From the NCBI RefSeq assembly GCF_007741475.1, contig NZ_CP036261.1, forward strand, positions 6,201,798-6,265,797: DNA of 64,000 bases, in the 5' to 3' direction. Numbering within the stretch: position 1 is the first letter of the stretch; each line of letters opens with the position of its first letter. This DNA comes from Rosistilla ulvae (lineage in GTDB: Bacteria; Planctomycetota; Planctomycetia; Pirellulales; Pirellulaceae). Made by a program: the position numbers and the translations under genes. Shown in pieces: positions 1 through 64,000 of this stretch. A model generated the notes under the pieces. The model had not been told where the DNA came from, searched no databases, and saw only the letters and a list, made by a program, of their open reading frames with translations.

Positions 1-735
1 AAAAATCACAGTCAAGCTCAAGCCTCTGTAAACTCCTGCTCTCTGTGGCTGTAGTACGACCGCTCCGGGTGCCACTGGCTCTTGCCAGTGCTTCCTGGTC
101 GAAGTCCCAGGGTTGGCACGACCGAAGGTATTGCCAGTGCCATGCAACCATACTCGAGCTAAGCCTCCGTGAGCGGCAAACGTTTCCAGCCTTGGACAAC
201 GGTTCGATCTGTTCTGTCTTGGGACTTCGGCATAAAAGCACTGGCAGAGCCAGTGGCACCCACGGGGGTGCATTTCTTCAATAGCCACTGAGTCCACCGA
301 ACACACTGTGAAAAATCACAGTCAAGCTCAAGTCTCTGTGAACTCCTGTCCTCTGTGGCTGTAGTACGACCGCTCCGGGTGCCACTGGCTCTTGCCAGTG
401 CTTCCTGGTCGAAGTCCCAGGGTTGGCACGACCGAAGGTATTGCCAGTGCCATACAACAATACGCGAGCGAAGCCTCCGTGAGCGGCAAACGTTTCCAGC
501 GTTGGGTAACGGTTCGATCTGTTCTGTCTTGGGACTTCGGCATAAAAGCACTGGCAGAGCCAGTGGCACCCACGGGGGTGCATTCTTCAATAGCCACTGA
601 GTCCACCGAGCACACAGAGGAAATCACCTTCAAGCTCAAGTCTCAGTGAACTCCTGTCCTCTGTGGCTGTAAAACGACCGCTCCGGGTGCCACTGGCTCT
701 TGCCAGTGCTTCCCAATCGAAGGCTCAGGGTTGGC
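1..735. repeat. Tandem direct repeat, unit ~310 bp, about 2.4 copies
   Basis: A ~310-bp unit begins at 1, again at 311 and again at ~620; the third copy diverges after ~735. The first two copies differ by only a few substitutions. Each unit contains two small perfect hairpins built from the same word in opposite senses: cactggc-tctt-gccagtg near its start and cactggc-aga-gccagtg near its end. Short open frames run through on both strands but repeat with the unit and match nothing I recognise, so I treat the block as non-coding. Copy 1 touches the window edge, so the array may continue to the left. Confidence 0.85.
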
Positions 736-788
736 ACAACCGATGATATTGCCTGAGGTGGTGACCTGATCCCGGGCGCGCCCTGGGA

Positions 789-1082
789 TTATTCTTGACC
801 TGGGTGAGGGGATTCAAACTGAGTGGGTTTCTGATAGCCAAGACTCGAGTGCTTTCGGTCTTGGTTGTAGCATCTGAAGTAACTTCCGAGTTCACGTTCT
901 CCTTCAGTCACTGTTTCGTATGCGATCATCTCCAGCTCAGTCTTGATTGTTCCAAAGCAACTTTCCATAAATGCGTTGTCGTAGCCGTCGCCAGCACGAC
1001 TCATGCTCTGTCGAATTGACGACCGCTTGAGGATCTGCCTGGGTACTGGCCACCACGATCGCTGTGATGGATCAAGAGCTGT
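789..1082 (-). pseudogene. IS3-family transposase (OrfB) 3' remnant, frameshifted
   Basis: The C-terminal part of an IS3-type DDE integrase. The minus-strand frame reads IRQSMSRAGDGYDNAFMES, then a conserved KTELE stretch, then the catalytic-Glu/C-terminal signature FRCYNQDRKHSSLGY and PTQFES to a stop at 789. The motif carrying the second catalytic Asp (IHHSDRGGQY, about 1067-1035) lies in a different frame from the rest, so a frameshift falls just after it. Everything upstream of about 1083 is missing, and that is exactly where the neighbouring IS4-type element begins. The gene is a dead remnant. No matching 5' half was seen beyond the other end of the IS4-type element, so simple insertion into an intact IS3 does not explain it. 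Confidence 0.8.
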
Positions 1083-1117
1083 CCTGCGGCTGGCGCCGAG
1101 CCCTTTCAAGCTAGCAT
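1083..1117. repeat. Left terminal inverted repeat of IS4-type element
   Basis: Reverse complement of 2572-2606: perfect over the inner 23 bp and roughly three-quarters identical over the outer 12. It lies 75 bp before the transposase start. Confidence 0.75.
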
Positions 1118-1192
1118 GGGCGTGCCTCGGCATCTATTTTGCACTGATATCTAAGTAGCTTATTTATCGGAAGTTACGCGAAACGAGGTGGA

Positions 1193-2578
1193 ATGATGAC
1201 TGTTGATGAACTGCTTGATCGCTTCAAAAATGAGTGCCCTGTGGCGATGGGCACTCGACTGGTGCTCAATCATCTGCTCAGCGACGAGCGAATCGACACT
1301 CTATTTGCCACTCACGCAGGCTCTCAAAGATGCGGTGAACTCCTGTTCTCATCGGTCGCTGACATCATGGCCTGTGTTGCCTTGAACATCAAACCTTCGG
1401 TCAATGCTGCTTACAAAAAGCACAAAGAAAAACTGAAAGTCTCTGTCACATCCGTTTACAACAAGCTGCAAGGTATCGAGACCCAAGTGAGCCGCGCCTT
1501 GGTAAGTGAAACGGCGGCCGAGCTTTCGCAGTTGTGGGACCATCTCGAAGGTCCCAAACCACCGCCTGTGTTGAGCGGTTACAAGACACGGATCATCGAC
1601 GGCAACCATCTGGCTGGGACCGAGCATCGAATCAAAGAGCTTCGGACCCTCGGCGCAGCGGCCTTGCCTGGCACCACTATCCCTATCTTAGATCCCGACA
1701 AGAAATTACTTGTCGATGTGATTCTTAGTCGCGATGGGCATGCCAACGAAGCCACGTTACATCCGGAGATTCTTGAGCTTGTTGAAAAAGGGGATGTCTG
1801 GATCGGCGACCGTCATTTTGCTTCACAGAAGATGATGACCACGATTGCCTTGGACAAGAAAGCCTTCTTTGTTTTTCGTCATTCAAAGGGCTTGTTACCA
1901 AATTGGGAATCGCTAGGAGAACGCCGGAAAATCGGGCGTTGTGACGGCGGAACACTGTACGAACAGACGATTGCGTTTACCTATCAAGGGCTTACGATTT
2001 GCCCGCGTCGGGTCACGATCGAACTCGACACACCAACTCGCAAGGGCGACACCGCCGTTCACGTCTTGACCAATCTTCCCCAACGGGTTAGTGCGAAAAA
2101 CGTGGCGAATGCTTATCGCAAGCGATGGAATATCGAAACCGCATTCCAGCATCTTGCCACGACACTGAACAGTGAGATAAATACGCTTGGATATCCTCAA
2201 GCGGCCCTGTTCAGTTTTTGCATGTCGATGATGATGTACAACCTAATAAGCGTGATGAAAACATCGATTGGCTGTGCAGCAGGTGACGCGGATTTAGCCG
2301 ACGAGGTTTCCAGTTACTATGCAGCCAACGACGTCTCTGAATCGTGGAAGGGGTTCATGACGGCTGTGACTGAAAAGGAGTTTGATTCAGTCTATGGAAA
2401 ACTAACCCTCAGACAGCTCGCCAAGGAGTTGGTCGACGTCGCTCGGAAACTCGATTTCAGTCAATACCGAAAGAGTCACCGAGGACCAAAGAAGCCACCA
2501 CCAAAAAGGAAAAGCGGAAATCGTGGTAACCATGAATCGACAGCTAGAATCCCCGACCAAAGAGCCACGGAATGCTAG
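1193..2578 (+). CDS. IS4-family DDE transposase
   Basis: 461 residues, full length for the family, with no internal stop. The DDE residues are visible: Asp136 in DGNHL, Asp206 in WIGDRHF, and Glu315 in the Y-x2-R-x-x-x-E-type signature YRKRWNIETAFQHL, which is diagnostic of IS4-like transposases. It would catalyse cut-and-paste movement of the element that encloses it. The stop codon overlaps the right inverted repeat. The C-terminal ~30 residues are Lys/Pro/Arg-rich. The ATG at 1193 is used; a second ATG follows immediately. Since all three catalytic residues and both ends are present, the copy may still be active, but that is inference. Confidence 0.9.
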   Translation: MMTVDELLDRFKNECPVAMGTRLVLNHLLSDERIDTLFATHAGSQRCGELLFSSVADIMACVALNIKPSVNAAYKKHKEKLKVSVTSVYNKLQGIETQVSRALVSETAAELSQLWDHLEGPKPPPVLSGYKTRIIDGNHLAGTEHRIKELRTLGAAALPGTTIPILDPDKKLLVDVILSRDGHANEATLHPEILELVEKGDVWIGDRHFASQKMMTTIALDKKAFFVFRHSKGLLPNWESLGERRKIGRCDGGTLYEQTIAFTYQGLTICPRRVTIELDTPTRKGDTAVHVLTNLPQRVSAKNVANAYRKRWNIETAFQHLATTLNSEINTLGYPQAALFSFCMSMMMYNLISVMKTSIGCAAGDADLADEVSSYYAANDVSESWKGFMTAVTEKEFDSVYGKLTLRQLAKELVDVARKLDFSQYRKSHRGPKKPPPKRKSGNRGNHESTARIPDQRATEC

Positions 2579-2606
2579 CTTGAAAGGGCTCGGCTCGCGC
2601 CACAGG
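2572..2606. repeat. Right terminal inverted repeat of IS4-type element
   Basis: Partner of 1083-1117. It includes the transposase stop codon (TAG at 2576-2578). Confidence 0.75.
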
Positions 2607-2669
2607 CTTTTTGCTGTCGCCTACTCCGCGGCTCTTCATTGTCGTTCTCACGTTGGAACGGAGGCCCGC

Positions 2670-3197
2670 TTAATGCGTGTGTGCTTCTTCCTTAAATTCT
2701 CCGGTGTAGGGAGTGCCGTCGATCACGCCGGTCATCGTGCCGGCATACTCCTGTACGACGCCCAGTTTCTCGTGCGTGCCGACAAAGCGTGAAGCCGTTC
2801 CGTCGGGGTCGCCTTCCTGCGGCGATGGCTTCAAGGTGACTTGCATCTCGGGATCGACGATCGTCAGTTCGATCGCTTCGGAAGCGATCGGCGCAGCTGT
2901 CTTCTCGTCGCCACCTAAAACGTAAACAGTCGCTTCGGTTTTGTCGTGGTCGACTGTGAATTCGACATGAAACTTCCCTCCGCCCCAATCGGCGATCGTT
3001 CCGTCGTGCGGGCCGACGTCGTGTCCGTGCCCTGCCTCGCTGTGGTCGGTCTCGGGATGATCGTGACCATGGTCGTCGGTCGCGCTCTCGGCGGCTGGGG
3101 TTGCGTCTTCGGTCGCCGTGTCGGCCGGTTTACATCCGGTCAAACCAAGAGCACCGGTTGCGAGCAGGGCAGAGAGAAACCAGTTTGAAAACTTCAT
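2670..3197 (-). CDS. His/Asp-rich lipoprotein of metal-efflux operon
   Basis: 175 residues. The N-terminal signal ends in the lipobox LTGC (Cys ~22), so it is predicted to be lipid-anchored. Next comes an Ala/Thr/Asp stretch and a His-rich segment (DHGHDHPETDH and GHGHD, ~42-60) suited to binding divalent or monovalent metal. The C-terminal half looks like a compact beta-rich domain and the protein ends in HTH. It is the last gene of the operon, 69 bp after the RND pump. A periplasmic metal-buffering or metal-delivery role for the pump is inferred from composition and position; no named family was recognised. Confidence 0.8.
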   Translation of the reverse strand: MKFSNWFLSALLATGALGLTGCKPADTATEDATPAAESATDDHGHDHPETDHSEAGHGHDVGPHDGTIADWGGGKFHVEFTVDHDKTEATVYVLGGDEKTAAPIASEAIELTIVDPEMQVTLKPSPQEGDPDGTASRFVGTHEKLGVVQEYAGTMTGVIDGTPYTGEFKEEAHTH

Positions 3198-3266
3198 CGT
3201 ACTAATCCTATGGGAACCAACAGAAATCCCGGTCCACAGCGGACCGCGCGAAAGTGATTTAATTGT

Positions 3267-6200
3267 TTAAGTCAAAGTCTCGAACTGCGAATCGTCATCC
3301 TCTGCCGTGCCGCTCGCCAAAGCTGCTGCGTCTTTACCGCTGAACGCCCAGAACAGGCCGGGGTGAATCAAAAACTCACAAAAGGTCGACGTGGTCAGTC
3401 CACCGAGGATCACCGTAGCGACGGGATACAGGATCTCTCGCCCCGGTTCTTGGCCGCCAAGGACCAGCGGAATCAGTCCGATCCCAGCAGTCAACGCCGT
3501 CATCAAAACGGGAGCCAGGCGTTCCAGGCTGCCCCGCAGCACCATCGCCTGCGTAAACGATTCGCCTTCCTCTTTCATCAAGTGGAAATAGTGGGTGACT
3601 AGCAGGATCCCATTGCGAACCGCGATTCCGCCCAGCGAAATGAAGCCGACCAAACTGGCAACGGTCAGACTCTGGTCGGTGATCACCAACGCCAACACGC
3701 CGCCGATAAAAGCTGTCGGCAGGGCGTTGAGGATCTGCAACACGATCCGCACCGACGGGAACAACAACATCAGCACGACAAACATCCCCACCACCGAAAC
3801 CCCGGCCAACGCGATGATCCACTGCGTCGCTCGCTGCTGGCTCTCAAACTGCCCACCATATTCGATATAGTACCCGATCGGCAGTTGAATCTGCCCGTCG
3901 ATGCGTTGCTTGATCTCGCCGACCGCGCTGGCCAAATCGCGGCCCTGCGTGTTGCATCGCACCGCGATCCGCCGCCGCGCGTCTTCGCGATTGACCGAGT
4001 TGGGTCCGGAGCCTTCGCCGATATTCGCGATCTCTTGCAGTTCGATCTGTCCGCGATCGGCGTATCCAGGGTGATCGGGCAGATCGATTCGCAACCGACC
4101 GAGGTTAGCGTAATCGGTCCGGTAGGCTTCTTCCAGTCGAACCATCAGGTCGAATCGCCGCTGCCCCTCGAGCACCTGCGACACGACTTCCCCCTGCAAC
4201 GCGATCTGCAAGACATCGGCGACGTATTGCCGCGTCAGACCGTACAAGGCCAGATCGTCCGATCGCAATTGGATATGCAGTTCGGCAACTTGCTGGATCG
4301 GTTCGACGACCGGCGGCGTAATCCCAGGGACCGTCTGCAGCGTCGACTTCACCTGTTCGCCAAGCCGCTGCAGCGTGTCGAGATCGTCGCCATGAATTTT
4401 GATCGCGATCTGCGCGTAGACGCCCGAGACCATGTGGCTGATCAGATGCGCAAGCGGTTGTTCGACTTCGATGTCCACGCCCGGTGCTTCGTTTTTCAAC
4501 TTATCGAGCAACCCGGCCAAGATCTCCTCGCGATCCTGATCGACTTCCGGATTCATACTCAAAATGTATTCGCCGACGTTTACCGGCGAGGCGTGCTCGT
4601 CCAGTTCCGCTCGCCCCGTGCGGCGGACAAAATGCAAGATCTCGCCCTCGGGACGATCTTCGTTTTTCTGCATCGATTGGAAGACGGCATCGATCGTTTG
4701 CGAGACTCGATTTGAAGTTTCCAGCGAGGAGCCCGGCGGCAACGTGACGTTGACTTGCACGCTCCCCTCGTCGAACGGCGGCAGGAAATTACGCCCCAGT
4801 TGCGACATCTGCCAAGCTGCCACCAGCACTCCCAACCACGTCGCGCACAGCAGCATCCGCGGCCAGGCCATGCTCAATTGAATCCAAGGCGTGACAGCTC
4901 TCTTCAAGCCGCGCAACAGCAGCCCGTCGTGATCGCGGTGCGTTGCCGACGACTTGGGCAACAAGTAATACGACAGCGCCGGCGTGACAGTCAACGAAAC
5001 GAGAAAGGACGCCAGGATCGAAATGATGTAGGCGAGTCCCAGCGGCGCGAACAACCGTCCCTCGACGCCCGACAGCGCGAACAGCGGCAGGAAGACCAGG
5101 ATCACGACCGCGGTGCCAAACATGATCGCGCTGCGGATCTCTTTGCTCGCTTCAAAGACGACTTGAATCGCAGCCCGCCGCGTCGGGGCTGCGTTGTTTT
5201 CTTTCAGTCGTCGGAAGATGTTTTCGACGTCGACGATCGCGTCGTCGACAAGTTCCCCCATCGCGACGGCGATCCCTCCCAGCGTCATCACGTTGATCGA
5301 AAGCTCGCTGCCGCTGAACCATCCGATCCAACGGAAGACCAACGTCGTGATCACCAACGACAGCGGGATCGCGGTCAGGGTGATGAAGGTCGTGCGAAAG
5401 TTCAGCAGGAATAGAAACAGCACGACCATCACCAGGAAGGCACCGATCACCAACGCTTCGGCAACATTAAAGATCCCGCGGTCGATGAAGTTCTTCAGCC
5501 GAAACAGTTCGCTGTTGATGATGATGTCCGCCGGCAGCGACGCTTCGACTTCGGCAAACGCCGCTGCGATATCGTTAGTCAATTGACGCGTGTCGACGTG
5601 CGGTTGTTTGACGGTCGTGAAGACGATCCCCGGTCGGCCATCGACGCTGCCATCGCCTCGCTTCAGTTGAGGCCCTTCGCTGACGCGGGCCACTTGTTCC
5701 AACAGCACCGAGCGTTTGGGATGATATCCGACGGGGATCTTCTTCAAGTCTTCGATCACCACCCGCGACTCGGGCCCCAGCCGTCCGAGGATCCGGATCG
5801 ACCGCTCGGTCTCGCCGGTCACGGCAAAACCGCCGCTGGTGTTGATGTTACTTTCTCGCAGTGCTTGCGCGACGTCCTGCACCGTGACGTCGTATTCCAA
5901 TAGGGCTGTCGGATCGATCAGGATCTGGTACTGCTTGCGATCGCCTCCCTGCATGAAGACCTCTGCCACCCCGGTCGTCTTCAGCAGCCTTGGGCGGATG
6001 ATCCAGTCGGCGACGGTGCGGAGATCCAATTGCTGTTTGGCGTCGCTGTAGAAGTTGACGTCGTGTTCCTGCCCATCGATTTGAATCGTCGCGATGCCAA
6101 CGCCGTCGGGCGATTCCCCGGCCAATTGAGGATCGTCGGCCGCAGCGGCAGTCCATGTGATCGACTGCGTTTCCACAGGCGTCCAGGTTTTTAAGTCCTT

Positions 6201-6755
6201 GCGCTCGACCGGCTGCCAAACGCGAATCGCTTCGGCCGGGTCGGCGGCATCGATTCGTTCGGCCATCAACCCGGTCTTCCCCACAACGGCCAATTTGCCG
6301 CCGCGCGGCCCCGGTTGCCGGTAGATCCCCGCGATGACGATCTGCCCCATGATCGATGAAGGAGGCGTCATCTGAGGACGAATCCCTGCGGGCAGGATGC
6401 CTTGCAGGGTGGTCAGCCGTTCCTGGACAGTCTGTCGCGCCGCGCGGATCTGCGTCGACCAATCGAATTCGATGTAGATCACGTTCAGCCCGGCCGTTGT
6501 CTGGCTGCGCACGGCTTGCACGCCATTGGCTCCGATCAACGCGATTTCGATCGGCTGGGTGACCAGCGTCTCGACTTCTTCGGTCGCCAGGCCAGGAGCT
6601 TCGGTGATGATTACCACCCGCGGCCGATCGAGGTCAGGAAAGACATCGATCGGCATCTGGGCCGCTTGGTACGAACCGTACACAAGCAGCGCCAGGCTGA
6701 TCACCACGACCAGCATCCGGTAACGCAACGAGAAATGAATGACAGCGTCTAACAT
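3267..6755 (-). CDS. Heavy-metal efflux RND transporter, CusA/CzcA family
   Basis: 1162 residues, the inner-membrane proton-driven pump of a tripartite metal exporter. The N-terminus (helix 1, then MPIDVFPDLDRPRV) is typical of HME-RND proteins. Transmembrane helix 4 carries GELVDDAIVDVEN (~500-512), corresponding to the proton-relay segment of CzcA, but the usual first Asp of that segment is replaced (AVAMGE). About 90 extra residues (~145-235) lie between MGQIVIAG and the conserved LRTVADWIIRPRLL segment of the first porter domain, explaining the length above the ~1050 typical of CusA. It ends in an acidic Asp-rich tail. It follows the adaptor gene by 11 bp. Metal specificity cannot be assigned. 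Confidence 0.93.
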   Translation of the reverse strand: MLDAVIHFSLRYRMLVVVISLALLVYGSYQAAQMPIDVFPDLDRPRVVIITEAPGLATEEVETLVTQPIEIALIGANGVQAVRSQTTAGLNVIYIEFDWSTQIRAARQTVQERLTTLQGILPAGIRPQMTPPSSIMGQIVIAGIYRQPGPRGGKLAVVGKTGLMAERIDAADPAEAIRVWQPVERKDLKTWTPVETQSITWTAAAADDPQLAGESPDGVGIATIQIDGQEHDVNFYSDAKQQLDLRTVADWIIRPRLLKTTGVAEVFMQGGDRKQYQILIDPTALLEYDVTVQDVAQALRESNINTSGGFAVTGETERSIRILGRLGPESRVVIEDLKKIPVGYHPKRSVLLEQVARVSEGPQLKRGDGSVDGRPGIVFTTVKQPHVDTRQLTNDIAAAFAEVEASLPADIIINSELFRLKNFIDRGIFNVAEALVIGAFLVMVVLFLFLLNFRTTFITLTAIPLSLVITTLVFRWIGWFSGSELSINVMTLGGIAVAMGELVDDAIVDVENIFRRLKENNAAPTRRAAIQVVFEASKEIRSAIMFGTAVVILVFLPLFALSGVEGRLFAPLGLAYIISILASFLVSLTVTPALSYYLLPKSSATHRDHDGLLLRGLKRAVTPWIQLSMAWPRMLLCATWLGVLVAAWQMSQLGRNFLPPFDEGSVQVNVTLPPGSSLETSNRVSQTIDAVFQSMQKNEDRPEGEILHFVRRTGRAELDEHASPVNVGEYILSMNPEVDQDREEILAGLLDKLKNEAPGVDIEVEQPLAHLISHMVSGVYAQIAIKIHGDDLDTLQRLGEQVKSTLQTVPGITPPVVEPIQQVAELHIQLRSDDLALYGLTRQYVADVLQIALQGEVVSQVLEGQRRFDLMVRLEEAYRTDYANLGRLRIDLPDHPGYADRGQIELQEIANIGEGSGPNSVNREDARRRIAVRCNTQGRDLASAVGEIKQRIDGQIQLPIGYYIEYGGQFESQQRATQWIIALAGVSVVGMFVVLMLLFPSVRIVLQILNALPTAFIGGVLALVITDQSLTVASLVGFISLGGIAVRNGILLVTHYFHLMKEEGESFTQAMVLRGSLERLAPVLMTALTAGIGLIPLVLGGQEPGREILYPVATVILGGLTTSTFCEFLIHPGLFWAFSGKDAAALASGTAEDDDSQFETLT

Positions 6756-6766
6756 GATGGCAACTT

Positions 6767-8209
6767 TCAGTGGGCGGCGTGGACGGTGCCATCGGGATGA
6801 ACGTGAACGCCGACTTGTTGGCCGCTGGCCGCTTGCGACCGGAGGACGCGGTTCAGCGAGGCGGCAGCGTTCTGAGCCAGGTAGGTTCCCGGTGTCACGC
6901 TGCCATCGTTGGCCAGCACGATCGATTGACGATCTTCGTGCAGCACATGCACGGGCAGACGTTTGAAGAGGTCGCCGTTTTGCATGAAGACATAGGCTTC
7001 GGGGCCGTCGCGGACGACCGCCGCCGCGGGCAGCACCAACACGTTCTCCAGTTTCTCGACGGGAACGTGCAGTCGAACGCGTTGCCCCGGTCGGAATCGC
7101 CAGACCAGGAAGGTTTGTTCCGCCTTCTGGTAGGCACGCGATTGGTTTCGCAGTGGAATGAAGAAGTCGAACGTGCGGCTGTTCGTGTCGATGGCATTGC
7201 TGAGGTGGCGGATCTCAAACCGCTGCTCGAGTTCGGGCCATTGGTCGGTTGCGTCGTCGGCGAATTCGAGGTCGATCGCTCGCCCTTCTTGAGCGGCTTG
7301 TTCCAGGAACGGTGCCTCTCGCTTGAAGGCATGCCCCACGACATACAACGCCTGGTGATTGGCGAGCGTCGCCAACGGTTGCCCGGCTTGCACCTGTTGG
7401 CCAAGTTCTACCAACAGTTCCTGGACTTCAAACGCAAACTCGGGCGCCCGGGAACTGGACGAATCGAAGCGAGCCTGCTGGACCGGCTGAATCGATCGCG
7501 CCGCCCGATCGGCATTGGTTTCGGTAAGTGGTACGCTCGGCAGAGCCTCGGGTGCCCGCACCTCGACCGTGGATAAAAAGCTGCCCGATTCGATCTGTTC
7601 GATTTGCGCCGAATCGAGGCCGCGCGAACGCAAATCCTGGCGGGCGGCTTCGATCAAGATCTGTTGCCGACGAAGATTGCCTTGCAATTCGATCATCTTG
7701 CTTCGGACCACCGCGCCGGAAGTCACTGCATCCGACACGCGATCGATATCGGCTTGGATGATCGAGGTCTCCTGTTTCGCCTTGAACAGCTGAGTCTGCG
7801 CCGCTTGCAGGTATTCGCTGAACAATCGCAATGTGAACAGCAGTTCGCCGGGGCGAATAGCATCACCGGGCGAGATGTGGATCTCGGTTACTACGCTGAC
7901 CGCTGGCGAGGTGACACCGCGATCGGAGACGCCTGGGCGATCGGCCAGCTTGCCAGGGATCTGCAGGCTGCGCCAATAGGTTTGCGGCCGCGCCGGCATC
8001 GATTGCAGCCCAAGGTTCTTTCTCGCTTGAGCGCTGATTTCGAGGATCGTCTGTTTTTCCAACGTCGGTTGCGGCGGACTCTCCTTGGCGGCAACGGGAA
8101 CTCTGCCGGGAAACGGCAGTGCCTCGCGAAAGTACCAGGTCGCAAAAGCGACACCGGCGGCGATCGCAAGTCCGAGTAGAAGTTTTGTAAACGAAGGAGC
8201 GTGTTGCAT
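6767..8209 (-). CDS. RND efflux membrane-fusion (periplasmic adaptor) protein, CusB/HlyD-like
   Basis: About 480 residues from the ATG at 8209; alternative in-frame starts are at 8221 and 8314. A single N-terminal membrane anchor (LLLGLAIAAGVAFATWYF) is followed by a barrel-sandwich/lipoyl half-domain (PGDAIRPGELLFTL), an alpha-helical hairpin (YLQAAQTQLFKAKQETS), the second lipoyl half (VELGQQVQAGQPLATLANH) and a beta-barrel containing FRPGQRVRLHVPVEKLE. The protein bridges the RND pump to an outer-membrane channel. The C-terminus is His-containing (VHVHPDGTVHAAH), a possible metal ligand. It is encoded directly upstream of the pump. No outer-membrane factor gene is present in the window. 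Confidence 0.9.
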   Translation of the reverse strand: MQHAPSFTKLLLGLAIAAGVAFATWYFREALPFPGRVPVAAKESPPQPTLEKQTILEISAQARKNLGLQSMPARPQTYWRSLQIPGKLADRPGVSDRGVTSPAVSVVTEIHISPGDAIRPGELLFTLRLFSEYLQAAQTQLFKAKQETSIIQADIDRVSDAVTSGAVVRSKMIELQGNLRRQQILIEAARQDLRSRGLDSAQIEQIESGSFLSTVEVRAPEALPSVPLTETNADRAARSIQPVQQARFDSSSSRAPEFAFEVQELLVELGQQVQAGQPLATLANHQALYVVGHAFKREAPFLEQAAQEGRAIDLEFADDATDQWPELEQRFEIRHLSNAIDTNSRTFDFFIPLRNQSRAYQKAEQTFLVWRFRPGQRVRLHVPVEKLENVLVLPAAAVVRDGPEAYVFMQNGDLFKRLPVHVLHEDRQSIVLANDGSVTPGTYLAQNAAASLNRVLRSQAASGQQVGVHVHPDGTVHAAH

Positions 8210-8367
8210 GATGACCTGCATCTTTCCACGGAGACCCATCGGCGTCTTGTTAGATCGCGTGAAGGGGGCGCGAGTTCGCGCGTGCAAATGGAGTGACGAT
8301 ACGCCGGAAACCAATCAGCCTGCCGCCGTTGATGCGACGTAGGTCCGATGGTGCGCAATCGTGGTCG

Positions 8368-8817
8368 CTATAGCCGTAGAGAGGCTGTCAGAAGGTAGAT
8401 CGGCAGCTTCGGTCGCCGATGCTCGGACAGGACGCTGTCACGCCGATACAGGCGTTCCCGTTGTGGGATGTTTCCAACGAGCGAGAAGAATGGCAGCGAC
8501 GACGAATCGAGATTGTTAGCAATTGCGCTGCGAGCGACGGTCCAGTCGGAGTCGGCAAAGTAGATCGCGTCGCCATCGTGGTCGCATGCAAGCGATGGTT
8601 CCGCTAACGCATCCGCAGGGGATTCCGCGCCGGCAACGCGTCGGTCCACTTGTCCATGGTGATGCCCGTGATCGTGATCATGGCCGTGCCCGAGATGAAC
8701 GTGAGGCCGGTGAGCATGGTCGCCTGGCTCCGCACCGCCCGATGCCGCATGCGAATGAGGCACGATATGCCCCAGCATGAAGGTCGCAATTAGCAGCAAA
8801 GAGAGAAGTGAACGCAT
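8368..8817 (-). CDS. Small exported His-rich protein at head of metal-efflux operon
   Basis: 149 residues from the ATG at 8817, chosen because it begins a clean signal peptide (MRSLLSLLLIATFMLGHIVPHSHA). The mature part opens with a dense His cluster (HAHRPHVHLGHGHDHDHGHH), then an acidic section and a basic tail. It precedes the adaptor gene on the same strand. Such His-rich periplasmic proteins often accompany Cus/Czc pumps in planctomycetes and other bacteria, so metal sequestration or sensing is inferred. A longer frame upstream to 9006 exists but overlaps the folA end and lacks a signal sequence at its start. Confidence 0.75.
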   Translation of the reverse strand: MRSLLSLLLIATFMLGHIVPHSHAASGGAEPGDHAHRPHVHLGHGHDHDHGHHHGQVDRRVAGAESPADALAEPSLACDHDGDAIYFADSDWTVARSAIANNLDSSSLPFFSLVGNIPQRERLYRRDSVLSEHRRPKLPIYLLTASLRL

Positions 8818-8893
8818 CGGTATTTCTTGATGTTTGGATCGGGGTGAGCCCTTATCGAATGTTAGCGTCGAATCGGTCCGTGGTCTAGCGAGT

Positions 8894-9364
8894 TTATTGA
8901 AAAGCCATCTTTCTTTTCCATCGCCGGAACGTGAACTGCGGCTGCTCGCGAGTCTCGACGACCTGCCACTGGTCGGTATCAAAAGCGGGGAAGTACGCAT
9001 CGCCACGGTACTGTCCGTGTATCGTACTCAGGTACATCTGGTCGGCGACGTCGAGCGCTTGTTCGTAGATCGAACTGCCACCGGCGATGAAGATTTGTTT
9101 GCCCAGGGCTTTGGCTATCGCGATCGCTTTGTCGAACGACGTCGCCACCGGAATCTCATCGAGTTTCGCAGTCCGTGAAACGACGATCAACGAGGTTTCC
9201 GGAGCCACATCTTTGCCAAAGATCTCATAGGTTTTCCGCCCCATGATCACCGTTTGGCCGGCGACAAAGTCGAGGTATTGCTGGTATTCAGCGGGTACGT
9301 TCCAGGGCATTCCATTTTCGCTGCCGATCACGCGTTCTTCGCTCATCGCGGAGATGATAATCAT
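8894..9364 (-). CDS. folA: Dihydrofolate reductase
   Basis: 156 residues from the ATG at 9364, the usual DHFR length. Reduces dihydrofolate to tetrahydrofolate with NADPH. Visible signatures are MIIISAMSEERVIGSENGMPW (start, Trp-containing active-site loop), VIMGRKTYEIFG (NADPH-binding helix), SLIVVSRT, and IFIAGGSSIYEQAL (the conserved GG-x-x-x-Y segment), followed by the closing strand. The frame is open further upstream to 9433, but those extra residues do not resemble DHFR. The gene lies upstream of the metal operon on the same strand with a 76-bp gap. Confidence 0.95.
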   Translation of the reverse strand: MIIISAMSEERVIGSENGMPWNVPAEYQQYLDFVAGQTVIMGRKTYEIFGKDVAPETSLIVVSRTAKLDEIPVATSFDKAIAIAKALGKQIFIAGGSSIYEQALDVADQMYLSTIHGQYRGDAYFPAFDTDQWQVVETREQPQFTFRRWKRKMAFQ

Positions 9365-9496
9365 GCCTGAAGAAGTTCCTTGCTTAAGGGATCTGCAAAA
9401 CCACACTTTGCCTTGGCTGCAGATTCTCGGCAAGCGGGCAAGCGAGTTTGGATCGCAACGAACTCGATCGGCAACCGCATCGCTGGCGGAGGGCGT

Positions 9497-9895
9497 TTAG
9501 AAATTCGGGTCGTAATAAAACCTGAGGGCGACAATTTTACGGTTTTTCCAAGTCGAAACTTGAACTTGTTCGGGCCAGAACTTCGATCCGTCGATCATGT
9601 CCGCCTTGATCGTATACTCGGCCATCGTGACGCCGTTGCCGTCGCCATCGTCCGACGCGACAGCGATCGACCCGATGTCGACACCATGGAACTGCTTCAC
9701 CTGCGTTAGGAACTGCTTCTCGAAAGCAATCATGTTCGACTTCCCCTCACGCCGCGAACCATCGCCTTCAATTTGGTAAGCGTCGTCGGCGTAGTAGTCC
9801 TCCATGACTTCGAGGAACTCTCCCTTGGCACAACGTTTTACAAACGTTCGCTGCATTTCTAACAGTTCGCTCTTGGGCGTTGCGGCATCGGTCAT
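9497..9895 (-). CDS. SnoaL-like / NTF2-fold protein
   Basis: 132 residues with the pattern of the cone-shaped SnoaL/NTF2-like superfamily: an N-terminal helix (LLEMQRTFVKRCAKGEFLEVMEDYYADDAYQ) and curved-sheet strands ending in VALRFYYDPNF. Members range from small-molecule isomerases and hydrolases to stress or ligand-binding proteins, so no activity is assigned. A purine-rich GATGAGGG lies just upstream of the ATG at 9895. The gene is on the same strand as folA, 132 bp upstream of it. Confidence 0.75.
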   Translation of the reverse strand: MTDAATPKSELLEMQRTFVKRCAKGEFLEVMEDYYADDAYQIEGDGSRREGKSNMIAFEKQFLTQVKQFHGVDIGSIAVASDDGDGNGVTMAEYTIKADMIDGSKFWPEQVQVSTWKNRKIVALRFYYDPNF

Positions 9896-10300
9896 CTTGA
9901 ACCCTCATCGTTTGAGTTCTACGCGTCGGCCTTGCAGACATGCTGCAGGTCGAAATCATCGGGTGACTTCTGGATCGCTGCTCGCATTCGCTTGGCAGCG
10001 TTAAGCGGAATAGATCGCCGGCGGATCGAGGTGTTATTCACCCCGCAGCCATAACGCGAAAAGAGTTTTTGGCCAGAAGTCGAAAAGAAAGAAAAGTGCG
10101 TATTTAAATGGAGCGAACAACACAAAAAATGCGAGCGGTCCTTTATCGATCGATGCTGCGTTCGGGCTGGAACGTACATGCCGAACTTCCATTCTCGAAA
10201 CCCGCTTGAGTCCAGTCAATCAAATTCGCGCCGCGCCCGCTTGTAATTTGTCGGAAATCGAGTTTTGATGACGGAGGTTCTTTTGGTGGATAGATGTCTG
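9896..10300. other. Intergenic stretch, possible tiny ORF only
   Basis: No convincing gene is seen. A minus-strand frame of about 40 codons ending near 9919 (GTG near 10039; product with RRRSIPLNAAKRMRAAIQK) has protein-like composition but no recognisable family and no clear ribosome-binding site. It is noted as possible, not called. Confidence 0.4.
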
Positions 10301-13300
10301 TCATAATACGTGTCGCCGTGGTTCCTCGGATCGGCGGCCGAGGTTGCCATAGCGATGGTAGTCGACGCAGACACTTTGCTCGCGAACATAGTGCAGCAGT
10401 TCGTAACGGCCGTCGCTGAGGACGGGTGTCTGGCAGATGTAGACGTTGTGTTGGTTTGCCGCTTCGCGAATCGCAGGGTCGACCGTCACGTCGGGTGTCA
10501 TCCGTATCCGCAGGACCTCTCCCTCTTGGATCGCGTCGATCCATTGTTGCGTCGACTCTTCGATCATCTCGATCCGCGCCGCCCAGTCGGCCGTCAAAAA
10601 TTCAACCAGTTCGACCAGCGCCGCTGCTTCGCCCGGTCGATGGCTGAGCGTGATCCGACACCCCGCAGCATGCGCCGCGGCGATGCAGCGGACGATGTCC
10701 AGCGGACGATCGGTCGGTCCAATGCCGATCCGCAGCGCGGGAATCGGGCGATAGCGGCGTAGGTTGTCTTGACCGACTAGCCGCACGCTGTCGTGTTGTT
10801 GGCGATACTCTTCGGTCGCCCAGTGGTCGTAACTGGCTAGCGCCGTCTGCAACCGATCGATCACCGATTTGGTGGTCTCTGTGCCGCCGCAGCGCTCGAT
10901 CAACGCGGATGTATCGGCAGCCTGCAGGCTCTCGCGCATCGACTGCAATGCCGGCAGCCCGAAGCGATGTGCATTGAACATCTGCGGATGGTCGACCTGG
11001 TCGCGGAGCTTCATCAGCGACGCGACGTAATGTGGGCCGCCCGCTTTGATTCCCGGACCAAAGGCGCTTTTGCCAAGCCCGCCAAAGGGTTGCCGCAACA
11101 CGATCGCGCCGGTTGTCGAACGGTTGATGTAGAGGTTGCCGGCTTGGATCTGTTCCCGCCACAGTTCTTGTTCGCGATCGTCCAGGCTCTCCAGCCCGCT
11201 TGTCAAACCGAAGCCTGTCGCATTAACAAGTCGAATCGCTTGCTCTAACTTGCGAAACGGCATCACGCCTAACACCGGGCCAAACAGTTCGGTCATGTGT
11301 GTGAAGCTACCCGGTTGAACATTCCACTTGATCCCGGGGCGATAGAGTTGCGGATTGTCGTCGCACGGTTCGGGCATCACCAACCAAGACTCTCCCGGTT
11401 CGAGTTCTTTGAGCCCGCGAGCCAGTTCGCCGCTGGGAGGTCGGATCAGCGGACCAACGCGCGTTTGCAGTTCCCACGCCGAACCAACGATCATGCTCTT
11501 GCAAGCGTCGGCCAGCATCTCGCGAAACGACTCGTCTTCAAAGACCTCCTCTTCGAGCAGCAGCAGCGAAGTTGCACTGCACTTCTGGCCGCTGTGGCCA
11601 AAGGCCGATTGCAAAACGTGTTTGATCGCCAGGTCCCGGTCGGACAAACCGGTCACGATCGTCGCGTTTTTGCCTCCGGTCTCGGCGGCTAAAGCGAGGT
11701 CGGGCCGGATCCGCAGCATCGACTCAGCCGTCTCGGTTCCGCCGGTCAAGATCACGATGTCGACCTCGGGGTTCTCGACAAGTCGGCGGCCTGCGTCGCT
11801 GCCACGGCAGGGAACCAATTGCAGCACTTCGCGCGGCACGCCGGCGTCCCAGAACGCTTGGCACATCAGATAGGCTGGCAGCACCGTTTCCGATGCCGGT
11901 TTCAACAGCACCGTGTTGCCGGCGGCCAGCGCCGCCGCGACGCCTCCGCAGGGGATCGCGATCGGGAAGTTCCAGGGGCTGATCACCGCGACCACTCCGG
12001 CGCCCGACGCTTCGACCTGTGGCGATTGATACGCTTGGTCGGCGCACAGGCTGTAGAACTCGATGAAGTCGATAGCCTCGCTGACCTCGGGATCGCTTTC
12101 GGCGAGCGTCTTGCCGCCGTCGATGAGCGCTGCGGCCAGCAGGTCGCCACGCTGTTGGCGAAGCAGTTGAGCCGCATCGCGCAAGGTGGCGGAGCGAGCT
12201 TCCGATGGCATCGATCGCCAATTGCGAGGGTCTTGCCGAGCGCAGGCGATTGCCGCGTCGAGATCGTCGCTTGTCGCCATCGCATACCGGCAGGCGATCT
12301 TGCTGGGCCGCGAAGGATCGCGACTTTCGACGATCTCCCGCGCGTCGGTCACTTCGCGTCCGGCGATCGACAGCGGGATCTGCGTTGCCGAATCGTCGCA
12401 GCGATCGCGCCATGACGCCAGCAATTCCTGAGCCCAGCGGCTGTTCTGTGGCAGCGACCAATCGGTGTTCGGTTCGTTGATAAACTGCTGCCACGTATCG
12501 CCCACCTCTGGCCTCGCGGGAACTTGGCTGCGATCCTGCTGGCGCCGCGGTTTGGTCGTGACCGAATCGATCGCCACCAGCGACGCGCGAAAACCGTCGG
12601 CCAGCGTTTGCCAGGTCTCGGTGCCCGGTTGCAATTGAAACGCGTAGCGGAGAAAGTTTTCCGGCCCCGTGTTTTCGTCCAGTCGGCGGATCAGATAACC
12701 GATCGCGTATAGGAAGTCGGTTTGCTCGCAAGCCGGCGCGTACAACAGCATGCTGCCGGTCAGTTCCAGTAGCGCGCGACGCTGCTGATTCGCCATCCCC
12801 TCGAGCATCTCAAACTGCACGCGCTGCAGCGCATCGGCTTCGGTCGCCCAAATCGCTGCCAAGGCGATGTCGAACAGGTTGTGCGATGCGACACCCAATC
12901 GCAACGCGGCCGAATTCTCTGGAGCCAAGATCGTGCGGATCATCCGCTTGTAGTTTGCGTCGGTTTCGTGTTTTGTTGTGTAGGGAGCTTGTGGCCAGCC
13001 TTCGGTCGACGCTTCGACGCGTTCCATCTCCATGTTCGCTCCTTTGACCACGCGGATCGTCAACGGCAATCCGCCGGCGGCGGTCCGCCGCTGCGCCCAT
13101 TGAGCCAGATCTTGCAAGACCTCAAACGAATCGGGGATGTACGATTGCAACGCGATCCCGGCGCGGACCTGCGACAGTTCGGGGCGATCGAGCGTCCGCT
13201 TCAGCACATCGACTGTCAGATGCAGGTCGCGATATTCCTCCATGTCCAGATAGACGAACTTGCTGGTCTGCGAGCCGTCGCGTCGTTGGAAGGTCTGTCG

Positions 13301-14029
13301 CATCGCGGCGCGATAGAGTAGTTCCAGCCGGTCGACGATCACGCTTTCGGTATGCGTCCTAGCCAGCGTCGAGATCTGCGAATAGATCGTCGAAACCTTG
13401 ACCGAGATGCATTCGATCTCGGGCATCTGCAGCGCCGCGAGATACTTTTTCAGCCGCGTCCGCGTTTCGTTCTCGCCCAGCAACGCCTCGCCCAGCAGCG
13501 AGACGTTCATCCGGATCCCTTCGCGTTGCCGCTCGCGGAGATGCTTTTCCAGGACCTCCTTCTCCGCCGGCAGGATCACGTTGGCCGTCTCGTGCCGCAT
13601 CTTGTCTTTGACCATCGGCACGGCGACGCCGGGCAGGTAGCCGCCGAAGGTTTGGAACCCACGCAGCAGCGTGCGGTCCAGTGGGCTGAAGAATCGCGGC
13701 ACGCCTTGGACGTCGAGGATGTGAGTCAGTTGGTCGGCGACGCGTTGCGGAACGTCGGTTCGGAACGCTTGGTCGGTCATCTCGACAAGTGTCGCTTTGT
13801 CCTCTTGGTGTCCGATCATGCGGTCGAGTTCGGATTGTTGGCGGTGTTCGGCCGGCGTCAGTAGTTGGTGGGACCGCTTCAGCAACTGCTGTGCCAGGGC
13901 GATCGCGCGGGCCGCGTCGCGCTGCCACCCGGTCAAGCCGGAGGCCGCCGATTCGGTGGCGGCAACTGCCTCGGGAAGGTTGAGAAAAGGGGACTCTTCC
14001 GCGGTTCGGTCCGAAGCTGAGGATGACAC
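10301..14029 (-). CDS. putA: Bifunctional proline dehydrogenase / P5C dehydrogenase (PutA)
   Basis: About 1242 residues. It oxidises proline to pyrroline-5-carboxylate (FAD domain) and then to glutamate (NAD domain). The PRODH barrel spans roughly 90-470, with LTIRVVKGANMEMERVEAS and SHNLFDIALA. The aldehyde-dehydrogenase part (from ~560) shows ISPWNFPIAIPCGGVAAALA, the Glu of AAETGGKN and the catalytic Cys of FGHSGQKCSATS. A further ~200 C-terminal residues form an extra domain, as in long PutA proteins. There is no N-terminal ribbon-helix-helix DNA-binding domain, so it is unlikely to be an autoregulator. I place the start at GTG 14029, just after CGGAGAA; an upstream in-frame ATG at 14158 would overlap the divergent Nudix gene by 100 bp. 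Confidence 0.95.
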   Translation of the reverse strand: MSSSASDRTAEESPFLNLPEAVAATESAASGLTGWQRDAARAIALAQQLLKRSHQLLTPAEHRQQSELDRMIGHQEDKATLVEMTDQAFRTDVPQRVADQLTHILDVQGVPRFFSPLDRTLLRGFQTFGGYLPGVAVPMVKDKMRHETANVILPAEKEVLEKHLRERQREGIRMNVSLLGEALLGENETRTRLKKYLAALQMPEIECISVKVSTIYSQISTLARTHTESVIVDRLELLYRAAMRQTFQRRDGSQTSKFVYLDMEEYRDLHLTVDVLKRTLDRPELSQVRAGIALQSYIPDSFEVLQDLAQWAQRRTAAGGLPLTIRVVKGANMEMERVEASTEGWPQAPYTTKHETDANYKRMIRTILAPENSAALRLGVASHNLFDIALAAIWATEADALQRVQFEMLEGMANQQRRALLELTGSMLLYAPACEQTDFLYAIGYLIRRLDENTGPENFLRYAFQLQPGTETWQTLADGFRASLVAIDSVTTKPRRQQDRSQVPARPEVGDTWQQFINEPNTDWSLPQNSRWAQELLASWRDRCDDSATQIPLSIAGREVTDAREIVESRDPSRPSKIACRYAMATSDDLDAAIACARQDPRNWRSMPSEARSATLRDAAQLLRQQRGDLLAAALIDGGKTLAESDPEVSEAIDFIEFYSLCADQAYQSPQVEASGAGVVAVISPWNFPIAIPCGGVAAALAAGNTVLLKPASETVLPAYLMCQAFWDAGVPREVLQLVPCRGSDAGRRLVENPEVDIVILTGGTETAESMLRIRPDLALAAETGGKNATIVTGLSDRDLAIKHVLQSAFGHSGQKCSATSLLLLEEEVFEDESFREMLADACKSMIVGSAWELQTRVGPLIRPPSGELARGLKELEPGESWLVMPEPCDDNPQLYRPGIKWNVQPGSFTHMTELFGPVLGVMPFRKLEQAIRLVNATGFGLTSGLESLDDREQELWREQIQAGNLYINRSTTGAIVLRQPFGGLGKSAFGPGIKAGGPHYVASLMKLRDQVDHPQMFNAHRFGLPALQSMRESLQAADTSALIERCGGTETTKSVIDRLQTALASYDHWATEEYRQQHDSVRLVGQDNLRRYRPIPALRIGIGPTDRPLDIVRCIAAAHAAGCRITLSHRPGEAAALVELVEFLTADWAARIEMIEESTQQWIDAIQEGEVLRIRMTPDVTVDPAIREAANQHNVYICQTPVLSDGRYELLHYVREQSVCVDYHRYGNLGRRSEEPRRHVL

Positions 14030-14058
14030 GGTGTCGATTCTCCGTTTAGAATTGTTAG

Positions 14059-14724
14059 ATGCCAACAAACCAACCCGTCGAACTGCCGCTGCCCGTGCAA
14101 CCGATGACCCGACTGGGTGAACAGCGGTCGCAAACGCGGAACGCTTACAACCAGGCATCGGTCGGGCTCGCTTACGGGCGTCACGCCGGACCGGTTCCGG
14201 GAGACGCGCGTCAAGCGGCAGTTCTTATCATGTTGGCATGGGACGGGGCGCAATGGAACCTGCCGCTGACCAAACGCCCGACCAGTCTGCGACATCACGG
14301 CGGGCAGATCTGTTTCCCCGGCGGCCGTTTAGAGGCGGGCGAATCGGCCGTTGAGGCGGCGGTTCGCGAGTTCGACGAGGAACTGGGGATGGTTCCGGAC
14401 GATCTGCAGGTCTTGGGGCGGTTGTCGACGATGCATGTCTACGCCAGCCACAACGTCGTCACGCCGATCGTTGCGGCGACGCGCCAGTCGATGCAGTTCC
14501 GTCTGGATCCGGTGGAGGTCGACCAGGCGATCATGCTCCCCTGGGACGCGTTGACCGATCAATCGCGGTGGACGATGCGGAGCATGCAGCGGCCGATCTC
14601 CCGCAATCGCCAGGTGGTTGATTCGTTCACGTTCCGATATCGGGCGCTGCAATTTGGCGAGCATCTGATTTGGGGAGCGACCGCGATGATGCTGGCGGAA
14701 CTGTGCCAGGTCGGTTACCGGTAA
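14059..14724 (+). CDS. Nudix hydrolase, CoA pyrophosphatase type
   Basis: 221 residues. The Nudix box GGRLEAGESAVEAAVREFDEELGM matches GX5EX7REUXEEXGU. It is preceded by the CoA-pyrophosphatase signature (LTKRPTSLRHHGGQICFPGG), so the likely substrate is CoA or acyl-CoA, cleaved to 4'-phosphopantetheine and 3',5'-ADP. It is divergent from putA with 29 bp between the preferred starts, so the two promoters probably overlap. An aminotransferase gene follows 119 bp downstream on the same strand. Confidence 0.9.
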   Translation: MPTNQPVELPLPVQPMTRLGEQRSQTRNAYNQASVGLAYGRHAGPVPGDARQAAVLIMLAWDGAQWNLPLTKRPTSLRHHGGQICFPGGRLEAGESAVEAAVREFDEELGMVPDDLQVLGRLSTMHVYASHNVVTPIVAATRQSMQFRLDPVEVDQAIMLPWDALTDQSRWTMRSMQRPISRNRQVVDSFTFRYRALQFGEHLIWGATAMMLAELCQVGYR

Positions 14725-14843
14725 CGCGGGTCCGCGGCAACGCAGACTTTGCTCGATTGTGGCCCTCCCCGAGTCGCACTTTGGCGATTAGGATAACGTG
14801 CCGTAATCGATTTTTTGCCCGATTTCACTACGGTTAACCAGCC

Positions 14844-16028
14844 ATGTTCGAAACGATCCAAACCGCTCCCCCCGACTCGATCCTCGGTCTGACCGAAGCG
14901 TTCCAAAAAGATGCCAATCCCGCCAAGATCAATCTCAGCGTTGGTGTTTATAAGGATCCGTCGGGGCAGACGCCCGTCTTGCGTTGCGTGAAACAGGCTG
15001 AAGAAACGCTGTTGAAGACCGAAACGACCAAGGGCTATCTGGGGATCGATGGCTTGCCAGAGTATCGCCAGCACCTGCATGGGCTGGTCTTTGGCGAACA
15101 GGTGCCCGCGTCGCGAGTCGCCATCGTGCAGACCCCAGGCGGAACCGGAGCCCTTCGTGTCGCGGCCGATCTGATCGCGGGCCAGTTGAAGCCGGCTCAA
15201 ATCTGGCTGTCGAATCCAACTTGGGCCAACCACAACGCGATCTTCACCGCTGCGGGCGTTGGCGTGCAGTCTTACGCCTACCTCAACGCTGAGAAGACCG
15301 GGCTCGATTTCGACGCAATGCTCGAGGATTTGAAGACCAAGCCGCGGACGGGCGACGTCGTTCTGTTGCACGCTTGCTGCCACAACCCGACGGGCGTCGA
15401 TCCGACAGCGGAGCAATGGGCTCAGATCGCCGAGGTCGTTCGCGAGCGCGGGCTGCTGCCGCTTGTCGATTTCGCCTACCAAGGCTTTGGCCAAGGGATC
15501 ACCGAAGACGCCGTTGGGATTCGCACGCTGCTGCAGACTTGCGACGAGATGCTGGTCGCGAGTTCCTTCTCGAAAAACTTTGGACTCTACAGCGAGCGCG
15601 TCGGCGGTTTGTCGCTTGTCGCAAAGAATCCGGCAGAGGCGACGGCGGCGCTGAGCCAGTTGAAGCGTGTCGTCCGAACGAATTACAGCAATCCGCCGCG
15701 GCATGGTGGAGCGATCGTTGCCACCGTGCTGAGCAGTCCCGAATTGACGACGCTGTGGCACGAAGAGGTCGCCGAGATGCGGAACCGGATCGCTGCGATG
15801 CGGAGCCAGTTTGTGGCGCAGATGCACCAGCGGCAAAGCAAGCGAGACTTTTCGTTTTTGCTGTCGCAGAGCGGAATGTTTTCGTTCAGCGGGCTGAACC
15901 CGATGCAAGTCGATCAGCTGCGGAACGAATACGCGATCTATATCGTTGGCAGCGGGCGGATCAACGTCGCCGGTATGACCGACGAAAATCTGCCGCGTCT
16001 GTGCGACGCTGTCGCTGCGGTTCTCTAA
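14844..16028 (+). CDS. Aspartate/aromatic aminotransferase (class I, subgroup Ia)
   Basis: 394 residues, standard length. A PLP enzyme exchanging amino groups between aspartate or aromatic amino acids and 2-oxoglutarate. The start MFETIQTAPPDSILGLTEAF and KINLSVGVYKD are characteristic of the AspC/TyrB subgroup. Also visible are HACCHNPTGVDPT, the Asp-x-x-Tyr of VDFAYQGFGQG, the PLP lysine in SSFSKNFGLYSERVG, and the substrate-binding Arg in SGRINVAGM. AspC and TyrB cannot be separated by eye. It lies 119 bp after the Nudix gene and is probably transcribed with it or from its own promoter. Confidence 0.93.
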   Translation: MFETIQTAPPDSILGLTEAFQKDANPAKINLSVGVYKDPSGQTPVLRCVKQAEETLLKTETTKGYLGIDGLPEYRQHLHGLVFGEQVPASRVAIVQTPGGTGALRVAADLIAGQLKPAQIWLSNPTWANHNAIFTAAGVGVQSYAYLNAEKTGLDFDAMLEDLKTKPRTGDVVLLHACCHNPTGVDPTAEQWAQIAEVVRERGLLPLVDFAYQGFGQGITEDAVGIRTLLQTCDEMLVASSFSKNFGLYSERVGGLSLVAKNPAEATAALSQLKRVVRTNYSNPPRHGGAIVATVLSSPELTTLWHEEVAEMRNRIAAMRSQFVAQMHQRQSKRDFSFLLSQSGMFSFSGLNPMQVDQLRNEYAIYIVGSGRINVAGMTDENLPRLCDAVAAVL

Positions 16029-16131
16029 TCGCGAATCGCCTGCAACGCTCTGGCGGTCGAATTCAAGAAGCGAGGGATCGGATCGATCCTTCGCTGGCGG
16101 GCTGGCACATCGCGCCGATCGCGAGCTGACG

Positions 16132-16434
16132 CTATTTGCTTGTTGCCAGCGTTTGCAATTGTTGATCGATTTGCTGTGGATCGATCTGAGTGGCCGCGAT
16201 GGTTTTGCGGCGGTGCGTGTCGCCCGAGATGATCTCGAGTTGACTCTTGCTGATGCCCAGAGTTTTGGCCAGCAGTTTGATGATCGCCGCGTTGGCTTTG
16301 CCCTTCTCGGGAGCTTGTGTTACGGCGACGCGAAGGGCTCCATCGTGCTGGCCGCCGACTTCATTGCGTCGGCTGCCAGCGGAAACGTGGATCGCGAATA
16401 TCAATTGGTTTTCGCGGGGCGTTGTTTCGATCAT
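16132..16434 (-). CDS. DUF167 (YggU-type) protein
   Basis: 100 residues of the DUF167/YggU family: HVSAGSRRNEVGG, LRVAVTQAPEKGKANAAIIKLLAK and LEIISGDTHRRKTI are the recognised blocks. Structures are known but the biochemical function is not. It starts only 9 bp after the leuD stop on the same strand, so it is probably the last cistron of a leuC-leuD operon. The Gln-rich tail (IDPQQIDQQLQT) is unremarkable. Confidence 0.9.
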   Translation of the reverse strand: MIETTPRENQLIFAIHVSAGSRRNEVGGQHDGALRVAVTQAPEKGKANAAIIKLLAKTLGISKSQLEIISGDTHRRKTIAATQIDPQQIDQQLQTLATSK

Positions 16435-16443
16435 CGCCTGGGA

Positions 16444-17028
16444 CTAGAGCGCGGCTTCGTAGGCCGAGATCTTCGCTTCGTGTTCCAGAGTCATCGCGAT
16501 ATCGTCGAGGCCGTTTAGCATGTTGTGCCGCCGCGACGGTTCAACTTCAAACGTGCGATCGAATCCCTGGCCGTCGCTGATGGTGTTGTTTTCCAGGTCG
16601 ACGGTCAGTTGGTAGCCTTCGATTTGTTCGGTGCGACGGAACAATTCTTCGATGTCTTCTTCGCTGAGCACGATCGGCAGGACGCCGTTCTTGAAGCAGT
16701 TGTTGAAGAAGATGTCGGCGAACGAGGGGGCGAGGACGGCGCGGAAACCGTAATCGTCCAGGGCCCAAACGGCATGCTCGCGGCTCGATCCGTTTCCGAA
16801 GTTGCGGCGGGTGATCAGGACCGACGCGCCTTTGGCCGCGGGTTGATTCAGTTCGAAGTCGGGGTTGTCCGAACCGTCTTCGTTGAACCGCCAATCGAAG
16901 AACAGAAACTGGCCGAAGCCGGTTCGTTCGATCCGCTTCAGGAATTGTTTGGGGATGATTTGGTCGGTGTCGACGTTGGCGCGATCCATCGTCGCGACGA
17001 GGCCGGTGTGCTTTGTGAACTTTTGCAT
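16444..17028 (-). CDS. leuD: 3-isopropylmalate dehydratase, small subunit
   Basis: 194 residues, normal for LeuD. The swivelling subunit that, with LeuC, isomerises 2- to 3-isopropylmalate in leucine synthesis. The N-terminal [21 protein letters not shown] and the substrate-loop [20 protein letters not shown] are diagnostic. It lies 100 bp downstream of leuC, in operon order leuC-leuD-yggU. Confidence 0.97.
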
Positions 17029-17128
17029 GGAATTGAATGCAGCTTTTTAATCGGTGAGTTTTGATGGTCGGGAGTAATTCGCGACGCCCGACCGCGTGGC
17101 GATCGGGCGAATCGGCGGATGTCGTCGG

Positions 17129-18559
17129 CTAGCTCTTGAAGTCCCACTGGCGGACGTCGGTGAAGTGACCGGCGACGGCGGCAGCGGTTGCCATCTCTGG
17201 GCTGACCAAGTGCGTGCGGCCTCCCTTGCCCTGGCGTCCTTCAAAGTTGCGGTTGCTGGTGCTGGCACAGCGTTCGCCCGGAGCAAGTTTGTCGGGGTTC
17301 ATCGCCAAGCACATGCTGCAGCCCGCTTCACGCCAATCGAAGCCAGCTTCTTTGAAGATCACATCCAGGCCTTCTTCTTCGGCTTGTCGTTTGACTTTGC
17401 CGCTGCCTGGAACAACCATCGCGTTGACACTACCGCTGACCTTGTGCCCCTTGGCGACTGCCGCGGCGGCTCGCAAGTCTTCGATCCGTGCATTGGTGCA
17501 CGAGCCGATGAAGACGCGGTCGATATGGACGTCGGTCAGCGATTTGCCGGCGGTCAGGCCCATGTACTCGAGCGCTTGAGCTGTCGATTTTTGTTCGGTC
17601 GGGTCGGTCGAATCGCCTGGCGACGGGATCCGGTCCATCACGCTGATCACTTGGCCGGGGTTGGTTCCCCAGGTGATTTGCGGTTGGATGTCGGAACCTT
17701 GGAAGACCTCGCTGCGGTCGTAGGTGGCCCCGGGGTCGCTTGGCAGTTGCTTCCACTTCTCGACAGCGGCGTCGAAGTCCTTGGGGGCTTCGGGCTTGCC
17801 GCGGAGATACTCAAAGGTGAGCTCGTCGGGAGCGATCAGGCCGGCGCGAGCACCCGCTTCGATCGACATATTGCAGACCGTCATCCGCTCTTCCATCGAG
17901 AATTTGCGGATCGGATCGCCTGTGAATTCCAGCACGTACCCGGTTCCCCCGGCGGTGCCGATCTTGCCGATCAGATACAGGATCGTGTCCTTTGCTGTCA
18001 CGCCGCGGGGAAGGTCCCCTTCGACACGCAGTTCAAAAGTCTTGGGCTTGTATTGCAGCAGGGTCTGCGTCGCCAGGACGTGCTCGACTTCGCTGGTGCC
18101 GATACCGAAAGCCAACGATCCAAACGCACCGTGCGTCGCGGTGTGGCTGTCGCCGCAGACGATCGTCATGCCGGGCTGAGTGAAGCCGTTTTCGGGGCCG
18201 ATGACGTGTACGATCCCTTGGCGAACGTCGTCGATATCGAACAACTGGACGCCAAATTCTTTGCAGTTGTTGCGCAGGGTGTCAATCTGCTTGCGAGCGA
18301 TCGGGTCGGCGATCGGCAGGCTGCGGTCGCTGGTTGGGACGTTGTGATCGGGAGTCGCGATCGTGCGGCTGGGCTGGCGCACCTTTCGACCGGCGATCCG
18401 CAAACCTTCAAACGCCTGTGGGCTGGTCACTTCGTGGACCAGGTGCAGGTCGATATAAAGGATCGTCTGTTTGCCAGGTTCGCTGTGAACAACATGGTTG
18501 TCCCAGATCTTTTCAAACATCGTGCGGGGCTGTCCCCCGCTGCTTTGTGCTGTTGTCAT
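17129..18559 (-). CDS. leuC: 3-isopropylmalate dehydratase, large subunit
   Basis: 476 residues. The catalytic Fe-S subunit, an aconitase-family hydro-lyase. Cluster-ligand Cys residues are visible in [12 protein letters not shown] and [30 protein letters not shown] and the closing [16 protein letters not shown] are typical. The ATG at 18559 gives a 13-residue extension before [11 protein letters not shown]; an ATG at 18520 would match the usual LeuC start more closely. A 14-bp hairpin lies ~100 bp upstream. Confidence 0.97.
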
Positions 18560-18656
18560 CAGTTGCCGAGACGCCAGGAGCGCCGCTGAGGTTCGGGATT
18601 TTCTAAAACACTATTGTATTTGCCGGGGGAGTTTCTCGGTATGGGGGACAGATTTT

Positions 18657-18691
18657 GGCCGCTGGGATGCTCGGGGTGCATCCCAGCGGCC
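18657..18691. repeat. Perfect 14-bp inverted repeat upstream of leuC
   Basis: Arms ggccgctgggatgc (18657-18670) and its exact complement (18678-18691) are separated by seven bases. No T-run follows on either side, so it is not a clear terminator. It could be a dispersed palindrome, an operator or part of a leuC leader; nothing in the sequence decides. Confidence 0.6.
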
Positions 18692-18734
18692 ATTCGTCGC
18701 CCGGTCTGGCGCATCGAGGATTTGCGGCGGCCTG

Positions 18735-19345
18735 CCCTCCCCGAAAAACTCGCTAAACGCTTGTTTTTCGAGCCTTCCTGCTTCGCTGGGAGGGTGAAGT
18801 GCGGCATCGCTTCACCCTCCCCCCAGACGAAGTTTGGTAGGGGAGGGTCGAACCCGCGGAGCGCGGTTCGGGGAGGGGGTGCGAGGTATGTCCACAGTGT
18901 TCGCTCACCGGCGGTCGGCCCTCGCCGAAAAACTCGCTAAACGCTTGTTTTTCGACCCTCCCTGCGTCGCCGAGCGGGTGAAATGCGGCATCGCTTCACC
19001 CTCCCCCAAACGAAGTTTGGTAGGGGAGGGTCGAACCCGCGGAGCGAGGTTCGGGGAGGGGTGCGAGGTGCGTCCCCAGTGCTCGATCACAGCGGTCGGC
19101 CCTCCCCGAAAAACTCGCTAAACGCTTGTTTCCCGACCCTCCCTGCTTCGCTGGGAGGGTGAAGTGTTGGCATCGCTTCACCCTCCCCAAACGAAGTTTG
19201 AGGGGGAGGGTCGAACCCGCGGAGCGAGGTTCGGGGAGGGGTTGCGAGGTACGTCCGCAGTGCTCGATCACGGCGGTCGGCCCTCCCCGAAAAACTGGCT
19301 AAACGCTTGTTTTTCGACCCTCCTTGCTGCGTTGGGAGGGTGAAA
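18735..19345. repeat. Direct repeat array, period ~181-185 bp, about 3.3 copies
   Basis: The word gaaaaactcgctaaacgctt recurs at ~18743, ~18928, ~19108 and (one mismatch) ~19289. Within each unit the G-rich motif gggagggtgaa and its complement ttcaccctccc form an inverted pair around gtg(c/t)ggcatcgc, and aacgaagtttg plus gagggtcgaacccgcggagc are repeated. Copies differ by scattered substitutions and small indels. The short frames through the array recur with the period and are unlikely to be genes. It separates leuC from panC. Confidence 0.9.
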
Positions 19346-19364
19346 TCTGTCGCTGCGAGCTCTG

Positions 19365-20216
19365 TTAATTGCCTGGCGTCAGCAGCGTGTTGTCGATCAG
19401 CCGGGTCGCGCCGACGCGAGCGGCGATCAGTGCGACGGCGGGGCGATCGATCGTTGGCAGCGGCTCGAGCGTGATCGCGTCGGCGATTACCGCGTATTCG
19501 ATCGTGTCGACCTTGGCTTCGGCCAATGCGTCGAGCATGGTTTGCTCCAGTTGTGGGCCATCGGTTTCGCCGCTGCGGAACTGTTGCTCGGCAGCCTTTA
19601 GTGCTCGGCTCAGTCCCAGGGCTCGCTGGCGTTGGTCGTCCGAGAGGTAGCGATTCCGCGAACTCATCGCCAATCCGTCGGGCTCGCGGACGATCGGGCA
19701 GATCTCCAGTTGGATCGGGACGTTCATATCGCGGCACATCGCCGAGATCACGGCTGCTTGTTGATAGTCTTTTTGGCCGAAGAAGGCGTGGGTGGCTGGA
19801 ACTATATTAAACAGCTTCATTACGACCGTTGTGACGCCGCGAAAGTGGTCGGGGCGGCTGGCCCCTTCCAGCGTGCCGCCGACAGCGGGAGGGCTGACGT
19901 AGGTCGAGAAGCCTGGTGGGTAGACTTCGTTTGGTTCGGGGGTGAAGACGAGGTCGACGCCGGCGGCTTCCAGTTTTTCAAGGTCCGCGTCGAGCGTGCG
20001 CGGGTATTTATCGAGGTCTTCGCTGGGAGCAAATTGCGTTGGATTCACGAAGATCGTCGCCGCGGTGCGGTCGCAGATCGTGTGGCTCCGCTGGGCGAGG
20101 CTTATGTGTCCGGCGTGTAGTGCGCCCATCGTGGGGACGAGTCCGACGCGATTGCCGACGGCGCGTTGGTCGAGCGTCCATCGCTGTGCTTCGGAGACAA
20201 GTTTTACGATTTTCAT
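19365..20216 (-). CDS. panC: Pantothenate synthetase
   Basis: 283 residues, standard. It joins pantoate and beta-alanine with ATP. Clear motifs are VGLVPTMGALHAGHISL (HIGH-like nucleotidyl-transferase site), IFVNPTQFAPSEDLDKYPR, FFGQKDYQQAAVI, IVREPDGLAMSSRNRYLS (KMSKS-like) and the C-terminal LIDNTLL. The 3' end abuts the repeat array. It starts 21 bp after the folK stop on the same strand and is probably co-transcribed with folK. Confidence 0.97.
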   Translation of the reverse strand: MKIVKLVSEAQRWTLDQRAVGNRVGLVPTMGALHAGHISLAQRSHTICDRTAATIFVNPTQFAPSEDLDKYPRTLDADLEKLEAAGVDLVFTPEPNEVYPPGFSTYVSPPAVGGTLEGASRPDHFRGVTTVVMKLFNIVPATHAFFGQKDYQQAAVISAMCRDMNVPIQLEICPIVREPDGLAMSSRNRYLSDDQRQRALGLSRALKAAEQQFRSGETDGPQLEQTMLDALAEAKVDTIEYAVIADAITLEPLPTIDRPAVALIAARVGATRLIDNTLLTPGN

Positions 20217-20237
20217 GGCGATTTCTTTGCGGCGATG

Positions 20238-21197
20238 TCAGGAGGGGGAGGCCCAGTTGCCGTCGGCGGTGATCGGATGCACTTCGCACTGCATCGAATC
20301 GATCGCCGCAGCGACTTCGCTTACCGCCCACGGGAGGTCGTCGACTTCCAGGCGGTATTCGGGCCAGTTCCAGCCGTTGCGGTAGATGATCTGCGGCGAG
20401 GGCCAGCGGGTTTCGGGCGTCGTGCGGTGCAGTCGCGCGATCAATCGGGGCATGTTGGGATCGCGCGAGGCGATCTCGGGGGAGGTCGTCGCGATCGCTT
20501 CGGGAACAAAATCGGCGACCCAGGGTGTTTTGTCGGGGGGCGTGTTGGTGGCGGCCTGGTCGTCGGGTCGTGGTTGGGTTTCTGCCGCCACGGTTCCCGG
20601 CGCGTGGCCGATGATCGACATCGCCGGGCTGGATGTGCTGCGACGGCGGATCGCGATCCCCTGTGTGGAAAGTTGGTTGCAGATTTCGGCTCTCATTTCG
20701 CTACCGCCTCCGACCAGGGCGACCGACGGAGCGGCGGCTTGCAGGTGTTCGTAGAGTTGTCGCAGGGTCCATTCGAACCGTGGGTCGCGCCAGTCGCTGG
20801 CGACATCTTGGGCGGGAGCCAGGACAAATCCGCGGGCGGTGTAGCGAGGGTGGGGGAGCTTTAATTGCAGCGATGCGCCGACAAAATCGCCGTACAAGAC
20901 AACGTCCAGGTCGATGCTGCGTTGGTCCCATCGCTGTTTGCGAACGCGGCCGAGGTCTTGTTCGGTCTGCTGCAGCAGGTTCAGCACGCCAGCGGTCGAG
21001 AGGGTCGTTTCGATGACTGCCGCTGCGTTAAAGAAGATCGATTGGCCGCTGGGGCCGCCGACCGGCGGAGTCGTAAAGATCCGACTGCATCGCATCGTCA
21101 GAACGTCGGGGTGGCGGGCGATCGCCAGCGCGGCCGATCGCATTAATTCATCGCGATCGCCGAGGTTGGATCCCAGGCTAATCAGGCAGTGGGGCAC
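20238..21197 (-). CDS. folK: HPPK (folate pyrophosphokinase) with ~155-residue C-terminal extension
   Basis: 319 residues against the usual ~160. Residues 1-155 are FolK, which pyrophosphorylates 6-hydroxymethyl-dihydropterin: CLISLGSNLGDR, FFNAAAVIETTL, LGRVRKQRWDQRSIDLDVVLYG and LPHPRYTARGFVLAPAQDVA. The following ~155 residues are not a recognised folate enzyme; they contain a low-complexity Pro/Ala/Thr stretch (~215-235) and then ARLHRTTPETRWPSPQIIYRNG to the end, with a Trp-rich patch. The extension may be an extra domain of unknown role. It is upstream of panC in the same direction. Confidence 0.92.
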   Translation of the reverse strand: MPHCLISLGSNLGDRDELMRSAALAIARHPDVLTMRCSRIFTTPPVGGPSGQSIFFNAAAVIETTLSTAGVLNLLQQTEQDLGRVRKQRWDQRSIDLDVVLYGDFVGASLQLKLPHPRYTARGFVLAPAQDVASDWRDPRFEWTLRQLYEHLQAAAPSVALVGGGSEMRAEICNQLSTQGIAIRRRSTSSPAMSIIGHAPGTVAAETQPRPDDQAATNTPPDKTPWVADFVPEAIATTSPEIASRDPNMPRLIARLHRTTPETRWPSPQIIYRNGWNWPEYRLEVDDLPWAVSEVAAAIDSMQCEVHPITADGNWASPS

Positions 21198-21948
21198 GGG
21201 CGGATCATTCAGCAGTTGGGGGTGTCAGCGGGCAAGTGTCCTGCTGATTGTAGCCCCTTGCGGTGTCCATGAAAGATGTCGCGGTGTGACTGCGTCGCGG
21301 CGGAGCTAAAAGGACCCACGCATTCGCCTTCCATGGCGACGCGTGGGTCAACAATCTCAAACAAGGAGGGGAAGTCCGGTTCTCGACATTCGTGTCGTTG
21401 GCTGTGACTCCCTGCATCACCACCCCCCGAGTTCAAAAGTTCGGTCTCTGTTTCTGCCGGTCGTTGATTGTTTTGGTCCTGTCGGTCGGTGCGCAGCATC
21501 GGACAGACGGGGTGTCATTGTTTCGTCGTGCATCCGCCAAGCGGATCGAAGGCGGTTGGAAACGCGTGCCTTCAGGTCGCGGTAAGCACCAATGGTGGCT
21601 AGCTGGAAGAGTCGAGGAGATCGCAGTGCTGTGGTGGAGAACTAATCAAACGACTTCGTTTTCCAGGGGTTATCATCGCTGCGATTCCAAACTTTGCATA
21701 AGGCTGAGGCGATAAAATCTCATACCGCTGGGTCTTAATTCCGCTGGACGATTCGGCGGGAAAGGCAAGCGATATGATTTCGCATCATTGTGCCGGATGC
21801 GTTTGGGTTGTCAAGCAATCAGCCCGTGCGGAATGCAAATTTTTTCATGATTGATCGTTGTTGCTTGCATTGGGGTATTTGGGCAATGGGCGGTTCGTCT
21901 GATTTTGAACCGTTGCTCGGTTTGTAGATCGGTGGCAAGTCTGGCAGA
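21198..21948. other. Intergenic region of ~750 bp, no convincing gene
   Basis: It separates folK (leftward) from a glycosyltransferase (rightward) and must hold both promoters, but no promoter or RNA family is recognisable. Short frames here lack family resemblance. A strong hairpin at 21313-21349 is listed separately. The 21700-21950 part is visibly AT-richer than the rest, consistent with a regulatory region. Confidence 0.5.
21313..21349 (-). terminator. Possible leftward terminator hairpin
   Basis: Arms gacccacgc (21313-21321) and gcgtgggtc (21341-21349) enclose a second stem tcgcc/ggcga. Read leftward the hairpin is followed by CCTTTTAG, so it resembles a weak intrinsic terminator on the minus strand. 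There is no recognised leftward gene immediately to its right, so the role is uncertain. Confidence 0.35.
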
Positions 21949-22911
21949 ATGATTTATGTAACTCGTAACGATGAATCACAACAAGATGTACTAGCGGTCT
22001 CGATAGCCATGCCGGAACACGACCCCTCGTTCAAACAGGACATAACACCGACACCGCAGGCGAGTATTGTCGCCGATGTTGCGTCTCTGGGCGGCGCCGA
22101 TGCGATGCCAGGCGACCCAAAGTACTGGACTCTTGAGCACTACGAAGAGTGTTGTCGATTTCTGGGGCCCGCGGTCTGTCGGCGATTGGGGATCTTTCCA
22201 TTGCCCGAAGGGTTTGTGCTGTCGGTTGTCGTCCCGGTCTACAACGAAGCGACCACGGTCGAGCGGGCGATCGCGCGACTGCGCAGTACCGGTTTGCCGC
22301 TGCAAATCATCTTGGTCAACGACGGCAGCACCGACGGCAGTCACGAGGTGCTCGATGCGCTACCGGCATCGGCCGACTTGACCGTCATTCATCACCCGGC
22401 CAACGCGGGCAAGGGGGCCGCTGTGCGGACCGGCTTTGTGGCGGCCAAAGGGGATTGTGTGGTCGTGCAAGATGCCGATCTTGAATACGACCCAAACGAT
22501 TTTCGCTGGCTGCTGCAACCGCTGGTCGCCGACGAAGCCGATGTGGTGTACGGCACGCGTTATGGTCACTGCGATCGCCAGGTCTCGCCATGGTGGCACC
22601 AGGCGGTGAACGGTCTGATCACAGGGCTGTGCAACCTTGCCATTGGGTTGCGATTGAGCGACGTCGAGACGTGTTACAAGATGGTGCGTCGAGACATCAT
22701 TCAAGATCTGGTGCCCGACTTGAAAGAGAACCGGTTTGGTATCGAAATCGAACTGACTGCGAAGCTTGCCAAGCGTAAGTTACGGTTCACCGAACGCCCG
22801 ATCCGGTACCAACATCGGTGGTATGACGAAGGGAAGAAAATCGGCTGGAAAGACGGGGTGAGCGCGTTGTGGTGCATCGTCCGCTACGGCCTATTCTCGG
22901 GGCGCAAGTAG
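21949..22911 (+). CDS. Family 2 glycosyltransferase (dolichyl-phosphate-mannose-synthase-like)
   Basis: 320 residues; a second in-frame ATG at 22009 would give 300. The GT-A nucleotide-sugar core shows LSVVVPVYNEATTVERAI, IILVNDGSTDGSHE, HHPANAGKGAAVRTGF and the DXD-type metal site VVQDADLEYDP, then the acceptor region ETCYKMVRRDII and FGIEIELTAKLAK. The C-terminus (YDEGKKIGWKDGVSALWCIVRYGLF) is typical of lipid-phosphate sugar transferases; no clear transmembrane helix follows. It probably makes a polyprenyl-phosphate sugar or envelope glycan. There is no glycan cluster nearby. Confidence 0.88.
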   Translation: MIYVTRNDESQQDVLAVSIAMPEHDPSFKQDITPTPQASIVADVASLGGADAMPGDPKYWTLEHYEECCRFLGPAVCRRLGIFPLPEGFVLSVVVPVYNEATTVERAIARLRSTGLPLQIILVNDGSTDGSHEVLDALPASADLTVIHHPANAGKGAAVRTGFVAAKGDCVVVQDADLEYDPNDFRWLLQPLVADEADVVYGTRYGHCDRQVSPWWHQAVNGLITGLCNLAIGLRLSDVETCYKMVRRDIIQDLVPDLKENRFGIEIELTAKLAKRKLRFTERPIRYQHRWYDEGKKIGWKDGVSALWCIVRYGLFSGRK

Positions 22912-23104
22912 TTTGTCTGCAATGGCTTGCGTCTTTTCCCTGCGGCGGCCTGTTCGCGGGGAGTCGCAGGCACGCGAAAATTTGCTTGACGAAGGTGTCA
23001 GCCTAGCCGTAGCCTAAAGCATATCTTCTCTGATTTGGGGAGGGGGTTGACCGCCGCCCCCCTGATCTCGCCTACGTCTGACACTTTTCCTGGAGGCACC
23101 GATT

Positions 23105-23578
23105 ATGCTGATGCGAACAAATGTGATGACGCTCACGGTCAACCCGGCTTTTCTGCAGGAGATCAAGGAGAGTAACCACGATCTGTGGAGCACGTTGCAC
23201 GAGGTTCGGCAGACCTGCGACGAAGGGGGTTCACGTGCGGAGATCGCCAAGCGATTGGTTCGATTGTTGGATCAGTTGCGCGACCATCTCTCGTTGCAGT
23301 TCGCGTTGGAAGAATCGTATGGTTACATCGAGTGTCCCGGAGTGATCGAAAGGCGGATCAGCGAAGCTGCCGAACGGGCTCAAGGTCAGCACTGTCGGTT
23401 GTTTTTGCAGTTGACCGATCTGTGTGAATTGGCCGAAGAGTTGCAGTATCGGGGATTTGCGGCGAGCGAGGTGGAGCGTTTGATCGGCGAGACCGAAGCG
23501 TTTGATGTCGCTTTGCAGCAACATGAACGATGCGAAGATGAGCTTATTGAAGTCGCATATTTTGATATGAAGCGATAG
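23105..23578 (+). CDS. Hemerythrin-like domain protein
   Basis: 157 residues, all-helical in appearance. Potential di-iron ligands are spaced as in hemerythrin/HHE bundles: His in SNHDLW, His and Glu in RDHLSLQFALEESYG, His in GQHCRLFLQL, and His/Glu in QQHERCEDELIEVA. A GGAGG lies 9 bp before the ATG at 23105, unusually clear for this genome. The next gene, 65 bp on, is a lone receiver protein, suggesting an O2/NO/redox-linked signalling pair; this is inference. Oxygen storage or detoxification is an alternative. Confidence 0.7.
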   Translation: MLMRTNVMTLTVNPAFLQEIKESNHDLWSTLHEVRQTCDEGGSRAEIAKRLVRLLDQLRDHLSLQFALEESYGYIECPGVIERRISEAAERAQGQHCRLFLQLTDLCELAEELQYRGFAASEVERLIGETEAFDVALQQHERCEDELIEVAYFDMKR

Positions 23579-23643
23579 AATAGATATTGTCTCAGGTACG
23601 CGATGTTCTGCGTCCAGGTCTCTGTAGAAGAGGAATTGAGCTG

Positions 23644-24123
23644 ATGTTCTCACAAACGGTTTGTCGTCCGATGGAGATCTTGCTGGTCGAGGATGGTTTG
23701 CTCGACGCGCGGGTAACGATCTTGGCGCTGGGACGCTGCAGCATTCACCATCGTGTGACCTTGGTGCGGAGCATTTCCGAGGCGTTGGCATTTGTCCGTC
23801 AGGAAGGTGTTTTCCGCCGCGCGCCGCAGCCCGATCTGGTTCTCTTGGATCTGTTGTTGCCCGATGGCAAGGGGACCGATCTGCTCCGCGATTTGCGGCA
23901 GATGCCCAACCTTTCGGAAGTCCCCGTCGTGGTCCTGACCGCTTCGGGCGATCCCGAAAATCGGACGATCTGTTCGACGTTGAAGGTCGACGATTACATC
24001 GAAAAACCTGTCGATGAAGACAAGTTCCTGCGAGTTGTCCGCGAGCACAAACGGTTGTTGGTCTTTGGTGCCCGCGCCTTGCGATCGGTCTTTCCCGAGC
24101 ACACTCTGGCGACGTCCCCCTAG
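23644..24123 (+). CDS. Single-domain response regulator (receiver)
   Basis: 159 residues from the ATG at 23644, preceded by GAGGAATTGAGCTG. CheY-like receiver: acidic pair in EILLVEDGLLDAR, phosphoacceptor Asp in LVLLDLLLPDGKGTDLL, Thr in VVVLTASGDPE, Lys in DDYIEKPVDEDKF. It belongs to the Rcp1-like subgroup that responds to partner kinases and has no DNA-binding output. It follows the hemerythrin-like gene; no histidine kinase is adjacent. Confidence 0.9.
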   Translation: MFSQTVCRPMEILLVEDGLLDARVTILALGRCSIHHRVTLVRSISEALAFVRQEGVFRRAPQPDLVLLDLLLPDGKGTDLLRDLRQMPNLSEVPVVVLTASGDPENRTICSTLKVDDYIEKPVDEDKFLRVVREHKRLLVFGARALRSVFPEHTLATSP

Positions 24124-24371
24124 CCGTTGCAATTGGTCGGAGCGTCTCATGCTGCCGACCGCCGCGAACTCTCCGTCGTCGCCAGTGGCTGCGGCGGCTT
24201 GCGATTGCAGCAGCAGTCGCTCTTCTGCCGCCGCTGGCTTTCCCTGACTCTAGGAGTGCATTCATTGCGTCCTAAGTCGCCGCAAAAGTCGGTTTCATAG
24301 CCGCTTCGGTTGCGAGCAGGTTTCGACTATATTGAGGCTCCAACAAAACGATAGCTGCTGTGGGAGCAAAA

Positions 24372-24800
24372 ATGCCCAATCTGGTTTGCCGCGGCGTGCG
24401 CGGGGCGATAACGGTCGAAGAGAATTCAAAATCGCAAATACTGCTGGCGACCCGCCAGATGTTGGCGCTGATGATGCGTCAAAACAGCATCCAAGCGATC
24501 GACTTGGCCAGTGCCATCTTCACCGTCACCAAGGACTTGGATGCCGAGTTTCCGGCCGTGGCGGCTCGGCAATTGGGCTGGATCGACGTTCCGTTGATGT
24601 GCGGTTATGAGATATCCGTCGAGGGTTCGCTGCCGCTCTGTATCCGCGTGCTGCTGCACTGGAACACCGACGTCCCGCAAGACAAGATTCACCATGTCTA
24701 TCTCCGCGACGCGGCCGCGCTGCGTCCCGATCTGTGCAAGTTGCCGCCGTTGGACGACGCGGAACTGGAGGCCTGGATCGCGGAAAATTTGCAGTCGTAG
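24372..24800 (+). CDS. aroH: Chorismate mutase, AroH class
   Basis: 142 residues from the ATG at 24372, a little longer than B. subtilis AroH (127). It converts chorismate to prephenate for Phe/Tyr synthesis. The trimeric alpha/beta-barrel class is recognised by [15 protein letters not shown] (active-site Arg), an [21 protein letters not shown] stretch (catalytic region), and [15 protein letters not shown] (Tyr/Arg of the active site). The Cys in [23 protein letters not shown] is also conserved. It is followed 50 bp later by an unknown gene in the same direction. Confidence 0.93.
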
Positions 24801-24850
24801 CGCCCCGATGGCGTGACGTTGCGGACTGCTTCGCCGATTCTGTGGAAACG

Positions 24851-25732
24851 ATGGCTGTCAAAATCACCTGGAAAACGACTCCCGAAATCAGTCCGCTGTG
24901 CGCTGCCGCAGCGGTCGCCAGCGGTTTGCCGGTCGCAGATGCTCAGTTGCCCGGATTGATCGGTCACTGCGTTCAATCGATCAGCGATCGATTGGCCGTT
25001 GCCGACTTGGACGTCGACCGGTTTTGGAACTGTTTGATCGCCGCGGGCGATCGTCCCCGCGACCACCGAGCGCGGGTTGAAGCGGCGTTGCTGCAAGCCG
25101 GCTGTGGCGAGCTGGCTGCCGATTCGATCGCTCCGACGATCTCGGGTCAGTTGGCGGATCTGAAAATCGCTTACGCCGAAGCGTTTCCAAAACTCAGCGA
25201 ACAGTTGCCGCTGCGGGCTCGCGTGCTGCAGGAGCAATGGGAGGCGCGAGGCCCCGGTTTGATCGCCGTGATCGGCAAGTTGACCCATCGCGACCTGATT
25301 CCCAAAAAAGGAACGGTCGCGTTCGTCCAGCCCGCTTTGGGCGGCGGCGGCGACGCGAGCCCCGAGACCGGCCTGGTTTGGATCGAGGCGGTGCTTGCCA
25401 ATCCGTTTCCCGATATTCCCGAAGTCGTTCGCTTGGGCTGGTTGTTGGCGCGACTGGGGCTGGGACGCAAGGCGGCCAGTAAATTAGTCGACGCGAAACA
25501 CCTTCCCGATCTGGCCGCATTGGCGCTGTTGCCGATCGTTCTCGAAGCCGCTCGCGACGTCGAGCTGTTGGGCGACGTCGAGCTGTCGCGGTTGATGGAT
25601 GCTTGGAACACCCGGCGGATCAACAGCAATTGCACCGCCGAAAGTTTGAACCCATGGTGGTCGCAGATGCGCGAAGGGACGACTCCGTTTCCGGTGGGGC
25701 TCAAGGCGCTCGACCGCATTCTGACCGCGTAG
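24851..25732 (+). CDS. Uncharacterised protein downstream of aroH
   Basis: 293 residues from the ATG at 24851. No family recognised. It is soluble, Ala/Leu-rich and mostly helical in appearance, with a central glycine run (PALGGGGDASPETG) and a C-terminal segment SLNPWWSQMREGTTPFPVG rich in Trp. Codon usage matches the neighbouring core genes, and it lies 50 bp after aroH, so it is probably a real gene translated with it. No signal peptide or membrane helix was seen. Confidence 0.7.
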   Translation: MAVKITWKTTPEISPLCAAAAVASGLPVADAQLPGLIGHCVQSISDRLAVADLDVDRFWNCLIAAGDRPRDHRARVEAALLQAGCGELAADSIAPTISGQLADLKIAYAEAFPKLSEQLPLRARVLQEQWEARGPGLIAVIGKLTHRDLIPKKGTVAFVQPALGGGGDASPETGLVWIEAVLANPFPDIPEVVRLGWLLARLGLGRKAASKLVDAKHLPDLAALALLPIVLEAARDVELLGDVELSRLMDAWNTRRINSNCTAESLNPWWSQMREGTTPFPVGLKALDRILTA

Positions 25733-25815
25733 GTCGACGGCGCCTGTGCGATGCCATCGTCGGTCCCTGTTGGGATCGATCCAACCAACTCTCTTCTGTC
25801 TCTTTGAAATAAGCC

Positions 25816-26379
25816 ATGGATCCTAAGCCAGAAACGCCGCTTCCCAAGAACGTTCCGCTGTGGCAGCGCATGTACGCACGGGGCGTCTTCTATCCGACGT
25901 TGACGTGGAACATGTTGTTGGGGCGAGCGTTGAAAGTTCGCCGCTGGTGGGATCCGATCGATCCGCATGTGATCGTCGGCGCGTATCCGTTCGCTCGCGA
26001 TGTCTCGCTGATGTACGAGCAGGGAGTTCGCGCGGTCGTCAATACGTGTGAAGAATATGCTGGCCCGCAAGCTGTCTACGACGCGATGGGAATCGAGCAG
26101 TTCCGGATGCCGACGACCGACTTCACGCATCCGAAGTTGGAGGATATCGAGCGGGCTGTCGAATTTGTGCAGTCGCACGTCGCTCAAGAGCACACGGTTT
26201 ACATCCACTGCAAAGCGGGCCGCGCCCGCAGCGCAACGGTCGCTCTTTGTTGGTTGATCAAGTATCGCGGACAAACTCCCGAACAGGCCCAGAAGATTCT
26301 GCTTGAGCGTCGACCGCATGTGAATCCGCATGTCTATCTGCGTCCAGTCGTCGCGGAATTTGTGAAGCGAATCGGCTAG
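25816..26379 (+). CDS. Dual-specificity protein phosphatase (PTP-like)
   Basis: 187 residues. The CX5R phosphatase loop is intact (VYIHCKAGRARSATV) with the upstream general-acid Asp in RMPTTDFTHP. The overall pattern (VVNTCEEYAGPQAVYDAMGIE) resembles PTPMT1/DSP-type enzymes that act on phosphatidylglycerol phosphate or phosphoproteins. An N-terminal hydrophobic region (GVFYPTLTWNMLLGRALK) could associate with membrane. Phosphatidylglycerophosphate phosphatase is plausible but unproven. Confidence 0.87.
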   Translation: MDPKPETPLPKNVPLWQRMYARGVFYPTLTWNMLLGRALKVRRWWDPIDPHVIVGAYPFARDVSLMYEQGVRAVVNTCEEYAGPQAVYDAMGIEQFRMPTTDFTHPKLEDIERAVEFVQSHVAQEHTVYIHCKAGRARSATVALCWLIKYRGQTPEQAQKILLERRPHVNPHVYLRPVVAEFVKRIG

Positions 26380-26421
26380 GTCGCGCCATCTTATTGACGC
26401 TTGCCAAGGTAAACTTGATAA

Positions 26422-27591
26422 TTGGTCATTCGATGCCACGTGCGGAAGAATGCCTTGTCTGAATTTTCGGGTAACGTCGACGATCCACTGATCCCATTGC
26501 TTCGCTTAGCAATGTTGCCCGGCATCGGTCCACGGACGCTGACCGCTTTGCTGGAGTGCTTTGATTCGCCCAGCGATGTTCTTGCCGCATCGTCCGATGC
26601 GTTGATGCGAGTCGCCGGCGTGGGGCCGAAGTTGGTCGATGCGATCCGCAGTCCCAACGCCCAAGTCGACGTCGAGGATTTGATCGCGGAGTGCCAGCGG
26701 TTGCAGATCCAAATCGTGCCGCAGGCTGCCGACGGCTATCCCAAACGTTTGCTGGAACTGTGCGACGCGCCGCCGGTGTTATTCATGCGGGGGACGTTTC
26801 TCAAAGAGGATGAACTGGCGGTCGCCATCGTCGGCACTCGGCATCCGACGCCTTATGGACGACGGCAGACACAGGTCTTGGCGGCGGGACTGGCTCGCGC
26901 GGGAGTGACCATTGTTAGTGGGCTGGCGCGAGGAATCGATGGCATCGCTCATCAAGCGGCGCTCGATGCGGGAGGCCGCACGATCGCGGTGCTCGGCGGC
27001 GGAATGGGGGCGATCTATCCGGCAGAGCATGGTGGTTTGGCGGATGACGTGACGGCCAACGGGTGTTTGATCAGCGAGAATCCACCGTGGGCTAAACCTC
27101 GCGCGGGAATGTTCCCGCAACGCAACCGTTTGATCAGCGGGCTGTCGCTTGGCGTCTGCGTGATCGAAGCGGCCGACCGTAGCGGTGCGCTGATCACAGC
27201 GCGGTTGGCGAGCGAGCAGGGACGCGACTGTTTCGCCCTGCCCGGTCCCGTCAATTCGCGGATGTCGCGCGGCACGAATCAATTGATCCGCGATGGCGTC
27301 ACGTTGATCCAATCGGTCGACGACATCTTGGAAAGCCTGGGGCCGCTGTCTCAACCGGTTCAGGTTCGCGATGCCGACGACGCGCCCCGACAATTGCATC
27401 AGCCTGCCGAGTTGCTGTTGAACGAACAGGAGTGCCAAGTTCTCGACGCGATCGGCGCCATGGCAACATCGATCGACGAGATCATCGCCAACACGAAATT
27501 GCCAGCGCACCGAGTGCTGTCGACCGTCAGCGTGTTGGAGATGCGACGCCTGGTTCGACGGACCGGCGGCCAGCACCTGGTGCGGATTTAA
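26422..27591 (+). CDS. dprA: DNA-processing protein DprA
   Basis: About 389 residues from TTG 26422 (GTG at 26440 is an alternative). DprA loads RecA onto incoming single-stranded DNA during transformation. An N-terminal helix-hairpin-helix region (LAMLPGIGPRTLTALLE, VAGVGPKLVDAI) precedes the Rossmann-like core: AVAIVGTRHPTPYGRRQTQVLAAGLA, GLARGIDGIAHQAAL, GGMGAIYPAEH, FPQRNRLISGLS, EAADRSGALITARLASEQGR and SRGTNQLIRDGV. A C-terminal winged-helix-like DUF/DprA domain follows. Confidence 0.95.
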   Translation: MVIRCHVRKNALSEFSGNVDDPLIPLLRLAMLPGIGPRTLTALLECFDSPSDVLAASSDALMRVAGVGPKLVDAIRSPNAQVDVEDLIAECQRLQIQIVPQAADGYPKRLLELCDAPPVLFMRGTFLKEDELAVAIVGTRHPTPYGRRQTQVLAAGLARAGVTIVSGLARGIDGIAHQAALDAGGRTIAVLGGGMGAIYPAEHGGLADDVTANGCLISENPPWAKPRAGMFPQRNRLISGLSLGVCVIEAADRSGALITARLASEQGRDCFALPGPVNSRMSRGTNQLIRDGVTLIQSVDDILESLGPLSQPVQVRDADDAPRQLHQPAELLLNEQECQVLDAIGAMATSIDEIIANTKLPAHRVLSTVSVLEMRRLVRRTGGQHLVRI

Positions 27592-27632
27592 GGTGGTCTG
27601 CAATCAGCGGGAACACTGATTGCGGGACCACT

Positions 27633-29540
27633 CTACGCTTTGCGGATGAAATCGGCGGCGTAGCTGCGGATGTGTTGGCCGTTGAGGACGTGGACCATTC
27701 GCAGTTGCTGGATGTGGCTGTCGCTGAACGATCCGATCGGCACATGGACCAAGTGTTTATGGAATCGCTTGGCCAGCCGACGCCAGCCCGCTCCCGGCGG
27801 CAGGCTGGACATGATCGCGATCTGCCGGGAACGCGAGTAGGTGCACGCCGCGGCGATCAAACGCTCTTCCAACGAATCGACGAAGTCCAATCGTGGATCG
27901 TTCCAGATGTCGGGGATCACGACTGGCGGGAACAGGAACATCGCGCCGCCATAGACCGACATCCCGATCCCCGGCCCGACCATCTCTTTGGAGAAGTCGG
28001 TTGCGTAGAAGGCGAGCGTCGATTCCTCTTCGTGTTCGGCGAACCACGTCGTACGCCACGGGTAGTCGCGCGGATCCGAAGGGCTGTCGAACAGCATCAC
28101 ACAGCAGTCGAGCTTGCCGCGATCGGGCGGAAGGACTTTGACGTAGATCTGTTTCTCGTACCAATGACGCAGCGTATCGCGGATGTCGATGCCATCCTTC
28201 ACGCTGGTGGTAAACTTCTCCGTCCGCGCCAGATCGGTTCCCAGGATCGCTTGGGCCCGTTCGACGACGCGGGTGCGGAAGTTTTCAATCTGTTGGTCTT
28301 CGGGCGGGTAACTGCATTGCCCGTACGGATTCCAGCGGTACTGCCAACGCTTCGATTCCTCTTGCGTCGGGCGGCGATTCAATTGCAGCGTCTGCCAGCT
28401 GACCTCGGGACCGGGCAAGCGGTTGACCAGCGGAACGATCTGGCCATCGGGGAGCCTCGCCTGGTCGATCCCCAACGTGACCTGATTGCGATCGTTGTTG
28501 GAATCCGAATTTAGATAAGGATACGACCGTGCGGTTTCGACCACGTGCAGCGCGAACTGCGGCCCCAGGATCTGCTTTGCCGCGACGACGATCGTGTACA
28601 GATCGGGCGTCATCCGGCGTCCGATCAGCGACAGGTTGCGAATGTATTTCAGGCACTGACTCAGCAGCAGCGGCGTCACTTTGCGAGCTCGCACGCCGAG
28701 GTCGGCGCGGTAGGCATCACGAGCGGCCAGCAGCAGTTGCTTGACGCCATCGATCGACAGGAAGCGATCGTCCTCCAGTTCGGCGCGGGCCCGTTCGTAG
28801 AGTCCTGTGATGTAGGGGAGTTCGCCAAACATGAAGTTCAACGACCGAGGATTGACGTCGTAGATCTCGGGCGGTTCGACAAGATCGTGCTCGGGCATCT
28901 CGGCATCACTTTCGCGATACGCCTGCCGGACCCAAGGCCACTGCAGAACGCTGCAGACGAAAAGGAGCTTTTCGTAGCGTTGTTCGAGTTCGCGGAGCCG
29001 CAGGGCCATGTGCAAGATCCGCTGCTGTATCTGGCGGTCGGGCGGATGTGGAACGCCCGGCAACATCGCCGCCGCAAAACGCTCCAACGGCACGCGTTTG
29101 AGCGCAAACGGATCGGGCATCGTCGCCGACATCGGCTCAAACGGATCGGTCTCCAAATCGATGAAATGCCGCGGCAAATGTTCGCCCATCGCGATCCGGA
29201 TCGCCATGATCACCGGCTGGCAGGGATCGATCGGCACATAGCTGGTCGGGGATTCGTCGTCGAAATCGTCTTCATCGTCGTCGTCCGCTTGCGATTCGGA
29301 CCACTCCGATTCGGTAAACCGCGGCGACGTCGGCTGGATCACGATCGAGGGCTTGGGCAGCTGCAGCACTCCCTCTTCGACTCGCTGTTGAAACGAATGA
29401 GGCAGCGGAATCGCGACGCAATCGAATTCGTGCTCCAACATCCGGCGGCGAACTTCCCAGGAAAAATCGCCGCTACCATGGATGATCGGGATCACCGAGA
29501 TGCGTGGACTGATCTGCAAAGGTTCGGGGAACTGGGGCAT
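27633..29540 (-). CDS. Large uncharacterised planctomycete-type protein (TraB/ChaN-like fold possible)
   Basis: 635 residues. No confirmed family. The N-terminal pattern (VIPIIHGSGDFSWEVRRRML, then a putative LPHSFQQRVEEGV segment, then YVPIDPCQPVIMAIRIA and HFIDLET) resembles the hydrolase-like fold seen in ChaN/TraB/DUF5682 proteins; this is a weak impression only. A strongly acidic run (DDDDEDDFDDE, ~87-97) interrupts it. The C-terminal half contains IGMSVYGGAMFLFPPVVIP and MSSLPPGAGWRRLAKRF. No signal peptide. It is convergent with dprA and divergent from the sugar ABC operon. Confidence 0.65.
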   Translation of the reverse strand: MPQFPEPLQISPRISVIPIIHGSGDFSWEVRRRMLEHEFDCVAIPLPHSFQQRVEEGVLQLPKPSIVIQPTSPRFTESEWSESQADDDDEDDFDDESPTSYVPIDPCQPVIMAIRIAMGEHLPRHFIDLETDPFEPMSATMPDPFALKRVPLERFAAAMLPGVPHPPDRQIQQRILHMALRLRELEQRYEKLLFVCSVLQWPWVRQAYRESDAEMPEHDLVEPPEIYDVNPRSLNFMFGELPYITGLYERARAELEDDRFLSIDGVKQLLLAARDAYRADLGVRARKVTPLLLSQCLKYIRNLSLIGRRMTPDLYTIVVAAKQILGPQFALHVVETARSYPYLNSDSNNDRNQVTLGIDQARLPDGQIVPLVNRLPGPEVSWQTLQLNRRPTQEESKRWQYRWNPYGQCSYPPEDQQIENFRTRVVERAQAILGTDLARTEKFTTSVKDGIDIRDTLRHWYEKQIYVKVLPPDRGKLDCCVMLFDSPSDPRDYPWRTTWFAEHEEESTLAFYATDFSKEMVGPGIGMSVYGGAMFLFPPVVIPDIWNDPRLDFVDSLEERLIAAACTYSRSRQIAIMSSLPPGAGWRRLAKRFHKHLVHVPIGSFSDSHIQQLRMVHVLNGQHIRSYAADFIRKA

Positions 29541-29737
29541 TGAGCCAGACGCTTTTCAATTTGGGGGTGATGGGAATCGATCCGATCGCGGCGAGCCTTC
29601 AATATAGCTTGGTTTGGGGAAAAGGTTGACCAGCCTGACAGTGGACACGATACTTTCCAATTCGATCGATTCTCCCCAACCGGGCGTTTGCTGTTGCCGA
29701 CCGCCCCCTTGCACTTGATCTCGTTGAATGGACCTCC

Positions 29738-30787
29738 ATGTCGAAGCCAACTTTTTTTCTGCTTTCCCTGTTCGCCTGCGTTTCGGTACTGGGTACCGGA
29801 TGCAATAAAAGTTCCAGCGATTCGGCCGGTGGCGGCGACTCCGGCCAACGCCCTAGCGTCGCTTATGTGACCAACGGCGTCGCCTCGTTTTGGGTGATCG
29901 CCGAAGCGGGCGTCAAGCAAGGTGGGAAGGATTTTGATGCCGACGTCGAAGTGCTGATGCCGGCTGAAGGGATCACCGCGCAGAAGCGGATGATCGAAGA
30001 TCTTTTGACTAAGGGGACCGATGGGATCGCGATCAGCCCGATCGATCCAGAGAATCAAACCGAGTTGATCAACAAGGCAGCGAAGTACGCCAAAGTGATC
30101 ACGCACGACAGCGACGCTCCCGATTCGGATCGGCTGTGCTACATCGGAGTGGACAACTATGTCGCGGGGCGGATGTGCGGCGAACTGGTCCGCGAAGCGA
30201 TGCCCGAGGGGGGCAAGTTGGCGATCTTCATCGGCCGCTTGGAACAGGACAACGCTCGCCGCCGACGTCAGGGAGTGATCGACGCGGTCTTGGGACGCAG
30301 CGAAGATCCGACGCGTTTCGACCCGCCCGACGCGGAGATTAAAGAGGGAGACTGGCACATCGTCGGCACCTACACCGATCAATTCGATCGCGCTCAAGGG
30401 AAAGCGAACGCCGAGGATGCGATCAGCCGCCATCCCGATCTGGCTGGCATGGTGGGGCTGTTCGCCTACAACCCGCCGCTGATGCTCGAAGCGCTCACGC
30501 AGAGCGGACATCTTGGAAAAATCAAAGTCATCGGATTCGACGAAGCTCAAGAAACCCTGCAGGGAATTCAAGACGGCAACGTCTACGGAACCGTCGTGCA
30601 AAATCCGTTCGAATACGGCCGGCAATCGGTCAAGGTGTTGGCGGGGTTGGCTCGCGGCGAGAATCTCCAGTCGTTGGGAATTCCCGAAGTCGGATTCCTC
30701 GACATCCCGGCTCGCAAGATTCGCAAGGATAACCTGGACGAATTCTGGGCCGAGTTGAAGAAGAACATGGGTGAGACAGCGGAGTAA
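29738..30787 (+). CDS. Sugar ABC transporter substrate-binding lipoprotein (RbsB-type)
   Basis: 349 residues. Lipobox GTGC at ~22 (signal MSKPTFFLLSLFACVSVLG) followed by a Ser/Gly linker. Periplasmic-binding-protein family 1 fold: VAYVTNGVASFWVIAEAGVK, GTDGIAISPIDPE, VITHDSDAPDSDRLCYIGVDN, GMVGLFAYNPP and KVIGFDEAQETLQGIQDG. It captures a sugar for the permease and ATPase encoded immediately downstream. The ligand cannot be named; ribose, xylose or other pentoses are typical for the family. Confidence 0.93.
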   Translation: MSKPTFFLLSLFACVSVLGTGCNKSSSDSAGGGDSGQRPSVAYVTNGVASFWVIAEAGVKQGGKDFDADVEVLMPAEGITAQKRMIEDLLTKGTDGIAISPIDPENQTELINKAAKYAKVITHDSDAPDSDRLCYIGVDNYVAGRMCGELVREAMPEGGKLAIFIGRLEQDNARRRRQGVIDAVLGRSEDPTRFDPPDAEIKEGDWHIVGTYTDQFDRAQGKANAEDAISRHPDLAGMVGLFAYNPPLMLEALTQSGHLGKIKVIGFDEAQETLQGIQDGNVYGTVVQNPFEYGRQSVKVLAGLARGENLQSLGIPEVGFLDIPARKIRKDNLDEFWAELKKNMGETAE

Positions 30788-30855
30788 TTCCAAGCCGAGC
30801 GTCGGGAGCCTCGATGCCGAGGTGCCCGTTTTTACCGTAAGCCAAGTTCGTTTGC

Positions 30856-32385
30856 ATGACATCCCATTCCCCGGCGGCAGTGCCACTGTTAGAGGTTCGT
30901 GACGTAACAAAACGTTTTGCGGGAATCGCTGCGCTCAGCGGCGTTTCGCTGTCGGCGACGCGGGGGCAAGTGCATGCCGTGATCGGCGAAAACGGTGCCG
31001 GCAAGAGCACGCTGATGAAGATCTTGGCCGGCGTGCAGTTGCCCGATTCGGGGCAGATTCTGCTGGACGGCAAACCGGTTAGAATCGATTCGGTGCAGCG
31101 GGCGTTGGAGCTGGGGATCGCGCTGATCCATCAAGAGTTAAACCTCTCGGACAATCTGGACGTCGGGGCGAATCTGTTTTTGGGTCGCGAGCCGCGGCGG
31201 TTCGGATTGATCGATTTCGGCAAGATCCGCGAAGCATCGCGGCAGTACTTGCAGATGGTCGGGCTGGATATCGATCCGGGGACGATCGCTGGCGATCTGA
31301 CGATCGGGATGCAGCAGATGGTCGAGATCGCCAAGGCGTTGTCGGTCGATGCGCGGTTGTTGATCATGGACGAACCGACCAGCAGCCTTTCGCAGCACGA
31401 GACCGAAGCGTTGTTCCGCGTCATCCGGCGGCTGCGCGAACAGGGCGTGACGATCCTCTATATCTCGCATCGATTGGGCGAGATCATCGAACTTGCCGAC
31501 ACGGTCACCGTCCTCCGCGATGGAGAAAACGCGGGGCATTTGAGCCGCGATCAGATCAGCCACGACGCGATGGTCCAACGGATGGTAGGACGCGATATCT
31601 CGAAGTATTACGCGCGAGCGGAGCATCCGCGGGGCGATGTGATGCTGGAATTGAAACAACTGCGGACATCGACGTGGCCGGCTCACGCTTTGAATTTCAA
31701 GGTTCACGCCGGAGAGATCGTTGGCGTCGCGGGACTGGTGGGAGCTGGCCGAACCGAGTTGATGTCGACGATCTTCGGAACTCAGCGGGCTGTCTCGGGA
31801 GAGGTTCTCGTGGCGGGGAAGCCTCTGCGACTGAGGCACTGCCGCGACGCGATCGATGCGGGAATCGCGATGGTTCCCGAGGATCGCAAGCAGCAGGGCT
31901 TGATCCTGGAGATGGGGATCCGGATGAACGTGGGGCTGCCCGGGTTGGAACGGCATCGGCATCTGGGCGGCTTCTTGAATCGCCAAAAGGAACGCGCCGA
32001 TTCGGATCGGATGATCGCGGAGATGAAGATCAAATCGAGTTCGGATATGCTTCCGACTCAATTTCTGTCGGGCGGCAATCAGCAGAAGGTGGTGATCGGC
32101 AAATGGTTGTCGATGCATCCCAAGGTGCTGTTGTTGGACGAACCGACGCGCGGCGTCGACATCGGTGCCAAGCAAGAGATCTATCGGTTGATGGAAGAAC
32201 TGGCGGCCAGCGGCGTGGCGGTGCTGTTTGTTTCGAGTGAAATGGAAGAAGTGTTAAGCATGAGCGATCGGACGATCGTGATGCACGAAGGCAAGATCAG
32301 CGGTGAATTGCGACGCGATCAATTGTCCGAAGAAGCGGTGATGCAATTGGCGACCGGGAACCCCGTCGCCGCCGCGTCGACCTGA
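30856..32385 (+). CDS. Sugar ABC transporter, fused double ATPase (RbsA-type)
   Basis: 509 residues with two ABC domains. Domain 1: Walker A GENGAGKST, signature region LTIGMQQMVEIAKAL, Walker B RLLIMDEPTS. Domain 2: degenerate A-loop region GLVGAGRTELMS, signature LSGGNQQKVVIGKWL, Walker B VLLLDEPTRGVD. This matches the CUT2 sugar subfamily, where the second Walker A is commonly degenerate. It energises uptake through the permease of the following gene; the binding protein precedes it by 68 bp. Confidence 0.96.
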   Translation: MTSHSPAAVPLLEVRDVTKRFAGIAALSGVSLSATRGQVHAVIGENGAGKSTLMKILAGVQLPDSGQILLDGKPVRIDSVQRALELGIALIHQELNLSDNLDVGANLFLGREPRRFGLIDFGKIREASRQYLQMVGLDIDPGTIAGDLTIGMQQMVEIAKALSVDARLLIMDEPTSSLSQHETEALFRVIRRLREQGVTILYISHRLGEIIELADTVTVLRDGENAGHLSRDQISHDAMVQRMVGRDISKYYARAEHPRGDVMLELKQLRTSTWPAHALNFKVHAGEIVGVAGLVGAGRTELMSTIFGTQRAVSGEVLVAGKPLRLRHCRDAIDAGIAMVPEDRKQQGLILEMGIRMNVGLPGLERHRHLGGFLNRQKERADSDRMIAEMKIKSSSDMLPTQFLSGGNQQKVVIGKWLSMHPKVLLLDEPTRGVDIGAKQEIYRLMEELAASGVAVLFVSSEMEEVLSMSDRTIVMHEGKISGELRRDQLSEEAVMQLATGNPVAAAST

Positions 32386-32402
32386 ACGAACGATTCGATA
32401 AC

Positions 32403-33401
32403 ATGAAAAAAATACTTGGCATCTTGGGTCTGTTGGTCTTCATCTGCGTCGTCACGGCGCTGATGAGCGATCGCTTTTTGACGCAGTTTAACATCGAGAA
32501 TTTGATCCGCCGCAGCGCGCTGTTTGGGATCATTTCGGTGGGGGCGGCGTTTGTGATCATCACCGGTGGGATCGATCTATCGATCGGATCGGTCGTCTGC
32601 ATGATCGGTTGTCTGTTGCCCTGGATGTTGGTCCAGCAAGAGTTCTCGGTGCCGCTGGCCTTACTGATCTCGTTGGGGATCTCGCTGGCGGTCGGACTCA
32701 GCCATGGCCTACTGATCACCAAGGTCCGCTTGCAACCGTTTGTGGTCACGCTGTGCGGGCTGTTGGTCTATCGCGGGATCACGCGCGGGATCGTGCAAGA
32801 TCAGACGCAGGGTTTCAAGAGCGGCTACCAATCGCTGCGAGCTCTTGCCCAGGGGCAGATGCCGTTGCCGGGGACCGACTTTGGGATCCCTTATCCCTGT
32901 CTGATTCTGGCCGTTGTGGCGGTGCTGGCGATCCTGTTTTTGAACTACACGATCTACGGACGCTACATGTTGGCGTTGGGCCGCAATGAAACTGCGGCTC
33001 GGTACAGCGGGATCAACACCGATCGGATGATCATCCTGGCCTACATGATCTGTGCGCTGTTGAGCGGGCTGGGCGGGATGTTGTTTGTGCTGGATGTCGG
33101 CAGCGCCCAGCCAGTCGACTTTGGCAACTTCTACGAACTCTACGCGATCGCCGCGGCGGTCTTGGGTGGCTGCAGCTTGCGTGGCGGCGAGGGGACGATC
33201 ATCGGTGTTGTGATCGGAGCCGCGGTGATGCAGGTGCTGAAGAATTCGATCACGTTGATCGATGCGATCCCCACCAACATCGAATTTGCGGTGATTGGGA
33301 TCGTGATTCTCGGCGGAGTGATCGCCGACGAATATGTCAAACGCTTCGCCGCCGCGCGGCGAGCACGCCTGCAAGCCGAACTGGCTCAACAGGCGGAGTG
33401 A
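32403..33401 (+). CDS. Sugar ABC transporter permease (RbsC-type)
   Basis: 332 residues and 8-10 predicted membrane helices. The CUT2 permease signature is present: GAAFVIITGGIDLSIGSVV, then ALGRNETAARYSGINTD, and a C-terminal AAAVLGGCSLRGGEGTIIGVVIGAAVM. It starts 17 bp after the ATPase stop, so it is translationally linked. There is no kinase, isomerase or regulator gene beside the operon to indicate the sugar. Confidence 0.96.
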   Translation: MKKILGILGLLVFICVVTALMSDRFLTQFNIENLIRRSALFGIISVGAAFVIITGGIDLSIGSVVCMIGCLLPWMLVQQEFSVPLALLISLGISLAVGLSHGLLITKVRLQPFVVTLCGLLVYRGITRGIVQDQTQGFKSGYQSLRALAQGQMPLPGTDFGIPYPCLILAVVAVLAILFLNYTIYGRYMLALGRNETAARYSGINTDRMIILAYMICALLSGLGGMLFVLDVGSAQPVDFGNFYELYAIAAAVLGGCSLRGGEGTIIGVVIGAAVMQVLKNSITLIDAIPTNIEFAVIGIVILGGVIADEYVKRFAAARRARLQAELAQQAE

Positions 33402-33494
33402 TCGCGACCGAAGCGGTCGCGATGTAGAGGATTTGCCAGGCGGGCGTTGCCCTGCCGGCGAGTGTTGCCCCGCCAGCGAAAGCCGACGCGATGG

Positions 33495-34979
33495 CTACTT
33501 GTCTTCGCCGGAATTTTCGCGATTCGGAGCGTTGCGATCGTACAGCGCCGAGACGTTGCCGGGGCTGCGTTTCCCAAGTCCTTCGGAATTGAGGGGAGGG
33601 AAGTCTTCGGCACGCGACGCGGTTCCCAGCGGGATCACGAGATCTTGGTCCAAGCTGCGGAGATAACCGAGCAGTTTGTTCAGCGAGATCGTTGTGATAC
33701 CAAGTTGCTTCGCACGCGCTTTCAGTTTACCAACAGCCGCCAAAACCGAGGCGTTGCCCGCTTGAGCGTCGGGATCCCCCTCGCTGAATTCAGGGTTGGT
33801 TCCCAACACCAAGAATCGCGTGTCGAAGGTCAGTTCACCCGTTTCGGTGCCACGAGCGTCGACTTGAGCACTGACGATCGCTCCAGCCGATTTGATCATC
33901 GCCTTGATACGGTCCGAATCATCGTTTCCGTCGCCGTCGAGATCCATCAAACCAGCCAATGCGATTTCGACTCGACGACCCGGAGCCCAGAAGGGAGTGT
34001 AGATCTTGTCGTCTTCGATGACGGGATTGCGGAGATCGGGGTTGTGGACCACGCGTGCCTGGGCCAGATGGGAACCGAGAATCGCGGTGACTTCCAGGTT
34101 CGCCTTGGGTTCAACGTTGGTCACACGAACTTCGTCTTGATCGATCACACCAAATGTGACGCCGGTGATCAGCCCGTCAGCACTTCCCAGATTGACGAAG
34201 ACCACGTTGCCACCGGGCATCACGTGAACGACGCGTCCTTGAGGTGTTTCGAATTCGTCGTTACGCAACGTTTCGATGGTGTTCTTTTGGTCGTCGATCG
34301 TGGTCTGCAATTGGGTCGACTGTTTGACCAACTGGGTCTTTTCGCGAGCTGCGGAGGTCGTGATCGCGGTGATCTGTTGCTGCGATTTGGTCAACAGATC
34401 CTGCATTTGTTGCTGTTTCAGGTTGTGATCTTCCCGCGCTTTGGCCAGATCGGCCATCGTCTTCTGCAGTTGGGTGTTCAGTTCATCCTTGTCTTTTTCC
34501 GCTTTGTCGGCGCGAGCGGTTTCGCGTTCAAGGATCGCATCTTTCTCTTTGCCCAGTCGCGCGATCTGCTGTTCCGCGGCAGCCAACAGTGCTGACTTGT
34601 CGCGAATCGTCCGCATCAGGAACGAAGGCAATTCGTGATAATTCTTCTTGCCATCTTCGTTCATCAACGACATGTCTTGGGCGAACTGTTGCTCGATCAA
34701 GTTCATCTTGTCGTCGCCGCCGGCACTGGTCAGCATCTGCGCAAATTCGGCATCGGTCATCTGACCGACTCCCAGCATCCGCTCCATCACCTGGATCTTG
34801 CTGTCCTGGGTTCGCACTTGATTCTGCGCATTTTGCAGCGACGCATTGGCTTTGGTCTTCTCCTGCGAAGCCGCATCGCCCCATTGCCACATGAAGAAAT
34901 TGCCGACTAGCGACAGGACCAAAACGATAATGCAGGTAATCAAACTGCCGCGAATCACGGAATCGTCGCGAGCTGCCAT
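33495..34979 (-). CDS. Membrane-anchored coiled-coil protein, unknown function
   Basis: 494 residues. One N-terminal transmembrane helix (~9-31; LITCIIVLVLSLVGNFFMW) is followed by a long coiled coil, broken near 70-130, running to ~245 (repeated Gln/Lys/Glu heptads such as LNTQLQKTMADLAKAREDH). A globular C-terminal region holds GNVVFVNLGSADGLITG and an Asp-rich loop (DLDGDGNDDSD) that resembles a Ca-binding DxDxDG site. The arrangement (anchor, coil, small beta domain) recalls MreC-like envelope proteins, but I do not assign it. Planctomycete-type by appearance. Confidence 0.75.
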   Translation of the reverse strand: MAARDDSVIRGSLITCIIVLVLSLVGNFFMWQWGDAASQEKTKANASLQNAQNQVRTQDSKIQVMERMLGVGQMTDAEFAQMLTSAGGDDKMNLIEQQFAQDMSLMNEDGKKNYHELPSFLMRTIRDKSALLAAAEQQIARLGKEKDAILERETARADKAEKDKDELNTQLQKTMADLAKAREDHNLKQQQMQDLLTKSQQQITAITTSAAREKTQLVKQSTQLQTTIDDQKNTIETLRNDEFETPQGRVVHVMPGGNVVFVNLGSADGLITGVTFGVIDQDEVRVTNVEPKANLEVTAILGSHLAQARVVHNPDLRNPVIEDDKIYTPFWAPGRRVEIALAGLMDLDGDGNDDSDRIKAMIKSAGAIVSAQVDARGTETGELTFDTRFLVLGTNPEFSEGDPDAQAGNASVLAAVGKLKARAKQLGITTISLNKLLGYLRSLDQDLVIPLGTASRAEDFPPLNSEGLGKRSPGNVSALYDRNAPNRENSGEDK

Positions 34980-35276
34980 TTCGAAACTCCATACGCTCCG
35001 GCCAGGGACGAGAGCATGCGTGCCGGAAGTTAATGAGGGGTGTGAACTGCTGTCATCTTATTCAACAATTCCAAGAATACCAGATTTACCCTGTAAAGGT
35101 CGCCAAATCACCTAGCCCCCCCACTGCCGATTAGAGCGCTTATTCGCGACGGGAGGGCTCGTTGCCTCGATTCGCTAGCGCTGTGGAGGGGGCGATTGGG
35201 AGTGATTCACCAATCGAGGGGGCTCGGCGGCGGCTATTTGCCTGCCTCGCCGAGCCGATCACCGGACATCTACATT

Positions 35277-36071
35277 CTAATAAGAAGATCGTTGCGGCGT
35301 CTGGCTGGTCCGCGATACGGAAAGAATATCACTCGCGGCGTGGCTCAGTCCGTAAGGCCCATTCGGCTGGTTCAGTTCCAGAAAGACTGTAAATCGCGAG
35401 TTGGGGCTTTCGGAATAGATCACCGGGGTGGGAGTGATCTTCATCAGGCTCGACGGACTGCCGTTCCAGCCATAGGAATAGCCGCCGGAGCCGAGCGAAT
35501 GGTCGGGGGAGAGATGGTAATGGGCCATCATCAGCGAAACCAACCGCGTCGGATCGCCGGTGAAGCCGTTGAAGCTGATCCGTTGTAGCCGATGCTGGGG
35601 GGTGAAGTAGTAGGTGATCGTGCCAGCCAGGTCGTCCGGTTTGGCGCCGGTGACGACGGGGACGCGGAGACCTTCCAGTTGGCGATCGGCCAGAACCGTC
35701 GTGACTCGCGAAAATTGAGCTGTCACCCAGGCGGGGGTGGCATCAAAACGCAAGATGTCGCGAAAGTCTTGGAACGGGCCGCCGGCGAGCGCTTGGCTGG
35801 GGTGGCTCAACCAATCCAGATCCCGATGCGGGTGCTTGTCGCCCCGCGCCCAGAGGGCTTCGGTGCTGTAGTGCGAATCCATGCCATCGGCCGATGGCGA
35901 GGTCCAACCGGCGGTTTGCGCATCGCTTCCGCTGGCAGTGACCTGAGTCAGTTTGGCTTGCAACGATTGGCCGAGTTCGGTTTCCGTGGCGACGTAGGGC
36001 CCACCAACCAGACCTCCGGCCAACAGCAACAAGATCGGAGGACGTTGAATCATGGCAGGGTGCTCCAACAC
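35277..36071 (-). CDS. Exported protein of unknown function, planctomycete type
   Basis: About 264 residues (ATG 36071; a second at 36053 begins MIQRPPILLLLAGGLVGG). An N-terminal hydrophobic segment suggests export or anchoring. The body has DFRDILRFDATPAWVTAQFSRV, a strand-rich YYFTPQHRLQRISFNGFTGDP, and a Gly/Tyr patch (GSGGYSYGWNGSPSS). The pattern suggests a beta-rich periplasmic protein. No family was identified. It lies convergent-free between two other envelope genes. Confidence 0.65.
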   Translation of the reverse strand: MLEHPAMIQRPPILLLLAGGLVGGPYVATETELGQSLQAKLTQVTASGSDAQTAGWTSPSADGMDSHYSTEALWARGDKHPHRDLDWLSHPSQALAGGPFQDFRDILRFDATPAWVTAQFSRVTTVLADRQLEGLRVPVVTGAKPDDLAGTITYYFTPQHRLQRISFNGFTGDPTRLVSLMMAHYHLSPDHSLGSGGYSYGWNGSPSSLMKITPTPVIYSESPNSRFTVFLELNQPNGPYGLSHAASDILSVSRTSQTPQRSSY

Positions 36072-36400
36072 ACATAGCGATCGTGAGATCGGCGTCCCTG
36101 CCCAACGTTTGTCCGCACCGATCCGTGGTGAAGATATTTTTCTTTTCGGGCCCCAGGCCCATCGCTAATAGATCGTCGAAATCGGGGCGTGAACTTGCGA
36201 ATCGTCGGCGCGGCCTGCACAACCGCTGCATCTGGCGGCACCGGAAAGCGGAGCTCCAAAACCAAGTTTCTGAGCATTTTGACCTGGACCCGTGAACACC
36301 CCTTTGGTTATTCGAGGTCTCGTCGCGCCAATATGCCCGATGCGCGACGATGCCGTCTACGAATTCATTCCCCTCCAGTTACTTTGGAGCTTCGCCCGCG

Positions 36401-36853
36401 ATGCCAATCACTGATTATCGACGTCGGTTTCTGATCAAAGCCTCCCTATCGCTCGCGGCAACAAGTCTGCCCGGTTGCGGAACGATCTTCTTCCCCGAGC
36501 GCGTCGGCCAGCCGCGCGGCGGACCGATCGATTGGAAGGTGGTCGCTCTGGATGGCGTTGGGCTGCTGTTGTTTGTTGTCCCCGGTATCGTCGCTTTTGC
36601 TGTCGACTTCTATAACGGAACGATCTTCCTGCCCAGCTACAATTACAGTCAGATCGAATCGCAGCGGACCGACGAGCTGTTGGCGGTGGAGATCGAAAAA
36701 AGCGATATCTCACAAGAGAAGATCGAAGCGATCGTCTCAAAACACGTCGATCAAGAAGTCGAATTGTCCGCGGGCAAGTATCGCGCAAACCCCTTACCCA
36801 GCATGGATCAGTTCTGGGGATTGGCTGGAAAAATGCGAGCCGCGTTCAGTTGA
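36401..36853 (+). CDS. Small lipoprotein with one membrane helix
   Basis: 150 residues from the ATG at 36401, preceded by TGGAG. Starts with basic residues then a lipoprotein-type signal (LIKASLSLAATSLPGCGT, Cys ~27). The conserved-looking FFPERVGQPRGG, then GVGLLLFVVPGIVAFAVDF (a second hydrophobic helix) and YNGTIFLPS, resemble the YceK/YidQ-like small lipoproteins found widely in Gram-negatives. Function unknown. The C-terminal half is charged. Confidence 0.7.
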   Translation: MPITDYRRRFLIKASLSLAATSLPGCGTIFFPERVGQPRGGPIDWKVVALDGVGLLLFVVPGIVAFAVDFYNGTIFLPSYNYSQIESQRTDELLAVEIEKSDISQEKIEAIVSKHVDQEVELSAGKYRANPLPSMDQFWGLAGKMRAAFS

Positions 36854-36902
36854 TCCGCTGCACGACGCGGCCGACCAGTCTGGATCAGCCGACGCTCGAC
36901 CA

Positions 36903-37430
36903 TTACTTCAGCGAGATCGGCCGCTTGAGATGACCGCGGCGATTGCGGATGCCCAGCGCTTGGATCACGTGATGCCGGCAATCGTTCAAGATCGGGATGT
37001 TCAGGGCGTTGTGATTCCGCATCCGTCGCTCGGCGGTTGCGGCAGAGATACCGTAGACTTTCGTTGCCGAGACACCGATTCGTTTTCGTTCCAGTTGGAA
37101 TCCGCGTTCCATCACTTGGGTGCCGTAGAGTTTGCACTCATAACAATTGCTAACGGCTACGCCATTCTCATAGACTATGGGCGAGACGCCTTTGGGGCAG
37201 ATTGCGATCGATGCGTGTAGGATCGCGCCGACCTTGGGGACGGTGCCGCGTAGCTTGCTGGTCACGATATAGACTTCCCGATCATCGACCGAGGCCTCTT
37301 GGTTCAAGACGCTTTTGCCCAGCTCTCCGGCGGCCGCTGCGTTTTCACCGAGGGCCGGCAGATGGTGGCATGCGGTTGCCAACAGCAACGCGAACAGCCG
37401 AAGCGATTGGGAAACGTTGAATTGAATCAT
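36903..37430 (-). CDS. Small secreted protein, unknown, with possible Cys-His catalytic pattern
   Basis: 175 residues from the ATG at 37430, chosen because it begins a signal peptide (SLRLFALLLATACHHLPALG). The mature part has RGTVPKVGAILHASIAICP, a CYEC pair, and a C-terminal NIPILNDCRHHVIQALG. A His early and an Asn-Asp-Cys near the end is reminiscent of LRAT/PPPDE-type cysteine peptidase folds, but this is only a pattern match by eye. The frame is open to 37616 without a signal sequence at its start. Confidence 0.5.
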   Translation of the reverse strand: MIQFNVSQSLRLFALLLATACHHLPALGENAAAAGELGKSVLNQEASVDDREVYIVTSKLRGTVPKVGAILHASIAICPKGVSPIVYENGVAVSNCYECKLYGTQVMERGFQLERKRIGVSATKVYGISAATAERRMRNHNALNIPILNDCRHHVIQALGIRNRRGHLKRPISLK

Positions 37431-37826
37431 GAACACGAAGGAAGCGACGGATTGATTTTCGAGAGCCGAGGAGCAACGCGAGGAACGCCAGCTGCGACCG
37501 CAAACGCTTCGACCGGTGAGCCGTTCCGCGGTGCGTGGAGCTGCGAAGCGGCGAGCCAGTACGTTGCCTAAGTAAAACATACGATGCAAAAAAGCATCAT
37601 GCGGCCCGTTGGGCAAAGATTTCCGATTGTTCCGATTGGCCGGATGGTGGGCGCAGCGGGCAGCGAACCCGAGACCGATCGTTCGACGCGTCGAATTCGC
37701 TTGCTGGAGGGAAGAGGTTGCTGTCGATAGGCAGCCAACGACCGCGCCGAGAGAGAGGGCCAGTGGAACGGCGAACCGATCACTCGCCGTGGCGGCGGTT
37801 TGAGAGAGAACGCAGTCGGAGACTGG

Positions 37827-38261
37827 CTACTGGGCTGTTTCTCGCGACATCTTTAAAGCGCGTTGGACGTTTTTGCCTTTAAAAAACAGCGACGCGCCAA
37901 ACGCGTTCTTTTCGATCGGCACGGTGATGTCGACTGTCAGGTTGGCGGAATTGCTGGTGATGTTGGTCGGATTTACTTTGATGTTCGCGTTGGTGATTCC
38001 GATCGTCGACAGAATCTCGGTTGCCTTGGCGCGAACTTCGTTGCTCGTCGCCCCGGGAACGATCCCGGTGCGAGCGGCTTCGTAGACGGCGTTATCGACC
38101 GTGTGCCGAATCATTGCGACGCGGCAGAATTCAAACGAAGCGAAGAAGAACGCGATCGCGATCCCTGCGGTCAGGGCAAACTCGACAGCTACCGCACCGC
38201 GACGCGAGCGTGCGCTGCGGGAAGCGATCGGTTGGCGTCGGCTGGAGTGTTTGTTTGTCAT
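37827..38261 (-). CDS. TadE-like pseudopilin
   Basis: 144 residues. The motif RRGAVAVEFALTAGIAIAFFFASFEFCR is the TadE/TadF prepilin-type segment, with a Glu at position +5-like after the Gly-Ala processing region and a hydrophobic helix. The rest is a beta-rich periplasmic domain. It is the last gene of a minus-strand operon with a VWA-containing TadG-like protein 2 bp upstream and another TadE-like gene before that. Such proteins help assemble Flp/Tad pili or planctomycete surface structures. Confidence 0.88.
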   Translation of the reverse strand: MTNKHSSRRQPIASRSARSRRGAVAVEFALTAGIAIAFFFASFEFCRVAMIRHTVDNAVYEAARTGIVPGATSNEVRAKATEILSTIGITNANIKVNPTNITSNSANLTVDITVPIEKNAFGASLFFKGKNVQRALKMSRETAQ

Positions 38262-38263
38262 GG

Positions 38264-39316
38264 CTATTTCGTGATCAGGGTGCTAAGGGTGAGCGCGATT
38301 TCGCGATAGATCGCGATTAATTGAGCACCGTTGTCGGCATGGAAATGCTTGCCGCGACCGGTGGTTGCGATTCGTTTCATCCGCGTGATGTCCGCCCCGG
38401 CGCCAAATGTAATGGTGTGGATGAAGACACCCTGTGTCGCAAGGATTTGAGCATCGGTCTGTGGATCGCGTCCGGCGTTGTGGATACCGTCGGTCATCAC
38501 GATCATCGTTCGTTCGACAAAGTCGGTGTTGCGTCCTCCGCTGAGGATTGCTCCCCCGACACTCATCCCCGCCGAGATGCTGGTCGATCCGGAAAATCGC
38601 ATCGAATTCATGGCGGTGGTGATCTGTCCCAAGGAGGTCGTCAGCGCGACGTCGGCGGTGGCGGAACTAGAGTAGGAGGCGAGCCCGACGACTTCTTCCA
38701 CTGGAGTTCCCGATAGCGTGTTGACGAAGATGTTGATTGCGTTTTTAAGGTCGGTTGCTTTTTGGCCAAACATCGAACCGCTGCGGTCGACGACCAGCAC
38801 GACGTCCCGTTCCAAAAACGTTGCGGTGGCTTCCTGTTGGGGTTGGAAATCTTCGACGCCGAAGATGCCACCAAACAACAGCTTGACGCTCCCCGATGCC
38901 GATCCGCTGGATCGGTCGCCGAGAATCTGAATACTGTTGATCGGAGTCCCCGAGGTCTGGAAGATGAATTTGCCGCTCTGTGGGTCGGCGACGGAGCGAC
39001 CGAATTTGATGTCCGCGTTATTCAGCAGCAAGGGTTTTCCAGCAACCAAGTTCTGGCTGGCAATCGCTTTCGCCTGGCGTCTCGCATCTGCTCGGCTCTG
39101 GGTCGCCGAGAGTTCCTGGGCCGCAGCTTTTGCGGCGGCATCGGTTGCCGAACGCAGCTGAGTGCGGGTCAGGTGCATGTGGGCCAAATCGATCGAAAAT
39201 ACGACCGTCGCCAGGAATGCAATCATCAGCACCGCGACAAATACCATCATCGCACCGCGGCGATGTTGGGCTGGTGTCTGGCGTCGGCGAACCGATTGTT
39301 GAGTCTGTTGCGTCAT
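38264..39316 (-). CDS. TadG-like protein with von Willebrand A domain
   Basis: 350 residues. The N-terminal prepilin-like RRGAMMVFVAVLMIAFLATVVF segment (TadE/TadG type) is followed by a Flp-linked region and a VWA domain starting ~171. The MIDAS motif is DRSGS (Asp177), with Thr and Asp further on (SGSTSISAGM, MTDGIHNAG), so metal-ion-dependent adhesion is possible. It starts 44 bp after the preceding TadE and stops 2 bp before the next. A surface or pilus-associated role is inferred. Confidence 0.9.
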   Translation of the reverse strand: MTQQTQQSVRRRQTPAQHRRGAMMVFVAVLMIAFLATVVFSIDLAHMHLTRTQLRSATDAAAKAAAQELSATQSRADARRQAKAIASQNLVAGKPLLLNNADIKFGRSVADPQSGKFIFQTSGTPINSIQILGDRSSGSASGSVKLLFGGIFGVEDFQPQQEATATFLERDVVLVVDRSGSMFGQKATDLKNAINIFVNTLSGTPVEEVVGLASYSSSATADVALTTSLGQITTAMNSMRFSGSTSISAGMSVGGAILSGGRNTDFVERTMIVMTDGIHNAGRDPQTDAQILATQGVFIHTITFGAGADITRMKRIATTGRGKHFHADNGAQLIAIYREIALTLSTLITK

Positions 39317-39360
39317 ACTTTAAATCCTTGCAGTGTTGGCGTGGCCCGCGGAATGGATGT

Positions 39361-39777
39361 CTACTCTTTCACCATCACGACTTGCGCCGTGATCGTTTTG
39401 TCGGCGATGAACTTCCCCAATACCTGACTGTTCGGCTGGGTAGGTGCAGAGACCGAGACCGTGATCAATTCACCACGATTTGCGTTGGTAATGTCTGTTG
39501 GTGAAAAGACAATATTTGATTGCTTGACCTTGCGGGCCGTCAGAATCGAATTCCCACTGGCTTTGGAACCCGCGGTGGTCGATCCAACTCGGATCGCTTC
39601 ACGGGCCGCTTCATAGGCTGAAATGCTGAGTGTTTGCTTCAGGAAAATCCGACTAGCGGCTTCGATTGTGCCAAACACCAGCAGCGCTAGCAGCGGTAGA
39701 CAGACGGCAAATTCGACAATGGCGGTACCACGCCGTGATTTTGCATGCGGTCGGCGGACGGGGGACTGTTGGATCAT
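39361..39777 (-). CDS. TadE-like pseudopilin
   Basis: 138 residues. The N-terminal RRGTAIVEFAVCLPLLALLVFGTIEAASRIFL is the class-defining TadE segment, with the conserved Glu. The remainder is a beta-rich domain ending in a conserved DKTITAQVVMVKE tail. It belongs to the operon 40302 to 37827, paired with a second TadE and the VWA protein. It presumably forms a minor pilin. Confidence 0.88.
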   Translation of the reverse strand: MIQQSPVRRPHAKSRRGTAIVEFAVCLPLLALLVFGTIEAASRIFLKQTLSISAYEAAREAIRVGSTTAGSKASGNSILTARKVKQSNIVFSPTDITNANRGELITVSVSAPTQPNSQVLGKFIADKTITAQVVMVKE

Positions 39778-39792
39778 CGTAGGGGTGCCTTG

Positions 39793-40302
39793 TTAAACAC
39801 TTACGGGTGATTCGGATTCAATTTCAGTTGCCGAAACCTGTGTCTCGGACTGATCAGGGTGTGTCGGCTGTGTCGCGGAAGCCAGTTGCTGTTTCTGGTG
39901 TCGCGCCAAGACCAGGTTGAAGTCGGCAGCGAGGTCTTGCAGGAAGTCTCCTTTGCGGAAACTGATCGGTTTGACGTGAGAGCCCTCGGCAACCGCTTCC
40001 ATCGCCCGACGCAAACGTTGAATTGGCCCTGCAAACCGGTTGCTCAACCGCATCGTGTCACGCAAGAAAATCGGCAGCATCGCTGCTGAAATAATCAGGA
40101 ACGGTGCGTAGCGTTGCAGAAACAAGCTGGCCGTTTCGCCCCACGTTGCGCCTGGTTCTTGTTCAAACAGCATCAACCAGATCATCAACGCAACGCTGTT
40201 GGCGACCATGAAGGAGGCCCAGTGAAACGTGATTCGCTTGAGAAGTGAGAGTTGTGTTTCTGGGTCGACGAAATTTGATTTTCGACGTGTAGTCTTGGAC
40301 AT
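39793..40302 (-). CDS. Membrane protein with two helices and HAMP-like segment
   Basis: 169 residues from the ATG at 40302. Two hydrophobic helices (ASFMVANSVALMIWLMLF and YAPFLIISAAMLPIFL) are followed by RLSNRFAGPIQRLRRAMEAVAEG, a HAMP-like connector, and a coil. It lacks any kinase, receiver or methyl-accepting domain. It is the first gene of the Tad-like operon (15 bp before the next). A signalling or scaffold role at the membrane is inferred only. Confidence 0.75.
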   Translation of the reverse strand: MSKTTRRKSNFVDPETQLSLLKRITFHWASFMVANSVALMIWLMLFEQEPGATWGETASLFLQRYAPFLIISAAMLPIFLRDTMRLSNRFAGPIQRLRRAMEAVAEGSHVKPISFRKGDFLQDLAADFNLVLARHQKQQLASATQPTHPDQSETQVSATEIESESPVSV

Positions 40303-40657
40303 GAGGTGACCTTCGGGAGATTGCTTCGAAGCGTTTAACGCCGTGCCAGGCTGCCGTGGTGGCGGTCCATCGGGCGAGGAGTATTGGATCGGTTCCGACG
40401 TGGAACCCTGTGTCGGTCGGATGAAGCCTAGCATTCATCTGGAAGTGGGGGCGCCATGGCGGAGACTTCAACCTTGATCATTTCGTGAAATCATCCAATG
40501 ATGCGATGCATTCGGGTCACAACGGTTGTATCGAACCGGTCGAGAAGGGCAGTTTTTCGGCCGGATCCGGGCTTGCCGTCATCTTCCATGGCGACATACT
40601 CTGGCGGCTGTGCATCGGCTAGACGAACCACCCTTATAAAACGACGAGAACAGCAGA

Positions 40658-41383
40658 ATGGACGTGGATCAAGAATCGGACGCTCCGAAATGGAAGCCGC
40701 TGGGGACGACCGAACGCCGTGTTTTGGGCGTGTTGATCGAAAAGGCGAAGACGACCCCCGATAACTATCCGATCACGCTCGCCTCGTTGACCGCCGGTTG
40801 CAATCAGAAGAGCAATCGCGCACCGCAGATGCAGCTGAACGACGACGATGTCGATCTGTCGCTGGATCGTTTGCGAAGCGTTGGTGTCGCGGTCGAAGTC
40901 CAGGGGAGCGGCCGCGTCCCCAAGTATCGCCACACCGCTTACGACTGGTTCGATGTCAAAGGACCCGAGATCGCGGTCCTGACCGAATTGATGCTCCGCG
41001 GCGAACAGACCGTTGGCGAATTGCGGACGCGGGCTTCGCGGATGGAACCGTTTCAAGATCTCGCGGCGCTGCAACCGGTTCTGCAGATGTTGCTAGACAA
41101 AAACTTAATCGTCGCGCTCACGCCGCCAGGCCGCGGTCAGTTGTTTACTCACAACCTCTACCCCGACGCCGATCTGGCCCATTTGAGAAAGAAGATCACC
41201 GGAGACAGCAGTTCGCCGTCGCCCCAGCCGGTTGCTGTCGCCTCGCAACCCGCGACGCCAGTTCCTGCTGCGGCTGCCGTCGCTCCGGCGAACGACGAAT
41301 TGCAATCGATGCGCGACGAGATCGCTCGGCTATCCGAAGAGGTCGCTCAGTTGAAGCAGCGACTCGACATCCTCGAATCGTAG
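40658..41383 (+). CDS. DUF480 (YceH-type) winged-helix protein
   Basis: 241 residues. The YceH family is marked by LGTTERRVLGVLIEKAKTTPD, YPITLASLTAGCNQKSNRAP, and later LTELMLRGEQTVGELRTRASRM, two tandem winged-helix domains. A Pro/Ala/Val linker (~190-210) and a short C-terminal coiled coil (LQSMRDEIARLSEEVAQLKQ) follow. Function is unknown in the family, though a regulatory role is often suggested. The gene is isolated between two leftward envelope genes. Confidence 0.93.
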   Translation: MDVDQESDAPKWKPLGTTERRVLGVLIEKAKTTPDNYPITLASLTAGCNQKSNRAPQMQLNDDDVDLSLDRLRSVGVAVEVQGSGRVPKYRHTAYDWFDVKGPEIAVLTELMLRGEQTVGELRTRASRMEPFQDLAALQPVLQMLLDKNLIVALTPPGRGQLFTHNLYPDADLAHLRKKITGDSSSPSPQPVAVASQPATPVPAAAAVAPANDELQSMRDEIARLSEEVAQLKQRLDILES

Positions 41384-41454
41384 TCCTGGCCGCGATCGAT
41401 CCGCCGCTGACGCCCGGTGAGCGTTCAGCGGCGGGAAACTGCCGGCGACGCGGA

Positions 41455-44400
41455 TCAATCGCGCGATCCGGGAGTGACTTTCAGCTTCAACTCTTTGTCG
41501 CCGCGTCGCACCGTAATCGGCACCTCTTCGCCAATCTTGAGCGCTTCGATGGCGTACGTGTAATCGTAGATGTTCTCGATTTTACGTCCGGCCAATTCGA
41601 TGATCAGGTCGCCGCCGCGGACTCCCGCCTTGGCTGCCGGTCCATTCTCCGAAGCTCCGCTCAGCATCACCCCTTTGACATCGCCGGCGGCGTAATCGGG
41701 GATCGTTCCCAGGTAGGCACGCATCTGTGCCCGGACCTGTTGCTGCGGCGCGGTGTGCTTGGTGTATTCGGGAGCGTCGTCGGCGGTTGCCAGCGAACGA
41801 GCGATCAGCCCCATCAGCCGCGCCGTCTGCGCTGCGCCTTCGTAATTTAAGGTGTCGGGCGTATCGCGCGGCGTGTGGTATTCGCTGTGCGATCCGGTGA
41901 ACGCCGACAAAATCGGAACGCCACGCATGTAGAAGGTGCTCGCATCGGTTGGCAGATAGGTATCCGTTTGCAATGTCAACGCGAGTCCGACCGGCGCGTT
42001 GCGACGCTCGATTTCGCCGTTCCAAACTGGCGAGGAACCGATCCCTTGCAGGACCAATTTTTCACGCAGCCGCCCGACCATGTCCATGTTCAAACAGGCA
42101 GCCATCGCGGGATACAGCGACAGCGGCGGATGACCTTCGGGGGCGGGGACTTGCGGATAGAGATCGTAGAACTTGTCGGCAAAGGCGTCGGAACCCAACA
42201 GCCCCAACTCTTCCCCCGACCACGCGGCTAACAAGATGTCTCGCTTGGCCGGCAGCTTGCCTCGACGTTGTAGATCGGTCAGGTATTGAGCGACTTCCAG
42301 CATCGCCGCGACGCCGCTGGCATTGTCGTCGGCACCAACATGAACTCCGTTGCGCTCATCGTCGCGAGCGAGGCTACTGCCCGAAGCACCGGTTCCCAGG
42401 TGATCGATGTGGGCACCGATCAAGATCGCTTGGTCGCTCGGGGCGTCGCCGACTTGCAAGCGGCCGATCACGTTGCGGCCGACTCGCTGTTGCTTTTGGA
42501 CGTCGATCTTGGCTGTCAACTTCGCTTCGCCGAGATCGAATCCCATCGCGGGCTCGCCCGAATCGAGTTCCTTTTGAAGTTCCGCCAGCTCCTCGCCGGC
42601 AGCTTTGACGATCTTCGCCGCCATCGCATCGGTGACGCTGATCACGCCCAGGCTGGTTCCCGACAGCGAGCCATCGAAACGCAATGGCACCAATTGTTCG
42701 CGGACCTTGCTGGTCGGACCGCTGACGACGATCAAGCCGCGGGCGCCGCGATCGCGAGCGACCATCGCCTTGAATCGCAGGCTGCTGTAGGCCGACCAGT
42801 GCTGTCGCTTTTCGGCGGAGATGTCGGCGGGCAGATGGCGGAAGACCATCACCCATTTGTCTTCGACATCCAGGTGGACGTAAGCGTCCTGAACGGGATG
42901 CTCCTCCGAGCCGGGAGCGACGACGCCGTAACCGGCGAAGACGATGTTGGCCGGTTCGAATTCGCCCGTTTTCGAAAACGCCAGCGGTTGCCAATCGGTT
43001 CCGACTTTAAACGACTCGTCACCTACGGTCAGCGAATTGCCTTCGCCCAGTTCGACGCCGGCTGTGAATTCAAAGTTCTGGAAGAAGCTGCCGTCGGCTC
43101 CGGCCGGTTTGACGCCCAGGTTTTCCAGATAGGCAGCGACGTAAGCGGTGGCCGCTTTTTCGCCCGGCGTGCCGGTCAAACGACCGCCCAGTTCGCGGCG
43201 GCACAGGTAATCGACGTGCCGCATGATGTCCGATGGTTTGAAGTCGGCGTGCGATTGGCTGGCAGCTTGGCGGCCAAGTTCCTCGGCATCTTGCGTGTCG
43301 ACGGTCTGCGATGCGTCGAGCCCCAGCAGCTTGCGAGCTCGCGCATCGTTCCAGGTGGCGGTGTAGATCTGCGTGTTGCCGCTGGCGGTGCGATTGGTCG
43401 ACCAGGAGAGCTGTTTGCCGTCGGGCGAGAAGACGGGCAGGCCATCAAATCCGTCGGTGTAGGTGACGCGAACCGGTTCGGATTTGCCAGCCGCATCGAT
43501 CAGATAGAGCTCGAAATTTCCAAACCCATGCAGGTTGGTCGTGAAGATCAGATAGTCGCCCGAGGGATGGTAATACGGGGCCCAGCTCATCGCTTTCATG
43601 TTGGTCAGCTGTTGCGGGGCAGATCCATCGATCCCGATCGTCATGACTTCGGCAGTGGCTCCGTTTTCGGAGAACCGCCGGAAACAGATCCGCTTGCCAT
43701 CGGGCGAGAAGAAGGGGCCGCCGTCGTATCCCAACGTATCGGTTAAGCGACGCACGTTCGATCCGTCGGCATTGGCGATGTAGAGGTCCATCATCGCAGC
43801 CGGGTCCAGCTTAAACAGCTTGGCCTCTTTCGGCGTCAGTTCCCTCTCGTACGCGACGCGGTTAGACGCGAAGACGATCTGTTTGCCGTCGGGCGAATAA
43901 CTGGCTTCGGCGTCGTAGCCCTCGGCATCGGTCAATTGCGTGTATTCTTCGGTTTCGCGATTCCACGCCATCAGCTCGTATTGCGGATCGTAATCCCAGC
44001 TGTAGCGTCGCTGTTTCCCCGATTCGCGGATCGCGATCTCTTCGTCTTGTTTCGTCTTGGCAGCGGGATCGTTTTGAGTCGATGAAAACAGGACGCGTTT
44101 CCCGTCGGGATGGATCCAGGCGCAAGTCGTCTTGCCCGTGCCGGGGGAGACGCGATCGAGATCACCCGTCTCGAGGTCTAAGAGATAGATTTGGTAGAAG
44201 GGATTTCCCGGTTCGCGTTCGCTCTGAAAGACCATTTGCGAGCCGTCGGCGCTGTAATAGCCCTCGCCCGAACGGCGGCCGCTGAAGGTCAGTTGCCGCG
44301 TGCCGGTCAACCACTCTGCCTCTTTGGCGGCCGCTTCCTTGGGATCCAGTTTTTCCTGGTCCGCCGTCGCCGCAGCGTGATGTGGCGAGGCGACGTCAGC

Positions 44401-44529
44401 CGTGGCAGCTGGTTTGCCGTCGGCCGGTTTTGTTTTGGCGGCGTCGGGATCATCGGCGATCGACAGGGTTGCTGGCGACAGCAGCAGGCTGGCCGCAAGC
44501 AGACCGGTAGCGTAGCGATGGAGGTGCAT
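41455..44529 (-). CDS. Exported TolB-like propeller / M28 aminopeptidase / PDZ protein
   Basis: 1024 residues. Signal peptide at the N-terminus (LLAASLLLSPATLSIADD), then ~90-420 a TolB/WD40-type beta-propeller with repeated SPDGKQ/xxxx-type blades (YSPDGKQIVFASNR, FSPDGKRICFRRF, FSPDGKQLSWSTNR). Next a PA-like insert and an M28 zinc peptidase: IGAHIDHLGTG, DDNASGVAAMLEVAQ, WSGEELGLLGS, NMDMVGR and the final His in FTGSHSEYHTP. The last ~90 residues are a PDZ domain (GVRGGDLIIELAGRKIENIY). Probably a periplasmic or surface aminopeptidase that binds substrate via its propeller. Confidence 0.93.
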   Translation of the reverse strand: MHLHRYATGLLAASLLLSPATLSIADDPDAAKTKPADGKPAATADVASPHHAAATADQEKLDPKEAAAKEAEWLTGTRQLTFSGRRSGEGYYSADGSQMVFQSEREPGNPFYQIYLLDLETGDLDRVSPGTGKTTCAWIHPDGKRVLFSSTQNDPAAKTKQDEEIAIRESGKQRRYSWDYDPQYELMAWNRETEEYTQLTDAEGYDAEASYSPDGKQIVFASNRVAYERELTPKEAKLFKLDPAAMMDLYIANADGSNVRRLTDTLGYDGGPFFSPDGKRICFRRFSENGATAEVMTIGIDGSAPQQLTNMKAMSWAPYYHPSGDYLIFTTNLHGFGNFELYLIDAAGKSEPVRVTYTDGFDGLPVFSPDGKQLSWSTNRTASGNTQIYTATWNDARARKLLGLDASQTVDTQDAEELGRQAASQSHADFKPSDIMRHVDYLCRRELGGRLTGTPGEKAATAYVAAYLENLGVKPAGADGSFFQNFEFTAGVELGEGNSLTVGDESFKVGTDWQPLAFSKTGEFEPANIVFAGYGVVAPGSEEHPVQDAYVHLDVEDKWVMVFRHLPADISAEKRQHWSAYSSLRFKAMVARDRGARGLIVVSGPTSKVREQLVPLRFDGSLSGTSLGVISVTDAMAAKIVKAAGEELAELQKELDSGEPAMGFDLGEAKLTAKIDVQKQQRVGRNVIGRLQVGDAPSDQAILIGAHIDHLGTGASGSSLARDDERNGVHVGADDNASGVAAMLEVAQYLTDLQRRGKLPAKRDILLAAWSGEELGLLGSDAFADKFYDLYPQVPAPEGHPPLSLYPAMAACLNMDMVGRLREKLVLQGIGSSPVWNGEIERRNAPVGLALTLQTDTYLPTDASTFYMRGVPILSAFTGSHSEYHTPRDTPDTLNYEGAAQTARLMGLIARSLATADDAPEYTKHTAPQQQVRAQMRAYLGTIPDYAAGDVKGVMLSGASENGPAAKAGVRGGDLIIELAGRKIENIYDYTYAIEALKIGEEVPITVRRGDKELKLKVTPGSRD

Positions 44530-44631
44530 ATTTCAGTCCTTCAAGAATGCGTTGGTGGGATCCGCCCCGTGCGGACGCTTCATTGTAGGCCGATCAGTCG
44601 CGGCGCGGGGAGGCGTGGGCCGCAGAGAGGG

Positions 44632-45522
44632 CTATTGCCCGGCGGCTTGTTGGATCTCGCCGTCGAGGGCTTCGATCAATGGATCGAAACGTGGGATATC
44701 GACGGCGTTGTTCCCTTGTTCGTGTTTGCGGAACAGGAACAGATAGGTCTCGTTTTGCGGACGGTAGCGATGGAAGAACAGCTGGTTCTTTTCGATCACT
44801 TTGTCGCGGAGAGACTTCGTTTTTGCAGCGGTGTAGTCGATCGCGGGGACTTCGGCTTGGTGCAGCAGTTCGCGGGCCAGTCGATCTCCCAGCTGCTGGT
44901 ATCCTTGTTCGGTCAGATGCAGGCCGTTATCGAAATCGGCGTCGGAGACCAACGGGGCCAGATCGATCAGCGGCAGCTTGCGCTCTTGAGCCGCTTGAGC
45001 GATCGTTTGGCGAACGCTTTGGTTGGCTGCGTCGTAATCGGTCGTTCGGACGCCAGGCATGTGAAACGGTTGCAGCAACACGACACGCACGCCCGCAGCG
45101 GCTTGGTCGTCCAACAGTCGATCCAGATCGGCGGAGAACTGTTCGGCAGCGGTCAATCCATTCAGAGCGGCTGCAAACCCATAGCCCAGGACGACGATCG
45201 TTGGCTTGGCGGCGGCAAGGTCTCGCTGCAAGCGGGCGTATCCATCCTGCGGACTACCGAACAGGGCGCGGGCTTCGGCGCGAGCGTTGTCGCCCGACCA
45301 ACCGAGATTGCGGACCGCCAGCTTTTGCTGGGGTGCAAGTGTTTGCAGGGCGGTTTCAAAATAGCCGTTCTGTTGCATCCGTTCGACCCACGTACCACCC
45401 ACCAACGCAACTCGGTCGGCCGAGCGAACGCTGGCGGCTTCGTCGGCAAACGTTTCGTTCGCGCAGAGGCAGTTAAAGCCAAGGAGAAGGGTGAGTAACT
45501 GGCAAGTGTATTTGAAGCGCAT
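44632..45522 (-). CDS. SGNH/GDSL-type hydrolase, exported
   Basis: 296 residues from the ATG at 45522, with a signal peptide (MRFKYTCQLLTLLLGFNCLCA). The esterase fold is suggested by VALVGGTWVERM (block I position, where the nucleophile Ser is not obvious: GGTW instead of GDS), VRNLGWSGDNARAE, VVLGYGFAAALNG and the Asp-x-x-His pair in DNGLHLTEQGYQQL. The missing Ser means activity is uncertain. It is 102 bp upstream of the propeller peptidase on the same strand. Confidence 0.75.
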   Translation of the reverse strand: MRFKYTCQLLTLLLGFNCLCANETFADEAASVRSADRVALVGGTWVERMQQNGYFETALQTLAPQQKLAVRNLGWSGDNARAEARALFGSPQDGYARLQRDLAAAKPTIVVLGYGFAAALNGLTAAEQFSADLDRLLDDQAAAGVRVVLLQPFHMPGVRTTDYDAANQSVRQTIAQAAQERKLPLIDLAPLVSDADFDNGLHLTEQGYQQLGDRLARELLHQAEVPAIDYTAAKTKSLRDKVIEKNQLFFHRYRPQNETYLFLFRKHEQGNNAVDIPRFDPLIEALDGEIQQAAGQ

Positions 45523-45639
45523 CTCGAGATTTTCCAGGGGCGTTGAATAGCAACAGTATAACGTGAGCCCCGGCGATGTGGCACTCGATATTTTGGGTGG
45601 CTCTGGGGAGGTTCGTTTTGCCAAGTTAGGCGGTTCAAG

Positions 45640-46077
45640 TTGTGAACGTCTTGCCGCTCACCTCGCAGTTTGAAAAATCGATTTTCCCTGATCGGCGACC
45701 CCAGTTTTGAATAGGTATCCGATTGTTGCGTGGCTGGCGATTTCGGGAGCGTACCAGCCCACAAGACGGCTGCGATCGAATGCGAATTGGCGACAGGGAG
45801 TGGGGGTGGTTCGCTGGACGGCCCGACTTCCAGCCTGTTAGAATCAGTCGTGGAAGGTGCCGGTATCCGTGCACCTTGGTGCCACGTTTTCCGAGAGTTT
45901 TGCCTGGGGCCGTTTGCGATTGTGTCGCCGGTTGTGGTCGCCACGCCAATGGCGTGGCCCAATCCGTGGGGTGCATGCAGATCGGGGTGCATTCTCGCGA
46001 GGGCGTGTGGGGAGTCCAGAGGAGTTGCGATTCAGCACGCTCCGGATGGCAATTAATCGAGGGGCTCATGAAAATTT
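45640..46077. other. Intergenic region, no gene seen
   Basis: Between the SGNH hydrolase and the hybrid kinase. Small frames on both strands lack resemblance to any family. It contains no clear terminator or promoter that I can define; it presumably holds the promoters of both flanking genes. Confidence 0.5.
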
Positions 46078-49000
46078 ATGACCAAGCTTGCAACCGCATC
46101 GAAGCAGCACCCCGGTTCGATCGCTCGCAAGGTTTGCATCTTCGTGACGGTCCTATTGGTTGTTGTGACCTTAGTGATCGCGCTTGTCGGATTTTTGGTC
46201 AGTCGTGGAATCGTTCGCCAGCAGGTGCATGAACGTCTGCGAGTCGTCGCATCGACACGGCACCATATCTTCTCAGATTACATCGCCGGGCAACGCGTTC
46301 GGATCCAGCATTATGCCGATCGCCATCGGGTGAAAACGGCTGCGGTCGATGACGTCCAGGGGCCCGAGGACAAGGCGGCTGCGATGAATCGGATGGTGGC
46401 CGAAACGAAGGAGCAGTTTATTGGGATCGTCGACGCCTGGCTGGCCAGTCCGCGCGGCAAGGTGATCGCCAGCACCGATCCAGCTCAACTGGGGAAAGAC
46501 TTCTCGAAGGACGAAAGTTTCACGCATGGCATGAAAGCGGCATACGTTGCCGCTCCGCAGGACCTGGGCGAGTCGTTGATCTCTTACCTGACGGCTCCTG
46601 TGACCGACGAGACGGGCAAGTTTGTTGGCGTCCTGTTCGTCACCACCGAGATGTCGAGGCTGCGGCAATTGGTGCGCGACGACAACGGGTTGGGGGCGAC
46701 GGGGGACATCCTGATTGCATCGCGTGACGGAGACAAGTTGAACTACTTCTTTCCATCCACGATGCCGCGCCCGACCACGGTCGATCAAGCGATGGTTGTA
46801 GGCCAGGCGATCGCGGGAGAGTCGAGCCCCGAGGCGGTTCAAACTCGGATCGGTGAGGACGAAGTCTTGGCGACGTTCCAGCCGATCAATCTGCAGCCTG
46901 GCGTTCGCGATTGGGGGATGGTTGTCAAAATCAATGTTGCCGAAGCGTATGCGCCGGTCTACCGGTTGGCCAAGTTGTTGTTCATCTTTCAAGCGATCCT
47001 GTTGGTCGTGGTCTGGACGGCGACCCAGTGGCTGACCCGTCGCTTTACGGCACCGCTGGATCGGTTGACAGGGGTTGTCAGTCAGTTTGCCTCGGGACAG
47101 CGGGAACTGCGAGCCGAACTCGATTCGGACGATGAGATCGCTGCGTTGGGGGACGCCTTCAACCATATGGCCGATGCTGTGCTGAGGACCGAGCACGATC
47201 TGGAACACCGCGTGCAACAGCGGACCGGCGAACTGCAAAAGGAGATCGACACGCGAAAGGAAGTGCAGCGTCAGTTGGTCGATGCCCGCGACGTGGCGGA
47301 AAAGGCGAACCGATCCAAGAGCCAGTTTTTGGCGAACATGAGCCACGAGATTCGCACGCCGATGAATGGCATCTTGGGGATGGCCCAGCTGTTGGAATCG
47401 GGCGACTTAAACGCCGAACAGCAGAGTCAATTGATGGCGATGCAGCAGTGCGCTCAATGGTTGCTGCAACTGCTGAACGATATCCTCGATTTTTCGAAGA
47501 TCGAAGCGGGGATGTTGTCGCTGGAAAAAGTCCCTTTCGATTTCCGCGACTGCGTCGATTCCACGGTCGCCACGCTGGCAGCCCGCGGATTCGACAAGGA
47601 CCTGGAACTGATCTGCCGGATCGCTCCGGATGTTCCCGTGCGGATGGTCAGCGATCCCGGACGGCTGCGGCAGATTCTGTTCAATCTGATCGGCAACGCG
47701 ATCAAGTTCACCAATCAGGGACATGTCTATGTCGAGATCACGTCGCGACAGCTGGAATTTGCGAAGGTCGAATTGACGATCGATGTCAGCGACACCGGGG
47801 TCGGGATCGCGAAGGCCAACCAACAGCATATCTTCGAAGCGTTTCGGCAGGCAGACAGTTCCACGACGCGGGAGTTTGGCGGAACGGGATTGGGACTGTC
47901 GATCTCATCGCAATTGGTCGAAGCGTTGGACGGGAAGATCCATCTCAAGAGTGAATTGGGTGTTGGTTCCCGTTTTCGGATCGTGATACCGATGCGGTTC
48001 CTGCAACAACCAACCGATGTCATCGAGCCCTTGAGAGGGACGGACTTCCGTCTGTTGGTGGTCGATGATCACCCCAAAAACCTCGAGGTTGTTTGCGAGA
48101 TGATCGATTCGTGGGGGCTTGCGACGTTGCCCGCTCGCAATGGCCGGCAGGCGATCGAGATTCTGGCGAAGTCGCGTGTGTCGATGGTCTTGCTTGACAA
48201 CGCGTTGGAGGATTTGCCGGCCCGGCAGTGCGTGGCCAAGATTCGCCAGTTGCCCGGCTGTGAAAAGTTGCCCGTTGTGATGATGCATGGTGCCTACACA
48301 CCGACCCAAATCGATTGGTGGGCTCAGGAGGGAATCGACCACTTGAGCAAACCGATCGGGCATCGCAGACTGCACGAACTACTGTTGCATCGTCTGTTGG
48401 GAATTGCCCCACAACCGGTCGATGATTCAACGCAAGTCAAACTGACGACCGCATCGGGGCAGGTGCTGCGCGTGCTGTTGGTGGAAGACAGCCTGGTCAA
48501 TCGACAGGTGGCGCTGGGCTTGCTGCGCCGATTGAAATGTGACGTCGACGTGGCGACCCATGGCGGCGAGGCGGTCCAGCAGGTGTCGCGGAACCGTTAT
48601 GACGTCGTGTTGATGGACGTGCAAATGCCGGTCATGGATGGTATCAAGGCGACGTTGGCGATTCGCAAATCGGAAGTCGGGACCAAACGCCATCTGCCAA
48701 TCATCGCGATGACGGCTGCGGCGATGAAAGGGGATCGCCAGCGTTGTTTCGACGCCGGAATGGATGGTTACATCTCGAAACCGGTGACGCAGGAAAGTCT
48801 GGTGCTTGAAGTTCGCCGCGTGTTGGGAAGCGACGGTGGCAAGGGGGATACGAGCGATTCGCGGATCTGGAGTCATGCCCAGCCAGCCGCAGCGCCATCG
48901 GGCACATCCAATGCGCGCGAGCCGTCGGCGTCGGTCGATCGCAGCAAGCCGGTATCGCAGATCGATACCGTCATCGAATCGGACGCCGGGCATTTGGGGT

Positions 49001-49335
49001 TGGATCAACTGTGCACCGAATACAGCGAACAGGATGCCTTGGTGATTGCCCAGGCGCTGGTCGTCGAAGCGCCCCAGTTGATCCGCACGTTAAAAAGTTC
49101 GGCGGTCGACGGCGATCAACGCGTGCTGACGCGCGGCGCGCACACCTTAAAAGGCTCCGCGCGGGTTGTGCAGTTCGAGGACGTGGCGGAACTGTCGGCC
49201 AAGATCGAACTCTTGGCCCGCGAAGGAAAGACCGCTGAAGCGATCTCGCACTTGGACGATCTCGCTCAACGAACCCGTTCGATGACCGAACGGGTCGAAA
49301 AATGGATCCGGTCTCGAACCAATGGCCGCGAATAA
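46078..49335 (+). CDS. Hybrid sensor histidine kinase with two receivers and Hpt
   Basis: 1085 residues. One membrane helix (~20-43) opens a periplasmic Cache-like sensor to ~300, closed by a second helix (~305-325; LLFIFQAILLVVVWTATQWL), then HAMP (~326-380), a coiled linker, HisKA (His423 in FLANMSHEIRTPMNG), HATPase (NLIGNAIKFTNQG, DTGVGIAKANQ, GGTGLGLSIS), a receiver (~656-770; Asp in LLDNALED but the usual Ser/Thr replaced in VMMHGAYT), a second canonical receiver (~797-915; LMDVQMPVMDG, TAAAMKGD, Lys in YISKPV) and a C-terminal Hpt (AHTLKGSA, ~1023). A complete phosphorelay lies within one protein. The output regulator is not encoded nearby. Confidence 0.95.
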   Translation: MTKLATASKQHPGSIARKVCIFVTVLLVVVTLVIALVGFLVSRGIVRQQVHERLRVVASTRHHIFSDYIAGQRVRIQHYADRHRVKTAAVDDVQGPEDKAAAMNRMVAETKEQFIGIVDAWLASPRGKVIASTDPAQLGKDFSKDESFTHGMKAAYVAAPQDLGESLISYLTAPVTDETGKFVGVLFVTTEMSRLRQLVRDDNGLGATGDILIASRDGDKLNYFFPSTMPRPTTVDQAMVVGQAIAGESSPEAVQTRIGEDEVLATFQPINLQPGVRDWGMVVKINVAEAYAPVYRLAKLLFIFQAILLVVVWTATQWLTRRFTAPLDRLTGVVSQFASGQRELRAELDSDDEIAALGDAFNHMADAVLRTEHDLEHRVQQRTGELQKEIDTRKEVQRQLVDARDVAEKANRSKSQFLANMSHEIRTPMNGILGMAQLLESGDLNAEQQSQLMAMQQCAQWLLQLLNDILDFSKIEAGMLSLEKVPFDFRDCVDSTVATLAARGFDKDLELICRIAPDVPVRMVSDPGRLRQILFNLIGNAIKFTNQGHVYVEITSRQLEFAKVELTIDVSDTGVGIAKANQQHIFEAFRQADSSTTREFGGTGLGLSISSQLVEALDGKIHLKSELGVGSRFRIVIPMRFLQQPTDVIEPLRGTDFRLLVVDDHPKNLEVVCEMIDSWGLATLPARNGRQAIEILAKSRVSMVLLDNALEDLPARQCVAKIRQLPGCEKLPVVMMHGAYTPTQIDWWAQEGIDHLSKPIGHRRLHELLLHRLLGIAPQPVDDSTQVKLTTASGQVLRVLLVEDSLVNRQVALGLLRRLKCDVDVATHGGEAVQQVSRNRYDVVLMDVQMPVMDGIKATLAIRKSEVGTKRHLPIIAMTAAAMKGDRQRCFDAGMDGYISKPVTQESLVLEVRRVLGSDGGKGDTSDSRIWSHAQPAAAPSGTSNAREPSASVDRSKPVSQIDTVIESDAGHLGLDQLCTEYSEQDALVIAQALVVEAPQLIRTLKSSAVDGDQRVLTRGAHTLKGSARVVQFEDVAELSAKIELLAREGKTAEAISHLDDLAQRTRSMTERVEKWIRSRTNGRE

Positions 49336-49367
49336 GAGGCGTCGCGACAAGGCTTGCCGTCGCCAGC

Positions 49368-49955
49368 TTACACTAACGCAGGTTCGCGCAGTTCCAGGCT
49401 TTCCAGTTCGATCAGTTCCCAGTTGCCTGTATCGACTTCGGACGACCACAAGCTCTTAGGGCCTTCGCCGCTAAGGATGCAGTGGACGACGCTCGCTAGT
49501 GGATCGGGGATCACAAGCGCGATCGCGCCATCGCGATGCTTCTTGATGACTTTACGCAGCGCCTTGAAGACGCGTTGTTTGGCCTCTTCGACCGTCTCGC
49601 CCTCGGGAGGGCAGATCAGGTTCGGATATTCCTCCCCCTGGCGGTACAGTCGCGGCTGTTGTCGACGGACGTCGTCGACCAATTTTCCGTGCCATAGACC
49701 GTGGTCGATGTTACGGAAATTAGGGATCGCTTTGACGCGGATATCGCGTCCAGCAATCAATTCTGCCGACGTGGTTAGTGCCGATTCACAGGGCGCCGAA
49801 TAGACCGCCTGCAGTTGGAACGTCGCAACGTCCTGCGCGGTGCGCCGCACCTGCTGGCGTCCACACTCGCTTAATGGCATATCCAACGAACCTTTGATTC
49901 GACGTTGATCGTCGAAATCGGTAGCACCAGGACGAACCAGTAGAATGCTTAACAT
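49368..49955 (-). CDS. Histidine-phosphatase-fold protein lacking the catalytic His (pseudo-enzyme)
   Basis: 195 residues. The fold is that of phosphoglycerate-mutase-like enzymes (LLVRPGATDFDDQRRIKGSLDMPLSECG, VYSAPCESALTTSAEL, IDHGLWHGKLVDDV, CPPEGETVEEAKQRV). But the RHG motif is RPG (Pro9 in place of the phospho-accepting His), the R of the second motif is Ser (APCESAL), and the second catalytic His region reads VIPDPLASVV instead of VSHGG. Catalysis by the normal mechanism is therefore unlikely; a binding or regulatory role is inferred. It is 9 bp after rpe on the same strand. Confidence 0.85.
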   Translation of the reverse strand: MLSILLVRPGATDFDDQRRIKGSLDMPLSECGRQQVRRTAQDVATFQLQAVYSAPCESALTTSAELIAGRDIRVKAIPNFRNIDHGLWHGKLVDDVRRQQPRLYRQGEEYPNLICPPEGETVEEAKQRVFKALRKVIKKHRDGAIALVIPDPLASVVHCILSGEGPKSLWSSEVDTGNWELIELESLELREPALV

Positions 49956-49964
49956 ACTATCCTG

Positions 49965-50663
49965 CTAACTCGAGTGAGGATCATGGCGTTGCACTTCCGC
50001 TCTCAGGCGGTCCAACGCGGCCGCGTAATCCGAACTGCGAAAGATCGCCGAACCAACTACAAACAGATCCGCTCCGGCCTCGCGACAGCTGCCAATCGTT
50101 CCGAGATTCACGCCACCGTCGATCTCGAGGATCAGGTCCGGCTTGATGGCTCGCAACGCTTTCAGTTTGTCGATTGCAACGGGGTTAAAAGCTTGTCCGC
50201 CAAAACCGGCGTCCACGCTCATCACCAGGACTACGTCGATCTGATCGAGAAAGGGGGTGACCGCGTCGATCGCGGTTCCCGGATTCAAAACCAGACCAGT
50301 CCCCATGTTCAAGGAACGCACGTTGTCTATCACCGGCGCGATTTCGTCAACCGCTTCGACATGGAATGTCAGTAGGTCGGCACCGGCGTCACTGAACGCT
50401 TGTGCATATCCCCCTGGGTCCTGGATCATCAAATGGACATCCAGCGGCAGATCGGTCAACTTGCGAATGGCGTCGACGATCGGCATTCCGTAGGAGATAT
50501 TGGGGACAAAGACGCCATCCATGACATCCAGGTGCAGTCCTTGGCAACCGTCGTCTTCGAGCCGCCGGACCTCGCGTTCCAGGTTGCCAAAATCGCATTG
50601 CAGCAGCGACGGCAGGATCGCCGGAGCGGCCTCGAAGAGCTGCTTTACACGTGGGTTGGTCAT
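49965..50663 (-). CDS. rpe: Ribulose-phosphate 3-epimerase
   Basis: 232 residues from the ATG at 50663; the frame opens further to 50723 but that is not Rpe-like. TIM barrel of the pentose-phosphate/Calvin cycles: ILPSLLQCDFGNLEREVRRLE, LHLDVMDGVFVPNISYGMPIV (metal/catalytic Asp), LPLDVHLMIQDPG, VLVMSVDAGFGGQAFNP and LILEIDGGVNLGTIG. It lies 9 bp upstream of the pseudo-phosphatase gene, so they are probably co-transcribed. Confidence 0.97.
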   Translation of the reverse strand: MTNPRVKQLFEAAPAILPSLLQCDFGNLEREVRRLEDDGCQGLHLDVMDGVFVPNISYGMPIVDAIRKLTDLPLDVHLMIQDPGGYAQAFSDAGADLLTFHVEAVDEIAPVIDNVRSLNMGTGLVLNPGTAIDAVTPFLDQIDVVLVMSVDAGFGGQAFNPVAIDKLKALRAIKPDLILEIDGGVNLGTIGSCREAGADLFVVGSAIFRSSDYAAALDRLRAEVQRHDPHSS

Positions 50664-51429
50664 GAAAACGCCTGTCGTTTCGGTTGGAGTGATCTTGCGA
50701 AGGATAGGTGCCGCGATCGACACCTTCGGTCAAACAAAGAGATCTTCAGTGTTTCGCACAGCGGATATCCGCGGGTATTTCAACGATGTTTGGTTTTCGC
50801 GTTGCGATCGTCGCATCGGTCGAACGCACTTTCGCGTGGCAAAAGCCGACCGGCATGCTTTCGTTCGATCATGCACAACGCCTTCATCGGCCGATCGAGG
50901 AGCACCCTTGATGCTAGCGAACCCCTGCTAGTCCTCAAGCCGCCCAATCGGTTCGTGCGGACAAAACATGGTGAATTTCGCCGCGATCCCTTCGATTTGC
51001 TCAGCGCCCTCGGTTTGCTAAATTGCAGGCCGTGGCGCTGCGGAAATGGAATTCCGTACCACTGTCGTCAGGCGAAGCAAAATTGCAAGCGAAATGCGCT
51101 CCTCGGAGCCGCCGATTGGGCACTCTGCAGGCTTCACATCGCTGCTGCGGGGGACACCCCCAAAAAATCGCCCGATCTCCGCCGGTTTCCAGCCTGCCAG
51201 TCCAGGGTGAACCGCTGTTTCAAACTGCAGCGTCTCAGGCAGGTGGTAACCCGACGCGTAAGCGAGGCGCCGTGTGAATTCCTCGCTTACGCGTCGGGTT
51301 ACCCAGTATTCCCCAGTCCTAGCCGTGATTTGCCCTGGCCTACCGACTGCCCTCCGCGACGATCCCGGGGGCAATGTGTTATGCTTTGCCCTGCTGAAAT
51401 CCAACCTTCGAATATGGGACCTCACTGCA
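50664..51429. other. Intergenic region upstream of pyrD, no gene seen
   Basis: The rpe (leftward) and pyrD (rightward) promoters should be here. No convincing coding frame is present; the frames seen match no family. The notable structure is a perfect 23-bp palindrome at 51245-51303, listed separately. Confidence 0.55.
51245..51303. repeat. Perfect 23-bp inverted repeat (hairpin) upstream of pyrD
   Basis: Arms 51245-51267 (beginning ggtaacccgacgcgta) and 51281-51303 are exact complements, with a 13-base loop. It lies ~127 bp before the TTG start of pyrD. No U-tract follows, so it is not a standard terminator. Palindromes built on ccgacgcgtaagcgagg-like words are familiar as dispersed repeats in pirellulae, from memory, so a REP-type element is the first guess. 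Confidence 0.85.
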
Positions 51430-52356
51430 TTGACTGATCTTTCCGTTCAGATAGGCCGATTGGCCCTATCCAATCCGATCATGGTCGCCTCGGGAACGTT
51501 TGGATACGCCCGCGAGATGGCGCGTCTCGTCGATTGCTCACGGTTGGGGGGCATCTTGCCAAAAACGATCACCGCCCAGCCGCGGGTTGGAAACGCTCCC
51601 TGGCGGACCGTCGAAACCTCCGCCGGCCTGCTGAATTCGATCGGGTTGGACAACGACGGGATCGATGCTTTTATGGAGCATCATCTCCCTTATCTGGCTT
51701 CGATCGGGACGTCGATCGTCGTCAGCATCGCAGGCCGGACCGAGGAGGAGTTTGTCCAGTTGGCGCAGCGCGTCGGACAGACCGGGCAGATCGCGGCGGT
51801 GGAGTTAAACGTGTCGTGCCCCAACGTCTCTGGCGGAGTCGATTTTGGGACCGATCCGGACGCCTGCCATCGCTTGGTCGCCGCGACGCGAGCCGGGTGC
51901 GATGTGCCGATCTTGGCCAAGTTGACTCCCAACGTGACGCGGATCGCCGACGTCGCCTGTGCCGCTGCAGAAGGGGGTGCCGATGGCGTTTGTCTTATCA
52001 ACACGGTGTTGGGGATGGCTGTCGATTGGCGTCGCCGGCGGCCGATGCTGGGGAATGTGATGGGGGGGCTGAGTGGCCCGGCGATCAAGCCTGTCGCGCT
52101 CCGCTGCGTACAGCAGGTTCGCGCGGTGACCAACGTGCCGATCATCGGTATCGGTGGGATCGCCACGATCGATGACGTGATGGAATTTTTGGTGACCGGA
52201 GCGACTGCAGTGCAGATCGGAACCGCCAACTACTACGATCCGCAGGTCTCCACTCGCTTGATCGACGAATTGCCAGCCGCCCTGCAAGAGCTGGGAGCGG
52301 CGTCGGTTGCCGAGATCGTGGGAACGCTCGATAGCACGCGACGAGTCGACGAATGA
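51430..52356 (+). CDS. pyrD: Dihydroorotate dehydrogenase, class 1B type
   Basis: About 308 residues from TTG 51430 ([27 protein letters not shown]). FMN enzyme oxidising dihydroorotate to orotate in pyrimidine synthesis. Hallmarks: [13 protein letters not shown] with the catalytic Cys, [73 protein letters not shown]. The class 1B assignment fits the catalytic Cys. A much longer frame starts upstream at GTG 51274 inside the palindrome loop; the extra 52 residues do not resemble PyrD. The stop overlaps the next start (ATGA). Confidence 0.94.
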
Positions 52357-53378
52357 ACGAAGTCCCCTCTGCAAACTTGAACCTCCCCGATCCCCACGAG
52401 ATTCGCGTGGGTGTCGGGCAGCTGCTGACGCATTTGCAGCGGGTGGGGGTGGAGTATCTGCCCGCCGCCGATCCGGGGCGCGCCGAACAATGGACCACCA
52501 CGCTGTTGGCTAGCGTTGCGCAGCCAGCACCCGTCGCCGCCGAGGCGGCTTCCACTGCAGCGAGCGCCACCCCCGAGGGGCTTGGCCAACCCGCTGCGGC
52601 AGCACCTCCCGCGACAGCACCGCCTGTGGCGGCCCCAGCTGCGCCAGTTGCCGCTCCACCGGCTGCCGCCCCGCCAGCGGCTGCGCCTCCGCAGCCTGCG
52701 GCGACACCTCCCACTGCGGCCCCTCAGACACCGCCGCCTGCGTCGCGACCGCAACCAGCCGCTGCGGCACCGGGGCCGACGATTTATCGGACCGCTTCGC
52801 TGCCGATCGCCGATCGCCAGGCGTCGCTGGACCATTGGCGGCAGCAGGTCGCACAGTGCACGCTGTGCCACGAATTGGCTTGCACGCGGAAGCAGACGGT
52901 CTTTGGAGCCGGGCACGCTCAGGCTCGCGTCGTTTTCTTCGGCGAAGCGCCGGGGGCGGACGAGGATCGCGAGGGGATTCCGTTTGTCGGCCGAGCGGGG
53001 CAACTGCTGACGAAGATCATCGAAGCGACAAAATTATCGCGAGATGAAGTCTATATCATGAACACGCTCAAATGCCGGCCGCCGGGGAATCGCAATCCGT
53101 TGCCGGACGAGCTGAAAAATTGCCGCCCCTTCTTCGAGGCCCAGCTGGAGATTATTCAGCCCGAATATATCGTCTGTTTGGGGCTGTTTGCCGCTCAATC
53201 GCTGCTTCAATCGGCTCCCTCGATCGGCAGGATGCGAGGCCGTTTCCACAACTACCACGGCAGCAAGGTCGTCGTCACCTACCACCCATCGTACTTGCTT
53301 CGCAATGCAAAGATGAAGGGGGCGGTCTGGCAGGACATGCAGATGATGATGCGCGCGATGGGGACGCTGCCCGCCTGA
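52353..53378 (+). CDS. Family 4 uracil-DNA glycosylase with Ala/Pro-rich N-terminal linker
   Basis: 341 residues. Residues ~1-45 are a short helix-forming segment; ~45-135 are an Ala/Pro/Thr-rich low-complexity linker; ~150-341 are the catalytic domain. Visible are [19 protein letters not shown] (Fe-S Cys region), [45 protein letters not shown], and [13 protein letters not shown]. This is the 4Fe-4S UDG family that removes uracil from DNA. The start ATG overlaps the pyrD stop, so it is translationally coupled to a pyrimidine-synthesis gene. Confidence 0.93.
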
Positions 53379-53459
53379 TTGCCCTTGACGGGCAGTCCTC
53401 CCGAAAGTTACCACCCGCGATGGCTGCAGCGTGTGCTGCGCGATCGTGAAGCGAGGGAG

Positions 53460-54890
53460 ATGGGATTGTCCCGTATCGGAACTTATCGGATGTTGGGAGT
53501 CGCGATTTTAGCGATTCTGTCAATAAATTGGGGATTCGCCCAAGATAGTCTGCTGCGCACCAACCCCAGCTTTGGTGGTTCGGCTGGCGTTCCCAGCACA
53601 AATCTTGTTCCGGTTCCCTCGACCTCCGCCAACGCGTTGCAGAGTCCGCCGTATCCGCAAACCGTCGCGCCGACGCTGCCACCCAATACGCAACCGATCG
53701 CACCGCCAGCCGCTTCGCTAGGGCCGCCTCAGTTCGATCCCTATCAAGCTCAACCGAACAACAACCCGATGTCGGGATTTTTTGGCGGCGCGTACAACCC
53801 CGCGCCAACCGCCGGTCCGATCGGGTACCCAACGACGCCAACGCCCTACGGAGCCCAACCGGCTTCGCCCTACGGGGCCGCCCCGGCTCCGTCGCCCTAT
53901 CCATCCCCTTACCCAACTCAGGGAGCAAGCGCTCCGCTGGGCCAAGCGGGAGGAGCCTATCCGTCGTCGGTTTATCCTGGCACCGCTCCGCCGGTACTGT
54001 TTCCAGGCGGGCTGAATTGGAATGTTCCCGCCCCCAACATGCAGGGCTGGAATCCATCGGGATCGATGTTCGACGCGGGGCAAGGATCGTTTCAGTTCCT
54101 GCAGGGCCCGCGGTTTCGGCAAGCCTGGGTCAGCGGCAATGACTCTCCCGAATCGTTGGATATTCTGGACAGCGATTTTTCGCTCGCCCTCAACTGGCCG
54201 AATTTTCTGGGCAGCTTTCAGCCTCTATACATTTTGCCTTCGTTTTCGCTGCACCAATGGCAGGGACCCAATAGTTCCACCGGTGCCGATCTGCCGTCGA
54301 AGGCTTACAGTGCGTTTATCGACGTCGGCTGGCAGAGCGATCCGAACTTGATGTTTGGAACCGAGCTAGGGCTTCGCACCGGGGTCTTCACCGATTTCGA
54401 AACGTTTAACGACAATAGTTTTCGGATCATGGGCCAGGCGCTGGCGAAGCTGAGGATCACGCCCGCGACGACGCTCAAGCTGGGGGTTTATTACATCGAT
54501 CGAAACGAGGTCAAAATTATTCCAGCCGGCGGTTTCCTGTGGCAGCCGACCCCGCATTCCCGCTGGGATATCTTCTTTCCGCTTCCCAAGTTGTCGCATT
54601 ACCTGACGACCGTGGGGACGCAGGACATTTGGTGGTACTTGTCAGCCGAATATGGCGGCGGCAGTTGGACCGTGACTCGAGCCGACGGCGCCGAGGATTC
54701 GATCGACATTAACGACATCCGCGTGATGATAGGGCTCGAATGGGGCCGCAGCGACCTGATTAAATCGGGCCGCCGGATCGGATTTTTCGAAGCCGGTTTT
54801 GTCTTCGACCGCGAGCTCGACTACCGCTACTCACCCGACGACATCGACAACAACGATACCTTCGTGTTGCGAGCCGGTTTCGGGTACTGA
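53460..54890 (+). CDS. Proline-rich outer-membrane-type beta-barrel protein
   Basis: 476 residues from the ATG at 53460, preceded by GAGGGAG; an in-frame upstream start at 53379 gives 27 more residues. Signal peptide (MLGVAILAILSINWGFA), then ~200 residues rich in Pro/Gly/Ala/Tyr with Pro-Tyr-Gly-Ala-type repeats, then a C-terminal ~250-residue aromatic-rich region with alternating strands ending in Phe-Gly-Tyr (VLRAGFGY), which suits a barrel with a C-terminal aromatic. Planctomycete outer-membrane proteins have this build. Function unknown. Confidence 0.75.
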   Translation: MGLSRIGTYRMLGVAILAILSINWGFAQDSLLRTNPSFGGSAGVPSTNLVPVPSTSANALQSPPYPQTVAPTLPPNTQPIAPPAASLGPPQFDPYQAQPNNNPMSGFFGGAYNPAPTAGPIGYPTTPTPYGAQPASPYGAAPAPSPYPSPYPTQGASAPLGQAGGAYPSSVYPGTAPPVLFPGGLNWNVPAPNMQGWNPSGSMFDAGQGSFQFLQGPRFRQAWVSGNDSPESLDILDSDFSLALNWPNFLGSFQPLYILPSFSLHQWQGPNSSTGADLPSKAYSAFIDVGWQSDPNLMFGTELGLRTGVFTDFETFNDNSFRIMGQALAKLRITPATTLKLGVYYIDRNEVKIIPAGGFLWQPTPHSRWDIFFPLPKLSHYLTTVGTQDIWWYLSAEYGGGSWTVTRADGAEDSIDINDIRVMIGLEWGRSDLIKSGRRIGFFEAGFVFDRELDYRYSPDDIDNNDTFVLRAGFGY

Positions 54891-55508
54891 GCAGGTCGTG
54901 TTGTATTTCGCCGCATCACCGCGCGTGCCGCGCTGGAGTAAAGGCTTCAGTCGACCGCGCGAAGGAGGCTTAGCCGCGGATGCGGCGATCGCATAAAGCC
55001 TGTCGCGCGAGCCACAGGATCGCATCCCGCAATCCATGTCAAAGCCCCGGCAGGGGGCCCCGCAAGCAGCAAGCGACCGCCGACATCCATTGCAATTCCG
55101 CCCTCGATTGCAAAGATCTCATCATCAGGCCGCCAATCTCGGCAACGCACGTAAGCCCCCCCACAAAGAACAAACAGTCGACAACGCCAACTTTCAAACC
55201 CAGCAAATCCCAGCCAGCCCCGGCGTCGGCCCCCGGAGCGAGTTGGGTTTGTCAGCAAAAAAACGCCGTGTAGGCTTTCGGGTTACTTTCTCCATCCTAT
55301 TTTTTTTGGGTCACCGGTGTTGTCAACGAACGAGCGAGCCGGGATTTGCGGTGTGACAAGTGGATTCTCCATCGCCCGAACGATGCCCAAACGCACGCAT
55401 CGCCTCCAATCGAAGCGACACCGTTACACCGAGACAATGCCGACCAAGACGAATAACGCCAGCTTTTTACATCGGCAAACCCCAATGTATTGAAAACGCC
55501 TAAGCGTT
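54891..55508. other. Intergenic region left of the IetAS-like module
   Basis: No gene was recognised. It holds the left 47-bp inverted repeat (54972-55018). Frames on either strand show no family resemblance. Codon-like structure is weak, and the region is the 3' side of the protease gene. Confidence 0.55.
54972..55018. repeat. Left copy of 47-bp inverted repeat flanking the IetAS-like module
   Basis: Its reverse complement matches 59841-59887 with 40 of 47 bases identical and no gap; the core caggctttatgcgatcgccgc (21 bp) is identical. The two copies are about 4.87 kb apart in opposite orientation. Confidence 0.85.
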
Positions 55509-58031
55509 TTACAACGTCGCGACGGAGACTTCGTTTACTAGCTCGCTATACAGATCCGCGGTAACGGATGGAGCCGACAACGAAACGACTAGGCTGTAGC
55601 GGGCTGTGCTCTCGACCTGTCCAAGATGCTTTCGTTCGCGCCACCATCCCGTGGTTGGATAAACGATGATCTCGCCGGAAGACGCCAGTTCCGCGGCGGT
55701 TCCTGTCCACCAATCGCTGTGCAAAGATCCGCGAGTGCGCCCCTGGCTACCGATCACCCACCGATCTGACAGCCCGGCAAAATCGCCGGACTTTAAATCT
55801 TTCTTCTCACTGTTGTACTGAGCGACTAAGCGTTCGGTGGTAACCGTCGGGGATTTGACATCGAAACGTAGGCCGTGGCTGGCGTACCTAAAGGAGTCGC
55901 CCCAACCGCGTCGCCCAGGAGATGGTTCAATAAAGTACGAAAGGGTCACCCGCATCTCTACATCAACAGATCCAAGTTGGTTCAGCGTGCGGGTTGGCCA
56001 GGGGAGACGATGCAGGTGCATTTGATTGGCTTTGGCCTTTTTGTCCGATGCATCCATACGAAATGGCTGAAGTTCTCCTTCGTAAATCAAATTCAGTTTA
56101 TTCTTCAGGCTGTATCTCGCTCGATCGAGGTCTGGACGCCCGTAGCCAAAATGACGAAGCCGGGTTTGGAATTCGGTCTTCGTTGTGGCTGGAACTTGTT
56201 TTTTGGAACCACGATCCCATTCCGCCGTATGCACCATAACGGCTCGGATGGTTTCAGGCCAAAGATCCGGGTACTCGTTCCAGAGCCTAGCGGCCATACC
56301 GCTAACCGCTGCTGTCGCAGGACTGGTGTCTCGTGTGACAGTGACAAGCCGACCGCTTGTCGGATCAAGACATGTCGTTAGAAGTCCCAAACCCTCTAGG
56401 TCGCAAGCTCGCCCGCTATCGTCTTTTGCCCAATTGCCACCCTCAAAAACGAGGTCGGGCTTCAGGGGCCATTGCTGTTGCTTCTGGTCTATCCAAGTGT
56501 TTGACGTTCGGCTGGTTGGGCTTAGCTGTCCGGGACGTGCGATTGGAATATGCTTATCAAAGCCTGGTCCACAATCGACTTTATCAGTAACCGCTCCGAT
56601 TGTTATTGCATTCCAGCTTTGCCCTGGATCTTCGATGCCGAATTCGGGCCGTTCGATCATCGGGTAGTTCATTGTCGGGTCAGCAATTTCCTCTCGGAGA
56701 TTTCCTCCCGCTACGAAGAGCAGTTGCTGACCAAGATTCCGGTCGATTGTTTGATCCGCATTGATCCTGACCCCGGCTGCAATCTGGTCAAGGCTCGCAG
56801 ACCATGAAGATGGTAAGGCGCCCTCACGGGGATCACCCGTGGTGGACGTGATACAAATCGCCCTCTTCCGCGACGGTTCAATGCTCTGCAGCCGACCAAC
56901 TGCCTCCGATGTCATTTCCCCAAACAAGTCCGTTCGATCTTCGTCAGACGGACCGACTAAACGCATGCTTTCCAAGACAATTGGTGCCGGTGGAGGTGAC
57001 TCCCCGAGCATGACTGGCGTTAGGTCGCTGTAAGCCGCGATTCCCGCCATCGCTGTTCCGTGTTGTTCGCCACTATCTGCCTCCGACCAAGCGGGATCAA
57101 TGGTGCCGACACACCTTTGATCAACGAATGGTTTTAACAGCGGGTGCCCAGAACGGATGCCGGTGTCGAGCAGGCTGACTGCTGCGGAATCCGCCGATGG
57201 TGGCGAAAGGACGTCGGCCAAATCGTGAGCGAACTCGGCCGACTCACGCGGCTGTAAATCGTCGAAATCGGCCGCGATAGATTTACCGGCCCGAAGTTCT
57301 GCGACCGGCAACAACAACAATGGGCTCGACTGCCAAAGCTCGATCGCACCACGCACAAGCAACACAACACGTTCGGGAAATCGAGTCACCCGCAAGTTTG
57401 TTGGTAACGTGAATCCGGCTAAAGCGGCTGCCTGTGTAAATTCTTCCAGAGTGGTTGGTTGCGTTGTACTTTCCGCGTGCAATTCCTCAAGCCAAACTTC
57501 CCACCAAATGTCGGTGCCCGGCACGGGCAGTGGTCTAGCGTCTGTCCAAAGGTCTTCTCTAATGGTAGCCGAGATGGCGTCGATCCTTGCTACGAGAGGC
57601 TCTCCCTTTGGGCGAGAGCCTGGGTCATTGGGGTCGTTGTTCTTCGTTTCGTAACGAGCCAAGACGTTGTCAACGACCTTGAATTTCTTGATCGGTAGAG
57701 AGACCACCACTCGCCAACCGGATTCGTCTTTGTGCGCACTACGGATGCGAATTTTCGATGATGAGCGGTCTAGACTATCGAGAACATCATCCGCATCCTC
57801 AGTCAGTTGGTAGGTGATCAAACACCGTCCGGTTTCATCAATAGCGCCCCGATTTGTGATCTCGTCACTGGCTGCCTTTAACTGGCCGCGTAGCTTGGCG
57901 GCATGCGTCTTTCGTTCACGCCCCGGAACGTTGTATTCACCACCACCCCCACCGCCATACGCGGTAAATGACAGCTCGAGCGTACTATCAAGAATCCGAA
58001 GATGGCGAAGCGGTTCGTTGGCGGGCGGCAT
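55509..58031 (-). CDS. ietS: Subtilisin-like (S8) serine protease, IetS-type defence effector
   Basis: 840 residues. An N-terminal ~280-residue extension, then a peptidase S8 domain with the full triad: Asp289 in VSLLDTGIRSGHP, His324 in SGEQHGTAMAG, Ser570 in VTRDTSPATAAVSG, plus the oxyanion Asn444 in FVAGGNLRE. No signal peptide, so it is cytoplasmic. A C-terminal beta-rich region follows. The gene lies directly downstream of the AAA+ ATPase gene with ~44 bp of overlap. Known: S8 protease plus AAA ATPase pairs of this layout are the IetAS anti-phage system. Inference: the ATPase controls the protease during infection. Base usage looks less GC-biased than flanking genes. Confidence 0.85.
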   Translation of the reverse strand: MPPANEPLRHLRILDSTLELSFTAYGGGGGGEYNVPGRERKTHAAKLRGQLKAASDEITNRGAIDETGRCLITYQLTEDADDVLDSLDRSSSKIRIRSAHKDESGWRVVVSLPIKKFKVVDNVLARYETKNNDPNDPGSRPKGEPLVARIDAISATIREDLWTDARPLPVPGTDIWWEVWLEELHAESTTQPTTLEEFTQAAALAGFTLPTNLRVTRFPERVVLLVRGAIELWQSSPLLLLPVAELRAGKSIAADFDDLQPRESAEFAHDLADVLSPPSADSAAVSLLDTGIRSGHPLLKPFVDQRCVGTIDPAWSEADSGEQHGTAMAGIAAYSDLTPVMLGESPPPAPIVLESMRLVGPSDEDRTDLFGEMTSEAVGRLQSIEPSRKRAICITSTTGDPREGALPSSWSASLDQIAAGVRINADQTIDRNLGQQLLFVAGGNLREEIADPTMNYPMIERPEFGIEDPGQSWNAITIGAVTDKVDCGPGFDKHIPIARPGQLSPTSRTSNTWIDQKQQQWPLKPDLVFEGGNWAKDDSGRACDLEGLGLLTTCLDPTSGRLVTVTRDTSPATAAVSGMAARLWNEYPDLWPETIRAVMVHTAEWDRGSKKQVPATTKTEFQTRLRHFGYGRPDLDRARYSLKNKLNLIYEGELQPFRMDASDKKAKANQMHLHRLPWPTRTLNQLGSVDVEMRVTLSYFIEPSPGRRGWGDSFRYASHGLRFDVKSPTVTTERLVAQYNSEKKDLKSGDFAGLSDRWVIGSQGRTRGSLHSDWWTGTAAELASSGEIIVYPTTGWWRERKHLGQVESTARYSLVVSLSAPSVTADLYSELVNEVSVATL

Positions 58032-59034
58032 CGCAAGTGCTAGTCATGGGTGATCGGACGGCAGACCGCTCCATCAGGCAGTCCAGAAGGTTGCCAATCT
58101 TAATGCATTTTCCACCACTTAGCACGATCTGGCGGGCGGCCGCCTCTGCGGATGCAACGATGTCCGCGTGGCTTAAACCGGTCGATGCATGCTCGATGAC
58201 TTCCCAGTCGTCAATTGATAGTGTGAAAGCCGATAAACGATTCTCAATGAGGTTCCGCGCGTCGCCCGGTTCCGGTAAGGCGTAATGCATGATCGCATCA
58301 AAACGCCGATGCAACGCATGGTCTAGTAACGACAGTAGGTTTGTTGCCGCTACGACAAATCCCTGACCATCGTAGCGTTCCAGAAATTGCAAGAATGAAT
58401 TCAGAACACGCCTGACCTCACCGACGTCGCCGGACGCGTCTCGAACAGCTCCGATCGCGTCAAACTCGTCGAAGAGGTAGACACCAGGGCTTTGTCCCAT
58501 CACCTCAAAGATCTGGAACAATCGTGTTGCCGTTTCACCCAAGTATCGACTCATGAGCGAATGTAATTGCACTTCGATCAACGGCAGTTTGCACTGCCCG
58601 GCAAGAGCGGCAGCGGTCATTGTCTTCCCACAACCCGGCGGACCTACCAATAGCAGGCGTCTTCGCGGCGTCAAACCATGTGCTTCCAATGCGTCTCGGT
58701 CGCGATACTCTTTGACTAACGTTTCCAACATTTGCCGATGCCGATCCGCGAGCACCATGTCTGCGAGTTTCGTGTTTGGATAGCTGGCGACGACCAGCTC
58801 TTCAAGCGACTCGGGTGGTTTCGAGATAGGGACCGCTCTGGCTCGGCCCGCCGTCGGTGACGTCACGGGTTGACGAGGCATTGTCTCGATCATCTCTCGA
58901 AGCTGGTCTGCCAGACGCTGTTGCCCTTTCTTTGCTGCAGAGGCCGCAATCTGCATCGCCACCGACCGAAATCGGGCGTCATCACCCGATCCGTAGCTGT
59001 CGATGAGTGCTTTGATTTGCGTTGCTGTGGCCAA
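57988..59034 (-). CDS. ietA: AAA+ ATPase, IetA-type defence component
   Basis: About 348 residues from TTG 59034 (LATATQIKALIDSYGSGDDARF); the frame is open to ATGs at 59130 and 59184, but those residues do not look protein-like. Helical N-terminal region (~1-80), then AAA+ core: Walker A GPPGCGKT (131-138), Walker B VYLFDEFDAI (186-195), sensor-1 Asn in VVAATN (232), arginine finger in HRRFD (243-244). The N-terminal pattern QIKALIDSYGSGDDARFRSVAMQIAASAAKKG is what I remember for IetA-like proteins. It is the first gene of the module. Its 3' end overlaps the protease start. Confidence 0.85.
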   Translation of the reverse strand: MATATQIKALIDSYGSGDDARFRSVAMQIAASAAKKGQQRLADQLREMIETMPRQPVTSPTAGRARAVPISKPPESLEELVVASYPNTKLADMVLADRHRQMLETLVKEYRDRDALEAHGLTPRRRLLLVGPPGCGKTMTAAALAGQCKLPLIEVQLHSLMSRYLGETATRLFQIFEVMGQSPGVYLFDEFDAIGAVRDASGDVGEVRRVLNSFLQFLERYDGQGFVVAATNLLSLLDHALHRRFDAIMHYALPEPGDARNLIENRLSAFTLSIDDWEVIEHASTGLSHADIVASAEAAARQIVLSGGKCIKIGNLLDCLMERSAVRSPMTSTCDAARQRTASPSSDS

Positions 59035-59184
59035 TGAAACAATTGTGTAAGAGTTAAGTGAAGGGGGCTCGGAACGAGCCCCCTGGCCGTTTAAACCAAA
59101 TTTCTCTAGTGAGCGTCTAGATCGCAACATATTCCGCCCCACAGAATAGTGCGTCTGTCGTCGCTGCGACACTGGCTCTATCAT

Positions 59185-60092
59185 AGCGAAAACCGACCAT
59201 TACAGCACGAAATCGCCTGAGACGTTGGAATCGCATGCGGAACCTCGCATAGTTGCCTTGTTTACCGCATTGGCTTCGGACGTTTGCGTCTGACGGTTTG
59301 ACGACCATCCGCCAGGAACTTTTTGGTCGAGCGTATGCTGGTCGCCTCGTATTGTGATTTGTAGCAGGACAGAATGTCCCCCAATCCGGCTCCTGGGAAG
59401 CCAGGCATTTTCCGATTCGTCACCACGCGATGCGGCCTATGGCGTTGTCGATGCGGTCACGATTGGGGCCTCGTGTCTTCCGGCGGGGATTGCTCCATGG
59501 GTTGAGTTCGTCGATGGTGCGGCGTTGGTTTCGAATTCGTTCTCCGTGAATCCCTTGCGATCCGAGCACGCTCGCAAGCGTTTCACCAGCGCTGCTTGCA
59601 TGCTCCGTTGGCGGACACCGAAGTGAGTTTCAGTCGTACCGGTGGCCGACGGCGGTGCTCTTCGTTTTTGCCTGCTCGACCATGGGGCTGGAGGCAGTCG
59701 AGGCGACTTGAGCGTGTCGCGTCACTTCGTGGCGGGCATCGACAGAGGCGTTTGGCGCTGGGGGGCTCCTGGCGGAACGGCGTTTCCAAGGTACGCATGG
59801 CGCACTCGGATGCTCCTCAAAGTTGGCGCTGTCTTGTTGTCCTGCGGCTTGCATTGCAGGCTTTATGCGATCGCCGCCTCCGCGGCTTTTCTAACCGTTT
59901 TATGGGCCCCAAAAACTCAGGCCACCTCGAACCTGGCCAATCGACGCGCGGGGCGTTGCCCACGCGGTTAAACGCAATACCGTCCACTACATCCCGCCGC
60001 TAATTCTTGCGACGGTCCGCAGCTCCTTCGTTGAACTGTATTGCGGTTAAACGAGAAGACGACGTGTTACCTCTGCCTGCCCCCTGCGGGGA
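59185..60092. other. Long non-coding-looking region right of the IetAS-like module
   Basis: About 900 bp upstream of the ATPase gene and downstream of the sulfatase gene, without a recognisable gene. Short frames at ~59350-59640 and ~59590-60000 resemble nothing I know. It contains the right 47-bp inverted-repeat copy (59841-59887) and the promoter of the defence operon should be close to 59040-59200. Confidence 0.5.
59841..59887. repeat. Right copy of 47-bp inverted repeat flanking the IetAS-like module
   Basis: Matches the reverse complement of 54972-55018 at 40 of 47 positions, including 21 consecutive identical bases. Located ~800 bp upstream of the ATPase start. Confidence 0.85.
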
Positions 60093-61685
60093 TCAGCGCG
60101 GGCGGCGTTCTTCCACCCAGCCTTGGATAGGCACGCGGTCCAGATGCTCCTTGGCCCACTGAGGTTTGGGGAACCAACGCAGCGGGCTGACGCGGGGGTA
60201 CATTTCCCAGATGTCGCCGCCGTCGATCTGCCGCGCGTCGCCTGTCGTTTCCAGATGCTGCGTCAATCGCTGGTGAAGCTCCTTGCGGACGCTCTCAAAT
60301 TCGGGGTCGGTCGCCAAGTTGTTCAAGCAATCGGGATCCCTTTGGATGTCGAACAGCTCCTCCCCCGGCCGCAGGTCGACTGACAGCCCCAGGAACTTGC
60401 CAAGCTTGGGATCGTCCCGTTTTTCGATCAAAAAATCCAAAGCGGGACAGGCATCGATGTCGTGGTAACCGCCGTGGGCGTCCCCAAGTTGGGTATCGAC
60501 TGGATTGCCAGCGGCATCGTAGGTGACGCTGTCAAATTTCTGAGCCGGGCCGGCCGGCAGCCGCTCGGGGCGGAAGTTGCGGATGTAAAGGTACTGATGC
60601 GTGCGGATCGCCCGCTGCGGGTAGCCGAGCGAATTGTAACGCGACGAGGAATGGCGCTCGCGAGCGCTGAAGACCTCGGTCCGCTGCGGTTCGATGATCC
60701 CCGATTTTTCGGACTTCAGCATCGCTAGCATGCTTTTGCCCGAGAGCGGCTTGGCTGGCGGCGGCGCGACGCCGCTCGCTTCGTAGATCGTGGCGGCGAT
60801 GTCGACGAATCCGACGAGATCGTCGCTCGTTCGCCCCCCAGGGAAGTGCCCCTGCCATGAGATTGCTAGCGGAACGTGGATGCCGTGCTCGTAACAGTTC
60901 GCCTTGGCGCGTGGAAACGGCATGCCATTGTCGCTGGTGACGATGAAGATCGTGTTCTCAAACTCGCCCGCGTCGCGGATCATCTGCAACATCGCGGCGC
61001 AATCGTCGTCGAAGCGTTCGACTTCAAACGCGTAGTCGAGCAGATCGCTGCGGATCTCGGGAGCGTCGGGCAGGTAGCCGGGAACCTCCGCTTGTTCCAG
61101 CTTCATCCCTTTTTCCAGCCCCGAACCGAACTTGTAGGGGCGGTGAGCGTCGGTGCTGCCGAACCAGAAACAGAACGGTTGGCCATCGGGCCGCTGCTCG
61201 AGGAAGGTGCGAAAACCGGCGGCGTAGCGAGATTCACCCTTGGTCGGCTTGGCTTTAAATTTGGGGCCACACGGGTCGCGTGTGCCGCCGAGGGCTTTCC
61301 AGTCCCCCGGCGCCCAGCCCTTGCCGGTGTGCCCGACGAAGTAGCCGGCGTCGGCCAGTCGGATGGGAAAGGTCTCGTATTCGGGGGCGAAGTAGCTGGC
61401 ATGGGTTCCGGCGTGTTCGATCATCCAGGTCTGTCGGCCTGTCAAAAACGCGGCTCGCGAGGGGCTGCAGCCGGGGCTGGGGCAGATCGCGTTGTTGAAC
61501 AGCACTCCCTGCTTGGCGATCGCGTCAAACGTCGGCGTGGAGACCATTTTTGATCCGTAAGCCGACGCATGGGGCCAGGAGATGTCATCGCTTATCAAGA
61601 CCATGACGTTGGGGCGGTCGGCGGCGGACGCAAATTGGCAGGCCAGCAGCAGGCAGCAGGCCAGTGGGGGCAAAACTCGCTTCAT
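60093..61685 (-). CDS. Secreted sulfatase (alkaline-phosphatase superfamily)
   Basis: 530 residues from the ATG at 61685; signal peptide (VLPPLACCLLLACQFASAA). The N-terminal metal-binding DD (33-34) in NVMVLISDDISWPH, the maturation/active-site motif CSPSR (Cys73, C-x-P-S-R type, converted to formylglycine), TGRQTW, HTGKGWAPGDWK and IVTSDNGMPFPRAKAN are typical. Hydrolyses a sulfate ester, probably from a marine polysaccharide. Substrate unknown. No anaerobic sulfatase-maturase gene is near. Confidence 0.95.
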   Translation of the reverse strand: MKRVLPPLACCLLLACQFASAADRPNVMVLISDDISWPHASAYGSKMVSTPTFDAIAKQGVLFNNAICPSPGCSPSRAAFLTGRQTWMIEHAGTHASYFAPEYETFPIRLADAGYFVGHTGKGWAPGDWKALGGTRDPCGPKFKAKPTKGESRYAAGFRTFLEQRPDGQPFCFWFGSTDAHRPYKFGSGLEKGMKLEQAEVPGYLPDAPEIRSDLLDYAFEVERFDDDCAAMLQMIRDAGEFENTIFIVTSDNGMPFPRAKANCYEHGIHVPLAISWQGHFPGGRTSDDLVGFVDIAATIYEASGVAPPPAKPLSGKSMLAMLKSEKSGIIEPQRTEVFSARERHSSSRYNSLGYPQRAIRTHQYLYIRNFRPERLPAGPAQKFDSVTYDAAGNPVDTQLGDAHGGYHDIDACPALDFLIEKRDDPKLGKFLGLSVDLRPGEELFDIQRDPDCLNNLATDPEFESVRKELHQRLTQHLETTGDARQIDGGDIWEMYPRVSPLRWFPKPQWAKEHLDRVPIQGWVEERRPR

Positions 61686-61958
61686 GGCTGTTTTTTTCAG
61701 GGGAGTTGTAAGGTTTGGGGGTGGGGGAGACGACAATTATAGTTGTCGGTTTGCGCCGTCACAGGACGATTGGCGGGGGAAACCACCGCTGCCCCGCGCG
61801 ATTTGGGGGTGATGTGGCTATATTAGAGCCGCATGCCGACGTGATTTGCACTTGCAGAATTCACACAGCTTGTCATAATCGTCCGTCTGTATGTGGTTTG
61901 CTGCGCGCGGCAGTCCGAATTTCAAATCTCCACAATCCAACAAAATTTAACATTTTCC

Positions 61959-62237
61959 ATGGCTGCACGACCAATGAGTACCCGGAGCCGAGCACGCAAG
62001 CGATCGCGTGTCCGCTCCCGTCAGAAGAAGCAAGATCCACTGTTCGTCGATGGCACTCGGCCACGTCCGATGTACGTCGATTACAAGGATGTGGAACTTC
62101 TGCGTCGGTTGGTCAATCGTCACGGAAAGATTGTTGGACGCCGCAAGAGCGGATGTTCGGCGACCAGCCAACACGCTGTAACGCAAGCTGTCAAACGCGC
62201 TCGCTTCATGGCCCTGTTGCCATTCGTAGGCGAATAA
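61959..62237 (+). CDS. rpsR: 30S ribosomal protein S18
   Basis: 92 residues from the ATG at 61959. The S18 core is [50 protein letters not shown]. The N-terminus is Arg/Ser/Lys-rich, and the usual FFRRRKxC Cys-containing start is absent. It stands alone, not in an rpsF-rpsR-rplI operon, so it may be an S18 paralogue. It is followed by a terminator at 62279. Confidence 0.95.
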
Positions 62238-62278
62238 GCTCCCGATCATTGGGCGCCCGCTAATAGACAAGACAACGA

Positions 62279-62310
62279 AGAGTCGTATGCATTCGATACG
62301 GCTCTTTTTT
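62279..62310 (+). terminator. Rho-independent terminator after rpsR
   Basis: Hairpin agagtcgtat / atacggctct (62279-62288 and 62296-62305, one G-T pair) with a 7-base loop, followed by TTTTTT ending near 62310. It lies ~40 bp after the rpsR stop and ends its transcript. Confidence 0.85.
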
Positions 62311-62360
62311 CGTGCGCCGACCACCCGCGACCGTGAACCAACCCACCGGCAGGATCGACG

Positions 62361-62780
62361 ATGAGCAGCCCCTACCAGACCCGACGCCGCATCGAGTTTC
62401 GCGACACCGACGCCGCCGGCATCATGCACTTCTCAGCCTTTTTCACCTACATGGAACAGGCCGAGCACGAGATGCTGCGTTCCGTTGGGTTGAGCGTGAT
62501 GCAGCCCGATGGCGAAACGACGATCGGCTGGCCGCGCGTCTCGGCGACCTGCGATTACAAGGGAGCGGTGCGGTTCGAAGACATCATCGATATCTCGGTC
62601 GCTGTCGTTCATCTGGGCAGCAAAAGCGTTCGCTATCGGCATGAGTTTCGGATCGCCGATCGCGTCGTTGCAGTTGGCGAAATCGTCGCCGTCTGCTGCC
62701 GAATCGACGACCGCCATCAACTCGCCTCGATCGAAATACCCGCTCCGATCCGTGAACGATTGACCCGGCACGCGGTTTAG
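62361..62780 (+). CDS. 4HBT/YbgC-type acyl-CoA thioesterase
   Basis: 139 residues, single hotdog domain. The Asp-containing start RRIEFRDTDAAGIMHFSAFFTYMEQAEHEM is the YbgC/4-hydroxybenzoyl-CoA thioesterase signature. Later strands follow IDISVAVVHLGSKSVRYRHEFRI. Hydrolyses short or medium acyl-CoA. It precedes a UbiD-type gene by 91 bp. Confidence 0.93.
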   Translation: MSSPYQTRRRIEFRDTDAAGIMHFSAFFTYMEQAEHEMLRSVGLSVMQPDGETTIGWPRVSATCDYKGAVRFEDIIDISVAVVHLGSKSVRYRHEFRIADRVVAVGEIVAVCCRIDDRHQLASIEIPAPIRERLTRHAV

Positions 62781-62871
62781 TTTTTCAGCGCGCTCTCTGC
62801 GCGGAATCCAGTCCCGGGGCACGCTCTGGAACCTCGCCTGCCCCTCTCTCCAGCCTTCCCCCTCCAGGCAA

Positions 62872-64000
62872 ATGAAACATCGCAGCACCCGACACGCCGT
62901 CGACGACCTCGCCGCTGGCGGGCGTTTGATCCGTTACGAGCATCCGGTCGACGCCAACCTCGAACTGGCGGAGATCCAGCGTCGCGTCTACCTCAGCGGC
63001 GGGCCGGCGGTTCTGTTTACCAACGTGACCGGTTGCCGGTTTCCGATGGTCAGCAACCTGTTTGGATCGCTGGACCAGGCTCGTTATCTGTTTCGTCACA
63101 CGATCGACCGCGTTCGCAAATTGATCGAATTGAAGATCGATCCCTCGTTGGCGGCGAAGCAGTTCTGGCGTTACCCCAGCGTCCCGCTGGCCGCGCTGAC
63201 GATGTTGCCTCGCCGTTGCCGAAGCGGTGCGGTGATGCAGAATTCGATCGCTCTGCCCGAACTGCCGCAGTTGAAATCGTGGCCCGACGACGGCGGTGCG
63301 TTTGTCACGCTGCCACAGGTGCTCAGCCAACCGGCCGAAGGTGCCAGCCTGCAAGAGACAAACCTGGGGATGTACCGGGTCCAGTTGTCGGGGAACGATT
63401 ACGATCCGCAGACCGAAGTCGGAATGCACTACCAGATCCATCGTGGGATCGGAGTCCATCATCGCGCAGCGCTGGAGAACGGTCGCCCGTTTCGCGTCGT
63501 CGTCACCGTGGGCGGTGCTCCTTCGATGACCCTTTCCGCCGTGATGCCGTTGCCCGAGGGTTTGTCCGAACTAACCTTTGCCGGCGCTTTGGCGGGGCAC
63601 CGGATTCCGATGGTCACCGGTCCGGGGCATGCGCCGATCTACGCCGACGCCGACTTTGCCATCGTCGGCACGATCGATCCGACGCGTCAAAAGCCGGAGG
63701 GTCCGTTTGGCGATCACCTGGGCTATTACAGCCTGCGGCACGATTTCCCGGTCCTTAATGTGGAGCGTGTCTACCACCGCAACGATGCCGTCTGGCCACT
63801 GACCGTCGTCGGGCGGCCTCCGCAAGAGGATACGACCTTCGGCGAACTGATCCACGATCTGACCGGCCCCGTGATCCCGACGGTCTTGCCGGGGATCAAG
63901 GCGGTTCACGCGGTCGATGCTTCCGGCGTCCATCCGCTGCTGCTGGCGATCGGTAGCGAGCGGTATATGCCGATGAGTGGAGCCAACGAGCCGCAGGAAT
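62872..64000 (+). CDS. UbiD-family decarboxylase, 5' part (runs off window)
   Basis: The reading frame from ATG 62872 is open to the window edge (376 codons). UbiD hallmarks: LIRYEHPVDANLELAEIQRR, VLFTNVTGCRFPMVSNLFGS, then GMHYQIHRGIGVHH, a glycine-rich GGAPSMTLSAVMPLPEG, GPFGDHLGYYS and a later TVVGRPPQEDTTFGELI. These prenylated-FMN enzymes decarboxylate 4-hydroxy-3-polyprenylbenzoate or related aromatics; the substrate is unknown. The C-terminus is missing from the window. Confidence 0.9.
   Translation, partial: MKHRSTRHAVDDLAAGGRLIRYEHPVDANLELAEIQRRVYLSGGPAVLFTNVTGCRFPMVSNLFGSLDQARYLFRHTIDRVRKLIELKIDPSLAAKQFWRYPSVPLAALTMLPRRCRSGAVMQNSIALPELPQLKSWPDDGGAFVTLPQVLSQPAEGASLQETNLGMYRVQLSGNDYDPQTEVGMHYQIHRGIGVHHRAALENGRPFRVVVTVGGAPSMTLSAVMPLPEGLSELTFAGALAGHRIPMVTGPGHAPIYADADFAIVGTIDPTRQKPEGPFGDHLGYYSLRHDFPVLNVERVYHRNDAVWPLTVVGRPPQEDTTFGELIHDLTGPVIPTVLPGIKAVHAVDASGVHPLLLAIGSERYMPMSGANEPQE

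What the first reader, a model, noticed from the sequence alone, without database searches (positions are those of the whole stretch)
55509..59034. IetAS-like anti-phage module: AAA+ ATPase plus S8 protease in an apparent genomic island
Seen: two overlapping minus-strand genes, an ATPase with intact Walker A/B and arginine finger, then an 840-residue cytoplasmic S8 protease with a complete Asp289/His324/Ser570 triad. Known: the IetAS defence system pairs an AAA ATPase with a subtilisin-like protease. Inference: this planctomycete pair is an IetAS homologue or a divergent relative, probably acquired; it is bounded by inverted repeats and lies between unrelated housekeeping genes. The long N-terminal (~280 aa) extension of the protease may carry the sensing or partner-binding function.
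Basis: partly seen in the sequence, partly recalled or inferred. Interest (0 to 1): 0.78.

Follow-up and report, generated by a model that had tools for sequence, protein, structure and literature searches.

The report
Planctomycete IetAS/SgiAT-type protease–ATPase pair
A bacterium, probably a relative of Pirellula, appears to have imported a two-gene module, a protein-cutting enzyme and the ATPase that probably restrains it; pairs like this are already known as toxin–antitoxin and anti-phage systems, and lone copies of the ATPase in viral DNA hint that phages may use it to disarm the system.

Summary
In detail: IetS (55509-58031, minus, 840 aa, S8 triad D289/H324/S570) and IetA (57988-59034, minus, 348 aa, classic AAA ATPase) overlap by 44 bp. 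PADLOC places both in IetS/IetA; the NCBIfam cut-offs for the anti-phage equivalogs are not met (205 of 510 bits; 46 of 900). The pair is accessory and imported: 1 of 3 held genomes of the genus has it; a genome of another genus has it at 94-96% protein identity in unrelated surroundings; at the same locus one sister genome carries an NsnA-like (GmrSD_N) module, another a transposase. The 48-nt inverted repeats there are a dispersed repeat; a different 20-bp inverted repeat bounds the slot. My data fit: in viral contigs IetS was not seen without IetA (0 of 45 loci with room), whereas IetA was seen without full IetS (9 of 49; deduplicated 0/42 against 7/44, p = 0.012). Best reading: an IetA-restrained proteolytic toxin, released on infection. 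Anti-phage activity of this copy is untested. Known kind; the new lead is orphan IetA in viral contigs.

The parts
57988..59034 (-). IetA-like AAA ATPase, 348 aa, TTG start; predicted 3-helix N-terminal bundle (residues 4-51), AAA core, C-terminal helices; predicted antitoxin/restrainer
55509..58031 (-). IetS-like S8 (subtilisin-type) protease, 840 aa, probably cytoplasmic; predicted toxin/effector
57988..58031 (-). 44-bp overlap of the ietA 3' end with the ietS 5' end; also 44 bp in the G140 copy (L048)
57195..58031 (-). IetS N-terminal region, residues 1-279; fast-diverging (mean pairwise identity 22-27% against 41-42% elsewhere)
56112..57194 (-). IetS S8 catalytic domain, residues 280-640 (D289, H324, N444, S570)
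55512..56111 (-). IetS C-terminal domain, residues 641-840, as conserved as the catalytic domain (15 invariant of 200 columns; S8 25 of 361)
55241..59638 (.). imported 4398-bp insert (GC 54.8% against 59.5% in the 10 kb on the left and 61.0% on the right)
55066..55240 (.). left inner flank, one copy here, 89% identical to one copy in sister genome G072
59639..59841 (.). right inner flank, one copy here, 84% identical to one copy in sister genome G072
55216..55235 (.). left arm of the 20-bp inverted repeat at the slot boundary (partner 59640-59659, 17 of 20 paired)
59640..59659 (.). right arm of the slot-boundary inverted repeat
59274..59569 (-). eroded similarity to the 170-aa open reading frame (no Pfam or PADLOC match) that stands upstream of ietA in the G140 copy

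Best explanation
The pair is a horizontally acquired IetAS/SgiAT-type proteolytic toxin-antitoxin module. IetS is a cytoplasmic subtilase whose activity harms the cell (inferred from homologues). IetA, a ring-forming AAA ATPase of the protein-threading type (inferred from motifs and fold), binds IetS and keeps it inactive. When infection or another invader disturbs IetA, or stops its synthesis, IetS is released, cleaves host and/or invader proteins and aborts the infection; the same logic stabilises mobile elements. Shown here: the gene pair, intact active-site residues, tight pairing, co-inheritance, import, purifying selection, and a one-way dependence of IetS on IetA in the loci sampled. 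Inferred: toxicity of this copy, restraint by IetA, phage trigger, targets.
For: Family: IetA 2.7e-73 and IetS 1.4e-27. Pairing: 45 of 49 viral-contig IetS loci have IetA directly upstream (spacing -23 to +51 nt, measured to the first IetS piece where IetS is interrupted); the other four have no room (three cut by the contig edge, one 250 nt from it). In 12 of 12 bacterial loci with near-full IetS, IetA is present (about 1.7 kb away in L055; IetS interrupted in L056 and cut by the contig end in L054). Co-inheritance: tree-distance correlation 0.82 over 55 core pairs, best of 2000 permutations 0.20. Asymmetry: IetS without IetA 0 of 45; IetA without full IetS 9 of 49 proper IetA loci with room, four more with a short IetS; after merging copies at 95% DNA identity 0 of 42 against 7 of 44, Fisher p = 0.012. 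Literature, passages seen: the S8 protein is the toxin and the AAA ATPase the antitoxin in SGI1 (PMC5006074, which also reports that all SgiT relatives it found lie next to SgiA, 187 against 412) and in Mycoplasma (PMC8562856, PMC6755753). PMC11878078 ties an IetAS-bearing Pf phage to phage resistance, lists IetAS among TA strategies and calls its mechanism unknown. Mobility: 485 of 72,556 plasmid records hold a relative. Hotspot: the same slot holds an NsnA-like gene in G072.
Against: No functional data for this copy. IetS is 27-44% identical to relatives outside its own lineage, and the NCBIfam cut-offs are not met. Whether pTiC58 IetS and SgiT fall in the same clade was not tested with their sequences. 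IetA keeps a canonical pore loop (R163-Y164-L165-G166), more than a mere inhibitor would seem to need. The asymmetry rests on two overlapping scans of one collection with at most 5 kb of flank, so a partner elsewhere in those genomes would be missed; pairing was not surveyed in the 485 plasmid records; two IetS C-terminal fragments without IetA (L018, L027) lie close to contig ends, and in L181 an IS element separates a short S8 gene from an ATP-binding gene.
Confidence: 0.55

Rival explanations
1. Two-component ATP-dependent protease: IetA recognises and unfolds a phage or host protein and feeds it into IetS, as PAN/Rpt ATPases feed the 20S proteasome; IetA is activator, not restrainer.
For: Best structural matches of the IetA model are 26S proteasome Rpt subunits, PAN, FtsH and p97; pore loop with F or Y at 164 and G at 166 in 40 of 40, Walker B and arginine pair invariant; tight pairing and co-inheritance.
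Against: In the characterised homologues the protease is toxic when the ATPase is absent (passages of PMC6755753 and PMC5006074), so IetA is not needed for activity there; the one-way pairing asymmetry is not predicted.
Confidence: 0.2
2. Pure addiction/element-stabilisation module with no role against phages, now a chromosomal passenger.
For: The SGI1 homologue helps to maintain the island and the pTiC58 one is cited as stabilising its plasmid (passages of PMC5006074 and PMC8562856); of 485 plasmid records with a relative 339 are predicted conjugative.
Against: Purifying selection between copies in two genera; no further gene recognised in the insert (ORF list only); the slot holds a defence-type gene in a sister genome; an IetAS homologue is linked to phage resistance (PMC11878078, passages); lone IetA genes lie near phage head and packaging genes.
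Confidence: 0.2
3. Housekeeping or maturation protease with a chaperone ATPase, unrelated to conflict.
For: S8 proteases and AAA ATPases are common; one other S8 gene exists in this genome.
Against: Present in 1 of 3 held genomes of the genus and near full length in 11 of 199 of the family, this one included; transferred between genera; relatives on plasmids and viral contigs.
Confidence: 0.05

Closest known systems
IetAS of plasmid pTiC58 (Yamamoto 2009; not held, known from citing papers)
   Same: AAA ATPase and subtilisin-like protease gene pair, described by citing papers as antitoxin and toxin
   Different: plasmid-borne in Agrobacterium; its sequence was not compared directly here
SgiAT of Salmonella Genomic Island 1 (PMC5006074, passages)
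   Same: gene order antitoxin then toxin; similar distance between members (SgiA and SgiT 50% and 36% identical to pTiC58 IetA and IetS as reported there; this pair is 46-52% and 34-42% identical to bacterial relatives outside its lineage); toxin reported always beside antitoxin
   Different: on an integrative mobilizable element in Gammaproteobacteria; this one is chromosomal, with no further gene recognised in the insert
Mycoplasma TA132/133 (JCVISYN2_0132/0133; PMC6755753, PMC8562856, passages)
   Same: chromosomal AAA/S8 operon (353 and 757 aa)
   Different: toxicity and neutralisation shown there, not here
IetAS/IteAS anti-phage system (PADLOC IetA/IetS; NCBIfam NF042959/NF042956)
   Same: both proteins match the family models; all 42 aligned IetS relatives match PADLOC IetS models
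   Different: scores far below the NCBIfam equivalog cut-offs
PAN/Rpt, FtsH and Cdc48/p97 ATPases
   Same: AAA core, pore loop, Walker and arginine-finger residues
   Different: predicted three-helix N-terminal bundle of about 51 residues; the best PDB profile matches begin at position 53 or later; partner is a subtilase
Subtilases with propeptide or C-terminal beta domain (ProN-Tk-SP, KP-43)
   Same: S8 fold; best Foldseek hits
   Different: sequence identity about 14%; IetS has a 279-residue N-terminal region with no Pfam match

Membership tests
IetAS / SgiAT family of AAA ATPase-S8 protease pairs | AAA ATPase gene immediately upstream of an S8 protease gene | tested here: met
   44-bp overlap, same strand; same arrangement in 45 of 49 viral loci, the other four without room
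IetAS / SgiAT family of AAA ATPase-S8 protease pairs | Sequence match to IetA and IetS profiles (PADLOC) | tested here: met
   IetA 2.7e-73, IetS 1.4e-27
IetAS / SgiAT family of AAA ATPase-S8 protease pairs | Intact active-site residues in both proteins | tested here: met
IetAS / SgiAT family of AAA ATPase-S8 protease pairs | Toxicity of the S8 partner neutralised by the AAA partner | not testable with these tools
   shown for homologues only (passages of PMC5006074, PMC8562856, PMC6755753)
IteA/IteS anti-phage equivalogs (NCBIfam NF042959, NF042956) | Score above the curated equivalog cut-off | tested here: not met
   205.4 of 510 bits and 46.2 of 900 bits; sixteen further S8 and four further AAA relatives scanned also stay below
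IteA/IteS anti-phage equivalogs (NCBIfam NF042959, NF042956) | Demonstrated anti-phage activity | not testable with these tools
   no experiment possible
Genomic island bounded by inverted repeats | Repeats specific to the island ends | tested here: inconclusive
   48-nt repeats are dispersed; a 20-bp inverted repeat at the slot ends has near copies elsewhere
Protein-threading AAA ATPases (classic clade) | Pore loop, Walker A/B, sensor-1, arginine fingers | tested here: met

The most novel reading that the evidence does not exclude
IetAS is an infection-triggered proteolytic toxin-antitoxin system, and phages have repeatedly captured its antitoxin: seven distinct IetA genes on viral contigs, falling in at least five places of the IetA tree, keep Walker A, Walker B and the arginine pair but have no full IetS beside them; four of the seven lie within about 2.5 kb of terminase, capsid or connector genes. 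These orphan IetA proteins would be counter-defence antitoxins that re-restrain the host's IetS during infection.
Probability: 0.3. Interest if true: 0.72.

Novelty: new member of a known kind. Interest (0 to 1): 0.42.

Why it matters
Two papers whose passages I read call the anti-phage mechanism of IetAS unknown (PMC11878078, which nevertheless lists IetAS among TA strategies, and PMC9958689), while related AAA/S8 pairs are described as toxin-antitoxin modules. Put together they give a concrete, testable model: a restrained protease released on infection. The orphan IetA genes in viral contigs offer a direct test, and the slot suggests that this genus exchanges such modules at one chromosomal place.

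Tried and rejected
Rejected: island ends at the 48-nt inverted repeats (dispersed family). A cassette hypothesis from the 20-bp boundary repeat: a second inverted pair lies 5.2 kb apart elsewhere in the genome, but the stretch between holds a 1299-aa frame and shares no DNA (E up to 1e-3) with the window or the two sister loci, so I do not call the repeat a transposon end. A third conserved gene: over 60 loci the largest neighbour clusters were serine-recombinase-like (10 loci) and tyrosine-integrase-like (8 loci), named by eye. A propeptide-like (I9) fold for the IetS N-terminal region: the strand-helix order of the model suggests two such units and a proenzyme is the top Foldseek hit, but no Pfam inhibitor family was among the families that matched any of 42 members; left open. 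The viral structure library gave general S8 proteins as its best hits. No Rfam family in 54800-60200; promoter-like hits at chance level, terminator-like 9 against 6.2 expected. Passages of PMC10924106 and PMC9090908 were looked at and added little. Nine of 49 viral IetS loci were left out of alignment A3: L068, L081, L092, L096, L100, L103, L106, L108, L109; A4 leaves out the same and also L075 and L088.
Full report
WHAT IS THERE. Two minus-strand genes overlap by 44 bp: ietA (57988-59034, TTG, 348 aa) and ietS (55509-58031, 840 aa). IetS carries one Peptidase_S8 domain (5.3e-44, residues 283-631). Its triad D289/H324/S570 and N444 (oxyanion residue by recall) are identical in 42 of 42 aligned proteins. 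IetA is a classic AAA ATPase (8.4e-28) with Walker A, Walker B, sensor-1 and arginine-pair residues invariant in 40 of 40, and F (26) or Y (14) at pore-loop position 164 before an invariant G166 (motif names recalled). The TTG start is favoured by profile matches from residue 1, by relatives aligned at the same column and by its retention in the closest copy. That the organism is a Pirellula relative is an inference: the one named relative of IetS found is a Pirellulales genome (37% identity), and the window's housekeeping genes look planctomycete by eye.

FAMILY. PADLOC ranks IetA models first for the ATPase (2.7e-73; next non-IetA model TRIP13, 5.7e-14) and IetS models first for the protease (1.4e-27). 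NCBIfam agrees in kind (IteA 205 bits, next family 95; IteS 46) but both fall far below the cut-offs of 510 and 900. Ten S8 relatives and six S8 and four AAA relatives were also below, so these equivalogs seem to cover a narrow part of the radiation. All 42 members of the IetS alignment match PADLOC IetS models. The best profile hit of IetS to a PDB sequence is 5.4e-8 over about 50 residues. AlphaFold2 models: IetA mean pLDDT 88.4, pTM 0.74; IetS 82.2, 0.75. Foldseek places IetA with 26S proteasome Rpt subunits, PAN, FtsH and p97 and IetS with subtilases, first the proform ProN-Tk-SP, then KP-43.

IMPORTED AND ACCESSORY. A protein search found matches in 21 of 199 genomes of the family: 11 near full length (E below 1e-100, this genome included), three as C-terminal fragments at best, seven only as more distant relatives. 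In the genus 1 of 3 held genomes has it. Genome G140, of another genus, carries the pair at 94% (IetS) and 95-96% (IetA) protein identity, with 88.8% DNA identity over window 55508-59435 plus one 76-bp match just outside, and no other match (E up to 1e-10, 60 bases or more) in the 19 kb compared. For comparison, the best G140 match of the neighbouring sulfatase region is 68% over 498 bases, with a second of 80% over 80 bases, and of the other neighbour 50% protein identity. Selection is purifying (dN/dS about 0.08 and 0.09). Upstream of ietA the window keeps an eroded stretch similar to the reading frame that precedes ietA in G140.

THE SLOT. Inner flanks 55066-55240 and 59639-59841 were found once here, once in G072 and not in G006. 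Between them lie 4398 bp with ietAS in this genome and about 3.5 kb in G072, which encode a 204-aa protein (nucleotidyltransferase-like by eye only; no Pfam or PADLOC match), a GmrSD_N protein (Pfam 1.7e-25; PADLOC NsnA 9.6e-35) and a 285-aa protein without a match. G006 holds at the locus a transposase with Tn5-type domains and an array of the dispersed repeat. A 20-bp inverted repeat, found after the boundaries were known, marks the slot ends: 17 of 20 paired here, 19 of 20 in G072; 400 random pairs of 70-bp stretches of the window gave at most 15. It has near copies elsewhere (5, 1 and 3 matches with up to 2 mismatches in the three genomes, boundary copies included; control pattern 1, 0, 0), so its role is open. 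The 48-nt inverted repeats at 54972-55019 and 59840-59887 belong to a dispersed family (at least 34, 84 and 10 matches).

A FIXED TWO-GENE UNIT. A profile-guided scan of IMG/VR gave 49 loci with an IetS relative. In 45 IetA lies directly upstream (-23 to +51 nt; in L068 and L108 IetS itself is short or interrupted); the other four have no room. In 12 of 12 bacterial loci with near-full IetS, IetA is present, in L055 about 1.7 kb away. Tree distances of IetA and IetS correlate at 0.82 over 55 pairs (best of 2000 permutations 0.20), and 0.95 over 58 pairs with three distant ones (best permutation 0.59). No third gene is shared widely. Plasmid records with a relative: 485 of 72,556, of which 339 predicted conjugative. 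Phage records: 6 of 50,697, one covering at least 80% of the query, so relatives are rare among deposited phages.

TOXIN-ANTITOXIN SIGNATURE. Homologous pairs are described as toxin-antitoxin systems: in SGI1 the S8 protein is toxic and the AAA protein protects (PMC5006074, passages); in Mycoplasma removal of the ATPase gene alone was lethal and survivors carried mutations in the protease gene (PMC6755753, passages), and neutralisation was reported in M. capricolum (PMC8562856, passages). Those papers cite IetAS of pTiC58 (Yamamoto 2009, not held) as the earlier case. PMC5006074 already reported that SgiT relatives always lie beside SgiA relatives (187 against 412). I tested the same prediction on this set. 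IetS without IetA: 0 of 45. For IetA, 68 loci were found; ten have no room downstream and in five IetS is cut by the contig end; of the remaining 53, I dropped four as not IetA proper (L175 and L176 weak matches, L168 and L170 lacking the N-terminal bundle; all four have no IetS). Of the 49 left, 36 have IetS of 700 aa or more, four a short IetS, nine none. Fisher test 0/45 against 9/49 gives p = 0.003; after merging copies at 95% DNA identity it is 0/42 against 7/44, p = 0.012. The two scans share contigs, so this is indicative.

ORPHAN IetA. The nine solitary loci are seven distinct genes (L127, L129 and L130 merge). L120 keeps a 28-residue IetS remnant; no other IetS-like hit at E up to 0.01 was found in the stretches held for the seven. 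By pattern, Walker A, Walker B and the RRFD motif are present in 7 of 7, the pore-loop pattern in 6 (not L158) and AATN in 6 (not L127). L120, L123 and L127 are nearest to one group (L072, L089, L015); L114, L124, L134 and L158 fall elsewhere, so at least five places in the tree. Ten downstream genes were scanned: terminase large subunit (L114, L127), major head protein (L134), connector proteins (two in L158), a RecT-like protein (L123), a phosphoesterase (L124), a DNA methyltransferase (L120), one family of unknown function (L114) and one gene without a match (L134).

WHERE SPECIFICITY MAY LIE. Over 42 IetS proteins mean pairwise identity is 22-27% in residues 1-279 but 41% in the S8 domain and 42% in the C-terminal domain. 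Between this copy and G140's, amino-acid changes are 26 in 279 against 24 in 561 (p = 0.005) while synonymous codon changes are not enriched (52 against 119, p = 0.41). The N-terminal region is the variable part, compatible with recognition or regulation, and equally with weaker constraint.

HOW IT MOST LIKELY WORKS. IetA restrains IetS in a complex; disturbance of IetA on infection frees IetS, which cleaves cell and/or invader proteins. Shown: the parts, their intact motifs, pairing, import, selection, asymmetry in the loci sampled. From homologues: toxicity and neutralisation. Inferred: trigger, targets, and that this copy acts on phages. The main rival, IetA as unfoldase feeding IetS, fits the fold and pore loop but not the genetics of the homologues.

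NOVELTY. A new, divergent member of a known kind. The lead worth follow-up is the orphan IetA set in viral contigs. Ten literature searches were made; in the listings shown, of held open-access papers only, I saw no report of it, which does not show that none exists. Interest 0.42.

Noticed in passing
L114, L120, L123, L124, L127, L134, L158 (viral contigs): Solitary IetA genes, seven distinct ones, without a full IetS beside them, four near phage head, packaging or connector genes; candidate counter-defence antitoxins.
   Followed up: partly
L059:6132-7729 (sister genome G072, same slot as ietAS): An NsnA-like GmrSD_N gene behind a 204-aa gene occupies the slot that holds ietAS in the window: a cargo hotspot.
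   Followed up: partly
L016 and L017 (G009, G194): Internally shortened IetS frames that keep about 40 N-terminal residues and the C-terminal domain but lack the S8 domain, beside IetA (full length in L017, itself shortened in L016); the frame stays open across each deletion. Both genomes are in hundreds of contigs, so an assembly artefact is possible.
   Followed up: no
window 54972-55019 and 59840-59887: REP-like dispersed repeat family, at least 34 matches here, 84 in G006 (partly in closely spaced arrays), 10 in G072.
   Followed up: partly
window 59945-60057: A second dispersed repeat next to the sulfatase gene; most of the matches listed for the query (88, 75 and 74 in the three genomes of the genus, list cut) fall on it.
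   Followed up: no
L056:6115-8607 (G137): IetS interrupted by one TGA with IetA intact; reads as a decaying toxin beside an intact antitoxin.
   Followed up: no
L178 (Rhizobium leguminosarum plasmid pRLb1): A distant AAA/S8 pair next to genes annotated as ThiF-family adenylyltransferase and multiubiquitin domain protein.
   Followed up: no
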